Shown here piece by piece: positions 1 through 64,000 of a DNA stretch of 64,000 bases. The position numbers and the translations under genes are program-made. Within the stretch, counting starts at the first letter, position 1. Every line of letters begins with the position of its first letter. Origin of the DNA: Utricularia gibba (Eukaryota; Streptophyta; Magnoliopsida; Lamiales; Lentibulariaceae); assembly GCA_002189035.1 (NCBI GenBank), contig NEEC01000020.1, forward strand, positions 806,001 to 870,000. Reading direction: 5' to 3'. The notes beneath the pieces were generated by a model, which did no database searches, was not told the DNA's origin, and saw only the letters and a list, made by a program, of their open reading frames with translations.

Positions 1-2398
1 ATTATAATTTGTATAATTACTTTAATTTAAATATATTGATATTAAAATTATGATTTAAAATTAAAATAACTAAATAATTTATAAAAATATTCATGAATAG
101 ATATATTTGTAATTTCAATCTTAAAATCAATTTTCAAAAATTAAATCTTTTAAAGAAATTTTCATTTCATGGTTATTTTCAAAAATTAATTCACATAAAA
201 TAGAATTTGATATACATTTGAAAGATAAAAACTGATTTTATGAACTACCAAACATTGTTTCATGCATCCATTTCCACTCCTATTTTTATTTCTATTTTTG
301 GTCAAAATTTGACTCTATATTAGAAGTGCTTTTAATATAACCACTCTAAAATACTTAAAACCTTCACTTTTTTTTGACTCAAGGTCTCCTACCTTACAAA
401 AGATGCTTGAAAAAAAATTATTAAAAAGAAAAAAAAAGGAAATTTGAAAATGGAATCTGGTAGCTTCTTCGCAAGTCAAAAAATGAGCACATTAGTAATG
501 ACTTTTGCAGGCCGAGGGTACAATAAAAGCACGGTTTTCAACCTCTTTCAAATAAAACGGCGGCGTTTTGACGTGCCTGCCTCTTCCCCAAGGGTGGTCA
601 CCTTTTCATTGTTCCGCATATTTTCATTATTATTTTTTATTATCAGAAGAATAAATTAATAATTTCATAGAATACAGTTACTTTTTTATATTTAAAATTA
701 AAAAAATATTATTATTTTAAAAATAATACTTAAATATAAAATAAACCGTTTACTTGATTCTGATTTCTAAGTCTCATTATTTATTCGATATGCTTATATT
801 CTTTTTTTAATTCTTTTTTCTCTAAGTTTCTTGCGTTATTATGTAACCTTTTTTGTTAATTTTTTATTTCATTTTATTATATATTTTATTGCTATTGATT
901 ATTCTTGATTCAGAAAATTTATTATCATTTCAAGAATGATAATTACTATTTTTTGCATAATATATTAATTTCCATAATGAGAGTCTTTTATAGGAAAATT
1001 ATTTTTAAAAATGTAAAAAATGGATCTAAAAAATAATGAATAATTTATTTTTGGCCTAATTCCTACCTAAGTAGTATTCCAAAATACTTATAATTTTATT
1101 TTTACTTTTATAAAAATAAAATTAGCTGCAAATGTTTTTCTAAAGAGTACTACTAATACAAATTACAAAATATTTATGATTAAATCGAAGAATTAAAAAT
1201 AATTTGTTTTCTACTAAAAAAATTATACATTTTTAAAAATAAAACTATATTTCAAAAATTTCCTGCAAGACTACTCCAATCCTCATTGTCTATGAGTATG
1301 TTTGGTTTGAGAAAATTTGCATTTCTAGAAATGTCTCTTATACAGGAATATTAGATGAAAAAAGAATAATTTAAATAAAAAATTATTTTAAATATCATGT
1401 TTGATTTTACAAATAAAATAGTAGGATAATAAATCTATTGGGAGATTATATACTTTTAAACAAATCATGTTTGAAAATACATAACCTTTCAAAAGATTTA
1501 AAAGTGGGATAGAAATAATCGAAAATATAATAAAAAAGATCATAACAACAAAATCATCTTAATATAGTATTAAAAATAATAAAGTAGTATTAATATAATA
1601 TTACAAATAATAAAATTGTCTTATACCGTTTTCAAATATTCAAATCACATCTCCATTCCTTTCATTTTATTTATTAGATTTTAAATATTTCAAATTTTTA
1701 ATTTTTATTTTTTAAATTCATAAAATAAACAGTGAAATATGACGTCGTTGATAATTATATCCCATCAAATTTTAACTAACAAACACGTCCTATTATTATT
1801 CTTAGGAATGCGATTGTTGAAGTGCCGTTTTGAATGGGTGGAATTTGTTGGTGACCACCACAACTTATAATCAATATAAATTATTTAATTTTTAATTTCT
1901 AAAATTATGTTATAAATCGTTCAATTTGATTCTTTTTGTAAACAGTTTGTTTTCAAATTTATAAAATTACATAATTAATTACTCATATTATCAAAACTAA
2001 TCAATTTTGATCTTAACATAATTATAGTGATACATTATACGAGATATAATATCATTATTATCATTTTGAATAATACGAAATACAAACATGATATGATTTT
2101 TAATAGAGGTATAATCCAATTTGCCGAACTTTGAACACATATGTAAAAAGTCCTAATATATAATTTTGTTAGGTTTGAATTCAGAATTAATTTTATGATG
2201 TCGTGAATCAATTCAATTTTTTAAAAATTTTAAAAATTGTTTAGATCTTAATTATATAATTTTGATAATTTGAATATGTCTTTTTTATAAATTTTTTTTT
2301 TGAAATCTAGGCATTAAAATTTTTATAGTGAATGAAAATAGAGATGTTGTTCTTACAATTTTTTTCATTTTGAACGAAAACCCTATTACACAAATACG
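1..2398. other. AT-rich intergenic DNA, no gene seen
   Basis: Very AT-rich sequence with poly-A and poly-T runs and no reading frame that resembles a protein family. A slightly GC-richer patch at 530-610 carries only a short chance frame. A weak pair of inverted ends (near 1290 and near 1790, both of the GTTTGGTT/AACAAAC type) could mark an old MITE, but no clean target-site duplication is visible. Confidence 0.6.
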
Positions 2399-2498
2399 AG
2401 AACGATGACGAATATCGCCCTGGTGAAAGAATAGTCGCTCATGATGAGGATGCTACAGAAGAAGGATCGAAGCTCTCCGCCACAGAGCTGACTTTCTA

Positions 2499-4285
2499 TC
2501 AGGAGCTCAAAGTGCTCTTCACCCGCCCCACAATCACTGTAATGTCGTCCACCTTGCCACCTGCCAGCAGCTCACACATTTCAGCAAGAATCTGAATCAG
2601 GAGGGGAATCAGTCAGAAGGTGTACCCGTGAGTTTCATCCCGAGAATCTTCTTCCACCATGGGACATCCCTCCCCTGCGATACAAACACGTCTCAGACAC
2701 AGACTTCCCATATGGTTAACTTGGCTGGGGGTAACTTGAGAGGCTGTTGTGTAACCTGGGATCTGGCTTCTTGGGAGTAGGGTGAGTCGAAGGCGGGGTC
2801 TTTGGAATGGTCATATGCCAGGATAGCCAATGCCTTTGCTACCATCGGAAGAAGAACCCAAGCGTGATTAGGAGCAACTGGGAAGCAGAAAAATGGGTAT
2901 AGTGTGTGCTCATATGTACCAGCTTCTGTGGTGGAAGGGTGTGCGCCTGTTACTGAGATGATTTCTTGATCGAAAACATTGTCGAAGAGTCCGTCTGATC
3001 CCATAACCACGACATCTTCTTCCATTAGCTCGACTGAAGTTACCTGCGTTTGTAGAGACAGAGATGATGAGCCCCTTTCTGTATCTGAATACAAGGTAGG
3101 ATTTCGAGATATGATCACCGTGGCGTCGATGAATGTCTGTCCATTAGACTCTGAACTCAACTGGTAGGGGCAATCAAAGTAGTGTTCTTGGGGAGATGTG
3201 GTGTACACTATTCGATCTGAGATATCAGAAGGGAGTCACTGCTTATCATGTCTCAGGAAGGTGAGTTAAAGAAAAAGGAAAGCATTTGTGAGCTGAGTTA
3301 CCCCTGCGAATCACCCTTACACCGCAGTCCCCTACGTTGGCGATTTTCAGAGTCCCGTTCTTCTCCAGCATAGCAACAACTCTAAAAGAGGGAGGGAAGT
3401 TTAAAAGGATAAATTGCAAGGGAGGATGGATTTTGTTGGGAGACATACACTGTAGCTGAACCAGCTGAGGAAGTGGCTGCGTGTGCTTTCCTTATCAGAC
3501 TTCGTGGATCATAGTTAACCTAAAGCTCAAGCATGAGAAGTTACAGTCAATCACTAGAATGTGATTGAGATAAGGAAGCCTGTGGAGGAAGGAGACCTCT
3601 TCATCTTCAACCATTTTGAGGGCATGAGAGATGAGCTCGCGTGAAAACAGTGCAGGATTCACATCTCTTTCAGCCCAACTGCAAGCGGAAGACGGTGTTT
3701 ATACTACAGCACATAAAGAAAAGAAAACAGAGAGCTCTAAAAGTCAAGTAATTGGTTTGGAGTAAACAGACGCCCCTTCTTCTAGTTTATCAGAACCAGA
3801 ATTCGTAAGACCGGAAATGTGGTGGTACACAGTAGGCAAAGAGAAGTACCCAGAGACTCCATCAGCAACCGCAATCACTCCGCCTCCGTAGCTGCACGTT
3901 AAGAAGGCATCTTCACCACCTTTCTCAACCTGGAAAAAGAGGGAATGCAACCAGATGTCCTAAAAACACTAGGAAAACCAGAAGATTGTACCTTATCAGG
4001 ATGCGGTATCACATGGGCACCCACAGTTAAGCAGACTCCTTCCGTTGAACTACAAAACCGGTGAAGAGTACATTCAGCCAAAACAAAAACAAAATTTGAG
4101 AACCCGAAGCCGAAGTAGGAGCTCTTGATTGATTGATTGGCTGGTTACCTGACAACAACATTGGGAAGTGCAGGTGCAGAGCAAAAGAGGAGACTATTGG
4201 GTTTGTGGGGAAGGGAGAAAACCCCTGCTCTGGGTGTCTCTGGAAGAAGAAGATGCGTGAGTGTCCTCAACCCCAGAATCGCCAT
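2499..4285 (-). CDS. PBCP: Chloroplast PP2C phosphatase (photosystem II core phosphatase type)
   Basis: Multi-exon gene read on the minus strand from ATG 4283-4285 to TGA 2499-2501. Exon 1 (4149-4285) encodes a Ser/Leu/Pro-rich leader like a plastid transit peptide. Exon 2 (3992-4049) gives GAHVIPHPDK and exon 3 (3850-3929) gives GGEDAFLTCSYGGGVIAVAD, the first metal-binding PP2C motif. Later exons give GWAERDVNPALFSREL, NVGDCGVRVI, APQEHYFDCPYQLS-like TSPQEHYFDCPYQLSSE, VVVMGSDGLFDNVFD (second metal-binding motif), DVPWWKKILGMKLTG and VDDITVIVGRV. All splice sites placed are GT-AG and keep frame. Known of the family: PBCP (probable PP2C 26) dephosphorylates photosystem II core proteins in the thylakoid. 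It lies about 760 bp downstream of the end of the WRKY gene on the same strand. The family assignment is firm; PBCP rather than a close PP2C paralogue is inferred from the conserved blocks. Confidence 0.9.
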
Positions 4286-4439
4286 CCACCTTGATCCTCA
4301 CAAAAAAATGTCACCTGGATACCATATTATTCTTGCACAAAGTGAAATTCGTAAAAAGGAAACAACAGTTCCATGTTATGCCCTTTTTCCAATTTCAAGT
4401 TGGATAAGAGTCAATAGAATTCTAAGTAACATGGTGAAA

Positions 4440-5042
4440 TAAGTTGAATCGAATACTATTCTATTCGAAATAGTATTAGTGTTCGAATCTAATCAATATG
4501 TTTTTTAATTTAAAATAAGATTAGTTGAATTTTTTAATTATCTAAATCTAATTTTTAGGTTTAAGTGAAAAAAAAAATGATCTTATATAATATTGATTAT
4601 TGATTATTAAATAGTCTTTATTACAAATAAAAGGTTAATTGTTAAAATCAATTTAGTTAATGAATTTGTAAAATCCGGAATCTACGTCGTCCGATGGCCA
4701 AATCGCCGGCGATTTGTTGATGATCTGTAACCTAAAGAAACGCTCCAACTCCAGGCCACCGTCGCAGGAGAAGAAACCGCCATGGTGGCACCGGAATCGG
4801 AGGAGAAGCGCATCTCGTAAGCGTTTGAGAAGGCTATGTACGTTTTCTTACTTTCCCCTGTTCTTTGTGGTGATTTCGGATTAAAAATTCTGTAGCTGCT
4901 ATGAAAAGCTCTGCTTGTGTACTTTACATGATGCATACTAGAAATACAACAGCTCCTATGGGCTATGAATTACAGAAAATCAACCGATCAACAAATAAAA
5001 AGAAGGTCTGGTGAATTGGAGCGCTGAGACTGGGATTTTGAT
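4440..5042. other. Spacer and probable 3' UTR of the WRKY gene
   Basis: The part 4440-4670 is AT-rich without a gene. 4680-4940 is GC-richer, with frames open on both strands but no recognisable protein. The stretch just before 5043 is probably WRKY 3' UTR. Confidence 0.4.
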
Positions 5043-6885
5043 TTAGCAAAGCAGGGAATCCATGAAGTCATCTCTGGGCTCAGATTTGGGTCTACTCCGG
5101 ATCATCTCCATAGTGTAGGGTGATTGAACTTTTGAATGATCGAACATTGAAGCACTGGTTCCCTTTCCCAGCTGACCCAAGTTTGCATTGTTGGGATTGT
5201 ACGGCAGAGGTCTAGTAACCGAATGGCTGCCGCGGGCTGCTGGAACATCGTGATTGTGCTTCCCTTCATATGTTGTGATCACCGCACGGCGATCCTGGGA
5301 TGATCGCTCGACGTGCTTTCTGACTGGGCATCCGTTCGTTGTGCATTTGTAGTAGCTCCTGAAATCCGTGAGGATGAAGGGTTATAGGAATTGACTCCGA
5401 AGAGAACTGAGCATCTAAGGTGTGAGGATAACAAACCTTGGGTTAGGATTCCCCTTGACTACTTTTTGTCCGTACTTTCTCCATCTGAAACCATCATCTA
5501 GAATATCAATGTCACTTGTAGTTTGTACAACGACTCTGGGTTCTCTTACAGCAGCACTGCTGCTGCTGCCACCTCCACCCACTGAAGAGTTCCCTTCAGT
5601 TTCGACTTCACTTTTCCTAGTACATGATGATACTGGTAAGTACTTGAATTAAAGCTCATGGATTTTTTATGTTAAATCGAAGTAATTTAATTACTCACCA
5701 TCTCTTAGGATTGGGCTCTTCATTATTCAGTTCATCTCCTCCGGAACGGCTCTGCTCGAAATCATCGTCTGGTAAGATGGTAGAAGTGTTATCAAAAGTG
5801 ATCACTGAGGACAGTGAATCCATTTTAGGGATGCTGACTGAGGCAGAGGTTTGTGTCTCTGAGATATCAGCAAAGTGTGACTGACTTGAAGAAGAAAGTG
5901 ATGATCTTCTAGTGGATTGTGGCTTGGGATGATTATGAGTCCCCTTGTAAACAATCTCAGTGATGGGTCCATCTGCAGACCTTTCCACTTTCTTCTTAGT
6001 TGGGCAATTGGGGTATGTGCATTTGTAGTAGCTTCTTGGATTTTCACTCCCTTTCACCTGTTTCTGTCCGTATTTTCTCCAGTTATACCCATCATCCAGC
6101 TTCCTGTTGGATGCGTTGTTGTTGTTGTCGTATTCACCATTGAAGCCACTGTTTTTGACTTGGATAGTAGCAATCTCTGGTGAAAAGCCCTGATCTGACG
6201 AGGAATTGAAATCATGTATCTGCTCTGATGATTGCTCCTCTGCCTTGTTGTTGTTATTGTTGGAAGCTTGTATTTGGTGGTAGTCCCATGGCTGCAGGTC
6301 CAGAAAAATGGAATCAGCAAAACAGGGAACCAGGTAGAATCAGCATAAAAAACAGAATGACTCACCATGCTGCTGCCATAACTGGTTCGAAGCTCCTGCT
6401 GGTGCTGCTGCTTTTTCTGAGCAGGAAAACTGAATTCGAAGAAGCTGTTAGTATAATCCTCATTCTGTTCATCACTCTGCTGCTGTTCTTGTCGTATCTC
6501 TTGCTTCAGTCTGTCAGAGCTGCTCCTCCAATCAAAAGACCCCACAGGGAAACTCCCGGTCGTCGGAGACGGCAACACCTGACAAAAACACAACAACAGG
6601 TTTAAAAAACTCGATGATGCTATGCTTTCCAAGGGTGATTTTGAATGAACTAACATTAGACCCGGATAGCAGCACAGGCGAATCGAGGAGCTCGGCGGGG
6701 CTGAGCCCCGGAGGAATCGGAAACCAGGAAGAAGAAGGAGCCGGAGATATGGGAAGCGACGGCGGGGGAAGAGACTTGAACTTGGGAACTCCGGTGCCGG
6801 GCCTTAAACCCGCCATCGGACGGGTAGCTTCCGATGACTTGGGATGAGAGGTGATGGAGAAATCCAAACCAGAGGAAGCCGCCAT
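5043..6885 (-). CDS. Group I WRKY transcription factor (WRKY33/25/26-like)
   Basis: Start ATG at 6883-6885, stop at 5043, about 500 residues in about six exons. The N-terminal exon (to about 6656) is rich in Ser-Pro sites, including [21 protein letters not shown] and, across the first intron, LPSPTTGSF, the MAP-kinase D-type region of WRKY33-like factors. Two WRKY domains follow: [20 protein letters not shown] with CX4C...HNH (first), and [20 protein letters not shown] with CX4C...HNH (second). The intron inside the second domain, right after NPNPR, is the classical conserved WRKY intron. The C-terminus is acidic and serine-rich. Known of the family: WRKY33-type factors bind W-boxes (TTGACC/T) and are MAPK-activated regulators of defence and abiotic stress. 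W-boxes upstream at 6995-7000 and 7800-7919 suggest self- or cross-regulation. Exact orthology within WRKY33/25/26 is not resolved. Confidence 0.92.
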
Positions 6886-6994
6886 GGATGGAAAATTGTG
6901 GTGATAGCGAGTGGAAAGGGAAGCAGAAACGCACACGTAAACGTTTTGAGGGTGAGCATCTTCTTCTTCTACTCGTTTAAAAGAGTTGCCGCAT

Positions 6995-7000
6995 TTGACC
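6995..7000 (+). promoter_or_regulatory. W-box TTGACC upstream of the WRKY gene
   Basis: TTGACC lies 110 bp upstream of the WRKY start codon. It is the canonical WRKY binding core. Confidence 0.5.
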
Positions 7001-7799
7001 AGGAAAAAAAAAATCTCACCCTTCCAAATAATTAAGGTTTTGTTTGTTTTTATTCATTTAAAAACAAATAATTAAGATTTTGATGTCATCCATTTTAAAT
7101 TTAATTCGAATATACATGATTTTACGTTTTCTTTTCAAAAAAAAATCTCATTCAAGAACATATGCTCGTTTTTGAGCGTTCATCCAAGCATTGATTAATG
7201 ATTTAGATTAGTTTCTAATATCAAATATCACAAACTTTATTCTTCTTATAATATACTATTCATTTAGATCAAACCCTAACTCTTATGATTTTTCGCTTTT
7301 TTGAAAAATAATATCAATGCATCATCGGGTTTCAAAAAATAGTAAATATCATAAACTTTTAAAAGAAAAAAAGGGTCGTACTACTTTTGATTTTTTTAAG
7401 GATTCGGCCTATGTAAAAATGTAAGAATATTGTTAGATGAATTTCATATTGATTAGAAATAAAATTAAGAGTCAATTTATATAGAGAATTTTTTTTAATT
7501 TTATATAAGATTTTTTCTTTGAAATTAAAAAACATAAAACTATAAGAATTATATATAAAAAATGAATAATATCGTATAATGAAATGATGTATTGTTACAT
7601 CGCAACTTGAATCTATGTGTACTTTGAAAATTGCTTACAACATGAATTAATTTTTTTTTTACCAAAGTGTAGTAGAAATAAAATAACTTTTAAAAAATAC
7701 TTGCTATTTTATTTCTTATTTTGGAAGGATTAGGCAACCGGGCTTAAGCCTTTTGTTTTTTTTTTTCCGTAATTTTTTTTTAAAAAATGGGAGTAGAAA

Positions 7800-7919
7800 A
7801 GTCAATGCAGCGTTTGTGTGAACACTGAAGTAGATTATCCACACCCACACGGGTTCCGTTGACTTTTCCCCCTCTCCGTTCACATTGCCAGCTCACCATA
7901 CGCCACGTCGGATTTGACT
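7800..7919. promoter_or_regulatory. Cluster of three W-boxes upstream of the WRKY gene
   Basis: Three perfect TTGACT cores occur in 120 bp: 7800-7805 (reverse orientation, AGTCAA), 7859-7864 and 7914-7919. They lie in a GC-richer patch about 0.9-1.0 kb upstream of the WRKY start, inside otherwise AT-rich DNA. A cluster of W-boxes is known from WRKY33-type promoters. Binding here is inference. Confidence 0.5.
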
Positions 7920-7999
7920 GCAACATTCCGCCCTATTGAGCTACCTACTGGATGGAAAGTGTGTAAATTAGATTAATAATAATCTTATTTTTTTAAAAA

Positions 8000-9560
8000 T
8001 ATATATTTTTTTGTCCTCTTTTTTGGAGGGTAGTAAATGAATGATGAGATACAATTAGAGATTATAGAATTTCTAGTAATTTGAAAGTGGGTGTTTAGTT
8101 GGTGTTCAAGAGGTAATTTGGTAAATAAATAGGATGATTTCATGGTAAATCATGTATTAAAACAATTGGATTAAATTTAAATTATTTTTAAATAACAAAT
8201 AAATAATGATTCAATCACAATTCAATTATATCTTTTTAAAAAAGTATTAATTTTTTTAAAGATAACGAGTGATGTAATCATAAATCATAATATAAACCAT
8301 AGTTGAACCTTTCAATTGTAAATCATTTGTGCAATTGGTTTTCTTTTTTTTATTTAAAATATTATTCTTTACCAAATATTCCAAATAATCATTTACTTGC
8401 AGAATACTCTAAATTCACTTTCTTCTAGAAACTATCATACTCTATCCCCATTGCCAAATGATGAGTTGAGACCAAATAGAAAAGATTGGAACAGTTTAGT
8501 GTCTGATAATGACAACTAAACTCAAATCTTAATTAAGTTTAGACTTAAATTCATGAAGCTTCTATAAAAGTTTTTGAATATCAATATTCTCAATTTTTAA
8601 GATAGTTAACTATAAATATTTCATGAAATATAAAATAAAATAAATGTAAGGTAAGTGTATATAAATAAATGATTATTCGAATTATCTTTAACAATTAATA
8701 AAAAACATATATATATTATTTAAAAATTAATAAAAAAATTTAAAATTTGGCATTGAAAAAACTATATCATTATTTTAATGACGATTTTTTTTTGATCCGA
8801 TAGCCATCTGATTTGAAATCATTGCCCTACACTACTACTGTTATTATAATGGAATGCGTACACGTCAAAATCATTTTTATTTTTTAAAAATATTTAAATC
8901 GAACTAATTCAGGGCTTGAGTTGACTCTACTGATTAGTGGGCCCCTAGGTTAACCCAATTGAGATTTATATTAGTTTTTAAATTATTAAATTAATTAAAT
9001 TATACTTTTTGTGATATAAAAAATCATATGTATCAATTATCTTTTTTGGAAAAAATAAATTAATTAAATAATATAATTTGTAAAACTTAATTTAAAATAA
9101 TGACTCACGCTTTCTTTTTATAATATTATCTATTTCATACATTTAATATTTATGGTTTAATATTTTTTATTTTGGAAAAAAATATTAATATAAGATAAGA
9201 AAAATAATTTTATTTAATCACATACTCTCTCAAATCTGTAATCAATATAGGATACATTAGTCTAACATTATCCTCATCTTGTATATTTATCGTCCTTGTT
9301 TAGCACTTCATTGTTCTATGATTGGTATGTGTCCAGATTTTAAATTTTTAAAATTAGAAATATTACATTATTGATAATAAAATAAAAATATATTACCGAA
9401 TATTATATAGAATTGTTAAAAATTAGAATTTATAACTATGAATTGATAGAATCAAGTATATGATCAATCCGTATTGGTATTATTACGTATTGAATAATTT
9501 TTTATTTGGATATTGAAAATTAATATTCATAGTTTTGGAATACGAATAATAATTTTAATT
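8000..9560. other. AT-rich intergenic DNA
   Basis: No coding frame, RNA gene or bounded element was recognised. Long A/T runs and short direct repeats only. Confidence 0.5.
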
Positions 9561-9599
9561 GTGGGTGTGGGTTGAATAGAAATTACTCTCTTGTCCCTG

Positions 9600-10500
9600 A
9601 TGTTCCACCGCGGAATCTTTCAACTCCCGCGTCGTCTTCACGCTACGCTCCACATTCTCCATCACGATCTACGGGACTCCTCCACTGCCATCGTCTCCAA
9701 GATGCGGCGACCGTCGTTGTGGACACCGGAGATGTTTAGTGCCGAGGAGAAGGAGATTATTTTCATTTTACGTGGAGTCTGGTCTCCTCGTAGGCTTCTC
9801 TGAACCATGGATCGTTTTTGATTTCTTTGATTGTGATTCGGAGGCGAGAGATGAGGGTTTTTAGATCCGTTTTGGGCGGCGGTATTCGCATTTCTGTACC
9901 TTCCGGCATATGTTTACCAAATTGGAGCTGTGGAAGGGCAGATAATCGGCGACGAGGACGATCAGGATGACACCGCAGGGGTGGATGTCGATTGTGGCGC
10001 CGTTGTAGCCTTTTTTCGCGAGAATCTCCGGGGTGATGTACGCTAGAGGTGCCGCAAAGGGTGTGAAACAATCTATCGGCCCGAATCTGATGCTTTAAAG
10101 CGCTGAGACCGGAATCGGAGACTTTGAGATGCTCATTTTTTTATAGAGAAGCAAAATCCTCCGTTTTCAGATCCCGATGGTAACTCCCCTGCGAATGAAA
10201 GTGACTCACGGCGGCTTCGCTATCTCCTGGAACAGCTCTCCGCCCTTGACGAACATCATAACAAAAAAGAACGTCGTCTTCGCGCTGCGAACTTCGCAGA
10301 CCTTGACGGCGTACAGGCGGCGCAACCGCCTCATCATCGATATCCCCGTGGCGATTCCGGCCATGAGTTGAGGGTGCTCTTCTGTATCACCTTAATCGCA
10401 TCCCTCTTTCCGGTTTCGATTTCTCTAGCCTGGTACACAATCAAGAAGGCGCCGCATCCTAACCTTCTACATGATGAGCAATGTTTTCCGAGGGGGAGAA
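9600..10500 (-). pseudogene. CIPK/SnRK3 protein kinase pseudogene
   Basis: Read on the minus strand, pieces of a CBL-interacting protein kinase follow in the right order but in shifting frames. They are: a glycine-loop piece RLGCGAFLIVYQARE and AIKVIQK near 10390-10450; YAVKVCEVRSAKTTFFFVM then FVKGGELFQEIAK near 10220-10320; a collapsed catalytic loop with YHRDLKTED near 10160-10200; SDSGLSALK (DFG replaced by DSG) near 10110; then activation-loop pieces matching CGT...PEILAKKGYNGATIDI and CGVILIVLVADYLPF near 9920-10060; RITIKEI and DPWFREAYEE near 9780-9850; and a degenerate NAF-like piece IISFSSALNISG near 9730. No long frame survives, several stops and indels are visible, and much of the catalytic loop is missing. 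No introns are apparent, so it is either a retrocopy or a copy from the intron-poor CIPK clade. Confidence 0.85.
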
Positions 10501-10707
10501 TCCGCCATCTGATCTCCGGCGGAATTTAACAGGGGATCCCAAAACCAGTTGCAGAGGAGTAAGGAATGAATCACAGGCGCTTGGTGTACGGATGGGAGGG
10601 AATCGTAACCTCCCGTAAATGGAAATACGGAGAAGCAATGAATGGACAATAATAATTAAAATATTATTATCTTTCAAAATAAAAAATAAAAAAAATCGGT
10701 TTTCCAA

Positions 10708-11269
10708 CTAAGGGACGTATAATTTATTGCCACACTTGCACCTCCACGCTTCTGGGTAGTACTCTGCAGTGACCGGAGTCCCCGGCGGCACAGCTACGTG
10801 TACCGGCCGGCACGGCGAACATCTCCCGCATTTGGAATTGCAACGCGGCGGCCATGAGCCCGGCCGGGAAAGTAGCTTCCTAGCGCCGCCGTCACCGTTG
10901 ATTCGCTCCTCCGTATCCTGACAAACTAATATCCATCAGTTCAGGATCTAAGTGACTAATGATGATTGCTGAGAGAGAAGAAGCAGTCACCTGGAGGTAG
11001 CTCATGTATTCATGACTCGACAAGCAAGCTTTCTCTGCATACTCCAATGGAGATCCTCCTACACACATACATACTGTTTGATGACATTTATGCTGTGCAG
11101 TTGTCAGACTGAAAAAACTGGATGGAAATGGAGAAAGAGAGGTGGGTTCACCTGATTGAGGATCAAGATGGCTGCTTTGGACCAAGAAGAAGAAGAAGAA
11201 AGAGCACCAGAAGAAGGTGAGTAAGCAGAGCTTCAGGCATCTCCAGTCTCCAAAGCCAGGTATTGGCAT
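10708..11269 (-). CDS. EPIDERMAL PATTERNING FACTOR-like secreted peptide (EPFL4/5/6 type)
   Basis: Three exons. Exon 1 starts at ATG 11267-11269 (an in-frame ATG also exists at 11327-11329) and encodes a hydrophobic Leu/Phe-rich signal peptide. Exon 2 encodes GSPLEYAEKACLSSHEYMSY. Exon 3 gives the conserved peptide: SWPPRCNSKCGRCSPCRPVH, then VPPGTPVTAEYYPEAWRCKC, then GNKLYVP and a stop at 10708-10710. The six cysteines are spaced C-X3-C-X2-C-X2-C...C-X-C, as in the EPFL4/5/6 (CHALLAH) group. Known of the family: these secreted cysteine-rich peptides bind ERECTA-family receptor kinases and control stomatal patterning and inflorescence growth. The gene lies downstream of the nucleotidyltransferase gene on the same strand. 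The exact EPFL member is not resolved, and the choice of start is uncertain. Confidence 0.9.
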
Positions 11270-11742
11270 GCGTAAATCCCAGCACCAACTCATTGTTGGC
11301 TCCCCATGCAGGTGATTTCTGCAACACAAGTAATCCCAGGTATGACAGGATCAATGGGATCTGGTATGGCTATGTGCATCTGTGCTGCACTCTCTTCTAG
11401 TGGAAAGCAAGGGTGCAAAGCAAAGAAAGGGGAAATCAAGGAAATGAAAAGGGTTTTGGTGTGAGTGGATATTTGCTACGTTTGAGGGGTGGTTTCTGCA
11501 GCTTTTCCAAGGCTGTCTCTCTTGTCTTTCATACAATTGTTTCACATCAGCTGCTGCAAGGCTGGGGCTCCCACCTTAACTGCACAGCACAGACCCCCGA
11601 TGGAAAAAAATTTTCATCTGCTTCTGTTTGTTTTTTGTATGGTATGATGATGGGTACCTATCAAATCCTCGAAATATTCTATTTCTTCACATTCAATCAC
11701 CCCTGAGAATTGAAGAAATGCTGTGAAGACCTGTGAAGACAA

Positions 11743-14700
11743 TCACAAGGGAACAAGAATATGATAGGAAAAAGGGACATGTTCCACTGACGTTTCAATG
11801 GAAAGCAAGATGATGGGGGTCTGTAATGAAGCACATGGCGCGCATAAAAGGTCACCTTGATGGTGAGTGATGGATAACTCACAGGCTACTGTCCATCTCA
11901 ATGCAACTAAGAATTTCAAAAAGGAGGGGAGAAAAACCAAAGCTACAACAGCTTCTTTTACTCTTGTCCAAATCTTGGGGCTTATGCACAGTGTTACTGC
12001 ACAAGCCTTGTCTGAGCCTGAACAACAATGGGGGGAATTTCCCTGACCAAGAATGTACATTTCATCCCTTGACATAGGATTTGGGTAAGCACAGAGGGGG
12101 AAGTCGAGCTCGTTCTCAATCTCGATCCCTCCTTTTGAAGATCTGGGATTTTAACCAAGGTTAAATCTGTTACACAGCAAAAGTTATGTTGACAACCCAA
12201 GGGTGAGTTGGGTACCTTTCTTTATTGAACACAGCTTCCTTTAGCTGTGCTTTGGGCGACAGGCAACTGTATGAATCGTTAATTGCAGGAGAAGTGGAAG
12301 AGAGGTGGTCTTGAGCCAATCTGCTACTAGATTCAAGAGCAATTCTATGTGATCCAATGAAGCACCAGCCATTCTGATGGGATGGACCTTGGTATCTGTC
12401 TACTAGAGGTGTATACTGGAGAACGCCCTTCTCTGGATCCCCAGAATCAGGGTGAAATGTGCACCTGAATGGACGTCCGTAAAACCTTCTCCAGCAACAC
12501 ACTGCTGCCTTATTTCTGTGACTGCCTTGTGAAATCTTTTCCCTGTAAAAACCATTCTACATGATGCGTCAATAGTAAGGTTCTAAATGGGCAAGTGATG
12601 ATCTGGGAAAGATGAACAGGAGAAGATCTTACCACCAGGGGAAGATAAGTGCCTGTTCCCCTTGTCCTTGGTGCCCTATTGGAATTTTCAGAAGAAACAC
12701 GCAGAGCAGAATTGGAAGATGCATCCATGGTTGGTTCCGTAGATACTGAATATGGACTCAATTCGGGTAACTGAATTGAGCTGTGTGGCATTCTTTGGAG
12801 AACACCATACGGATAAGGCAGAAAGGGGAATGGTGCTAGATGAGTTGCAGATGAAGATAGCAGAAAAGAATGGAACAGTTGACCATTTAGAAGACTCCGT
12901 ATATGACTGTCATAATCTCCATTGAGGTCAGCCAATTGATTGGTAGCTTCCAACTCTCCACAACCTGCTAGTTCTGACTCCCTGTGATCGTGAGATGCAG
13001 TCCCGGGGGATCCAACCCCAGACATTCAGTCAAGAACTCATGGTGAAGGCCACTTCTACGGTTTTTGTTGTGCCATGAGAGTGTGTTTCTGAAAAATTCA
13101 CCGAGCTCATCACTAGCCTTTTCACTTGGCTGTGACAAAATTTGACTGAGACTGGAAGCACCATACTTGAACGCATTTTGTATACGGTAAAAACTACCTG
13201 CAAACATGTATTTTTAACACATACAGGACTGGGAGAAAAGTCAAGAATTACTTCAGTAGACCAAATAATCACTTCACCTTGCTGTACACTTCGCCCCAGA
13301 TTGTTTGATGGCCTCAGAGGGTCAATGATATTGAGATGCTTAACCTGAAACACCCTCTGGTTTCCCTCAGACATCCTTGTGGAAACAGAGAACATCTCTA
13401 TACAGTTGTCAAGAAATTTTTCACTAAGCAATGGATCACTGCATGAACATTCAGGTGTCTTCACTGCAGAGAAAAGAATGAAGCCTATGATCATGGCATT
13501 CAACTAAGGAGGGGATTCAACGCTGACAGTTAAGTGAAGCTGATCCCTAACCTACGATGTCCGGCAGGGAAGATTTACAGACCGGCCCTCTCAAGCTAAT
13601 ACAAAAATTCTCCCAATCAAACTGGCTGTAGTAACTCAAGAACTGATAAAGGACCTGCATAAAACTACACATTGCTGAGTAGTAAAGCAACCATCCGGCA
13701 AGGGATTGAGAATGATTAGTTAGCTCTAGAAGGTTACCGATAGAGGGCCATTCAACAAAGAATGGAAATGGTGTATGATGTAGAGTATGAGTATTTCCAG
13801 AGCATATGTTGAAATTAAACCACGGCTTGATCCAAGAATACGGCTCTCGTAATGGCACCAGGCTTTAATAAGGATGATGCTGCGTTTGAACAGATGATCC
13901 CTGGCAACAATGCGATCCACCTGAAATTAGAAGGATGCTGAGGATACAACTAAAATCAGCAATGCAACTAAGAACTCTTTACAGGAGCAGCTTGAACACA
14001 TTTGAGCTGAATCTTTTTAAGATAGTATACGATGATAAGCAACGAGGAATGACAAGCACGACAACTACCAGGGGGTAATGCAACACAAGATTGTATTCCC
14101 TTTAAGCCTAGCTCGAGAAAACATGAACAAGAAAAGTAGTCCTTCGAGCAGGATTAACACGTACCAACTCAAGGAAACAGAGAGTCGATAGACCACCTAG
14201 CTGATTGAATGATATGTCAATCACAACGTCCTGTACTATGCACTTCACAAGTTTAACCTGTGGCATCAATATAACTGTCAGTGTCAAAACGACTGTCTGA
14301 CCCAAGTTCATTAGTCAGAAGCAACATCTGAAACTAAACACTTGCACCAGGCCTGATATGTAAGAAAGGATTCATTTGCCTCTACCATCTAATTTTGTAA
14401 TACACCACATACGCCCATCACTACTACAAGAATAAGAGTATCCAAAATCACATCACTCAAGGAAGGTGTCTACAAGCTCATTGCTGCATAAGGAATTAGA
14501 AAAACAATCATCCTTGAATTCACCACAAAGACATATCAGTTCACCTCAGCTGCGTTAATAAATTGAGTATCTATGATTTTGTATCCAGCATCCTCATTTT
14601 GTTGCTCCCTTTGTATAAGAGCAAAAACATCACGGGCAATTGACTCCTCAGGTGCAAGTCCCGTAAAAACCGTAAAATCGATATCCCCGTCTGCTAAGTA

Positions 14701-15052
14701 AGTCTTGAGAGGTAATGAACCGTAGGGGATTGCCTGCAGGATCAAAAGTATGCAATCAGAAAGCAACCAAACTGAAAAACTTCCAGAGTGGGAAAACAGC
14801 CATCACCTCACAGTTACAGTTACATTTGATGAATTCCTGAACATAATCAACGATTTCTCTTCTCCTTTTCTCCGAAACCGATGTGGGTTGTACGCAAGCC
14901 AGCACCTTGTGCGCCGATTCCTCAGCCGCCAACAAGTACTCTTCATTAACCGCTGAAAGATCAGGTAAAACACACGATCTCCACCACCCCGGACCAGAAC
15001 ATCGACGCTGCTCAAAGCCGGCGACAAAATCCACCAGCCCAAGTGCACCCAT
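11743..15052 (-). CDS. PAP/OAS1-type nucleotidyltransferase family protein
   Basis: Many-exon gene with start ATG 15050-15052. Exon 1 (14807-15052) encodes a leader ending in EIVDYVQEFIKCNCNCE. Exon 2 continues with AIPYGSLPLKTYLADGDID, the GS...D-x-D nucleotidyltransferase signature. Later exons give CIVQDVVIDISFNQLGGLST (third catalytic Asp region), DHLFKRSIILIKAWCHYES and GSSRGLISTYALEILILYI, the poly(A) polymerase/OAS1 substrate-binding helices. Near 12900-13200 come YRIQNAFKYGASSL and the C-terminal low-complexity part. The last exon, from about 12145, encodes GGIEIENELDFP. From there the open frame runs on to 11743, but the expected family ending DFPPL appears only in the next frame, where a stop would come at 12062-12064. 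Plant members of this family are poorly characterised; a nucleotidyl-transfer role in RNA metabolism is inferred. The 3' end is therefore uncertain. Confidence 0.8.
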
Positions 15053-15317
15053 GTTCTCTACCTTACAATACCAACAAAATGGAAGACGATAACATCAAGC
15101 AGTGGCAAGAAACCCAAAGATCCTTCAGCACAATCGCTGCAGCAGCGAATCACGGAGTCATAAAGAATGCATGAACCAGAAAAAACGCTTCCCCAAAAGC
15201 GAAGGGATCTCGGCAGTGGGAGTGGAACCAGAATTCAATGATTGCACGGATATCCCCACACTGTACAGTGTTACACAACCGCATATTGCTCTTTTAGTAT
15301 ATGATTTTCCATTTTAG

Positions 15318-16440
15318 CCATCTATTTTCTTTATTCGATTATACGGAATATTTTTAATATTTTTTCCCATAATATAATAATAATTATTATTTTTTCATAT
15401 CATATATAGATAAAGACCTGTTTAAAAACTTCGATCGTTAAAAACCAACTCAAATTCGAAGGTCGAAATTCGACAATTCTTTTGTGATATGAAAAAAATC
15501 CAATCTATCATGGCACCATAGGCAAAATTCAAGAAATAATTATTGATGAAGGTTGGAAATTGATCTAAAAAATCATATTTTTTATTAGCTTACTAATTCA
15601 AAATTCAAGAAATACCAAGTTTCAAGGATGTATCTAGAGTCACATTTGAAAAAATCATTTTAAAATTAATTTTAACATAATTGAAAATATTATGATAGAA
15701 TAAAAATTCATATATGTTTAAAAGTATTTTTTTAAAAATAGTTATTACAAAATTGATTAATGTTTGAAGTATAAAAAACAAGAATTAATTTTTATGAATA
15801 AATGAAATATTTATTAATACTAATTAATAATTATATTTTATATAAATTATCAATAAGTAAATTATTACTTCATTTATGGTTATTATATTATCAATTAAAA
15901 ATTTATAAATTCCTATCTCAAATAAGTATAATGAAATTTTGATTAAAAAAATAAATTAATATTTATTTTGGAATGGTATCAATTATAATTTTTTATTAAA
16001 AAATAAAAATTCAATAGTATAATATATTAAACTATTATATATTTAATATTATAATATAAATATATTTTTTAAAAAATAAAAATGTAATATTATAATTTGT
16101 TAATTAAGATCTTATTTAATCACTAAAATATATATTCAAAAAATCAATAATTAATTGTGTTAATCATTAAATCTGAATTGATGATATTACTATTGAATAG
16201 TTAAAAATTAGAATTTTTAAAAATTACTAATCACTTTAAAAAAATTATGAAAACAGAATAGGTTATTAACATTTTGATAAAATTAATTTTTATTTTTGAA
16301 TATAAATTAAAATACCATGAAAAGATTCAATCCGGACCGTTCATTTGGAGATCTGTTAATCGAATCCCATTTGGGCCGATGCCCAGAAATTTAGTTATTA
16401 TTGGGCCGGGCCGACGAAAGAAGGGTTCTTCTTCCATTTC
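15318..16440. other. AT-rich intergenic DNA
   Basis: Nothing recognisable as a gene or bounded element. Base composition is extreme AT throughout. Confidence 0.5.
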
Positions 16441-16624
16441 ATCTCCCAAATTCACAATGACAAGAGGCGAAGGTTTGGATCAAGGGCAAGGATACTGTTC
16501 GAGAAAGGGCAGAGCGGAATAGGGTTTAGCGGAGAGGTGAGGAAGCTTTTCGTTACCGATGATTGGGTGTGGTTTAGTTAGGATCTTGACATGATGCGCA
16601 TGTGTTGTGGTTGAGTAGAGGGAA

Positions 16625-17188
16625 ATGGCGGCGTCGGGTAAGACTTCATTCGCCAAGGAAATGGCGGCGAGGAAGCGAATTGGGAGCATATACAATAAGA
16701 GAGAGGAAGATTTTGCGTCGTTAAGGGAATACAATGACTACTTGGAGGAAGTGGAGGAAATGATTGTTGATTTAGTGGAGGGTATCAATGTGCCTGCAAT
16801 TGAGGCTAGAATTGCTCAGTACCAGAAGGAAAATGCTGAGCAGATCATAATTGCTCAAGCTCGTAAGGCCGAGGAATATGCAGCTGCATTGGCTGCAAGC
16901 AGGGGAGAAGCTCCACAAACAGGTCTTGAACTTGAGGCTCCAGCGAGCAATGCTGCTGTTGTTGCTACTCAAGGAGGGCAGTACGCCCCTGCTATCGCAC
17001 AACAGCCACGTCCCATGGGGATGGGCCCTCAACCGATACCGCTGGGATCTGGCCCTGGAAATGAATATGAAGACGAGGAAACGATGAAGCTTCGGTCTGA
17101 AAAAGCTGCTAGAGCCGGTGGGTGGAGTATAGAGATATCAAAGAAAAGGGCACTCGAAGAAGCCTTTTGTAGCATTTGGATCCAGTAA
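16625..17188 (+). CDS. MAT1-like CDK-activating kinase assembly factor
   Basis: A single uninterrupted 187-codon frame. It contains RIGSIYNKREEDFASLREYN, DYLEEVEEMIVDLVEGINV, then YQKENAEQIIIAQARKAEEY, and it ends with KAARAGGWSIEISKKRALEE followed by AFCSIWIQ. This is the central coiled-coil and C-terminal region of MAT1, which holds CDK7/CDKD and cyclin H together in the CDK-activating kinase and TFIIH. The N-terminal RING domain of animal and yeast MAT1 is absent; I recall that the Arabidopsis homologue is similarly short, so this is probably the normal plant form. The 5' flank at 16380-16420 carries TGGGCC motifs typical of housekeeping promoters. The gene has no intron here. Confidence 0.88.
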   Translation: MAASGKTSFAKEMAARKRIGSIYNKREEDFASLREYNDYLEEVEEMIVDLVEGINVPAIEARIAQYQKENAEQIIIAQARKAEEYAAALAASRGEAPQTGLELEAPASNAAVVATQGGQYAPAIAQQPRPMGMGPQPIPLGSGPGNEYEDEETMKLRSEKAARAGGWSIEISKKRALEEAFCSIWIQ

Positions 17189-19190
17189 GTGGGAACAGCT
17201 TTCCCGGTGTTGTTGCTGCAGAATGCAGAACAGGGGGTTTTTACAAGCTGCCTCTTGTAAAAACCTGCTCGTTGGAGGCGTTTTTAGGTGCAGAAACTTA
17301 GTTTCACTTCTCTATATATTTCAGAAACATAGCAACACAAGAAATAGTCCACCGGAGAAGAGTTTCTGCTTTCTGCTGGCTACCCTAATTCAAGAACACC
17401 CCTTTCTTCTCCTGGAGGTCTAGTGCCAGTGTAGCAGGAGCACCTCTTCAACCTTTCTCCACTGCCACGTCCAGATGAGAGCGTCGTCAATCTACTAGAA
17501 AACCCAAGTCCCCAATCAAACTAAGAACTACAGGCGGCCGGAACTAAAAAGCCACAGGCATCCATTGGTGACTCCTGCAGGCGGGGCAGTGCTTTTCCTA
17601 CAGGATCCCACCAGTCAAATTGATTCAGGCACAGAGAAAGGTGCTCATATCCTTATCCCATATGTGTAAATGAATCTCAAGTTTAACTTGTGTAGTTTTA
17701 GAGGTGTTGTGTTAAAATAATGGTATTTCATGCTATCTATATAGTATTTTCCCTTATAAGATTATCAAACATTAATTGAAGGTCATTTCTGTAGAATGTG
17801 ATGATCCAATCAAGGATACTCTCAATCCACTGAAGGCATCTCTGACTGAAAATAAACAGAATTACCAAGACAGGCCCATTAAAAAGAAGAAGAACAACAA
17901 TTATCTCAAAAGTCAAAAGTCTGGACTTAATAGTCTTGGATTCAAACCAATTGCAGTGCACTCAAACGTAGAAGTCATGTCTCACAAGTCCTATCACATA
18001 GGGAAGTCAAGCATATGAAGACAAAGTTAACACATACATTTTCTTGTATAAATTGATGGTGTAACTAGTTCATGAAATATGACAACTCTCAAGTTTGTTC
18101 TACAAAATCTTATCATACCAGTTCTTTCTTTTTCAAAGTCTTTTATGGTGAATCCGACGCGAAGTTCAATTTATACACAAAAGATTTCTTCAAATTTACT
18201 CTCACAAACTCCATGAATAATGTATTCTGTCAACCACCCCTAACCTTCACATAAGTTCTATGAAATATATCAATTAGTCAAATAAAATGGCAAATTACTT
18301 TTGGGCATGCAGACTCTGAGATGTTTTTGACCCCATCCAACAAGAACCACCCACTATAGATAAAGAAGAGAAATTTGGTACAACAAACTTAATAAAGTAT
18401 AGTCTCTACTTTTCCAAATAGTGGTGGAGGATGACTATTATCTAATCAACAGCTGCTCCTCACCATTATAAGCATGGAAAATTCTAGCAAAAGCTTATGG
18501 AAAAAACCAACAAACTTTAGTCTTGGAAAAATACCATAAAGTAGCAACTATTTGAGAATATCAAAATACTACTTGGTCAAATTATTGTTGGGCGAAATGG
18601 TTGATGACAACCGGATTTGCATGAGCATCATTAACATAGTTCTCCTCAATATGCTTTTACCATCAACGCCTCCATCTTCGACTACACTATCCATACTATA
18701 TTTTTTGTTATAGGAAAAATATAATGATGATACTTATCATGTGCTTCTAGAGTATTTGGTACATGATATAGGATATAGTGAAATATCTTAAATTGGTATT
18801 TGAATTATTGGATTCATGGAGCTTAGGTATACCATATTTCTCTTGAAATATGAAGATAAAGTAACTTAGAGATTGTTATATTCTTTGCATATATAATTAT
18901 ACATCAAATATATATATATATATGTTCTATCCTTTTCCTTTTTTTTACAGCCAAATTGTTCAATACAATTAAATCCTAATTAAAAAATTAAACTCCATAC
19001 CACTTCTAAATCTTAATTAAAATAAATGCAATTATATTCCATTTCCGAAACCAAACACAGTCTCTGCGACTTACCCTCATCCACGTGTTCTTATTCGTAT
19101 ACACAAGTGACATAACCGCCTGCCTTCACCTACCACGCAACGACGAGACACACACCGACTGTGAACTGCCGCCGGGTGCATCACCGGAAT
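17189..19190. other. Intergenic DNA after the MAT1 gene
   Basis: 17189-17640 is moderately GC and probably 3' UTR or flank. 17700-19080 is AT-rich with short chance frames and an (AT)n microsatellite near 18908-18924. No protein family recognised. Confidence 0.4.
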
Positions 19191-19194
19191 CTGG

Positions 19195-20872
19195 TCAGGG
19201 GGTTTCTGCAACAGCCTTCAGCACAATCGTGGAGTGCTTCAGTATGTGCATACTGAACTGCCCTCCCTTCTCGGTGGTATCAACCTTGGTCTGTCCCGGG
19301 GGCGGCAGGAGCTCGAAGTTCTGAACTAGCCGCCCCAGGGTGATGCCCAGAATCGGCAGCGCCAGTACGATTCCGGGGCAGCTCCGGCGCCCCACTCCGA
19401 AGGGGACGTACTTGAAGTCGTTTCCATTGGCTTCCACTTGAGCCTCCTCTTCTAGGAACCTCTCCGGGCGGAACTCCTCTGGCTTCTTCCAGCTCTCCGG
19501 GTTGTTCGCTAGCCACCAGGCGTTGACGAGGATCTTGCTCTCGGCGGGGATGTCGAACCCGCCCAGCTTCGCATCGTGAAGGTTCATGTGGGGGACTAAC
19601 AGAGGGATAGCCATGCGGAGGCGCAGGGTCTCCTTGATCACCGCCTGGAGGTAGGGGAGCTTGTGAGTGTCCGGCTCTGTTATCGGCACGCCTTTGCCGA
19701 CAACTCTGTTGATTTCTTCTCGGAGCTTGCTCTGGATATCGGGATGGTTCACTAGCTCCGCGATGCCCCATTCCACTGACCACAGCGTTGTCTCAATTGC
19801 TGCACATAGAACACGATGCAGAGCATGAAGAAAGTATCATATCAAATCTGGATGTGAATTCACTCGCAGAAGTAGTTCCTTACCTGCAACGTTGATGTTC
19901 TCGACGATGTAGAGCACGTTATCCTCATTGATCTCCCCCTTCTCCTCTGCTTCAAGGATATGGTCGATTGCACACTTGTCATCCTCCCCCTTCGACCTCA
20001 CAGACTTCCTGCAGTACCATTTTGCAAGGTGAAGAGCTAGCTAGTGGATGTTGGGGAAATCGACTAAAGTAAGTAGAGATGGTGGACCTTCTTTCGTCAA
20101 CGAAGAACTCCTTGAAGAGCTGCAGCCTCTGCTGCTTAACCTGCTTGCAGGTGTTGAGATACCCTTTGAGGAAGGGCCTTAAGACGGGGATGAAATCGCC
20201 GTAGTTGTAGTCGAAGCTCTGAGCCAGTCTACTCCTCTCACCGTTCAACGCCTTGAGCTTCAAAAATAGGGGATCATCCTCGCGCTCGAATCTCCGATTG
20301 AACATGATTCTGTACAAATTGTTGTACATCATCATCTGCAATCGCTTCCGGAGAACGATCCCATTCGTGGACGCCTCCGGATTCCTCTTCACATCCTCCA
20401 CCACCGCCTGGATTTCCGATTCCCAACCCTGCCGATTCTGCTGCACCACTTTGTTAGTGAAGAACGGAACCGTCATAATCCGCCGCATCTTCCGCCAGTG
20501 GTCCCCGTACACGGTGAAAACCATATCCTGCCCCTCGCCAGTAAAGATATCGAAAACGACGTTTCGAGTGCGGGATCCAAACTCCACTCCCTGCGTGTGG
20601 AGAACTTCCTTCGCGAGCTTCGGAGACGAAACGACGACGAGATTCCTCTGGCCCATTCGCAGAAGGAAGATGTCGCCAAACTTCCTCGCAAGATCCGTTA
20701 AATTGCGGTGGTTCAAATCATCCCCCACTTGGATCCAGTTCCCGAAAATCGGCACCAGAATCGGACCCGGCGGCAACCTGAATCTCCTCCCACGCAGCCT
20801 GGAGACCACCGCGGCAGCGACGGCGGCGAAGAAGAGACCCAAAAGAGTCTTCTCCAGGAGCAGGAGATCCAT
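19195..20872 (-). CDS. CYP73A: Trans-cinnamate 4-monooxygenase (C4H, CYP73A)
   Basis: Three exons: 20088-20872, 19884-20010 and 19195-19799, joined at GT-AG sites with frame kept ([11 protein letters not shown] and NINVA/AIETT). An N-terminal membrane anchor ([20 protein letters not shown]) is followed by the proline hinge LPPGP. The I-helix region carries [17 protein letters not shown]. The K-helix has KETLRL, followed by the PERF region, and the heme-binding loop is [11 protein letters not shown]. The residues around [20 protein letters not shown] and [20 protein letters not shown] are those of CYP73A. Role: ER-bound P450 that hydroxylates trans-cinnamate to p-coumarate, the second step of the phenylpropanoid pathway. 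The anchor and hinge resemble class I C4H. Two AC elements lie just upstream, as expected for lignin and phenylpropanoid genes. Confidence 0.97.
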
Positions 20873-20937
20873 CTGGAACGTGAGAGAGTGAGAATACGGA
20901 GGAGGAACACTGCGCCTTATAGCAGGCGAAGCGTGGC

Positions 20938-21016
20938 GTTAGGTAGCATGTGACTTGTGAGACGCCGCAGTCAACGGCGCCGGGGTAAAATCGGCAATCT
21001 CAGTGTGGCGGTAGGT
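20938..21016 (-). promoter_or_regulatory. AC elements in the C4H promoter
   Basis: On the coding strand of C4H, ACCTAAC (AC-III type) lies at 20938-20944 and ACCTACC (AC-I type) at 21010-21016, 66-145 bp upstream of the start codon. A TATA-like GCTATAAGG lies near 20915-20922. AC elements are binding sites of R2R3-MYB activators of phenylpropanoid genes. Confidence 0.6.
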
Positions 21017-21049
21017 GCCGTGTTTGGTGGGAAAACTGGTGGCTGTTGT

Positions 21050-23140
21050 TTTTAAAATGATGAATTATATTCCGATTATATTTTTTTATGATCTCCAATA
21101 AATTGTATAAAAAATTATAAATTATAAATTTCCTATTAAATAAATTTTATTTCATAATAGATATAATAAAAAATTAATGAATTTGATTTAATTCATTTCC
21201 CTTTATGTTTAATCTATGCAAAAATAATTATTTGCTACGTATTTCAAATCATTAAAAATATTTTAAACAAATGATTGTGTTTAGGTTTTTAAAAAATAAT
21301 TAAAAATAATAGTTTTTATTAAAAATATATATTCATTAAAAAAAATAAAAATACTCTAATACTAATTTACATTTTTTATAAAAATACCATACATTATATA
21401 TGATTTCTCGTATTTCATTGAATACCTTAAAAATATTTATCATATATGTTTAAAATAGTCTGTTTTTGTAAAAAAATCATAATTCTTTAGATTGCAGGTT
21501 TCAAAATTTGAGAATGAAATACATGTTTTGTATTATTATTTAAATGATAAATTTTATAAATACAGCATTTATTAATTTATTAAAAGTATAAAATGTAATT
21601 TAATATTAATTATGATAATGTTCGGTATATGATAAATGTATTTAAAAACTCTGGTATATGATAATGTCATGGGCCACGTCTCTTTATGGAGGAATGTATT
21701 TTCTTTCTGATTTATTTAATTTATTATACAGCTGTCCACGTCGTCGTCCCAATCCAATTTATTACCGTACCACAAAAAAAAATATTGCGCATATTAATTT
21801 CCATTTGAATTAAATAGAAACCTAACAAGTAATCGTGACGTGGCAGTCTCGAATTTCAGGAAATGCCAGCTCAGCAGGGACGCCAGGTGTATTCCAGCTC
21901 TGTACGAGGTCAGCGCTGCACCAATGTCAACCGGCCACGTGGAACACAAGCGTTGAATATTTTTTAAACGATTATTCGTAATATAATCGTTTAAAAAAGA
22001 TATAATTTAAAATTATGAACAATTATTGCTCATCCATGCACCCACAATTTTTAGTCAACCAATGATTGGTATAACTTTTTGTACGGAACTTCTGGACTCT
22101 AGCATGTATATTCCTTGTTTGGGCATTAGATCCAATAAATCCATTTTTAAAATTTGCATGATTAATCAATGTTGAAAAAACAACATAAGTAACCCCCTAT
22201 TTACATATTTATTCAGTGTTCTTAAAAATTTTTAGAGTCTATTTTTATTTTTCAAAAAATAAAAATGATTTTATTTTAAAATACTATCAATTATAAAATT
22301 ATTCTATCAAAAATAATTTTAAAATTATACTACAAAAATTAATTTTGAAAAAGTAACTAATGGTCTAATTTTACATCGATTTCTACTTTTACACTTATTT
22401 CTTTGATTTGAAAAGAAATATATATATATTTTTACAGTTTTTTTAGAACAATTATAATCTTTTATTTTATTTCTATCAACTAGTTTTACTTCTCTAAATT
22501 ATTTTTAAAAAAGGAAAAATATATTCTAAAAATTTTACTGAACGTCTCTTAAAGTTTCTAAATTTTGCCTACCTACCATATTTAACCCCTAAATTTTGAC
22601 ATACCAAACATATTTAATTTTCAATTTTTTTATTTTAATCATTTTTGGTTCGCTGTTTAAATACCATTTATAATTGATCATCATTCTTTAATAATTTGGC
22701 ATAATTAACTCTCATTCTCTCCGACTAACATCCTGCAGCCGCTGACAACCACTGGCCACCACCAACTTCTACTGACAACGGTCGACGGCATTCAATGGCA
22801 ACGAGTCGAAAATAATAAAATTAATTAGAGAAAAAAATTAAGATTTTGTATTGATGATTGATTTTGGCATTAATATAAATAGCAAAAACTATTTTTAATC
22901 GATTTTGAAGAAATGATAACTATTTTAATCCGATTTAAAAAATAGTATAAGATTTAAATGACATTATTGTGGCCGTAGGAAAATCGTCCATGAATGGAAT
23001 ATATGCTAAGCTGTACGACCGATCAAAAGAAAGATTCGGACACGTGTTGGATTATGATACAGTTAGATCAAGGATAAATAAGACCATCTAGAAAATTGTC
23101 CAGCCTCACCTTATCTCATATGCACGTTAAAATTTTAACA
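21050..23140. other. AT-rich DNA upstream of C4H
   Basis: 21840-21960 is a GC-richer island with ACGTG cores (near 21838 and 21938), possibly distal C4H promoter or a remnant. The rest is AT-rich with no gene recognised. Confidence 0.4.
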
Positions 23141-23144
23141 CTAA

Positions 23145-23355
23145 AGTTATGTTTATTTCCGCTTCATTAAAAGGGTTTCAAAAAAAATGCTTCAAAAACT
23201 GATACAAGCAGATATGAAACTGATTCAAAAAAAATTGAATCACTTTTAAGCATTTCAATATTTATGCTTCAAAGAAAGCAGAAATTATTTTTGTTTTTAA
23301 TAAAAATCACTTAAAAAACACTTAATTTGAAGCATAAATTGAAATAAACAGACCT
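23145..23355. mobile_element. PIF/Harbinger-like MITE 1
   Basis: 211-bp element with imperfect terminal inverted repeats. The left end reads AGTTATGTTTATTTCCGCTT and the right end, reversed, AGGTCTGTTTATTTCAATTT. TAA flanks both sides (23142-23144 and 23356-23358), the target-site duplication expected for PIF/Harbinger. No coding capacity. Confidence 0.65.
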
Positions 23356-23358
23356 TAA

Positions 23359-23581
23359 AACTTTGTTTGGTTAGTATGTTTAGATGTGGATGTATTTAAA
23401 TTATTTGAATTTAAATAAATTAAAACATGTGAATATAAAAATACTCATATACATATATATATTCATATAATAAGTTATTATATAGATATAATGATAAATA
23501 TACCTACATAATTAGTATAATTATACCTACATATCAAATAATATAATTTTAAATTAATCCCATACCTTTATATAAAAAACT
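23359..23581. mobile_element. PIF/Harbinger-like MITE 2 (degenerate copy)
   Basis: Related in sequence to MITE 3 over most of its length: both share the start ...TTTGTTTGGTT, the motif TATAATTATACCTACATA, and the order of blocks. It is bounded by TAA at 23356-23358 and 23582-23584. Its right end has diverged from the terminal repeat. Confidence 0.5.
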
Positions 23582-23584
23582 TAA

Positions 23585-23835
23585 GGACTTGTTTGGTTGA
23601 TGTGTTTTAGATAGTAATGGATTAAGATTATTTGGGTTTAGCTAAACCCAAATATGTGAGTATAAAAATATCCATACCCCACCTTGGATATACATATACA
23701 CATATATGAGGATATTATATGAATATAATGATTATTATACCTATATATAAAGTATAATTATACCTACATACCAAACAACATAATTTATTAAATCCACCAT
23801 AAACCACCTTTATACCCTCATATCAAACAAGGGCC
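23585..23835. mobile_element. PIF/Harbinger-like MITE 3
   Basis: 251-bp element. The left end GGACTTGTTTGGTTGATGTG pairs with the reversed right end GGCCCTTGTTTGATATGAGG. It is flanked by TAA at 23582-23584 and 23836-23838. Confidence 0.7.
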
Positions 23836-24354
23836 TAAGGGTGATACATTTTCTCACACAATAAGATGAGAGTGACCAAATTTAAATAAATACATGAATA
23901 AATACATATGGAATAGTGAAAAACCATAGCTTTTTGCCGTTCAAAAGTTATCTCTTGTTCATGGAATCATTATTATTCACACTTTTCATAATCTCAACAA
24001 TAGCGTCTTCATGCCACACTGCAACTTGGAAGGAAACCAAAGAGCGTACAGTGATGAAGAGTATGTCAATCGATCACATCTGGACAGATGTTGAAATATA
24101 GAAAGAATAAGGAATGTCATCATGCACTTAAACTGGTGAACTAAGCGCTATAGCACGCCGGAACAAGGCCTCAGACAATCATAAGTGTCCTCTTCATGGC
24201 AAAGTCGGACAATGTAGGCAAATTTTGCATCATCATAGGCCAGATATGCAAGGTATATGGATAGAGTGTAGGGGCGGTGTGGGTATTCATTAGCTTGCTT
24301 ATGCTAGTAATGTAGAAGAAAGGGTACGCACCTTTTGGGTTTGGAGAAAGAAGT

Positions 24355-25500
24355 GGCTGTTCTTGCAGCCATTGGATATCACGTAGTCATCTGCATGCGT
24401 TGAAACAAATATCAGAATAAGTAAAATTTGTTCAGTAAAGGCTGCTGATGCTACGAAACAACCCAAAGAAACCATAGAATCGAAAGGCAGCTATCCATGC
24501 TTCAGGAACTTGTAATGGGGAAAGCGCAGGGCTGTGAATGCAAGCATCTTACTGACGTAATGCTATAGAATTCCCTCGAAATTCTTTGGACAAAACCTCC
24601 CTTTGACAACAAGCTGCTGCTGGCCATCCAAGGAGCCACTGGCTCCCACCTCAGCTAGCAAGTAAGCCATTACATGTCCAGGCTGTCTATGCATTCTGCC
24701 AAAAGGAGAGGCGTCATGAAACTGCTACTTGTGGCAGATGCTTGTTATGCAAATAACACATGAATGAATCATATAGAAAAATGATGAAACAGGAAAAATG
24801 TTCTTCTTAATGCCTTCAAAGAGAACCGGGGAGGCCTCATTACCGTGCAGCATCGATCTCCAGCAAGCGTGGAGTTGTTTTCCGAGGAAAGTCACATACC
24901 CGGCCACGCTTGCTGAAATGGGGTTGCAAAAGAGCTCACATCCCCCATTTCATTCCTGTTGTCCTCGATTACCTTGTCCTATTCTCTTACATGATTCCCT
25001 CAGATCTGAATACAAGCAAGACATTTCTATAAAGATGGTAAATGCTAACCACTATACAGTATTTTAGGCATAAGATACGAAAGGCCTGAACAATCCTCAA
25101 AGAACGCATAACAGGAGAAAACCAAAGGAATGTCAACTGAAAGCACTATACACGACAAAAATCACCATTTGAGGCATTTCAACATGCGCATAAACATTAA
25201 TGGAGAAAACCACAACTACCGCTGAAAGAAAAACTCGAAATGAAGCAGAACAGCCAACAAAACAAAGACGTTACAGAAATTCAGTCAAAAAAAATCAAAG
25301 CTTCAATTATCAACTTCGTTCTCCAAACTTACACGGCCAGTAAGGGAATGATATCGCTGTAGATGCCGGAAAGCAGATGAACCCAAGGCGGCGGCCGGCG
25401 ATAGCTATACTCGGAGAAGTAGTAGCACGATAAGACTTGATAACCGATGCATATATAAGCGTCTCAGAAGGGTTTCCTGTGGCATTGGGCCTCCCTAACA
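24355..25500 (-). pseudogene. eIF2-beta gene fossil with retained promoter
   Basis: On the minus strand near 24555-24700, an exon-like piece encodes [20 protein letters not shown], then [14 protein letters not shown], then CPKNFEGIL. This is the conserved C-terminal domain of translation initiation factor 2 subunit beta. An in-frame TAG then stands where the family has Arg-Arg-Tyr, followed by a GT donor. After an intron, DYVISNGCKN resumes at an AG acceptor near 24391, where the family has EYVICNGCKS; the zinc-ribbon beyond it is lost. Retained intron positions mean it was not a processed copy. Upstream at 25333-25507 are two TGGGCY site II motifs, a telo-box, a TATA box and a 5' UTR ending at a GTAAGT donor (25327-25332). 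The N-terminal coding exons are not recognisable between 24720 and 25320. Confidence 0.75.
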
Positions 25501-25507
25501 TTGGGCT
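25452..25507 (-). promoter_or_regulatory. Housekeeping-type promoter of the eIF2-beta fossil
   Basis: On the minus strand, in order: site II TGGGCT (25502-25507 in + orientation), site II TGGGCC (25486-25491), telo-box AAACCCT (reverse of 25469-25475) and TATATAA-type TATA box (25452-25458). This arrangement is typical of plant translation-machinery genes. Confidence 0.6.
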
Positions 25508-25829
25508 GGACCAAGCGGTTGGAATTTTTTTTTTAAAAAAATTGTTATTAATCATAAAAAAAAAATTAAAAATTGCTACTAAATTTAAAGTATCAAAACA
25601 ATTATTAATAATTCAAAAACTCGATAAGGTACACTTTTTAATTATTTAATAACATTTCTTAACAATCAGAATATATATCAAATCAATATAAATAATTATT
25701 TTTTACAGGGAAAAATTATTAAGGATAATGCATATCAAGCAACCATCAAATATTAAAAATGTTCAAATTTCCATTATATGTTTGTAAATCAAACAAGGTA
25801 TTCTATAGAATAAAGCGAACATCAAGTGC

Positions 25830-26690
25830 ATGATTTGATCGATTTAGTTTCTTTTTACTATATACCAATTTCTTTTATAGCCTAGTTGATACTTCAATGT
25901 TTCTTGCTTACATGGAAAGTAAGACTCTAATTTACCTTCTTTGCATTGATGATATTATAGTGACAAAAACATCTTACAACACAAACGAATAGTAAAATCT
26001 TCATTACTTCCTTGGAGTTCAAGTAGTGAACACATGTGATGGCATTTATTTCTCACAAACTGACTATGATTTTCTACTCTAGAGGTTTGAAATGCAAGAT
26101 TGTAAGCCAACAAGAACACCTCAAATTCCAAAGCTCAAAATTTAAGAATCTACCAAGATCCTTATTGATCCCAATGCCTTTCACTGCACTTGTTACATCA
26201 AGGGTACTTTTCACCTTCCCCTAGCATTCATCAACTTTTCTACATTGTGGCTAAAAGCATATTCAGATGTTGATTGGGTTGATGGATACTGTGTACTCAC
26301 GGGGCAAAATCCAATCGTTTTGAGCTCAAGAAAAACGATGCTCCATGCCACAATCAAGCACAAAAACTGAATATAGAGCCATGGTGAACACAACAATAAA
26401 ATGAACATGCTTAGAATTTCTCCTGAAAGACATTCGAGTATGGCTAAACTCCACACTCATCCTACACTACAATAACATGAGTGCTCTACATCTTATGGTA
26501 AATACTGTTCCTCATGCTCAAAGTAAACATATAGAAATTGATTATCACTTTTTTTTCAAAATTGGTAACTTTGGGCTATTTAGTGAGACAACACATCTCA
26601 ACACAACACTAATTAGCAAACTTGTTCATCAAGGGAATGTAAGCTTACAAGTTGCTATTCTTTAGAAGAAAATTTAGTCTTCATCCACAA
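25830..26690 (+). mobile_element. Ty1/copia retrotransposon pol fragment (decayed)
   Basis: Reverse-transcriptase and RNase H pieces survive in order. Near 25870-25970: SLVDTSMFLAYMESKTLIYL then IDDIIVTK, the YVDD-type active-site region with Val replaced by Ile. Near 26000-26060: LGVQV and GIYFSQTDY. Near 26250-26330: KAYSDVDWVDGYCVLTGQNP. Near 26470-26560: MSALHLMVNTVPHAQSKHIE then IDYHFF. Stops and shifts separate the blocks. No LTRs were found. Confidence 0.85.
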
Positions 26691-27596
26691 TTAAGTTTGA
26701 AAGAAGGTGTTGAAGAAAACTATCAATGATGTTATAAGGATGATTGAAGAAATAAAAAGGGAAGTTATAAGAAAACTCAGGTTTCTGACAAGGATGGCTA
26801 AGTCATTCAGTAGCTTGATGATCAGGTTCATCAAAGTATCCATCCATTGAAATGTTTTTTGTTCAAAAAAAAGAAATCAACTGAAATGTTTATTTTTGAG
26901 GAAGATTTGCAACTGCAGTTTTGGTAAAAATATCAAGTCAAAGGAGAAGCACTATTCATGGAGGAAGTTGGGTATTTCTAACAAACTTGGTCCTTATTTA
27001 TTCCCTTGTGTTCGGCATCTTGAGAGTTTGAATAAAACCAGCCTTTTTCTTTATCTCTTCACATCAATGCCGTACCTTTATTCCTCCATTCATTCTAGTA
27101 GATGCCATTTTGATTCAACTAAACAAGCATTAGACACACCATACAGATATATACATCTTGAAGGCAATATCATACATATGCCTCATCTCATGAAACAAGA
27201 AGTTCAAACACACCAATAATATTACCAACCTAGAAGGGGAATTCAGCTATATTGTGAACTGCAAAATGCAAAGCACCCAGGAATAACCATTTCGTTGTAT
27301 CATGTTCCACAAAATATGAGATTCAATGCTCGCTACTAAACACCAACCAACTTCAGTACATCCAATTCTTGTGTAGGTGATAACGTTGGACAGTAAGTGA
27401 ATTAATTCTTTCCGATGAATAAATGAATGGTTCAATAAATTCAAACACAATTCAACATCAAAATGAATCACTTGCACAGCTAAAAAAATTAAGCCGAAGA
27501 CATTTCACACAATCGTGAGTAATAAAACAAGAATGACCCTGAAAACCGGGATGCCAAAAGCAAAAAAAAATATTAGGCTACCTGAAATACTGAAAG

Positions 27597-28101
27597 TGTT
27601 AAAATACATAATCCCATATCGGAAAATGAAAGTGTAATAGTCAAGTATATAAAAAATTGTGAATCACTAATAATTGATTGGGCCTAATCTTTTTTAATGC
27701 GATGCACGTTTCTTGTGTATTTGAGCTTTACGTGTGCACTCGCTTGACCCACCAGGATCCAAAATTTCCACATGGTATCAAAGCGTTTGCCTTGCGGCAC
27801 ACGGCTTGGGTGGCCAAGAAGGGTTTCGTATTGGTCTGAGGTTCGGTTAAAAAAATAAGAGATGCATTGGGTTTAGGCGACAAAAGAAAATAGATCGACC
27901 TATGACTTTTCAACTTGAGGGCGGATGTTAGAATACACAATCCCATATCGGAAAATGAAAATGTAATAGTCAAGTATATAAAAAATTGTGGATCACTAAT
28001 AATTGGTTGGGTCTAATCTTTTCTAATATGATGCACGTTTCTTGTGTATTTGGGCTTCACGTGTGTGCTTTTCTGACCCATCAGGATCCAGAATTTCAAC
28101 A
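27597..28101 (+). mobile_element. TRIM retrotransposon (505 bp, both LTRs intact)
   Basis: Two direct repeats of equal length, 27597-27772 and 27926-28101 (176 bp each, about 20 mismatches by eye), both starting TGTTA and ending ACA. A primer-binding site TGGTATCAAAGCG follows the left LTR directly at 27773, matching the 3' end of initiator tRNA-Met with few mismatches. A purine-rich tract (GAGGGCGGA) directly precedes the right LTR. The 153-bp interior has no coding capacity. Flanks are GAAAG (27592-27596) and CAAAG (28102-28106), a 5-bp target-site duplication with one change. Orientation is plus. Confidence 0.9.
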
Positions 28102-28139
28102 CAAAGCAGATCTGAAATTTGATCCCTAAACTAACCTTG

Positions 28140-30900
28140 ATATGAAAGACGACCGCGAACTGGAGGAAAAAAAGTTAGAAGCTTCCCTCCTCGCTTCTCT
28201 ACAATTCAAACATAGGTTTATCGCATCTCGATAAACTACTCTCTTTTTTTGTAATATTCTTAAATTTTATTTAAATAATTAAAATTGAGAAATAACATAA
28301 AACTAAATGCACATAATGTTGAAAAACAAACACAAAGAAGAAGAAAGATAAAAAAACTCAGGCACGTAAAACAATGTTTTAAAGGATTTCATGATCTCCA
28401 TGATTCAAGAGACTCTTAAAAAACTACTCTTTTCGGAAATGAATATATACATGAACCATAAATCCTTATCCGATCTAACAAATTAAAATCCTGCATGCAC
28501 GCGAGCCCCAACTCACTATCAGGTCCATCATATTTATTGGATTGCCTTCCCATATAAACTAATTGAACATGTGCTCAACTAGTAACGTGGTATAGAGACT
28601 CTCTTATCTAATATACATTATTCCAACACATAATGTCAAAAATAATTTTATTCTCATGATTTAATAAATATAATATCATTTTAAATAAATATATTTACTA
28701 TCATGAGTTTAAATGAATTCAAAATTGAAAACGATTAAATTTTTTATTAAAACTAGATACTTTACCTAATACCAGTTGTTTTATATCAAAACCTTATTCA
28801 AATTTTAATATAAAAAATTGATATTTTACATCATATTTATTGTAACTTATAGTTTAAATCTCTTTTATTCTATTCTTGTCAACTAAATACTTCTAAAAAA
28901 AGAGGAAGACTTCTTTCCTAAGTTATCTGAGCTTCAACAGATTTTTATTCTTTATTCTTAACATTTTCTTAGTGAAATTATTTTCTTGTTTATGAACACC
29001 TCTATTTTTTTTTGTTTTATTGGGTTAACACTTCATTGTATTTTTATTTGTTTTCCATAAACCTCCGCAAACATTTAATATTAAAAATTCTCATAAAATG
29101 GTTTTAAATCTTTAAACTAACAAGTTAGCAAATATCAATCATTACTTGATTTCATGTTATATTCAAATTTAAATAATTTTAGATATGAAGATTTTTATGG
29201 AATTTTTATTGGACTAATTTCTTTTACATGCTAAACTTTTACTTTTTATTTTTTATATGAAATCAAAGTTGCATATTACCAAGTTTTAGATTGGAGAAAT
29301 GAGAATCTAGATTTATATAAAGCTAAACTTTAAGTCTTTACTTATCTTATTAGATAAATATTTGTTTTTTGTAGTAGAAAGGTACTGTTTTAACCTGAAA
29401 AGTTGCTATGAGGTTAACAAGAAGTTGCATTAAAAAATATCAATCTTTAATAATTAGAAAAAAAGTAGTTTTCAAAATTATATATATTTTGATGCCTTTT
29501 GTCTTTAATAAAACGAAGCATAATTAGTTGGGAGCTAATTTAAAGAAAAATAAAACAATTGAGGAATACTAATATCAATTATTTGAAATATTGATAATTA
29601 TTTATGTTAAAATAATTGGGGCCTACTAATACCAATTATTTCAAATATTGACTATCATGTATGCTAAAATAGTAGATACTCATTATTGGAAATTAATTCG
29701 ATCATTATTTCAAAATATTAGAAACTAATTTTTTCAACATTGGGAATAATATTAAGCAATAGAAGCTATTTTGATAACTTTAAAAAATATTAGGAATTAA
29801 TGGTACTCAGTAGATTAAAATTGAATCTTTTATTGAAAAACTATAAACAATATTAAAATTCATTAGAAATTATAATTTATTCACATAATTACTACTAAAA
29901 TTTACCATTTAAAAGGAACAATAAATGTGTGTTATCATTTGAAAGTTTATTTTTTTCCAATTTAATTAAGTGAAATGAGGCAAAAACACATGTATAATTG
30001 ATGGCTTGCCTACTAATAGCCTATTTTATTGATCCTTGTCACATGGACCCCTTCAAATTATTCCCTTGTGCTATGCAATTATTTTGAAGCCAGAGTGCTA
30101 CACTATACCACACTAGTCCCTACATGCCCAAAGACTTGGCACCTGCCCTCAACTTCTTCACCTCCATTTCCTTTTTCTTTCCTTTCTAAAAATGGTTAGA
30201 GAAATTGAAATTCATTGCATCTTCAGCTTGTGAATGGCATTGTGAAAACATGTAGTTGAAAAATAGATGAAACAAAATGATTTCTCACTTAATTGGTTTG
30301 ATATATGAATCTATTGTTAATTTAATTTCAAGTTTATTATCTGTTAAGTAGATTATAGAACGTGTTAATTAACATATCAATAAACATGGAGAAGGATTAA
30401 TCAGATGCCTAATTGGTACCATAGAGTAGTATCTGGTTATTTTGATTTGTGTAGATGTGTTTGAATTTTAATTTTAAATTATGTAGCATCAATTTAAAAT
30501 TAAACTATTTATTTAAGCACATCTATTTTCTTATTTGTAATTAATGTGTAATACCATCTAGATCATTTTTCTTGCATTCTTTCCCATTTAGATTGTCCCA
30601 CCATTGTCAAGCATCTAAATTTGATTCTGATTCTCATATGTTATGATTTTTAATTATGAGAAATCTTCACGATTTTATATTATTTCATTATAAAAAATAT
30701 CTTATAATGTGTTATTTCACGATTTCCTTTAATCAAAATTCTTCTGAGTTTTCTTAATTAATCGAATTTAGATTACATTTTTAGTGATAATGTGTGTATC
30801 GAAATATAAAAAATTCAAAAAAAATCATTAATTAAATAATTAAATGACTAGAGGAGGAGTTGAATGCTAATAGGTTGCTATGGGTTATCTATGAAATTAC
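28140..30900. other. AT-rich intergenic DNA
   Basis: No coding family recognised. A short tandem duplication of about 60 bp occurs near 29562-29680 (unit containing CAATTATTT.AAATATTGA). Another GC-richer patch at 30030-30180 holds nothing I can name. Confidence 0.4.
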
Positions 30901-31286
30901 ACTGCGTGGATTTTAAATAAATAAAGTGTTGCATTTAAATATAAATCTTAGTGGCATTGAGTGAGTAGTCATAAAGCGAGGATCCATGAGATCCCCCGCC
31001 CTGACACCGCACACATTTTCGGACAAGGAGGAGAAAATTGCAATAAATTTCGCTGAATAATTGCCTATTTCCCACTGTCTTCGCCATGTGCCTTCTTCTG
31101 CCATTTTGTGCTTCTTTTTTGCGCTGGGAGTGAGTTGAATCCCTGTTGCGTCACTTTTGCTTGTACTTATTCGGCTCCTGCCTCCAACTCCAAGCCCCAG
31201 ATTTGCTGCCTCCTCCTCCTCCCACACGAAAGAATGGAATGAAATGAAATCAAAGACATGCCACTGTAATAAACGGCGGAGTTCTG

Positions 31287-32312
31287 CTACGGCACGAACT
31301 CCGTTTCGATCGCCGGTCGCGTCCGGGTCTCGGCGGCGACCGGCACCTTCATGTTGCCCACGTTGGCCATTGGCAGAGGGACTCCCCCTTCTGCGGCGGC
31401 TTCCATCCCCTGGATCTTTTTCCGCCGGATGCACCCTATTAACAATGTGATGATGACTGCTAATAGAACCAACAATACTACTCCTCCGGCCACGGAACCG
31501 ATGATGATCCACAGTCTCCGGTTGCTGCCGGGGTGATGCTCTGGTGGAGTGGGGAGGGGAGGGGGAGCGGGAGCGGGAGGGGAGGATTCAGTGATGATGG
31601 AGAAGTGGCCTTGGGTAGTAGTAAAGCAGGTGTTTTGATTTACAACGTCACTGAGCGCAATGGAGCCATTCGGATTGAAGAAGGCACACATAGGGAGGGA
31701 TCCATGGGGGAGAACCAGACCTGAGAATGTGATTGAAATGGGCTGATTCGAAGCTTGAATTTGGAGCAGGGGCAAGTTTACAGCAGACAAATTAGAGGCA
31801 TCATAAGCTAACACGGCAACAACAGGGGCTGAAAATGTGCGGCCAGGGGGCAAATGGTAGTAGTAAGAAGACCAATTACCCAAATTCTGGTACACAAAAG
31901 CGAGCCTCTCGACATAGGGATGAACCGCAACCCCCGCCGGAATGCTGAACTCATGATACCCAGAAAACCCCCTCCGCCACAAGCTGCCGCTCCTCAGCCG
32001 CAGCGCCGCCACCTGAATGCCGGTCAAATTGGAAGGGGGTTGTCCTTGATAAATGCTTCCAGTTCTTGGCCTAACAAATGCCCTAAAGGCGTAATCTTGG
32101 AGCAGAGAATCGAGCTCATCTGTGGAAACTAGATCCCCAGTGTTTTGACCAGAAACCAGATGAAGAAGAACCAGGAGGAGAACCACAAGCATTGATAGAA
32201 AAACTGATGGGGCAAGATTCAGAAGCCTTTTCCACCCCACAGAACGCAAGATTCCAAAAATCCCTCGACACCCATTTGGATTCAGAGCTTCAACTGCAGA
32301 AACGCAAATCAA
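31287..32312 (-). CDS. DUF1191 plant transmembrane protein
   Basis: Single long frame of 341 codons. It has a signal-peptide-like segment LVVLLLVLLHLVSGQ, then an extracellular domain with DELDSLLQDYAFRAFVRPRT, NLTGIQVAALRLRSGSLWRR, VAVHPYVERLAFVYQNLGNW and APVVAVLAYDASNLSAVNLP, all blocks of the DUF1191 family. Several N-glycosylation sites (NLT, NWS, NLS) support secretion. A Pro-rich linker (SPPAPAPPPLPTPPEHHPG) leads into one membrane span (IIIGSVAGGVVLLVLLAVII) and a basic, short cytoplasmic tail. Function is unknown. The first in-frame Met is at 32310-32312, but a splice acceptor TTTCTGCAG lies just inside it. Translation may instead start at the Met at 32190-32192, directly before the signal peptide, with the first exon wholly 5' UTR (donor near 32480). 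Confidence 0.88.
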   Translation of the reverse strand: MICVSAVEALNPNGCRGIFGILRSVGWKRLLNLAPSVFLSMLVVLLLVLLHLVSGQNTGDLVSTDELDSLLQDYAFRAFVRPRTGSIYQGQPPSNLTGIQVAALRLRSGSLWRRGFSGYHEFSIPAGVAVHPYVERLAFVYQNLGNWSSYYYHLPPGRTFSAPVVAVLAYDASNLSAVNLPLLQIQASNQPISITFSGLVLPHGSLPMCAFFNPNGSIALSDVVNQNTCFTTTQGHFSIITESSPPAPAPPPLPTPPEHHPGSNRRLWIIIGSVAGGVVLLVLLAVIITLLIGCIRRKKIQGMEAAAEGGVPLPMANVGNMKVPVAAETRTRPAIETEFVP

Positions 32313-32559
32313 ACAACCTCAGATTCGTCGAAAAAACCCAACAAAACAAGCACTTTTTCTTCGCAGCACACCAAGAAACACGTCTACTGCTGCTCTCCCC
32401 CTCCCCAGTCAAGATTGATAAACAACAATAATGGAAACAAAAAAAAGGCACGGCAACAAATAAATGGGGAAGCAACTAACCTCACAGCTGGCTCCGGGCT
32501 CCCCAGCAGAGGAGATTCTTCGCTGTGGTGCAAGTTAGCTTAGGCTACAAAAACGGACC

Positions 32560-33040
32560 AATAGGAGCATCACACGTCACCTACAAACGGAAAATGGGAA
32601 AATAATAAATGAGATAATGCTATTCCAATTGGAGTGATGTGACTTCCGGTTTTTATTAATTCATTAATTATTTAATTTATTCACAGCTATTTAGAAATTA
32701 AGTGACGCGTGCTATTTGATTATTAAAGGAGAAGACAACGACGCGGCGCTTTAACTCCTCAGCTATTTTATTTTGTTTTCTTTTGGAAGTAATTGAAAAT
32801 ATTATTAAAAAAAACAAAAATATGCAATAAAAATTTTAAAAAATATTAAATTTTATACACCTGGAAAATAATATAAAAATATTTTATAATTGATATTGTC
32901 GGATAATCAAATATTGACATCAGCCAAATGTATAGATATTTATTTTTATTAAGCTATAAAATAATAAAACATAATGAACTTGATTTAGTCCATTCTAAAA
33001 AAAGCTAGGAGCCTTGTATATTTCTCAAACGTGATGATGA
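32560..33040. other. AT-rich intergenic DNA
   Basis: No gene or bounded element recognised. Confidence 0.4.
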
Positions 33041-33048
33041 TTTACTCT

Positions 33049-33417
33049 GTAAAGTCATAGATCTTATAAGAGTGACAATATCTCACATTGGTTACGAACG
33101 AGGAATGAACATGTTTAAATTGATAAATTCTCTTAATCTTGCATGAGCTCGTTTATCTGAAAGAGAAAAAACGTAAAAAAACATTAAGATTGAGTGCTCA
33201 AAACATACAATATTATGCAAAGTAAGAGTATTTTGTGACATTTGGTATTAGAGTTAAATTTGGGCTTGTAACCAATGATGGTATGAGATGACACTCAATA
33301 TCTAAAAGGGAAATAATGTAAGATTATGAGTCTTGTGATAATGACAATATCTCATATTAATTATAAATATGGAGAGCATGTGATTATCAAGTCGATAACT
33401 AAGAACCATGAAAGATT
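33049..33417 (+). mobile_element. TRIM-like element, right LTR truncated
   Basis: A block starting TGTAAAGTCATAGATCTTAT at 33049 and ending TTGTGACA at 33240 is followed by TTTGGTATTAGAGTT, a degenerate tRNA-Met primer-binding site. A second copy of the block start (TGTAAGATTATGAGTCTTGT, then GACAATATCTCATATT) begins at 33317, after a purine-rich stretch, and fades out after about 100 bp. No coding capacity. Confidence 0.55.
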
Positions 33418-33689
33418 GTCCCGTACTAAGAAGCTTCTTCCATACGAAAATTGAGGTCATTTGACTTGTGTACTAAAGTCAAACATAGTTGACTGAACAC
33501 ATGAGTCAATGCAGTGCATTTTAGTGAGTGCCTTAAAATGAATATCTTGATCATATTTCGCTGTATTTATCCAAAAATATTAAATGGATTTTGCATTTTA
33601 TTAGTCAAGACAGTGGATACTGAAATCCAATTGAGAAATGGTCTTGGGGGACACACAATCTCTACATCAAAATGCATGAATGGTTTAAT

Positions 33690-34520
33690 TTCACTGAAAT
33701 TTCTGTATTTTGGTTTTCCTGAATTTGATCATTTTAATTGAAATTTCAATATATGTGTCAAATTCAATAAAATTATTTATAAATTTCAATATTAGTATAT
33801 GCTAGAGGAACATAACGGAAATAGTAGTGCAACTTGGCCGTGTGTTAATGCCTTGGCCCAATGATGAGCCCAAACAATCCCTTTCTATTTGGACACGAAT
33901 GATAGCAAAACACTGTCTTTTATAATCAATTGATTAATTAATATTTAAGATGGATTGATTAATTGAAAATAGTCCAATAATTTTTTTAATAAAATATGCA
34001 AATCACCAAAAAAGAATATTAGAAAATAATGATTGAGCCGACATCCCGTTAGTTTGCTTTATAAATGGAAATGGATCCTCACCGTCATTTAAATTTACAA
34101 AAATGATTCCCACTATTAATTTTCAATGTTTTCAATGTTTCAAAGCAAAATAATTTAGTATCTATTATTTTCCGTAAATAATTTTTAATATTTCAAATAA
34201 TTAGCATTACTAATTCCTAATTATTTAAAACTTTTGATAAATTTCAGAAAATTTCTGTGTTTTGGTGTTCCTGAATTTGAACAGTTTCCTTGACATTTCA
34301 ATTTATGGATCAAATTCAAATTATTTCTAAATTTCCAATATTATTATATGCTAGAGGAACATAACCAAAAGAGTGGTGCAACTTTAGGCCGAATGATGCC
34401 AGCCGAAACGATCCTTTTCTATTTGGACACAAATGAGAGCAAAAGACTATGTTTTATAATCAACTGATTAATTAATATTTAAATAGATCTATTAAATGAA
34501 AATAATCCAATATTTGACTT
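33690..34520 (+). repeat. Diverged direct duplication of about 290 bp
   Basis: The segment about 33693-33985 recurs at about 34245-34520. Shared blocks in the same order include TTTCTGTATTTTGG / TTTCTGTGTTTTGG, ATATGCTAGAGGAACATAAC, CTATTTGGACACGAATGA / CTATTTGGACACAAATGA, and TGATTAATTAATATTTAA. No coding capacity and no flanking duplication seen. Confidence 0.7.
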
Positions 34521-35770
34521 AAATAATTCTTAATATTTGAAATAATTGGCATTAGTAGTTCCTAAACTAATGCTTATTAAATGCTTACAATATAAAAGTT
34601 TTGGGGACTAGATTTATTGATATATCAAATTTTAGAGATTAATTATACTCAATGCATAAATTTTTGGAGTCCTATTTTACTTGGCCACAGAACCAATTTG
34701 ATCCCTAGCGATTTACATGTCGAGGTAATTTTGTCCCTGTTTTTAGAGTGGTATCAATTTAATTCTTATTGAATGAATGTGGCTTTACAATCATCCTTCG
34801 ACGTTAAGTTCTATTTCACTCTGTTAAATGAAAGTTTAAAATTGTAATTTTGGCACATTTATTTGTGAAAATCATTTTAATTGAGTTTTAGGGTTTTCAT
34901 CCATTATACGATTGCGTCTATAGAGATTGGGAAACACAATGGAGACCTCCGATAGCAACACAGTTGAGCATTCGTTGTCGCTTTTGATCTGAATGCCGCA
35001 CCGCATCGTGATCGACCGTTTGATATTTGCTATTTTTTTGACTGGGATTCATCATGGTGGCAACTTTAACTACATTAGGAATCCTAGAACAAATACTGTT
35101 TTCTAAGTCGGGTTTATTAGAGTGGGACGGGTCAATCTGTTAAAATTAACGAATTTGTAATAGAGAGTATTGAAGTAATACAACAATAAAAGAAAAAGTA
35201 TTCAATTGGTTCCATATTAAAAAGAGGTACTAAATAAAATCCCTTACCAAAAATTGGGGACTAATTTGATGATTTCTCCTATTTTACTTACTGAAACAAA
35301 ATATGTAATTTATACTAAAAACATAGATTAATTTTATCAAAATGCCAAATAATGAAATTTTTTTATCGTATTTTTCTGATTTGTTTAAATAAATTAATAA
35401 TCTTACAAATTGCAAATTCTATAAGATATTTGAGCCTGGCCTTACTATTAAAAAAATTTACTATATCAAACATACTTTGAAAACTAAAGAAAATATTTAC
35501 TGTAATTAAATCCTATTTTACTTACTTCAGTGAATTAAAATGATGGAATCAAATACATAATTAAAAATCTTAAAAAATTGAAATTTTGATAGAATTTCAA
35601 TAAACTTGACACCAAAAAACGTATAAATTTATAATTTCAAAAAAAATTATATTCTCCCATTTAAATTTATTTAAAAGATAGAATATCGTGCGTTTCCCTA
35701 TAGAAATAATTAAAATAAAAATTTGATTATTTAACATAAAAGAAAAGAATTTGGTGAAGTTTGATTTTGA
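34520..35770. other. AT-rich intergenic DNA
   Basis: Non-coding. Two stretches (34600-34760, 35180-35280) have the look of old repeats, but no boundaries could be placed. Confidence 0.35.
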
Positions 35771-35967
35771 ATGCGAAAAAAATTTATTTATTATTTAAAA
35801 AAGAAAGAAAAAGAAAGAAGAATATTATGTAGGGGTTGTGAAGAAGAGGAGGGAGCTCCCTTCAGTCCAAGCACAGAGAAGAGGAGTGTGAAAATTCGTC
35901 TCCCGCATCATTCAGTCAGCGACACCAGGAGGCGGCACTCCGCCGTCTGGCGCCTTTGTCTGAATGA

Positions 35968-36408
35968 GCCGGCAGCGAGTTCATCTCCCCGCCCTCCCCC
36001 GTAACTGGACCCAAGGAAGCTCTCTCCCTCCCCAAACCCTCCAAAACGCCGCCATCCCTTTCTTTACCTGCACAACCCCATCCGATATCAAAGCTCTGTT
36101 TGCAGTTCCAGAGCTTAGCGCAGTTGGGAATGGAGATAAATGACATAAAAGAAGAAACTGAAATCACGAATTCCGGTTACGATAGGGGCGGAGGAGGAGG
36201 CAAGATGGTGAAGTTGTGCGTTTTCTGAGGAGACATGAAGGTGGGCTTAAGATCCTGGGCAGGAGGAGAGGATATCAAAGCTCTGTTTGCAGTTCCAGAG
36301 CTTAGTGCAGCTGGGAATGGAGATAAATGACACAAGAGAAGAAACTGAAATCAGGATTTCCGGTCCCGGGAGGCGAGGAAACAAGATGGTGAAGTTGTGC
36401 GTTTTCTG
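35968..36408 (+). other. Unidentified coding-like exon with tandemly duplicated 3' part
   Basis: An open frame from 35968 reads AGSEFISPPSPVTGPKEALS, continues Pro-rich (PAQPHP), then ISKLCLQFQSLAQLGMEIND and KIEETE-like IKEETEI, and ends with KMVKLCVF and a stop at about 36229. The part from 36084 is repeated with a 187-bp period from 36271. The second copy reads ISKLCLQFQSLVQLGMEIND, TREETEI and again KMVKLCVF plus the same stop at about 36408. The copies differ by substitutions and a net in-frame 6-bp difference, so the frame was kept after duplication. No family recognised. An AG acceptor candidate lies at the upstream end. Short minus-strand frames also overlap, so coding status is open. 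Confidence 0.4.
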
Positions 36409-36453
36409 AGGAGACATGAACGAGGGTTAAAGATCCTGGTGCAGGAGGAGAGG
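36084..36453 (+). repeat. Tandem duplication, 187-bp period
   Basis: Unit 1 is 36084-36270 and unit 2 is 36271 to about 36453. Both begin GATATCAAAGCTCTGTTTGC and end ...GGAGGAGAGG. The units share long identical stretches, so the duplication is fairly recent. Confidence 0.85.
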
Positions 36454-36689
36454 ATAAGAGGGAAGGAACAAAATTGGGCAATAAAATAAGTGTGGGGTTG
36501 CAGCAAAGCGAGGGAGCGAGCAGAAATCACGGGAGCTGGAGGAAGTGAATCATCCAGAATAGACAGAAACAAGCGGCAACCAGCCAACCAAAGGCTCTCA
36601 CATTAGACTGTCAAAATGATGATACGATCGAACACCCGTTGCTTTTTCTATTACACGAGTCAACTTTGGTGGAAAGATGTTACAATATA

Positions 36690-36851
36690 TATTAGAATAA
36701 GTAATCCCATATAATGGAATAAAATTAAAATAATAAATATATAAAAGATTGTATATCAATTGAATTTAATATTTTTTAATGTAATATATGTTATTGTATA
36801 GTTAGATTTTACGTGTGCTAATCTATTCTTCTTAAATCCTTAATTTTAACA
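36690..36851 (+). mobile_element. Solo LTR of the same TRIM family
   Basis: A 162-bp block aligns along its length with the LTRs at 27597-28101. Matching blocks are TATTAGAATAAGTAATCCCA, ATATAAAAGATTGTATATCA, ACGTGTGCT and the end AATTTTAACA. It is flanked by a perfect 5-bp duplication ATATA (36685-36689 and 36852-36856). It is more diverged than the full element and has no second LTR. Confidence 0.75.
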
Positions 36852-36902
36852 ATATAAATCATTCAACCAACCTAGGCTGAATACTTACTGCACTAATTTG
36901 AT

Positions 36903-37667
36903 TAGAGTTGGTCATGGATCCGACCTGCAGAGTCAATTGATGGTCAACCTGTGATGGATTCATCTTTAACTCGACCTGGGTACAATCGACCCAAATGCGA
37001 GTCAACTGTAGTAAGTTATTTCAAAAATAAAAAACAACAAATATAATTAAAAAATCATATATCTCACTTTAATGAAAAAACAACAACTTATTCGAAAGAA
37101 AGAACAAATTATGTTAATCCATAATAGTAGCAAAAGAACACGAAAAAGCAATAGCAACCTAATTCATAAAACTCAAAAACACCAGGAAAGATGATAACTT
37201 GAAATAGAGAAGGGAAATTCTTGAGAAAGAATATACATGAATACAAAAACAAAACCTGAAAATTTTGTAGGGAAAACTTACCAACCTAGTTCAAGAGATT
37301 AAATGAACGGTTATAGAGAAAACGATTGTAAAATGTTGTTTGAAGAGCAAAACCTTTAGATCTCTTGAAAAAACAGACAAAGTAAACTAAAAGTATGATG
37401 AAGATGAAATTATTGTAAAAATGAAAATTATGGTAAAAATAGAAGAAAAATATTACATGAATTAAATAAAAAATAGGAAAACGAAGAGGAGAGGACAAAA
37501 ATAAAAACTAGGGTTTTTAAAACACTTAACTCGAAGGGTCAACTCGTATCCATCAAACCATGACCCAACTCATACCTATTATGTACGAGTCACAAGTTGG
37601 GGTCATCAATGGGTCAGCCCATCGGGTTAGTGGGTAGCGGGTTGACCCAAAATCTCACCCACATCTA
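36903..37667. mobile_element. Non-autonomous hAT element (765 bp)
   Basis: A perfect 8-bp target-site duplication AATTTGAT flanks it (36895-36902 and 37668-37675). The ends are imperfect inverted repeats of hAT type: left TAGAGTTGGTCATGGATCCG and right, reversed, TAGATGTGGGTGAGATTTTG. Subterminal regions are rich in GGTCAACC/GGGTTGACC motifs in both orientations. No transposase coding. Confidence 0.85.
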
Positions 37668-37980
37668 AATTTGATCATCCAGTGTATTAAAAAAGGTAGA
37701 TTGAATAAGATGTAAACATAACTTCAAACACATATTACCATAACTTAAACAAACCCAAATCACAAATCGTCCAAATCTATACCAACACCATGTTTTATTT
37801 TAATACAAATTGTATACTATATTCAATACATTTTTAATATAAAAAAGCGAGATTTGGTACCTTAGGAAAATATTATAATTAGATTATACGTATTATCATT
37901 TGCAGCGATAATTAAATCATTTTGCTTGATCCGATGAAAAATTAAATATACAAAAGAGAACGGGCCAGATTTATAGGGCA

Positions 37981-38080
37981 GGCCCATTTAATTAAAAAAT
38001 AATAAGCTCAATTAATAATGGGCCTATAGTTTGTGGGCATGGTCCAGGCCGGCCCTTGCCCACTCCTAGAAAAACCCTAG
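37981..38080 (+). promoter_or_regulatory. Ribosomal-protein-type promoter (site II plus telo-box)
   Basis: GGCCCA (37981-37986, reverse site II), TGGGCC (38019-38024), further GGCCC motifs near 38048-38054, and the telo-box AAACCCTAG (38072-38080) lie within 155 bp upstream of the eL15 start. This pairing is typical of plant ribosomal protein genes. Confidence 0.75.
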
Positions 38081-38133
38081 CCGCGTCCAAACTGGTTGCT
38101 GTTCTTGAGAAGTTCTCCGCGCCGGCTGTGGCA

Positions 38134-39005
38134 ATGGGTGAGGGATTCGGTCTTCCTGTTCTTCCAATTCATGAGTGTATTCACGTTTGTAATCTGAGTT
38201 TCTTTCTCCGTTTGCTTCATCGTTGTTGCCTCAGGTGCCTACACGTACGTGTCGGAGCTATGGAAGAAGAAGCAATCCGATGTGATGCGTTTTCTTCTCA
38301 GGGTTCGTTGCTGGGAATATCGCCAGCTTCCCTCGATTGTGCGCGTCACTCACCCGACTCGCCCCGACAAGGCGCGTCGACTCGGGTATAAGGCTAAGCA
38401 GGTACACCAGTGAACGCAATTTCCCATCTTTTTTTCCTATTCGTTATAGATTTATATCGTCTTTTGCTTTTCTACAGGGATACGTGATTTATCGTGTTCG
38501 TGTCAGGCGCGGTGGTAGAAAGAGGCCTGTTCCTAAGGGTATTGTTTATGGTAAGCCTACCAATCAGGGAGTTACGCAGCTTAAGTTTCAGAGGAGCAAG
38601 AGGTCTGTTGCGGAGGAGCGCGCTGGTAGGAAGCTGGGTGGCCTTAGGGTTCTGAACTCCTACTGGATCAACGAGGTTTGTGGTTTTAGTAATGTGAACC
38701 TGATTTTTCATATTCTATGTGGGGTGTGGTGCGATTGAGTGATCCATTTCCATTCGCAGGACTCAACCTACAAGTACTTTGAAGTTATACTGATTGACCC
38801 TGCTCATACTGCCGTTCGTAATGATCCCAGAATCAACTGGATTTGCAATCCTGTGCACAAACACAGGGAGCTCCGAGGGCTTACTTCTGCAGGAAAGAAG
38901 TACAGAGGTCTCAGAGGAAAGGGGCATTTGCATCACAAGGCTCGTCCTTCCAGGAGGGCTACCTGGAAAAGAAACCAGACTCTTTCCCTACGCCGTTACC
39001 GTTGA
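38134..39005 (+). CDS. RPL15: 60S ribosomal protein eL15
   Basis: Four coding exons: 38134-38137 (ATG G), 38235-38401, 38478-38675 and 38760-39005. The joined product starts [20 protein letters not shown], continues [20 protein letters not shown], then [20 protein letters not shown], and ends SLRRYR, about 204 residues, the usual length of eL15. All introns are GT-AG, and the tiny first coding exon of four bases is placed by the GTGAGG donor directly after ATGG. Role: structural protein of the large cytosolic ribosomal subunit. The promoter carries site II and telo-box motifs. Confidence 0.97.
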
Positions 39006-40100
39006 TTTCCCTGAAGTTTTCTCGTGCGTTATTCCCAAGTTCGATCTTGTTTACCGTTGGCTTCATGACTTTTGTTATTCGTTGCTTTGGTTTATCCGGT
39101 AGGATTTTGCTGCTGGATTTAAGAAGGCCATCAGACAATGCTTTTGCTTCAAGTTTAGATTATGTACTTCCTTCATTGAATCTGCCTTGAGTCATATTAT
39201 GCAGCTTGATCACATCACACGTCCATGCGTTAGGAAACTGTTATCCCATCTGAAACATTGCAGGCAACTTTGAACAGATTTAATCACCGAAGGCCGAGAT
39301 GCCTTGGTGCCACTTCTGTTTGATCCTAGGATGACTAAGGGATGCTGTGGTATCAGCAGACTCCACCCACTTTACTAGCTTGGCCTATTGTTTGTGGCCT
39401 CACCTGAGCATACAGCCTTGGATTAGGAAATGCTTAGACAAGAGCGTTTCACACGCTGATTCTTCTACATTTTCTCTCGTTTGACATTGTTATAGAATGT
39501 TTATTAAAGCTTCATGGACGAAGGTTTGTAGTCATAGGGGCTGCCTGTTTTGCCTTCTGGGAGTTGTACAGTGTATGGCCACCATTTCGAGCCTCTTCTT
39601 CCCTCCTGCGATCGGGGCTTCCTTCCCTTGATAAGTCTGCCAATGGTTATAATCTACCCAGCCAATTTGACCATCTGCACTGGAGTAGCAGCTGATGCTT
39701 ACAACAGCTAAAGACCAAAAAGGAAAACATCAGCTGCTGCTTTTGCTTGTGAGTTTATGATGAATGGAGCACTAGAGTACAGACAGACACACTACACTAA
39801 AACCTTAGAATTCTAATGCAGGTAGCTTCCTTCTCAACGACAGCCCATGGATTTTCCACCTGCAACCAGTTCGCATAAAGCGACTAACAATTGTACTTTT
39901 AATCTCAGGAGGGTTGAACCGAATACCTACCAAAAGGTGCAGATGGAGCAAGAAAGGTGAACTCTTGGCACAAAGCACCTAATGCCATCCACGTTTCACT
40001 CAACCAACGTACACGTGAAGCACCCTCCTGGACCTTCTTCACTCACAGGAAGCCAATTTTCATATAAAGCAGGCGTTTTTTTTCATGGGCGTTGAGAAAC
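39006..40100. other. eL15 3' flank and lipid-transfer protein promoter
   Basis: 39006-39700 is moderately GC and includes the eL15 3' UTR. 39800-40070 carries an ACACGTGAAG ACGT core near 40011 and a TATAAAG TATA box near 40063, both belonging to the downstream lipid-transfer gene. No other gene recognised. Confidence 0.4.
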
Positions 40101-40107
40101 AGTGACG

Positions 40108-40534
40108 ATGGGAGCCCCCGGAAGGAAATTTGCTGCAATAGTGTGCATGAGCCTCATCATGGTCATGTTCAATGCCGGCGCTGCGGTGGCCCAGTGCAGA
40201 GGCGACCTTCAAGGGCTCATAAAGCTGTGCGGCAGGTACGTGAAGAAAGATGGGCCGAGGGAGAATCCGTCGACGGCGTGCTGCAGCGTCGTCCGAAACG
40301 TCGACGTCCCCTGCGTCTGCGCGCACATGCCGCTGCAGGCCGATGGAATGATCAGCATGCCCAAGGCAATGTTCGTCGTCACTGCATGCGGCACACACCT
40401 TCCTCCTGGCTACAAATGCGGAAGTAAGTACTGATGTAGGAGACAGAGCTGATGAATGAACAAAACCATCGCCTTTTGTAGGCTAAAGGTGTGCCCTTTT
40501 TGCAGGTTACAGGATTCCAGCAAACCAGGTTTGA
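40108..40534 (+). CDS. Non-specific lipid-transfer protein (eight-cysteine, DIR1-like group)
   Basis: Start ATG 40108-40110 and a signal peptide to about residue 29 (ends AAVAQ). The mature domain has eight cysteines in the pattern C...C...CC...CXC...C...C, seen as CRGDLQGLIKLC, STACCSVV, VPCVCAHM, VTACGTHL and YKCGS. The frame runs to a stop at 40432-40434. However, a consensus GTAAGT donor at 40424 and a TTTTTGCAG acceptor ending at 40505 would join KCGS to YRIPANQV with a stop at 40532-40534. This is the tail expected for the family, giving 114 residues, so I chose the spliced form. Role: secreted lipid-binding protein of the cell wall or cuticle. Its 3' end converges on the TLC gene about 170 bp away. 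Confidence 0.85.
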
Positions 40535-40702
40535 TCAAGAAAGAACAACAATGGCTAATGAAATTCTGCTTCTGTATTGAAATGAATCCTTTCAATCCAT
40601 GTGCTATTTATGGCTGCTTACTAAAGAACAACTGAGGCCCAGAGCTTCATTGAATCTATGAAATGCTTTGTATTTACTTAGCATCTGTGATGCTGGGGGA
40701 TA

Positions 40703-42480
40703 CTATTGACTGTGTCTGGCCCTGACTAGTGTTTTCACCATCCCTTTGGCAATTTTGCTGAACCAGAAGATGTTCATCGTTGCTATGACTGGGGCACACA
40801 CATCAGTGTGTAGAAACACACTGGAGAAACCTGTTTCACCTGAAGAAACAAAACTCACATTTTATCAGCACACCATTTGCAACTGCATCTACAATCACCT
40901 CTATTGAGTTCACTAAACCTGATCGAAATTGGTATAAATATGCCACAAGAGGTAGACGAACAGAATGATCCTTGCTGCCTGAAGATCAACAAGTTGGTAT
41001 CAGGCTAAAGTGCGGGAGGCAATGTGATAGATTTTGGTTCATCATCATACCAGCCAGCCTAGGAACAACGCCACACCATTCCATATGTAGATTTTCGAAC
41101 TCTTGAGGCCAGCAACATCAAGGTACCTGCGTTGATTGGAATCTCAATGGCAAGAACGTCACCAGTATTTCTCATTTCTTCAAAAGCTTACTCACCATCT
41201 TAAATTGACAAATGGAGTTGTAGCCTCAGTGAAGAGGACCATGAGTGTGTAAATGTGCGCTTGATGGAGTACAAGCGCCTGAGTTATTGAGAACAATGAA
41301 AGCCCGTGATGTATGAGCTACGAAAACACCCAAGTACGCATGTCAGTATCATGCATACACAACTCTGACTGGAGGAATCAATGTTGTCATGGTGGCTGAG
41401 TTTTGGGTGTGCATACTTACATACTCAGAACCACCTAAAGCAGGATAGCAATAGAGAATCATGGCCAAGTCTGATATGAAGTACCCGATGGAAAACTGTA
41501 TCAACAGAACAGATCAAAATGAAGAGACTGCAGTTAACTGAACTTCGCTTAGCTACTGTATATACACATACCCCGAATACGGTTTCTGACAAAATTGAAG
41601 TTTTAAACACTGCAGGTTCATCTTGTGAGCCGTTAAAGAGACCTGATGCCAGGAGGTACAAACAACCTGCTGCCACAACAATGGAATGGAAAGTGGAGAA
41701 GCCCCTGCACCGTGGACATGGAACAGTATACTGGGTTTTGCAAATAATGACCAGTTATAACAAAGTGCAATTTTCAGGAAGTGAAAAGGAGAATGAGGAT
41801 AGAACAGTACCTGTTATTCCATTCTATTCTCTGTTTAGTGCTAAGTTTTCTGTATCCCTTTACAAATCCTGTGCTGATAGTACTTGTTAAATTATAGACC
41901 TTCAGATACAGAAACAAATATGGTTTTATGAACAAGCATTAAACAGGAGCAACAATACAGAGTCACTCTATTTGCATTCCGGTTCTATCTAATCCGGAAG
42001 AAACCTAAATGCAAATGAGGGGAGGAAAAGCCTAGCACCACACAACAGAAGGGATGAAACTGTGAATTCGATCAGAAATCCTGTAGGCTCAAACCACAAA
42101 TTTACCCAAGTCGGTTACCACTCTGGATCTTTCTCTTCCAAGGCGATATAATTCAACCATAAAGTTTGCTTGATTACAAGGAACATACTTCAAAAACTTG
42201 GATCATAGAGCAGCGAGTGAGAGATATAAAGCAAGAAATCTTAATGATAACAATACCCAATAAAGCACACAAGAAATCAAACTACTACATAGAAAAAAAA
42301 TTACTGAAAGGCTGCATGCGCATCAAAACAAGTTTTTGGCAGTAGACCAAACAAAAATGGAAAAAGAAAAACTGAAAATCGATGCAGGCTCACAATTTTG
42401 CAAATCAACACGCCGGCCAATATCGATGAACCCCACCAGAGTTCCTTGGCTGTGGAATAAATTTCCATGTCCAAGAACAT
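40703..42480 (-). CDS. TLC-domain (TRAM/LAG1/CLN8) membrane protein, TMEM56-like
   Basis: Start ATG 42478-42480; stop 40703-40705. Exon pieces in order: MEIYSTAKELWWGSSILAGV then LICKI; FVKGYRKLSTKQRIEWNNR (about 41803-41860); GFSTFHSIVVAAGCLYLLAS then FKTSILSETVFG; SIGYFISDLAMILYCYPALG; LIHHGLSLFSITQALVLHQA then TEATTPFVNLRW; YLDVAGLKSSKIYIWNGVAL; ARIILFVYLLWHIYTNFDQ; and a last exon VKQV...NIFWFSKIAKGMVKTLVRAR. Each is bounded by GT-AG and matches plant TLC proteins, which have several membrane spans. In the last exon the frame breaks at a run of four G (40791-40794); one more G would restore it. The short segment between LICKI and FVKGY was not located. A 5' UTR exon probably lies near 42590-42720. 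Function of this plant subgroup is unknown; lipid sensing or synthesis is the family theme. Confidence 0.85.
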
Positions 42481-42739
42481 GGCCTCCCGTCTCGCTGCAG
42501 AAATAAGTGGGCTAAACAAAACCCACAAAGCGAAATCAATATCAAAGCAAGTTTCATAAAGTCATCAAACTTTCTCACTCGTACCTTCCTTCACAAGAAA
42601 CCCCGAAAAGGGTACCAAAAATGCCGTGTGCGTTTGACGCCCCAGATGCGATGATTATCAAGTACGAACCGGGGATCCCGAACCAGAAAAGACGTGTGAC
42701 TTACAAACACCTGATCCCTTTATCTTGCTTTTGCTTGTT

Positions 42740-44540
42740 CATGATAGGCAATAAGCTTGCAAAATCATGGAGGAAAGGTATCAGAAATTCGAGGATCATC
42801 CGAGGTGGCGAAGTTTATCTAAAACAGCCAAAGACTTGATGGCAAAAGGCAAAGGGGAATGAGGATGGCGATAGGTCTTCTAACCTATTCAAGCGCCAAG
42901 CCTCAAACTGTGTGCAGTTGTACGAACACCATGGATGCATCCATTCCCAAACTCCCATTAAATATGTATATTTTGTTATTTTTCTAAAATATATACATAT
43001 ATATATATATCAAAGATTCTTCAATTTTTTTAACAATTTATCATATAATTTATAAAATTATATATTTAATTTATTATTGATAGGGTATAAATCAGGTAAA
43101 TATAATTGATTTCTAAAAGTCTATCAAAATGAACTTTGATGGGATAGCGCCAACCAACAGATCGATATATGTCAGAAATTTGACAGCGTCAATTGTATGA
43201 CACAATTTGAAAAGTGATCGAATCATAATAAAATAGATGACGATCATCTTAAAAGTAAGATCACAGTACAAGTACAGAAAGCAACCAACACCTATAGAAC
43301 TCATAATTCGATCAGATCAATCTATTCTATAAGTAGGGGAAATTCCGAAGAGCAGGGGGTTCGACTCCAAGCCTGCCAACTTGTATCTTCCCCCATCAAC
43401 TCCGTTTAGTGAAGAATTTTCCGATGAGTTCCAACAGCTCCATGGTTTTTCCGTTCTTCAACGGTTTTCATGTAAAAAATCTATGCACATCTTTATTTCT
43501 GCTAACCGAATCGAGCAAAACTCCAGAAACTTAACCAGGTGTGGCATATCCGGCTGCACCCATAACTTGAAAATCGGCCTACTCTCGAATAACGATTTTC
43601 ACCCACAACAATTATGTTATTAAAATTAATTGATTTTGATTTTAATGTCATTATAACCTCATTTTAATCCCTCATGTTAATATCAATGTTCAATACGGAT
43701 CAACACATATCATGAGATACGAATGTAATATAATCCTAATATATGTATTATTTGATTCGTCAAATTCTAGATGTAAATGTGAAAAATCTTAATACAAAAT
43801 TTTCTTAAATTGGAAATCAAAATTAGTTCATTTTTTAAAGATTTTGAAAATATTGGATCTTTATTGTATGGTTTTGACAAATTGAAACATGTTTGTTGTA
43901 ATTTTGAAAATTAGAAATTAAAGCTATTTATAATGATCGAAACTTGAAGTATTTTTTTATAATTTTTCTTTTTTAAATTTGTATTCAAATAATCTTTAGA
44001 TTTTGTTGGGAAAATCAATTTTCGAGAAATACTTCTAAAAGATTAAAAGTTAAGATATTTCAATTTTTAAAAAATGAGAAACATTTATTTTTAAAGTAAA
44101 ATTCATTCATATTTGATAATAAAACTATATGCAACACATCTCCAAATACATAAACTGTTTAAATAGAACCTTTGATATCTTCTGCTTCTCAACAAATACA
44201 ACGAAATTAATTTAATTATTAAATATGAAAGATTTATATTTAAAAAATAAAAAAATGAAAAATTTAAGTTTTATTAAAAAATTTTCTGGAAATAACATTT
44301 TGAAATAGAACTAAGGAAAACCTTGGTCTTCAATCCGAGTTTACATGACTTTTTGTGTCCACGAGATGCTGAAAAAATCCATTATTATGTGGAACAATAT
44401 CAAGCTCTGGTCTCCCTGCCAGAAAACCAGGTTCATGCAGGCTTTCCATGTCTTCTTAGAAAAAAAAAAAAACTGAACTTTTTGATTGGATGGTCCTCGA
44501 CGGTTCTGATGAAAACCAATCTTCCAGGCGAGAGACACAA
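42740..44540. other. Intergenic DNA
   Basis: AT-rich, with a (TA)n tract near 42985-43004 and scattered chance frames. No gene recognised. 44290-44540 is probably the GLYR1 3' UTR. Confidence 0.4.
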
Positions 44541-44542
44541 CA

Positions 44543-46204
44543 TCATGATGAGCCTTTTCCGTTCTTGACTGTTTCGTGCACAGCAGAAAAGTCCAGTTCT
44601 CCCAATCCCAAGCCTCTAGCTTTCTTGAACGCCTGATTTCAGAGCGTGAGGAACTCAATACATGGGAGGTGAAGGCAAAGTTCGTTTGTGGAAACAACAA
44701 ATGTTCTACCTCATTTGCAGCAGCTGCAACCGGCATTGAAACTGAGTTTTCATCGCCGAGCGCTAGAGCCAACCTCATATCTTTCTGTTGGTGTTTCAAG
44801 GGAAATGCTGGGGTGTAACTGCCCTGGATCATTGAAGGTCCCTTGAGCTTGAACATGGGATTTGCTATGGCTCCAAGATCCTGCCATTTGAGAAAGAGGT
44901 CTCTTTTCAGTTGCTGAATAGAAGTATGGGGTGTCTGATATCTTTCGAAGGTTCAACAACAACCTTACCAATACATCAAGAAGTGTTTGAGGACTCAGTC
45001 CACTCTTGTCAGCAAGAACCAGTCCCTCAGAAAAAGCATTCATCATGCTGCAATACGAGTATTTCGATTTTGGGGAAAAAAAAAATGTATCTATCTGTTT
45101 TCAATAGGTTCTCGTGGTTGGTTACCTGCCCATTATCATGTTGACAACAAGCTTCATTTTTGCTCCATTTCCAACTTCTCCCAAGTAAAAGGCCCTTTTC
45201 CCCAGTATGTCAAAAGCAGGAACTGCTGCTTCATACAGTCCCTGCAGATATTGCAAGGGGTAGAGGTGAAACAACGTCACTAACTACTCACTTCAAATGA
45301 ACCACAGAATGCAAAAACCAAAAAAAAAAAAAAAAAAAACAGGAAAAATGTAAGGATTCTCGCCTTGTCTCCAGCTGCAAGGATAACTAGTTGGCCATCT
45401 TCTGCTGGCTTCTTGCTACCCGAAACCGGAGCTTCAACAAAGCAACCCCCTCGTGACTGAATTGCCTGAATCCGCCATTGAATATATGGGTATTAGTACT
45501 ATATGAGCCATACATACAAAGGACCCCATGCAAGGAAACTCTACCAAGAACCATTTCTTATATGTGACGAAACAAAACTGTATTCAGTGCTTCCTCTGAG
45601 TTCAACGAGTTCAAGTCTGAGTAACCACATAGAAGATATATACCAGCAGAAATGAGAACGATTCCCTTAGAAAGCAGATAAAACTTATCCCGATTCAAAC
45701 CTCACTGATCTTTGAAGAAGTCTCAGCATCAACAGTTGACATATCAATGTATCCCTTCCCCGAACCAATCTTCTCAAGCACACCGTCCTTACCAAAGACA
45801 ACCTGTTTATCAATCAGGCATTCAACTCAAGATTCCTACAAACCGCCGTTAGCAGCAACAATTTTATGTAAATGCATATTGAAAAGCAACCGATAAAGCA
45901 GCAGCAGGATCAGACAACATCGCGATCGTGTACTTGCATCTACTGATTACTGCAGCAGGAGTTTCACCCAATTTAGCTCCTTGTTCTACCAACTCGTCAC
46001 ACTACAAGAAGAGCCACAACAAAATAGCCTGAGCACAAGCTACGTTTCCCACCAATAACAGAAAATACGAAAGCATCAAGAAGCAATCTAGAGTACCCGG
46101 GAGAGAGTGCGGTTCCAAACCGTGAGTTTGAAGCCGTGGCGAAGCAAACGCGTGGCCATGGCTTTTCCCATTATCCCCAACCCTAAAAACCCAATTTCCT
46201 CCAT
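44543..46204 (-). CDS. GLYR1: Glyoxylate/succinic semialdehyde reductase 1
   Basis: Start ATG 46202-46204, stop 44543-44545, about seven exons. Exon 1 gives [20 protein letters not shown] (Rossmann nucleotide-binding GLGIMG). Later exons give [70 protein letters not shown] (with the catalytic Lys region), [40 protein letters not shown] and [20 protein letters not shown]. The order and sequence match plant GLYR1. Role: NADPH-dependent reduction of glyoxylate and succinic semialdehyde in the cytosol. The C-terminus ends NGKGSS instead of the SRE-like ending I recall for Arabidopsis. Poly-A (45320-45341) lies in an intron and a poly-T tract (46311-46338) just upstream of the start. Confidence 0.95.
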
Positions 46205-46307
46205 GAAATCTCACCAACGAATCCGAAGCAATGGAGACCCAACAAGGAGAAGAACGACCTCTTTCAGCCAGAAGTTGATTCTTATAGCCTTGGAGGAGGA
46301 GATCTTT

Positions 46308-46338
<31 letters not shown>

Positions 46339-46459
46339 GCGTGGTTCCTCGTTCTGGACTGTGATTGGCCCTTTATCCGTTGTTGTGGGAGAGTGGCTAA
46401 GTGGACTGTGGAGATTCCAGTTGGGATTAGTGGGCCCCATGGATGTTTGGATTAAAAAA

Positions 46460-48140
46460 AGATTCAATTAAATATAAGAATCATGTGATCCATAACCCAT
46501 ATTCGGTCATTTTTGTTTGGATACCCGACCCGAACCCATGGGTTTCGGGACAAAAATTAAACTAATTGTAGATGCTTTATTCATATTATATGATGAACCA
46601 TCCCAAGATGATGAATAATATTTGAAGAATAATAATTATATTGCACAAACAAATACTTTGGATAACAGGATTATTTTACTTGAACTAATTACAATAAGTA
46701 AGAACAATAATATTAAAACTACACTTGAATCTCTACTTAACAATATTGAATTAAAACTTAGACTAAAGTTTTTATGTTCAACTAATTGAAAGTAAATCTA
46801 TCTTAAATCTTGAAATGTGTTTTCATATGTGATATGTGCTATTGGAATTGATGAACATTTCTTTTTATTTAATTTAGATTTAATAATATTATTTTCAAAT
46901 TGTAGAGTATGAATATTTTAAAGATATACTCTTTATAGAACTTTTGGTTTGTTTTATAAATCTTATTAGAAATTCTCTATTTTCTAAATGCTTAGAATAC
47001 TTTTGATTTATGTCTTTCAATTAATAGTATCCAAATATTATTACTCTCAATTTCTTCTCATTTTGAACTATAGTACCTAATTTTCTCATTTCTTTCATAG
47101 TCTATTATTTTGAAGATAAACTTGGATGAGTTCTTTTTTAAATGTTGATTTTTCTTATATTTGTGGGTTGTTAATCTTTTTTAGAATAAAGAATCACATC
47201 ATTTTGTTTTAAAGCTTTGAAATTACTTATATTTATCATTATTTTGTTTTCTTTTGATCTTAATTTTAGTTCTTCTCCTCCTCATTATTAAAAAAAAAGA
47301 TTTCCAATGAAGTAAACAAAAAAAAAAAAAAATAGAGTTATAGCTTTCTCTATATTTTAGGCTTTAATAAAGCAAAAAAAAAAGAGTCGAAATTAAGTTT
47401 ATTCAGGAGGAGTTCTAGATTCACTCTTAGTAGAGTAGCAATAACATCGTGAAGATCAATTGCAAATGTGTAAAAAAAAAAACAGGAGTAAAATTAAACA
47501 TCTATTTTTTTGTTATTTAATATAATTGTCATTTCATTATAAAAATCTCTTTGTTTATTACTTATTTTTCTATTTCATCCATTCCGACAATCTACATATT
47601 TCTTATTGTTTTCTTTTATTTTAATCACTCATTCATTATTATTCACTTGTCACTATTATCTTATTAAAAAAAACTTTTTTTGATATTGTACATTCCTCTA
47701 TTTTATCTTAAAATAAGAAAATATTTCTTCTTCATTTCATTTATTTCAATCACTCATCTTTTATTATTCACTTGTTACTATTACCTCATTTTAAAATTTT
47801 CTTTTTTAATGTCATTCCTCTAATTCATCTTCTCTTTTGTTTATTATTCATCTCTTTTATTCATTTAATTCAACAAACAACCAACTTATTGATCTTATTT
47901 TAATTCAACCTCTCTCTTTTGTTTCTATCTTGACTCAATTATAACTTTTGACTTTATGTAATCTCATCATAACACTATAACCCTTACCAATATGAAAGTG
48001 ATTTAATTATTGGAATATTATGAAATCTAGTACGAAAATATTAAAGTTTGAGAATTGAGTGGTAAAAGCTACATATGATTTCTTTATTATTTCTATTTAT
48101 TTTCTTTTATTTCTTGCTACTTGTTTCTTTTCTTTTGTTT
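46460..48140. other. AT-rich intergenic DNA with internal duplication
   Basis: No gene recognised. A diverged direct repeat of about 90 bp is visible at about 47620-47700 and 47750-47835 (TATTATTCACTTGT, ACTATTA, CATTCCTCTA in both). It lies just upstream of the gypsy gag remnant and may belong to the same old element. Confidence 0.4.
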
Positions 48141-48145
48141 TTTAG

Positions 48146-48740
48146 AATGTCAAATTCAAAAGGTAACATGAGAAAGATGACTCGTCAAATGAAAAGTTTA
48201 CTTTGAGAATTATGGAACCAGAATTTGCAAGATTGCAACATATTTTAGAAAATATCAATGATAAACTTAATGAACACAAAAATTCTCTTCAAAATTTTGG
48301 AAGAATCCAAGATATGCAAAATAATCATACTGCTAAAAGAGGTCAAAGTGTGTGAATGTCTCAATGCAATTATAGTGAACTTGATTTTAGTAATCAATGA
48401 AATGAAAGTAACATTGGAAGAAGAGATAAAATCCAGAATGATAATGATGATATGTATTTTGAGTAGGGTGAAAATGAGAATATAAATGAAGATAAAAAAT
48501 AATTTCAAGACCAAGTAGTTAGAAGAGAGAGCACAAAAAATGATAGAAATATTAATAATATTAAATTGAAAATTGTTCAATTTAAAACAGAATGATCCAA
48601 ATACTTATCTATAATGAAAAATTCGAATAGAACATGTTTTTTTTATTGTAACAATTACTATGAAGTAAAGAAAATCAAATTAACTTCCATGAAATTTATC
48701 AATTATGCTTTAATTTGGTGGAATCATTTTGCTTTATTCA
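48146..48740 (+). mobile_element. Ty3/gypsy gag remnant
   Basis: Starting at an ATG near 48148, pieces of a gag polyprotein can be read with stops and shifts between them. They include RRDKIQNDNDDMYFE, NNIKLKIVQF, then NYYEVKKIKLTSMKFINYAL and IWWNHF. The last block matches the conserved gag motif in which YALIWWDQ follows a Lys-rich stretch. No LTRs or pol region found. Confidence 0.7.
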
Positions 48741-49670
48741 GATTAGTTTCCATAAAATTCGAGTAAAACATGTTATACTTCCACTTCTATGTTTCACTAT
48801 TTTCATTTTACCGTTTTCAAATAACATAGATTGTAGACTAGGTTTTTAAATATATATTTATAACTCAACTAATGTTTATCAATTAGTACTCACATTCTTT
48901 CTAATAAGTTTATTTACATAGAAGAGAAGTCTCATCCCTTCATACCATTTTTTAAATCATGTTGATGAGATGCATATTATGAATCAATTGTATTGATGTA
49001 AAAATAACATATGCTAAATTGTAAATTGAAAAATTTTAAGCACCCCAATGCTTTATTGATGTGTGGGTAGTTAACAATAGTCATGCAATTTGACAACAAA
49101 TATTGTAGATACTATATTTTTCCTATTTATTTTTTTTATTAATGAGATTAATATTTAAATTGGTCTTTTGAAATAATAAATTGTTAATTTTTAGTTAGAT
49201 ATTTATATCATTTAGACCATGTATATATTCAAACCCAATCATTTTTATAAAAAAAACTTAGGCCTTATTTGGCATGTAGAGTTAGAGGTGATTTATGACA
49301 AGTTTATAAAATTTTGATTGTTAAGTTTATAAAACTTAGCCCCTTGCGAAAAATTGATTATTCAAATAATCCTATTTTATAACTTTTAGCAAATTAACCT
49401 CTTCTAATGACGTAATTTGTTAAATAACCCTACTTTTTATAATATTATAGAATGGGTGTTTGCATGTAAATTTAAAATAATAAAAAATTCTCACTTGTGT
49501 GGATTTGAATATAAAATATCGTTTTAGCAAAGAGGCTTTTATTTTTTATATTTTAAAATGATTAAAGTTTTTTATTAAAGCATATTCACATGTCTGCATT
49601 TAATAATCAATTTAATGCAAAAAATAGTGCTACTAAAGCGAGGTAATTACTAAATTAATTCGCAAACAGC
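48740..49670. other. AT-rich intergenic DNA
   Basis: No gene recognised. A CCTTATTTGGCATG sequence near 49263 resembles a MITE end, but its partner end was not found. Confidence 0.35.
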
Positions 49671-49739
49671 CCACGGCCGTCGTCGTCGTCGTCCTCCCTC
49701 CCTCCCTCTGCTGCAGATCCTCCTTGTTGCCGTACAGAT

Positions 49740-52320
49740 ATGGCGCCTGTTGATCCACATTCTTACACTGATTCGGCTCATCCCTTCACCAATCATATCT
49801 CCTTCTCCTTCTACTTCGATTTCCCTTCATCCACCATTCTCTCAACCGCACTCCTCACTCTCGCGGCTCCGCACTCCGGCCCCTTGTCTCTCGATTCTCG
49901 TTCCCTCCAAATCTCCGCCGTCCTCGATCCGGCGACTCTTAATCCCCTACCTTTTTCCCTCCACCCCACTTCCCCCGACGCGATTCTAGGGCAATCCATC
50001 GTCGCTACGTTGTCTGGGCAGTCGCGGTTACTTATCATCTATAAAACTACTCCTTCCTCTTCTGCCCTTCAGTGGCTTTCCCCTCCTCAGACATCCAACA
50101 AGACGTTTCCCTTCGTGTATACTCAGTGCCAATCCATTCACGCTAGGTCAATTTTCCCTTGCCAAGATACCCCCGCTGCCCGCATCAAGTATTCCGCCAA
50201 ATTGAATATACCCAACTACTTATCTGCCGTTATGGCAGCCAAACATGTCTCCAGAAGGGAGCCTCTTCCTGGTGAGTGCTTTGGTGCGTGTGATGATTCA
50301 ATGTGGTGCAGGGAAGGTAGGGCTGTTGAGGAGTTTGTGATGGAGCAGCCAGTGCCACCTTACTTATTTGCTTTTGCTGTTGGAGAGTTGGTATCTAGGG
50401 AGGTGGGTCCGAGGACCAAGGTTTATTCCGAAGCGGTTCCGAGCTTGTTGGATGCTGTGGCCACGGAGTTTGCTGGTACTGAGCAGATGATCAAAACTGG
50501 GGAAGATCTTTTTGGGCCTTACGAATGGGAAAGATTTGATTTGTTGGTTTTGCCTCCTAGTTTTCCTTATGGAGGAATGGAGAACCCGAGGATGGTGTTT
50601 TTAACTCCAACTGTTATAAAAGGGGATGCAACCGGTGCACAGGTAGTGGCTCATGAGCTTGCTCATAGCTGGACCGGGAATTTGATCACCAACAAAAGCA
50701 ATGACCACTTCTGGTTGAACGAGGTACCACAGTTACTTCTGATCTGGTATATGAGTCTCTAAGGCTCTGGTAGGAATGAAGGAAGCCATTTCCATACTGA
50801 AGTCCATTGTTCTATATGTGTTATGACTTTTTGCTTAAAAGCCAATATGGTCCTTGTGACATCTTGTGTCTAGTTTATTTTGGTATTGCTTTCTTGAATC
50901 GATCACCAAATACTGTTGTTTAGACGAGAGTGCTTCTGTTGTTTATTTGAAGGGTGGTCAGAGAAGTGGGGGAATGATAGAAAAAGGGCCAACAAAACGC
51001 AGAACAGTAGTAAAGTAGACCTTTTTTGAACTCTAGGACCTGGACTGGAGTTGGATTTGAGAATCTATGAATAGGTGTAAAATTTACCTCTTGTTTGAGC
51101 TATAAGTGAAGCAAGAGTCTGTGCTGATGCAATGAAACTACTGATTTATATGTCCCCTGTTAGTTCTTGTGCTGAAATGTCCTAGCTTTGAGACAATCAT
51201 ACTTATAGAAAAGTCAGGGCATATGAAGGTTGATGTATGATGCTCACCTAAAGCTTAAAGCCCATAACTTCATTTCTTTTATGGTGCCGGTTTGATTTTC
51301 CTGTGTCATTGGAACTATAGGGTTTCACAACATATGCTGAGCGGAGAATAGTGGAGGCTGTGCAAGGCAAGGAAAAGGCTGTGCTATCAATTGGCATTGG
51401 CTGGAGAGGACTGATTGAGGAAACAGAGCGTTTCAAGGACAACATGGAGTTCACCAAATTGATAACTGATCAGCAAGGAGTTAATCCAGATGATGTCTAC
51501 TCAGAAGTGCCATACGAGAAGGGATTCCATTTCCTACTACGCATCGAAAGACAGGTGAACTCTTGAAACATTCAGCTTTTTTTTTTTTTTCACAAGATTT
51601 TGATAAGTTTCATGTTGCTTGCTTCACTCAGATTGGCAGACCAGCATTTGATGAATTTCTCAAGAAGTATATCGATGCATTCAAGTTTCAATCCATCGAC
51701 ACATATATGTTCATTGATTTCCTTAAAGCCAATGTTCCCGGCATAGAAGCTCAAATTGACCTCAAAACCTGGACTGAGGGAACTGGCATTCCACCAGATG
51801 CTCTGGAGCCTACTTCCGATGTGTACACAAAGATCATATCCCTCTCAAATGAATTCAAAGACGGCAGGATGCCTAACGAGGACGAAGTTGCCGCATGGGG
51901 AGGTCAGGAATGGGAACTCTACATCGAAAACCTCCCCAAATCCGTTGAGCCTTCTCAGGTAGTCATCTCCACAGCAAGAACTCAGGCATCTACAGAAGTG
52001 TAATTTTGATGATGAAATTGCAGGTATCTGCTCTGGACGAGCGGTACAGGCTCTCGGAATCGAGAAACTACGACGTGAAGGTGGCGTTTCTTCGTCTCGC
52101 CATCTCATCCGGGTGCAGCAACTACTACGCAGAAGTTGAGAGAACTCTGAGAGCAGTGGGGAGGATGAAGTACCTGCGTCCTCTGTACACAGCGCTGGTG
52201 AAACCCAGCAGTGGAGAAGACGGAAAAGTGTTCGCCAGAAGGGTGTTCTCCGATGCCTGTGGCGGCTACCACCCTATCGCTCAAGGCGTCGTGGAGGCCA
52301 TCCTCGCGAAGCATTCGTGA
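49740..52320 (+). CDS. LTA4H: Leukotriene A4 hydrolase-like M1 aminopeptidase
   Basis: Four exons, 49740-50723, 51321-51554, 51632-51958 and 52024-52320, with frame kept throughout, for 613 residues, the usual family length. The catalytic region has YGGMENP substrate recognition, then VVAHELAHSWTGNLI (HEXXH zinc site) and, across the first intron, FWLNEGFTTYAERR, whose Glu is the third zinc ligand. The C-terminal part, with ALDERYRLSESRNYDVKVAF and VGRMKYLRPLYTALV, is the armadillo-like C-terminal domain of LTA4H. Role: zinc-dependent aminopeptidase, probably cytosolic; epoxide hydrolase activity in plants is uncertain. The first intron is about 600 bp and reads open for 13 codons past the donor. 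Confidence 0.95.
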
Positions 52321-52399
52321 ACTCGAGTTCCGCTGTTTCATGTGTTGTACTGGATGGATTATGGGTGTCTGAAGGGATGATAATTTTAGTTTTGAGATT

Positions 52400-53780
52400 T
52401 AGAATTAGATTTTCATTATAAATTATTTAACAATAAGAAATGGAATATTGTCATATGCATGAAATTTTGAAAAATGACTTAACACGTCCTGACCTATAAT
52501 TAGGATAGGGTAAATTTTTTTATTGCATCAAGAACAACTTTAATGTTCTATAATTTAAATCAAAATCATTTTAAAAAATCATAAAACACAATTTATTTTT
52601 TTAAAAAATAAAAATAATAAAAAAGATATAAATTTTATTTATAAACATAAAAAAAGTGAAATAAAATACTAACAAAGATATAGAAAACACAAATATAAAT
52701 AATATAAAATTATTTATCATACATATTTAAATAGTTAATACATGTATTTCTATTTAAAACTTATTATAACTCAAAAATCTAAAAACTATAATGGGACAAA
52801 GTAATTTAAGGATGTTATAAAATGTAATGTGATGTATTTTTATAAAAGGAAGATTCAAATCTTTATATATTTCAATTGTAAGATCCAAATTTTCATTTAT
52901 TTCAATGATAAAATTCAAATCTCGGTGTATTTCAATAATAAGATTCAGATCTCCTTATTATATTTATATAATCTGAAAATATTCATATATTTGATTTTTA
53001 AGATTTTTCATATTATTCAAATTTGTACAATTCATAAACTATTGGGTTTGGATTTATCTTCAAATTCAATTAAAAGTATTATAAAAATTTACAAAATATA
53101 TTCTTCCTTACTCTTAAATTACCATAAAATATATAAAATTAATGAGAAAATCATGTATAAAATAGGTAAAAATAATCATATATGGTTACAAAGGACCATA
53201 ATTGAATGTAACAGCACATCACTTCACATATTTAGTAGATGCGTATAAAATAAATTATACAAAAAGCAACAAATTGATTGATTAATAAAATTTTCATGAG
53301 ATGGAGTTTTCAATATAGATTATTCAAATGTTTATGAATCAAATATATATTAAACAATATGTTTATCAAATGTCACAGTCTATATTTGTCTTGTACGATA
53401 TTATTCGATTTAATCATTCAACTCTCACAATTTTATACATAATTAATATAATCCATTTATTTAAGTATGTACTCTTCCCCAGCCTTAACAATAATACACC
53501 CATCCTTGTAAAATTTTTTAACTGAGTATGATTAATTTTTTCACACTTTATTAAGTATAATCAAATTTATAATACACACATTTTTAACTAATATGGAAAT
53601 ATCATCACTAGACTCCTAGCCGAATTTCAAATACACATAGTTTTCAACACATTTGTGTTTGGAGTCGTAAACAACCTTACTAAATACCACTTAAAATGAA
53701 TAAATATAAAAAAGATATTTTAACTCTCTAAATTTTCTTTATTTTGCGTTTAAATAAAAGGAAAAAAGGAATTTAGATAA
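52400..53780. other. AT-rich intergenic DNA
   Basis: No gene. A short tandem repeat lies at about 52852-52970 (unit of about 39 bp, AAGATTCAAATCT..ATATATTTCAAT with variants, three to four copies). Confidence 0.5.
52852..52970 (+). repeat. Short tandem repeat, about 39-bp unit
   Basis: Successive units share A(A/G)(A/G)ATTCAAATCT followed by TATTTCAAT; three to four imperfect copies. Confidence 0.6.
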
Positions 53781-54215
53781 ATTTGCCAAAATAACCGTTC
53801 TTTATCTGGGAGACGGAACCTAATTGGTCACACGTGCTATCAATCTCAGCCCTTGAAGGCGCATGCAATGATCCAAGCCGTTGATCTTCCCTTCCTCCTG
53901 CTATATAATAACCCGTCCCCAGCTTCCCTTTTCTTGACCAGCAGTTCCGTTTTCGCGAGAAACCGAATAGCCCGCCCTTTTGGAACCTGGAGAAATAAAC
54001 CATATACAGACTCTCATCAAACTTGTTCTCCTTTGTATCTAGGGCTTAAAGTACAAATCTCTGAAGAATTTGCCCTCTTTTTCTCCGATTTCGTTAGGTT
54101 TGCGATGGAATTTCTTGATTTGTGTTGATATTGATGGCGTTGTTCTAAAATCATAATAGATTCGTGGTTCTTCAGCGTGTTTCGGAGGCTCGATCTGTTT
54201 TTTTGGTGGGAGATT

Positions 54216-55575
54216 ATGATGAATCAACAGCAGCAGCATCAGCAGCCGCCGCCGCCGCCATTGATGAGCTTGAAGAACCACAATTTGATAAACATGAATC
54301 AAGCTCCAGTGCAGGTAACGTTGTTGTTTATCTTTGTTGAAATTCTTCAGCTTTTTTTTGAATATTTATTTTTTTATTTGTCATCATCTGCAGATGCTTC
54401 CTGTGCGTGTGGGCTATGGTATGTGGCCCCCACCGTCACACTTTCTTTCCTCAAAACCAACTGCTGGGGTTGTTCCTGGTTTTGAGAAATCGTTGGGTCC
54501 AAGGAGTGACTGGAACGCCAGGAAAGTGGCTGGTAGTAACAACCTTAACGATAAATGGAGAATTGAATACCAGAACGTGGCAGCAGTAGTTGGTTCAGGT
54601 GGTAAAATGATGGGGGTTGCTGCTGTGGGGAATTCTTCAACTTTTACGTATCAGCCCCCTAATTTGAATGAATTGCAGCATCGAAATCGATTGAAGATGA
54701 AGAAGTTTATTCCGAAAAGGAGGTTCAACAAAAATGGTGGTTTTAACTTGGATATTGTGGATCATAATGCTTTTTACCATAGTCGTAGTAGTAGGTCTCC
54801 ACCTTATGCTCCAAGAAATACCACTTCTTTTATAATCAGAGCAAAGAAAAGTGGGGGTATAGCATCATTGGTATCTCCTTCACCAGCGACACCTGCGATT
54901 TTGCCCTCTCCTTTTTTCTCTCCATCTAGAGAAATTTTGGTGGATATGGCGAAAGAAGAATGGGGTGTTGATGGATATGGATCAATGAAGGGGTTGATCA
55001 GGTTGAGGCCCCCTGGACATGAGAATGAGGAGGATGAAGGTGGTTCAAGTGACATTGATGCGGAAGAGCATGTTGAATTGGAGCGGAGACTGGACCATGA
55101 TTTGAGTCGGTTTGAGATGATCTACAATCCAAAGAGTAACAATCTTTCTAATAAGGAATATAATAATGTTTTGGAAAATCGCGTTGATGATCAAGATAGT
55201 CATATTGCCCAACTGGAGGAGGAGAATTTGATCCTGAAGGAAAGACTGTTCTTGATGGAGAGTGAGTTAGGAGATTTGAGAAGGAGAATGCAATATTTGG
55301 AGGGAAAACACAGTGGAGGTGAAGAGATGAATGAGGAAGTAATGGAGAATGACTCGGAGAATGAAAATGAGAGTCGTGAAGAAACGAATAGGCCTGAAGA
55401 ATTCAGTGACGAGAAAATTCACCTGGATGCATCTTCCTCAGGTCAAGATGCAGATAACTTCGATGTAGCCACTTTTGTAGATAAAAACATGGTTGCAGCT
55501 ACTGATGAAAGCATGAATCTTGGACCCTCTGAAGGCAATGGAACGATTGAGATGCAATTTGCTGATGATGATTAG
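54216..55575 (+). CDS. Conserved plant coiled-coil protein, function unknown
   Basis: Two coding exons, 54216-54314 and 54394-55575, giving 426 residues. The short first exon encodes a Gln/Pro-rich start (MMNQQQQHQQPPPPPLMSLK). The second has a basic middle (NRLKMKKFIPKRRFNK), then a strongly conserved-looking core TTSFIIRAKKSGGIASLVSP and EEWGVDGYGSMKGLIRLRPP. A coiled coil follows (QLEEENLILKERLFLMESEL) and then a very acidic Glu/Asn tail ending ADDD. Arabidopsis relatives carry the name PRLI-interacting factor, as far as I recall; I cannot confirm it. The basic stretch suggests a nuclear location. A TATA-like TATATAAT near 53902 and an ACACGTGC motif near 53831 lie upstream, implying a 5' UTR of about 280 bases. 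Confidence 0.82.
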
Positions 55576-56320
55576 AGTTTTGAATGATCCATCCTCGATC
55601 GTGACTCAGCTGAAATTGAGGGAGTTATTGAAGAGGAAACAGATTTTACTTCTTTGCTCAACATGTGATAAGGGATGATAGTATGGAGTAAAGTGTGCCA
55701 TAAAGTTGTCCCAGCTTATGGAATTGGACTACCGTAGCTTTCACAGTTACAGGGGAGCTAGTTCGTAGATACTGCGTTTTTATGCTGATGTGGTTCATTC
55801 ACTCTTTTGCCTTGTATAGCAAACTGTGAGCTTGAGCTCGTGATTCCATCTTATGTCTGGGTGAAAACTTGCCAGTGGAATACAAGAGGACGTTGTTCCT
55901 TGGTGGGCTGCCTCCTAGACGAGCCAAGAAAAAAGTATATCTACAGGCTGCTCCTCACATCAAAATCAGGGGTGAAGGAGGGATGACAGGGGAGTGATCA
56001 GGGATAGAGGCAAGGAACAAGGGTAAATGGAACGAAAATGAGACTTCTACATGAAAAGGGGAGCCAGCCTACTTCAACTGTGATGAAATCTTCAAAGCTG
56101 GTCCGAAGGGTAAGACTCTTTTCTCATTGGTTTTGTGAATGATTCAAGAGATAGCTGCTATAAACGAGGTGTACCGTCAAGATACTTACTTAAAAGGTAT
56201 CATGGATAAAGATTGACATTTAGGTGTAGTAGTATCGAACTGATTCAAAATATACGATAGTTTATTATCTTATCTTCACTTTTGTTCAATTTTCTCTCTT
56301 CATCTGCTTATTCTTGAGTT
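55576..56320. other. 3' flank of the coiled-coil gene
   Basis: Moderate GC with no frame resembling a protein. Probably 3' UTR in its first part. Confidence 0.4.
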
Positions 56321-56404
56321 GCAGATTATGCCCATTTTGCTCTTTTGATTAAAATTGTTACACAACTCTGTTGAAGTTGTTCAGTTTGGCTCACTAGGAA
56401 CTTC

Positions 56405-56760
56405 ATGAGCACTCTCTTCAGTCTCTCCATTCCTCGATCGAAGCCCCTGGCTCTCCCTTTTCTTCCATCCACGTCCAGCCGGTGCCCTCCCCCGAAAAAC
56501 TTCGAATGTGGCTGGGGCCGATTTAATCGTCTGCTCGACGGGAGGGGTTTGGAAGATGGAGTGTCCATGCAAAGGAGCACGAAGCCTCCACAGAAGGGGA
56601 AGTTCGGAAGAAAGAATCAGACACCGAGAAAAGCTTCCTGAACCGAGAGGCTTCATCTCATGTCTGAAAAATTTTGCTGCTGACTGCAAAAATGTGCCCC
56701 TGAGATCAACACTTGCACCTCACAAAAGGACATTGCTCTACACTACATACGTGTAAAGTG
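56405..56760. other. GC-richer patch with unassigned frames
   Basis: A plus-strand frame at 56405-56641 starts MSTLFSLSIPRSKPLALPFL, which looks like an organelle-targeting leader. A minus-strand frame at 56326-56580 is also open. Neither matches a family I know. It may be an exon fragment of a lost gene. Confidence 0.25.
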
Positions 56761-56996
56761 ACAGAAATCCTACAGCAAAAAGAAGCAGATTCATGTGTGC
56801 CTTCTGACTCCGAGGAAACTTAATGAAAATATTAATATATAGAGCTGTACAATAAAGGTAGTAAAGGATTTTCGTGTCCTATGAGAGGAGGCGGTTTGAA
56901 ATAATTTTTTTTTTAAAAAATTGTTATGCATACTATTAAAAAATAGTAATTTAGTCTACATCATTAAAAAAGAAAAAGAAAATATCAATATAAGCA

Positions 56997-57675
56997 TAGA
57001 ACTATAATTGGTTTGAACTAGAACTACAATTCGAAATATAACTATATGGTTTCGGTTCAAAATATTTGGAATCATGGAACCATCGATTTTGATTTGTACG
57101 GAATCAACTGGACCAATAATTCGAAACTGTGAATATCGGTTCGTATTAAAATATTCATTAAAACATGCAAGGCACTCATAATGAATTTGACAAATACTCA
57201 TAATGATTCTATTAGCGTATTGTGAATTGCGAATCATCTATAGTATATCGTGAACCATGAACTATTGATAATGCATTGTTTCTAATAATGTATTTGCCAA
57301 ACACCCATAACGATTGCTATAGATGTTTAGGATCAATTCTGAACATCCATATTATAGGTATCTAGAAATAGTTTTATAAAATTAAAATTTGTTACACAGA
57401 CACTTATAACGGTTTGCGCGGATGCCTCAAAAACGCATCATTCATTTAAGGAATAACCATCCTATTCCAGTTTCAGTTTGGTTCAACGGTTTCGATTTTG
57501 AATCAAAACCGTTGGTACCTATTCTAGTTTTAGTTTAGTTCAAAGTTTCGGAATCTGATTCCGAACCAAAACCAAAACTTTAGTGTACAACAAACTATGA
57601 TTTACAAACTAACGGTGCGAAAAAAACATTCAGTTCCGACCCGAAACCGAATGGTTGGGACCGATAGCACTACTC
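56997..57675. mobile_element. Non-autonomous hAT element (679 bp)
   Basis: An 8-bp target-site duplication TATAAGCA flanks it (56989-56996 and 57676-57683; the next base also matches). The left end is TAGAACTATAATTGGTTTGA; the right end, reversed, is GAGTAGTGCTATCGGTCCCA. The pair is related (TAG..CTAT..GGT) though imperfect. The interior repeats GGTTTCGGTTC-like and GAATCG/GAACCG motifs near both ends, as in many plant hAT derivatives. No coding capacity. Confidence 0.75.
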
Positions 57676-57689
57676 TATAAGCATATTAA

Positions 57690-58460
57690 CGTAATTCTTT
57701 CAGAAATTGAGAAGCTATCAAACGGCGTCGTTCCAATCGAATTTTTCATTTGAAAACCTTTCTGGGTGTCGGTCACATGAACATTTGCCCTTCGGACTGT
57801 TGGCATGTGAATGGCGGATGCCGGATTCACTTGCGACACAAGTAGAAGGAAATTGTTTTCTTGTCTGAAACTGTAGGGGCCCCGCCCCATCCACGACCTC
57901 CAACTTCCAACATGATGCATGCCGGTAGTTAACACAATGTTTGAAATTCAGAAATATTTTGAATTTTTAATTTGGGGAAGATGATATTGAGAGTGATTTC
58001 ACAATTTAGTTTCAAAGATCAATAATAATATTAAGAGAGACGTTGTGATTACTGATGAAAGGGATGGTGAAACTCGAGAGAAAGATTCCTCTAATTGCTT
58101 TGTGTTTAGTTCTTTGTAATTGTGTTATGACTCTTGTTTTTTAGTATTGTAACCTTTTTGTGATCCTTGAGGTGGAATTAGAGAGTTGGGCAGGATGAGC
58201 ATTGCAAACTAGGAATCATGATGATGCAGCATTGCAATGTCATCCCCAAACCGAGCTTCTACCGATTTGTCGAGTTTGAGCTGGGAGAGCTACATGTTGG
58301 AAACCCATGCATTTTTACTTTGAAATTTTCAAAAAAAATATAATTTGAGATAGACTTGAATTGAACATTTAATCTTTAACTTTAAAATCTTTTACTAACT
58401 AAGTTACGAGTGTAGATAATATAATTCATGTCTGTGTAAATATATATACATCAATTACGC
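57690..58460. other. Intergenic DNA
   Basis: 57690-57930 is GC-richer, with open frames on the minus strand that match nothing known. The rest is AT-rich. Confidence 0.35.
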
Positions 58461-58462
58461 CT

Positions 58463-58650
58463 ATGTAACTTCGTAATGCATTTATGGACATGATTTATTC
58501 TTAAACTATGCTCATGTTGCTTCCTGATGCATATATAGACGTAATTTATATATAAGCTATATTCATGTGGTTTCGTGATACATACACGAGCATGATTTAT
58601 ATGCAATTTGTACTCATATTGCTTCATAGTACATACACAGCGTGATTTTT
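58463..58650 (+). repeat. 51-bp tandem repeat, nearly four copies
   Basis: Units begin at 58463, 58514, 58565 and 58616, each starting AT(G/A)T and carrying TTGCTTC-like, GATGCAT-like and GATTTAT-like blocks. The spacing is exactly 51 bp for the first three units; the fourth is partial. The copies are diverged. Confidence 0.8.
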
Positions 58651-58659
58651 TTAAATTTG

Positions 58660-59420
58660 TGAATTAAGGATTTAATTTCGATTCATTTTAATTTTTTTAT
58701 TCTTATAAAATTAAAATTAAATAAAAAAGAATATTAAGAAATCGAAATAATTAATTAAAATATTGAAAATTCTATTAATTTTAATTACTTGTAATTTTTC
58801 ATAAAAATAATAATAATAAATTAAAATATCAATTACATATATATATATCTAAGTTTGTATTTCAACTTTTTATAAATAAACATTATTTATTTTTATTATG
58901 TTTATCAATATGATTTTATTGAAATAGAGATTTATTTTTGGATAAATAAAGAATAAGAAATTTAACAATAAATATTAATAGCATTATGATGAATTTTGCA
59001 TAGATTTATTTTTATCATTAAAATTATGAATTCAATAGATAGAATGAATATGCGTGAAGCCTATTTAAAAATAAATATTAAAAAATATTATACTCAAATA
59101 ATATTAATGATTCCTAATTTTTATATATTTAATTATGCTATTTTAAATTTTGGATGTGATATTATTTATTTTAATAATTATATCGCTCACATTTTTTCAT
59201 AAAAAATAGTCAAAACAAATTAATTTCTATCACGGGTAGAAAATAGCTACAAAAACCAATTTTCAACTAAATCAATCTTAATTACAATTAATTGATGTTA
59301 ATCATACCCGTTGACAGTCAGATGGCAGAATCGTAATTTGGGAGGTTTTTTTCGATTTTCTCTTCTCGGAATTGGAATTATTATTATTATTATTTTAAAG
59401 TAAAAGCTAAAACAAAAGCT
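58660..59420. other. AT-rich intergenic DNA upstream of the VAMP gene
   Basis: No gene recognised; an (ATT)n tract near 59380-59393. Confidence 0.4.
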
Positions 59421-59538
59421 TTGTCTACAGTTTGCTTGGTCATTCGACTCGTTTTCCTTCTGCATCTTCTTCGCGAACTGCTTTTACCAACAACTTTGCG
59501 TCTAGGGTTTGGGCTCAGCGGATTAGATAAGAGCAGAA

Positions 59539-60810
59539 ATGGGGCAGCAGTCGTTGATCTACAGCTTCGTGGCGCGTGGGACGGTGATCCTTGCGGAGTA
59601 CACTGAGTTCACCGGTAATTTCACCGGCATCGCCGCGCAATGTCTCCAGAAGCTCCCTGCCACCAACAACAAGTTTACCTACAACTGCGACAATCACACC
59701 TTCAATTACCTCGTCGAGGACGGATTCAGTAAGCTCAGGCTCCGATCTCTAGATCAGGGATGCATTTATATCTTGTTCGTGTTGTTTTGCTCTTATTTAT
59801 TGACTCGGGAAATTTCCTAAAATTAAACGGTATTTGAATCTGCATTGATTGGATCGATTTTTGGCTGTGTGATTTCGTCACGATGGCACAATATCTTTCT
59901 ATTGCGAGCTTAAATCTGTTTCTTTTTAACAGCGTATTGTGTGGTGGCTGTCGAATCTGTTGGGAGGCAGATTCCTATTGCATTTCTTGAGCGGACCAAG
60001 GAGGATTTTATTAAGAAATATGGCGGGGGAAAGGCTGCCACTGCTGTTGCTAACAGCTTGAACAAGGAGTTTGGGTAAGTTCTCATTTTGTCATAGTTTT
60101 TGTTTCCATATTGATGACTGGGATAGCCATATAAATCAGACCCAAGCTCAAGGAGCAGATGCAGTACTGCGTAGATCATCCGGAGGAGATCAGTAAGCTT
60201 GCAAAGGTGAAAGCTCAGGTTTCAGAAGTCAAGGGAGTTATGATGGAGAACATTGAGAAGGTGAACTCATAGATAGAATGCTTCTCTATTGCCTTTTTTT
60301 TTTTTTTTTTGTTGAGATGTCTCCTGAATTCATTTAAGTAGTTGAGCTACACTTAGAAATGATTCAAGAATCGGATGCTATCCGCAGGTTCTAGATCGTG
60401 GGGAGAAAATTGAGCTTTTGGTGGATAAAACTGAGAACCTTCGCTCTCAGGTCTGTCAATTCATCTTCAGTCATCAATAGGAAGTTTCAGCTTTCTTGAT
60501 TCTTTCTTGTGAATTCAAAATATTTAATGGGACTACCCAAGTTCATGTCTCTTTAACATGGGTTTCTCATACTCCTATTGTCTGTTTTTCTTCTTGTCAT
60601 TACCATTGGACTCATTTATTATTATTCTAATAATGTGATATGATGTTACCCTTGGGCTGGCAGGCACAAGACTTCAAGATGCAGGGTACGAAGATGAGGA
60701 AAAAGATGTGGCTGCAGAACATGAAGGTAAAGCTTATTGTCCTCGCCATCATCGTTGCCCTGATCCTCATCATCGTCTTATCGGTTTGCCATGGCTTCAA
60801 GTGTCACTAA
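59539..60810 (+). CDS. VAMP72-type longin R-SNARE (VAMP721/722-like)
   Basis: Five exons, 59539-59728, 59933-60074, 60140-60260, 60388-60450 and 60664-60810, summing to 220 residues, the family length. The longin domain starts [20 protein letters not shown] and continues with [20 protein letters not shown]. The SNARE motif contains [20 protein letters not shown] with the central zero-layer Arg. A C-terminal anchor [20 protein letters not shown] ends GFKCH. Role: vesicle R-SNARE for fusion at the plasma membrane or cell plate in secretion, cytokinesis and defence. The particular VAMP72 member is not resolved. Confidence 0.96.
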
Positions 60811-61540
60811 TACCTTACCCTCATCCATCCTCCCTGGGCATCAGATTCACCTCTGCTCCCCTGATTCTTTTGAGCCTCATCCAGTCTCTGTCCTTCAGTA
60901 TAGTGTGTGCTACTTCCTTCTTCTTTTACATTATCTTGCCGTGATTATTATGATGCTGTGCTGAAATGCTTGGTTTTACAGTACTATGAATATGATACAC
61001 TGCCGTATTGCATCATAATGCAACCAGAGCCATGTCCTCTTAGAGCAAAATGCAACCAGTATCCACTCCTCATAATGTAGGTTTGAGTTAGGAATAACGA
61101 ACGTGTTTGAAACAGAGTGTCAAATATGAGATATTGCAAGAGAAAGCATGGGTCTGCAATAATAAGTCCAAACCTACATTTAGAGAGCAAGCCCAAAACA
61201 AGACTAGCCTCATCATTAGACAACGGTAAACTACAACACTAAGGACGTAAGGTAGTAGTTTTTATTTGCAATTTATAAATTAAAGTAAAATTAAAAGCAA
61301 ATATTTTACAAAATACCTATAATTATTTTAAAACTTAACTTTTACTTTTATTTATTTTTAACTTATTTCAATTTTAATTATTTCATTTATTTATTACATA
61401 AGTTAAGAAATGTGATTTATTCAATAAATAAGTTGCTTAATTTCAAATAAACTGTGTCTACTTATTTTACATCTACTTGTACAAAAAATTTACTTATGAG
61501 TTAAGTAAACATTATTGATTAAAACGTACAAACTATACTC
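60811..61540. other. 3' flank of the VAMP gene and AT-rich DNA
   Basis: No gene recognised; the first 150-200 bases are probably 3' UTR. Confidence 0.4.
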
Positions 61541-61543
61541 TAA

Positions 61544-61755
61544 AGATCTGCTTGGTACAATATCAACAAACAACTCTAAAAAAACTAATTTTAGAAGCAC
61601 TTTAATTTTTATTGGAATAGGAGTCCCTCAACTTTTCAAAGAATGAAATACTTTACTATGTCAACTCTATGTAGAGCAAAAATAGTACGCATTTTATCCA
61701 AAAATTATTTTTAAAAATACTTTTATTGAAGTTAAAAGTTATACTAAATAGACTC
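61544..61755. mobile_element. PIF/Harbinger-like MITE (212 bp)
   Basis: Flanked by TAA (61541-61543 and 61756-61758). The ends are imperfect inverted repeats: left AGATCTGCTTGGTACAA, right reversed GAGTCTATTTAGTATAA. No coding capacity. Confidence 0.5.
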
Positions 61756-61759
61756 TAAC

Positions 61760-62460
61760 AAACATCTGAACCTGCAACCAACAATCATGAGACATCTATC
61801 TATAAATGGTAGAAAGACATGTACATGTAACAATGTGAATGCGTTGTAGTTGGAATTACACATGCATTTTTCTATTTATGGGATGCGTCGATATGAACTA
61901 AGACATTTTTTTTTCATATTGGCTCGTTCAAGAACCATGAATTGTGTTTGAAATACTCAACACATTAAACAAGAAGGAAGGAAGAATAAGTAGTGGCATT
62001 TGGCATGAGAAGAAATCACATGTTGTGATTGATTATGAGCCATGTTCCTGACCAGCAAATGCTCCAATAAACTCTCCAAAGGTGCTAATCTGGTGCAAAT
62101 ACTTGTGCAGCAAGAGTGGATGTGGGAAATAGATCAAATAATAAATTAAAAAATTGGTTTGGAAAATATTTTAGGAAGCTTCAACTCTTTATCATGCCAA
62201 AGTTGCACTCGATGTTAATGAAAGAGCAAATGTGACAAGTTCAAAGTAATTTGGTAGCTTGGAATAAATTGATTAAGCAAACTAGAGTAGCAGATTAAAC
62301 ATCCATAATGGAATAAATTGGTTAACTTTATTTTTTGATTAAACATCAATAATCTTTTTAAATTTTAATTCTAGTTATATGTTATGTGTCAATTTTGTTT
62401 GAGTTTTAAGATTTTATATTGATTTTTACGTTTTGTTAATGTTTAGGTTGGAAAAAAAAG
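61760..62460. other. AT-rich intergenic DNA
   Basis: No gene recognised. Confidence 0.4.
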
Positions 62461-62469
62461 AAAACTCTT

Positions 62470-63480
62470 CACTTTTTTTTTTAAACAAAAAAGAAGTGAA
62501 GATGAGATTGAAGAAGTTTTTATTATAAAATTATTTCTAATCATACTTCAATTGCAATAGAAAATCAAGGTAGGATAATAAAGTCGTTTTCAACAATGTT
62601 GATTTAATGGTTTTCTTTGACTAGAGTATTTAAAAAATAAATAATAGGCATGTTTATTGGTTTCCTTGCTTCTTATTCAACAAGAGTGCACAAAAAGAGG
62701 ACGAACTCATGTTTTCACTATATGTATTTTCTTCAATTGGAAAAACATGAGTAATAATAGGAATTATTCTTTTTTGACTCATATAGATTCTGATTCATCA
62801 TCTTAGTACAATAAGATTGTAGATGATTGCCATGTTTTATTGAAACAATCTAGACACGGATTATATTATCAAAGTGCGCAATAAACAAGAAACTAAAGAC
62901 AATCGTTTATGTTTACAAGTTTCAGTGTCAGCAATTAGCTAGCTTGCATTTTAAGGATGTGACTTTCGTGATCATAATATTGAAAATGGAGATAATTTTA
63001 TTGATTTGATTGAACTTCTAGTAAGCTTCAATCCTGATATTGAAAATGTTGTGTTAGAGAAAACTTTACATAATATTAAATCCATATCACCTAACACTCA
63101 AAATCAAATTTTGGGTCTTTATGCAAGTACTATTTGAAAGAACATTTTTGAGAAGATTGAAGATTGAAAGTTTTCTATTAAAGCATCTTTAGTGATTTTC
63201 GAAAATGATGACATGGTTTCCTTTATTAAGTTTTCATGAGGAAATGGAATTTACTAAAAGTGATTTCCAAAATATAGAATTTACTCAAATTAATCATTTC
63301 CGTAAAAATAAAAGTGATTTCCGGAAAGCCATGTCAGCATTTCTGGAAATCACTAAAGATGCTTTTATTGTGTATGAAATTTGTAATATTTCTAAACAAG
63401 AACAAATAACATTGATAAACAAATTTTTTGATCACCCTCAACATTTAAAAAAACTGGCATGTTATTCTTATAGAACTCTT
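62470..63480 (+). pseudogene. hAT-family transposase remnant (TTF-type zinc finger / DUF4371)
   Basis: Pieces in order on the plus strand: FKQKRSEDEIEE (typical start) near 62485; a decayed LLKQSRH...SAQ block near 62840-62880; LAF-GCDFRDHNIENGDNFI, then DLIELLVSFNPDIENVVLEK, then SISPNTQNQILGLYAS near 62940-63135; NIFEKIED and KFSI near 63142-63178. After an inserted MITE, IVYEICNISKQEQITLI continues near 63367-63420. Several in-frame stops and shifts mean it is dead. The blocks match the DUF4371 transposase domain (FRGHDES, NFIELL, YTSP-IQKEIL, GDAKFCIIVDEA). Confidence 0.8.
63181..63364. mobile_element. MITE inserted in the hAT transposase remnant (184 bp)
   Basis: Terminal inverted repeats of 36 bp, 32 matching. 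Both begin AAGCATCTTTAGTGATTT when read inward. TTA target-site duplications lie at 63178-63180 and 63365-63367, as in PIF/Harbinger elements. Removing the element and one TTA makes the flanking transposase frame continuous (KFSI then IVYEIC). Confidence 0.9.
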
Positions 63481-64000
63481 GTTGGAAATGAAATATTGAT
63501 ATGTACATCGTATTGGCGCAGCATGATTTCAAACACCATGATGTTATCGTATGCTACATATTTATCCACAAAACCCAAATTCCATCAGTAACCTTATACG
63601 AAAAAATAAATGTAGCATATTTATCATTTTTAGGAAGGTTTAGGAAATTTTGTAGCGACTCTCCACACATGATCAGGATAACAAAAGCAGTTGTATTTGG
63701 GGAGAGTTTGCGGCATTCTGGTTCTGAAATTCAAGTTCTAATGTTAGTGAAAACTAGACGCAGAATGTTCTGTTAAAACATGTACAAAACATTGTTTTCG
63801 TGTCTTGTTAGAGATTGGATGAATAGGAAGTGGGTAAAAATTATTTGTATCATTTATCTATGACTTTAAAAACTGTTCTTTTATAGATGAAATTACAACA
63901 GCCAGATTCACATTTCTCACGCTTCTAACACTTGTCGAACTTTAGTATCATAAAATAACAAAGACTATGTCTTGTCTTACGCCAATGCTACGCATGATTA
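63480..64000. other. Flank of the hAT remnant
   Basis: Open but unrecognised frames to about 63776, possibly more decayed transposon. The remainder is AT-rich without a gene. Confidence 0.35.

Follow-up and report, generated by a model that had tools for sequence, protein, structure and literature searches.

We found that a DUF4371-type hAT copy in the window, the 64,000-nucleotide stretch of Utricularia gibba DNA analyzed here, is interrupted by a short inverted-repeat element. The element is almost certainly a Tourist-type MITE, an internal-deletion product of a PIF/Harbinger transposon, presumably mobilized in trans, that inserted at a TTA of the hAT copy. Direct reading of window positions 63178-63367 gives TTA (63178-63180), 184 bp (63181-63364, plus strand) and a second TTA (63365-63367), and the coordinates assigned by the first-pass annotation proved exact to the base. 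The 184 bp run from AAGCATCTTTAGTGATTT to AAATCACTAAAGATGCTT, the last bases being the exact reverse complement of the first. Terminal inverted repeats occupy 63181-63219 (plus strand) and 63326-63364 (minus strand), and the inverted arms show 86% complementarity across 43 nt. The 36-bp terminal repeats described earlier are present in imperfect form, with matches in 32 of the 36 outermost bp. TTA on both sides, short length, inverted repeats and no coding capacity are the traits of a Tourist-like MITE, and nothing points to a function of this copy. A 131-aa stop-to-stop frame (63196-63591, plus strand) spans the MITE into the hAT remnant and could be called by a gene finder; it probably arose by chance.

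As a single strand the MITE has a predicted fold of -65.3 kcal/mol (z -10), and none of 200 shuffled sequences folded as well. Plant MITEs are known to give rise to small RNAs, and the long hairpin of this nearly palindromic element might be taken for a source of small RNAs, either miRNA-like or siRNA. We consider this very unlikely: a palindromic MITE folds in this way without any selection, and positions 63181-63364 have no Rfam match, so that a miRNA precursor at the element was rejected. Elsewhere in the window, Rfam matches mark a full-length MIR159 microRNA precursor (35839-36034, minus strand, 116.8 bits) and the C/D box snoRNA SNORD34 (24164-24244, minus strand, 42.4 bits).

The Tourist-type MITE belongs to a family. 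Searched at the DNA level, the genome of the window (516 contigs, 100 Mb) yields relatives at at least about 40 places, with 72-100% identity. The first-pass annotation had proposed looking for identical TTA-flanked copies; a family flanked by TTA or TAA exists, and its other members are 72-87% identical to the window copy, none of them identical. We extracted 31 copies. In 25 of them both ends could be read, and in 17 of those 25 the two flanking triplets are identical (TAA in 10 and TTA in 7, in MITE orientation). By chance, any identical triplet would be expected in 1.9% of copies, and TTA or TAA on both sides in 0.1%. The family consensus is likewise 184 bp long. Divergence from this consensus ranges from 10 to 24% among the copies; the figure for the window copy is 10.3%, a closeness that may be an artefact of its having served as the query. 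The genome search found no nearly identical family copy (best 87%), and recent movement is thus unsupported; the family is old. A relative of 284 bp with TTA on both sides (L071:110-393; G000:C317:1525309-1525592) perhaps represents a longer subfamily. This MITE and PF04827 fragments are found twice on that contig, about 21.56 kb apart (G000:C317:1525303-1528025 and 1546866-1549588), with identical or near-identical scores, which suggests a local duplication.

The parent superfamily, left unnamed in the first-pass annotation, is PIF/Harbinger. Searching the genome with an 18-base terminal pattern, allowing up to 2 mismatches, yielded 60 matches as opposed to 6 for the reversed pattern used as a control, and led to two inverted pairs, L037 and L036. 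The first, L037 (G000:C328:274131-277442), is 3,312 bp long and has inverted ends with 48-nt arms (flank included) and TTA on both sides. It carries a decayed PF04827 transposase (276509-277057, 209.7 bits, four stops), upstream of which lies an ORF1-like reading, MDTRRLQSH*WCDEYKLI... The second, L036 (L036:528-7586; G000:C142:204827-211885), is 7,059 bp long, is likewise flanked by TTA on both sides and has the same ends as the MITE. Its reading MATRRLQSQRWYDEDKLI... resembles that of L037, which looks like the Myb/SANT-type ORF1 of PIF/Harbinger elements; a Pfam search of the L036 reading gave no match. L036 also contains a hAT transposase fragment (PF14372), a nesting in the reverse direction.

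Comparison with the full-size element shows how the MITE is built. Its positions 84-183, that is, the right 100 bp, match the 5' end of L037 at 89% identity, and in the family consensus this match extends over positions 51-183 (102 of 133). The left end of the MITE (about 52 bp) corresponds to the 3' end of L037, with 85% identity over positions 2-51. Because each part matches a different end, the MITE is a fusion, near position 51, of the two ends of an element, which is the classic structure of a deletion derivative; the roughly 30 bp nearest the join align weakly to L037. The MITE identity proposed by the first-pass annotation is therefore borne out by family copies, by TTA duplications and by ends common to transposase-bearing elements. 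That the MITE is instead of the Stowaway (Tc1/mariner) or hAT type is even less likely than a small-RNA source. Such an assignment could appeal to the TA within TTA and to the hAT nature of the host, but in 17 of the 25 readable copies the whole flanking triplet is TTA or TAA, and the full-size element with matching ends has a PF04827 transposase and TTA duplications.

PF04827 is abundant in this genome (151 matches). No intact transposase was found between MITE-type ends; where PF04827 copies do lie within such ends, they are interrupted by stops. One PF04827 match (G000:C413:5195597-5196193) lies in a 404-aa frame without stops; no matching MITE-type ends occur within 1.5 kb of it, and it is therefore no more than a candidate mobilizer. 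Three other candidates were rejected as transposase-bearing elements. The end at C317:1525309 belongs to the separate 284-bp MITE, and for the end at C413:2309131, near a PF04827 copy, a second end was not found. PF04827 fragments also lie between the paired ends at C451:3349043-3355238, but the triplets bordering that pair are not alike (ATC on one side, TTA on the other).

The host of the Tourist-type MITE is a hAT remnant on the plus strand. Its left part (62326-63180) contains stops and frame changes and shows about 72% DNA identity to relatives on contigs C451 (L076) and C1 (L042), and 66% to one on C3 (L038). Its in-frame translation, with stops masked, gives a match to Pfam PF14291 at E 5e-5 and 23.7 bits, short of the curated cut-off of 32.1. 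The genome-wide PF14291 search picks up the remnant at 25.2 bits, against the same cut-off, which L042 clears with 49.1 bits. The right part (63365-63418), beginning IVYEICNISKQEQITLINKFF..., is 78% identical to L076 over 54 bp and also aligns to L042 and L038. It is short: hAT homology stops at about 63418-63430, some 55-65 bp past the insertion, and a search of the genome returned no further copy of 63368-64000. At one motif position L038, L042 and L076 have Asp (GAT) and the window copy has Tyr (TAT); judging from the hAT RNase H fold, this Asp is a putative catalytic residue. The host is a relic today, because homology ends so soon past the site and because the motif Asp is Tyr; several stops are present as well. 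DUF4371 is counted among the hAT transposases and was described in 2014 as absent in plants (PMC3985635). In contrast, this plant genome has 11 PF14291 matches, nearly all with stops.

The insertion splits a hAT motif at KFSI/IVYE. In frame, the flanks read ...ED*KFSI up to the insertion and IVYEICNISKQEQ from there on; these translations, together with the alignments of the relatives, confirm the earlier placement of the site within KFSIIVYE of a DUF4371 hAT transposase. The added 187 bp (184+3) are not a multiple of 3, and the insertion thus shifted the frame. Excision leaving one TTA restores it, as had been claimed: the flanks then read KFSI/IVYEICNISKQEQ, and L038, L042 and L076 are continuous at this point. 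These three are the uninterrupted hAT copies that the first-pass annotation had suggested searching for, and each has a single TTA. The L038 empty site reads KFSIIVDETCDVAKQEQ without interruption, its left translated match running to 1983 and its right one starting at 1984. In L076 the left DNA match runs to 1238 and its right counterpart already starts at 1236; the overlap of exactly 3 bp corresponds to the duplicated TTA. The MITE is absent from all ten hAT loci compared.

An ancestral origin of the 184 bp within the hAT lineage, for example as an intron, agrees with gene halves that are in frame once the segment is left out, but this is the least likely alternative and is ruled out by the three empty paralogous sites, relatives of 66-72% DNA identity that lack the segment, and by the presence of the same sequence at about 40 unrelated places. 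The first-pass annotation had named an ancestral segment shared by related hAT copies as the finding that would contradict an insertion; we looked for it and did not find it.

Since the MITE lies within the hAT copy, it was certainly inserted after that copy existed, and the order given earlier, first hAT and then MITE, stands. The accompanying claim that the hAT copy was still recognizable at insertion is trivially true, as the copy is recognizable today, and adds little on dating. Decay of the host, through stops, the change from Asp to Tyr and loss of its right part, may have preceded or followed the insertion.

Together the data support a history in which a PIF/Harbinger DNA transposon underwent internal deletion long ago, giving rise to the Tourist-type MITE. 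By analogy with mPing and Pong, the MITE would then have been moved in trans by the PIF transposase and ORF1 protein of that transposon; it inserted at a TTA of the hAT copy, now a relic, and duplicated the TTA. According to published accounts, Tourist-type MITEs depend for their movement on a PIF/Harbinger transposase acting in trans together with ORF1; they insert at TTA or TAA and excise precisely via the duplications (PMC2836001, PMC4561436, PMC12595863). Each structural step agrees with the anatomy observed directly here: the MITE ends, the family, the target-site duplications, the empty sites and a kinship with transposase-bearing elements that spans both ends.

The case provides a base-exact, polarized insertion for which one genome contains both the empty sites and an element of the parent type, and is useful for annotating the repeat family. 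It is cleanly documented but ordinary, and leaves views of how MITEs work unchanged. Tentatively, and with some doubt, we suggest that (G/A)AGCATCTTTAGTGATTT ends mark an undescribed family of PIF/Harbinger elements and Tourist MITEs, in which hATs landed in some full-size copies and the MITEs landed in hATs. A literature search for the exact terminal sequence of the MITE returned no paper, a weak negative, as such termini are rarely present in searchable text.

Like the window MITE, the Tourist-like MITEs mPing of rice (with Ping and Pong), the PIF-related Tourists of maize and MITRAV/MtPH-A5 of Medicago are short, non-coding and bounded by inverted repeats and a TTA/TAA duplication, and have ends in common with transposase-bearing elements (PMC2213677, PMC12595863). 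For Medicago, ends of the ...GTTTG type are listed (PMC2213677), unlike the (G/A)AGCATCTTTAGTGATTT ends seen here. In comparison with known Tourist families, the window family is old and diverged. Pairs of an insertion and its related empty site are standard proof of insertion, and the RESites of PIF/Harbinger elements, paralogous sites without the element, follow the same logic as used here (PMC2213677), whereas our empty sites are hAT transposon paralogues. Likewise, Stowaway was discovered through a nested insertion, in the Tourist-Sb5 element of sorghum (PMC12595863); there the host is itself a Tourist element, whereas in the window one transposable element is nested in the coding remnant of a hAT.
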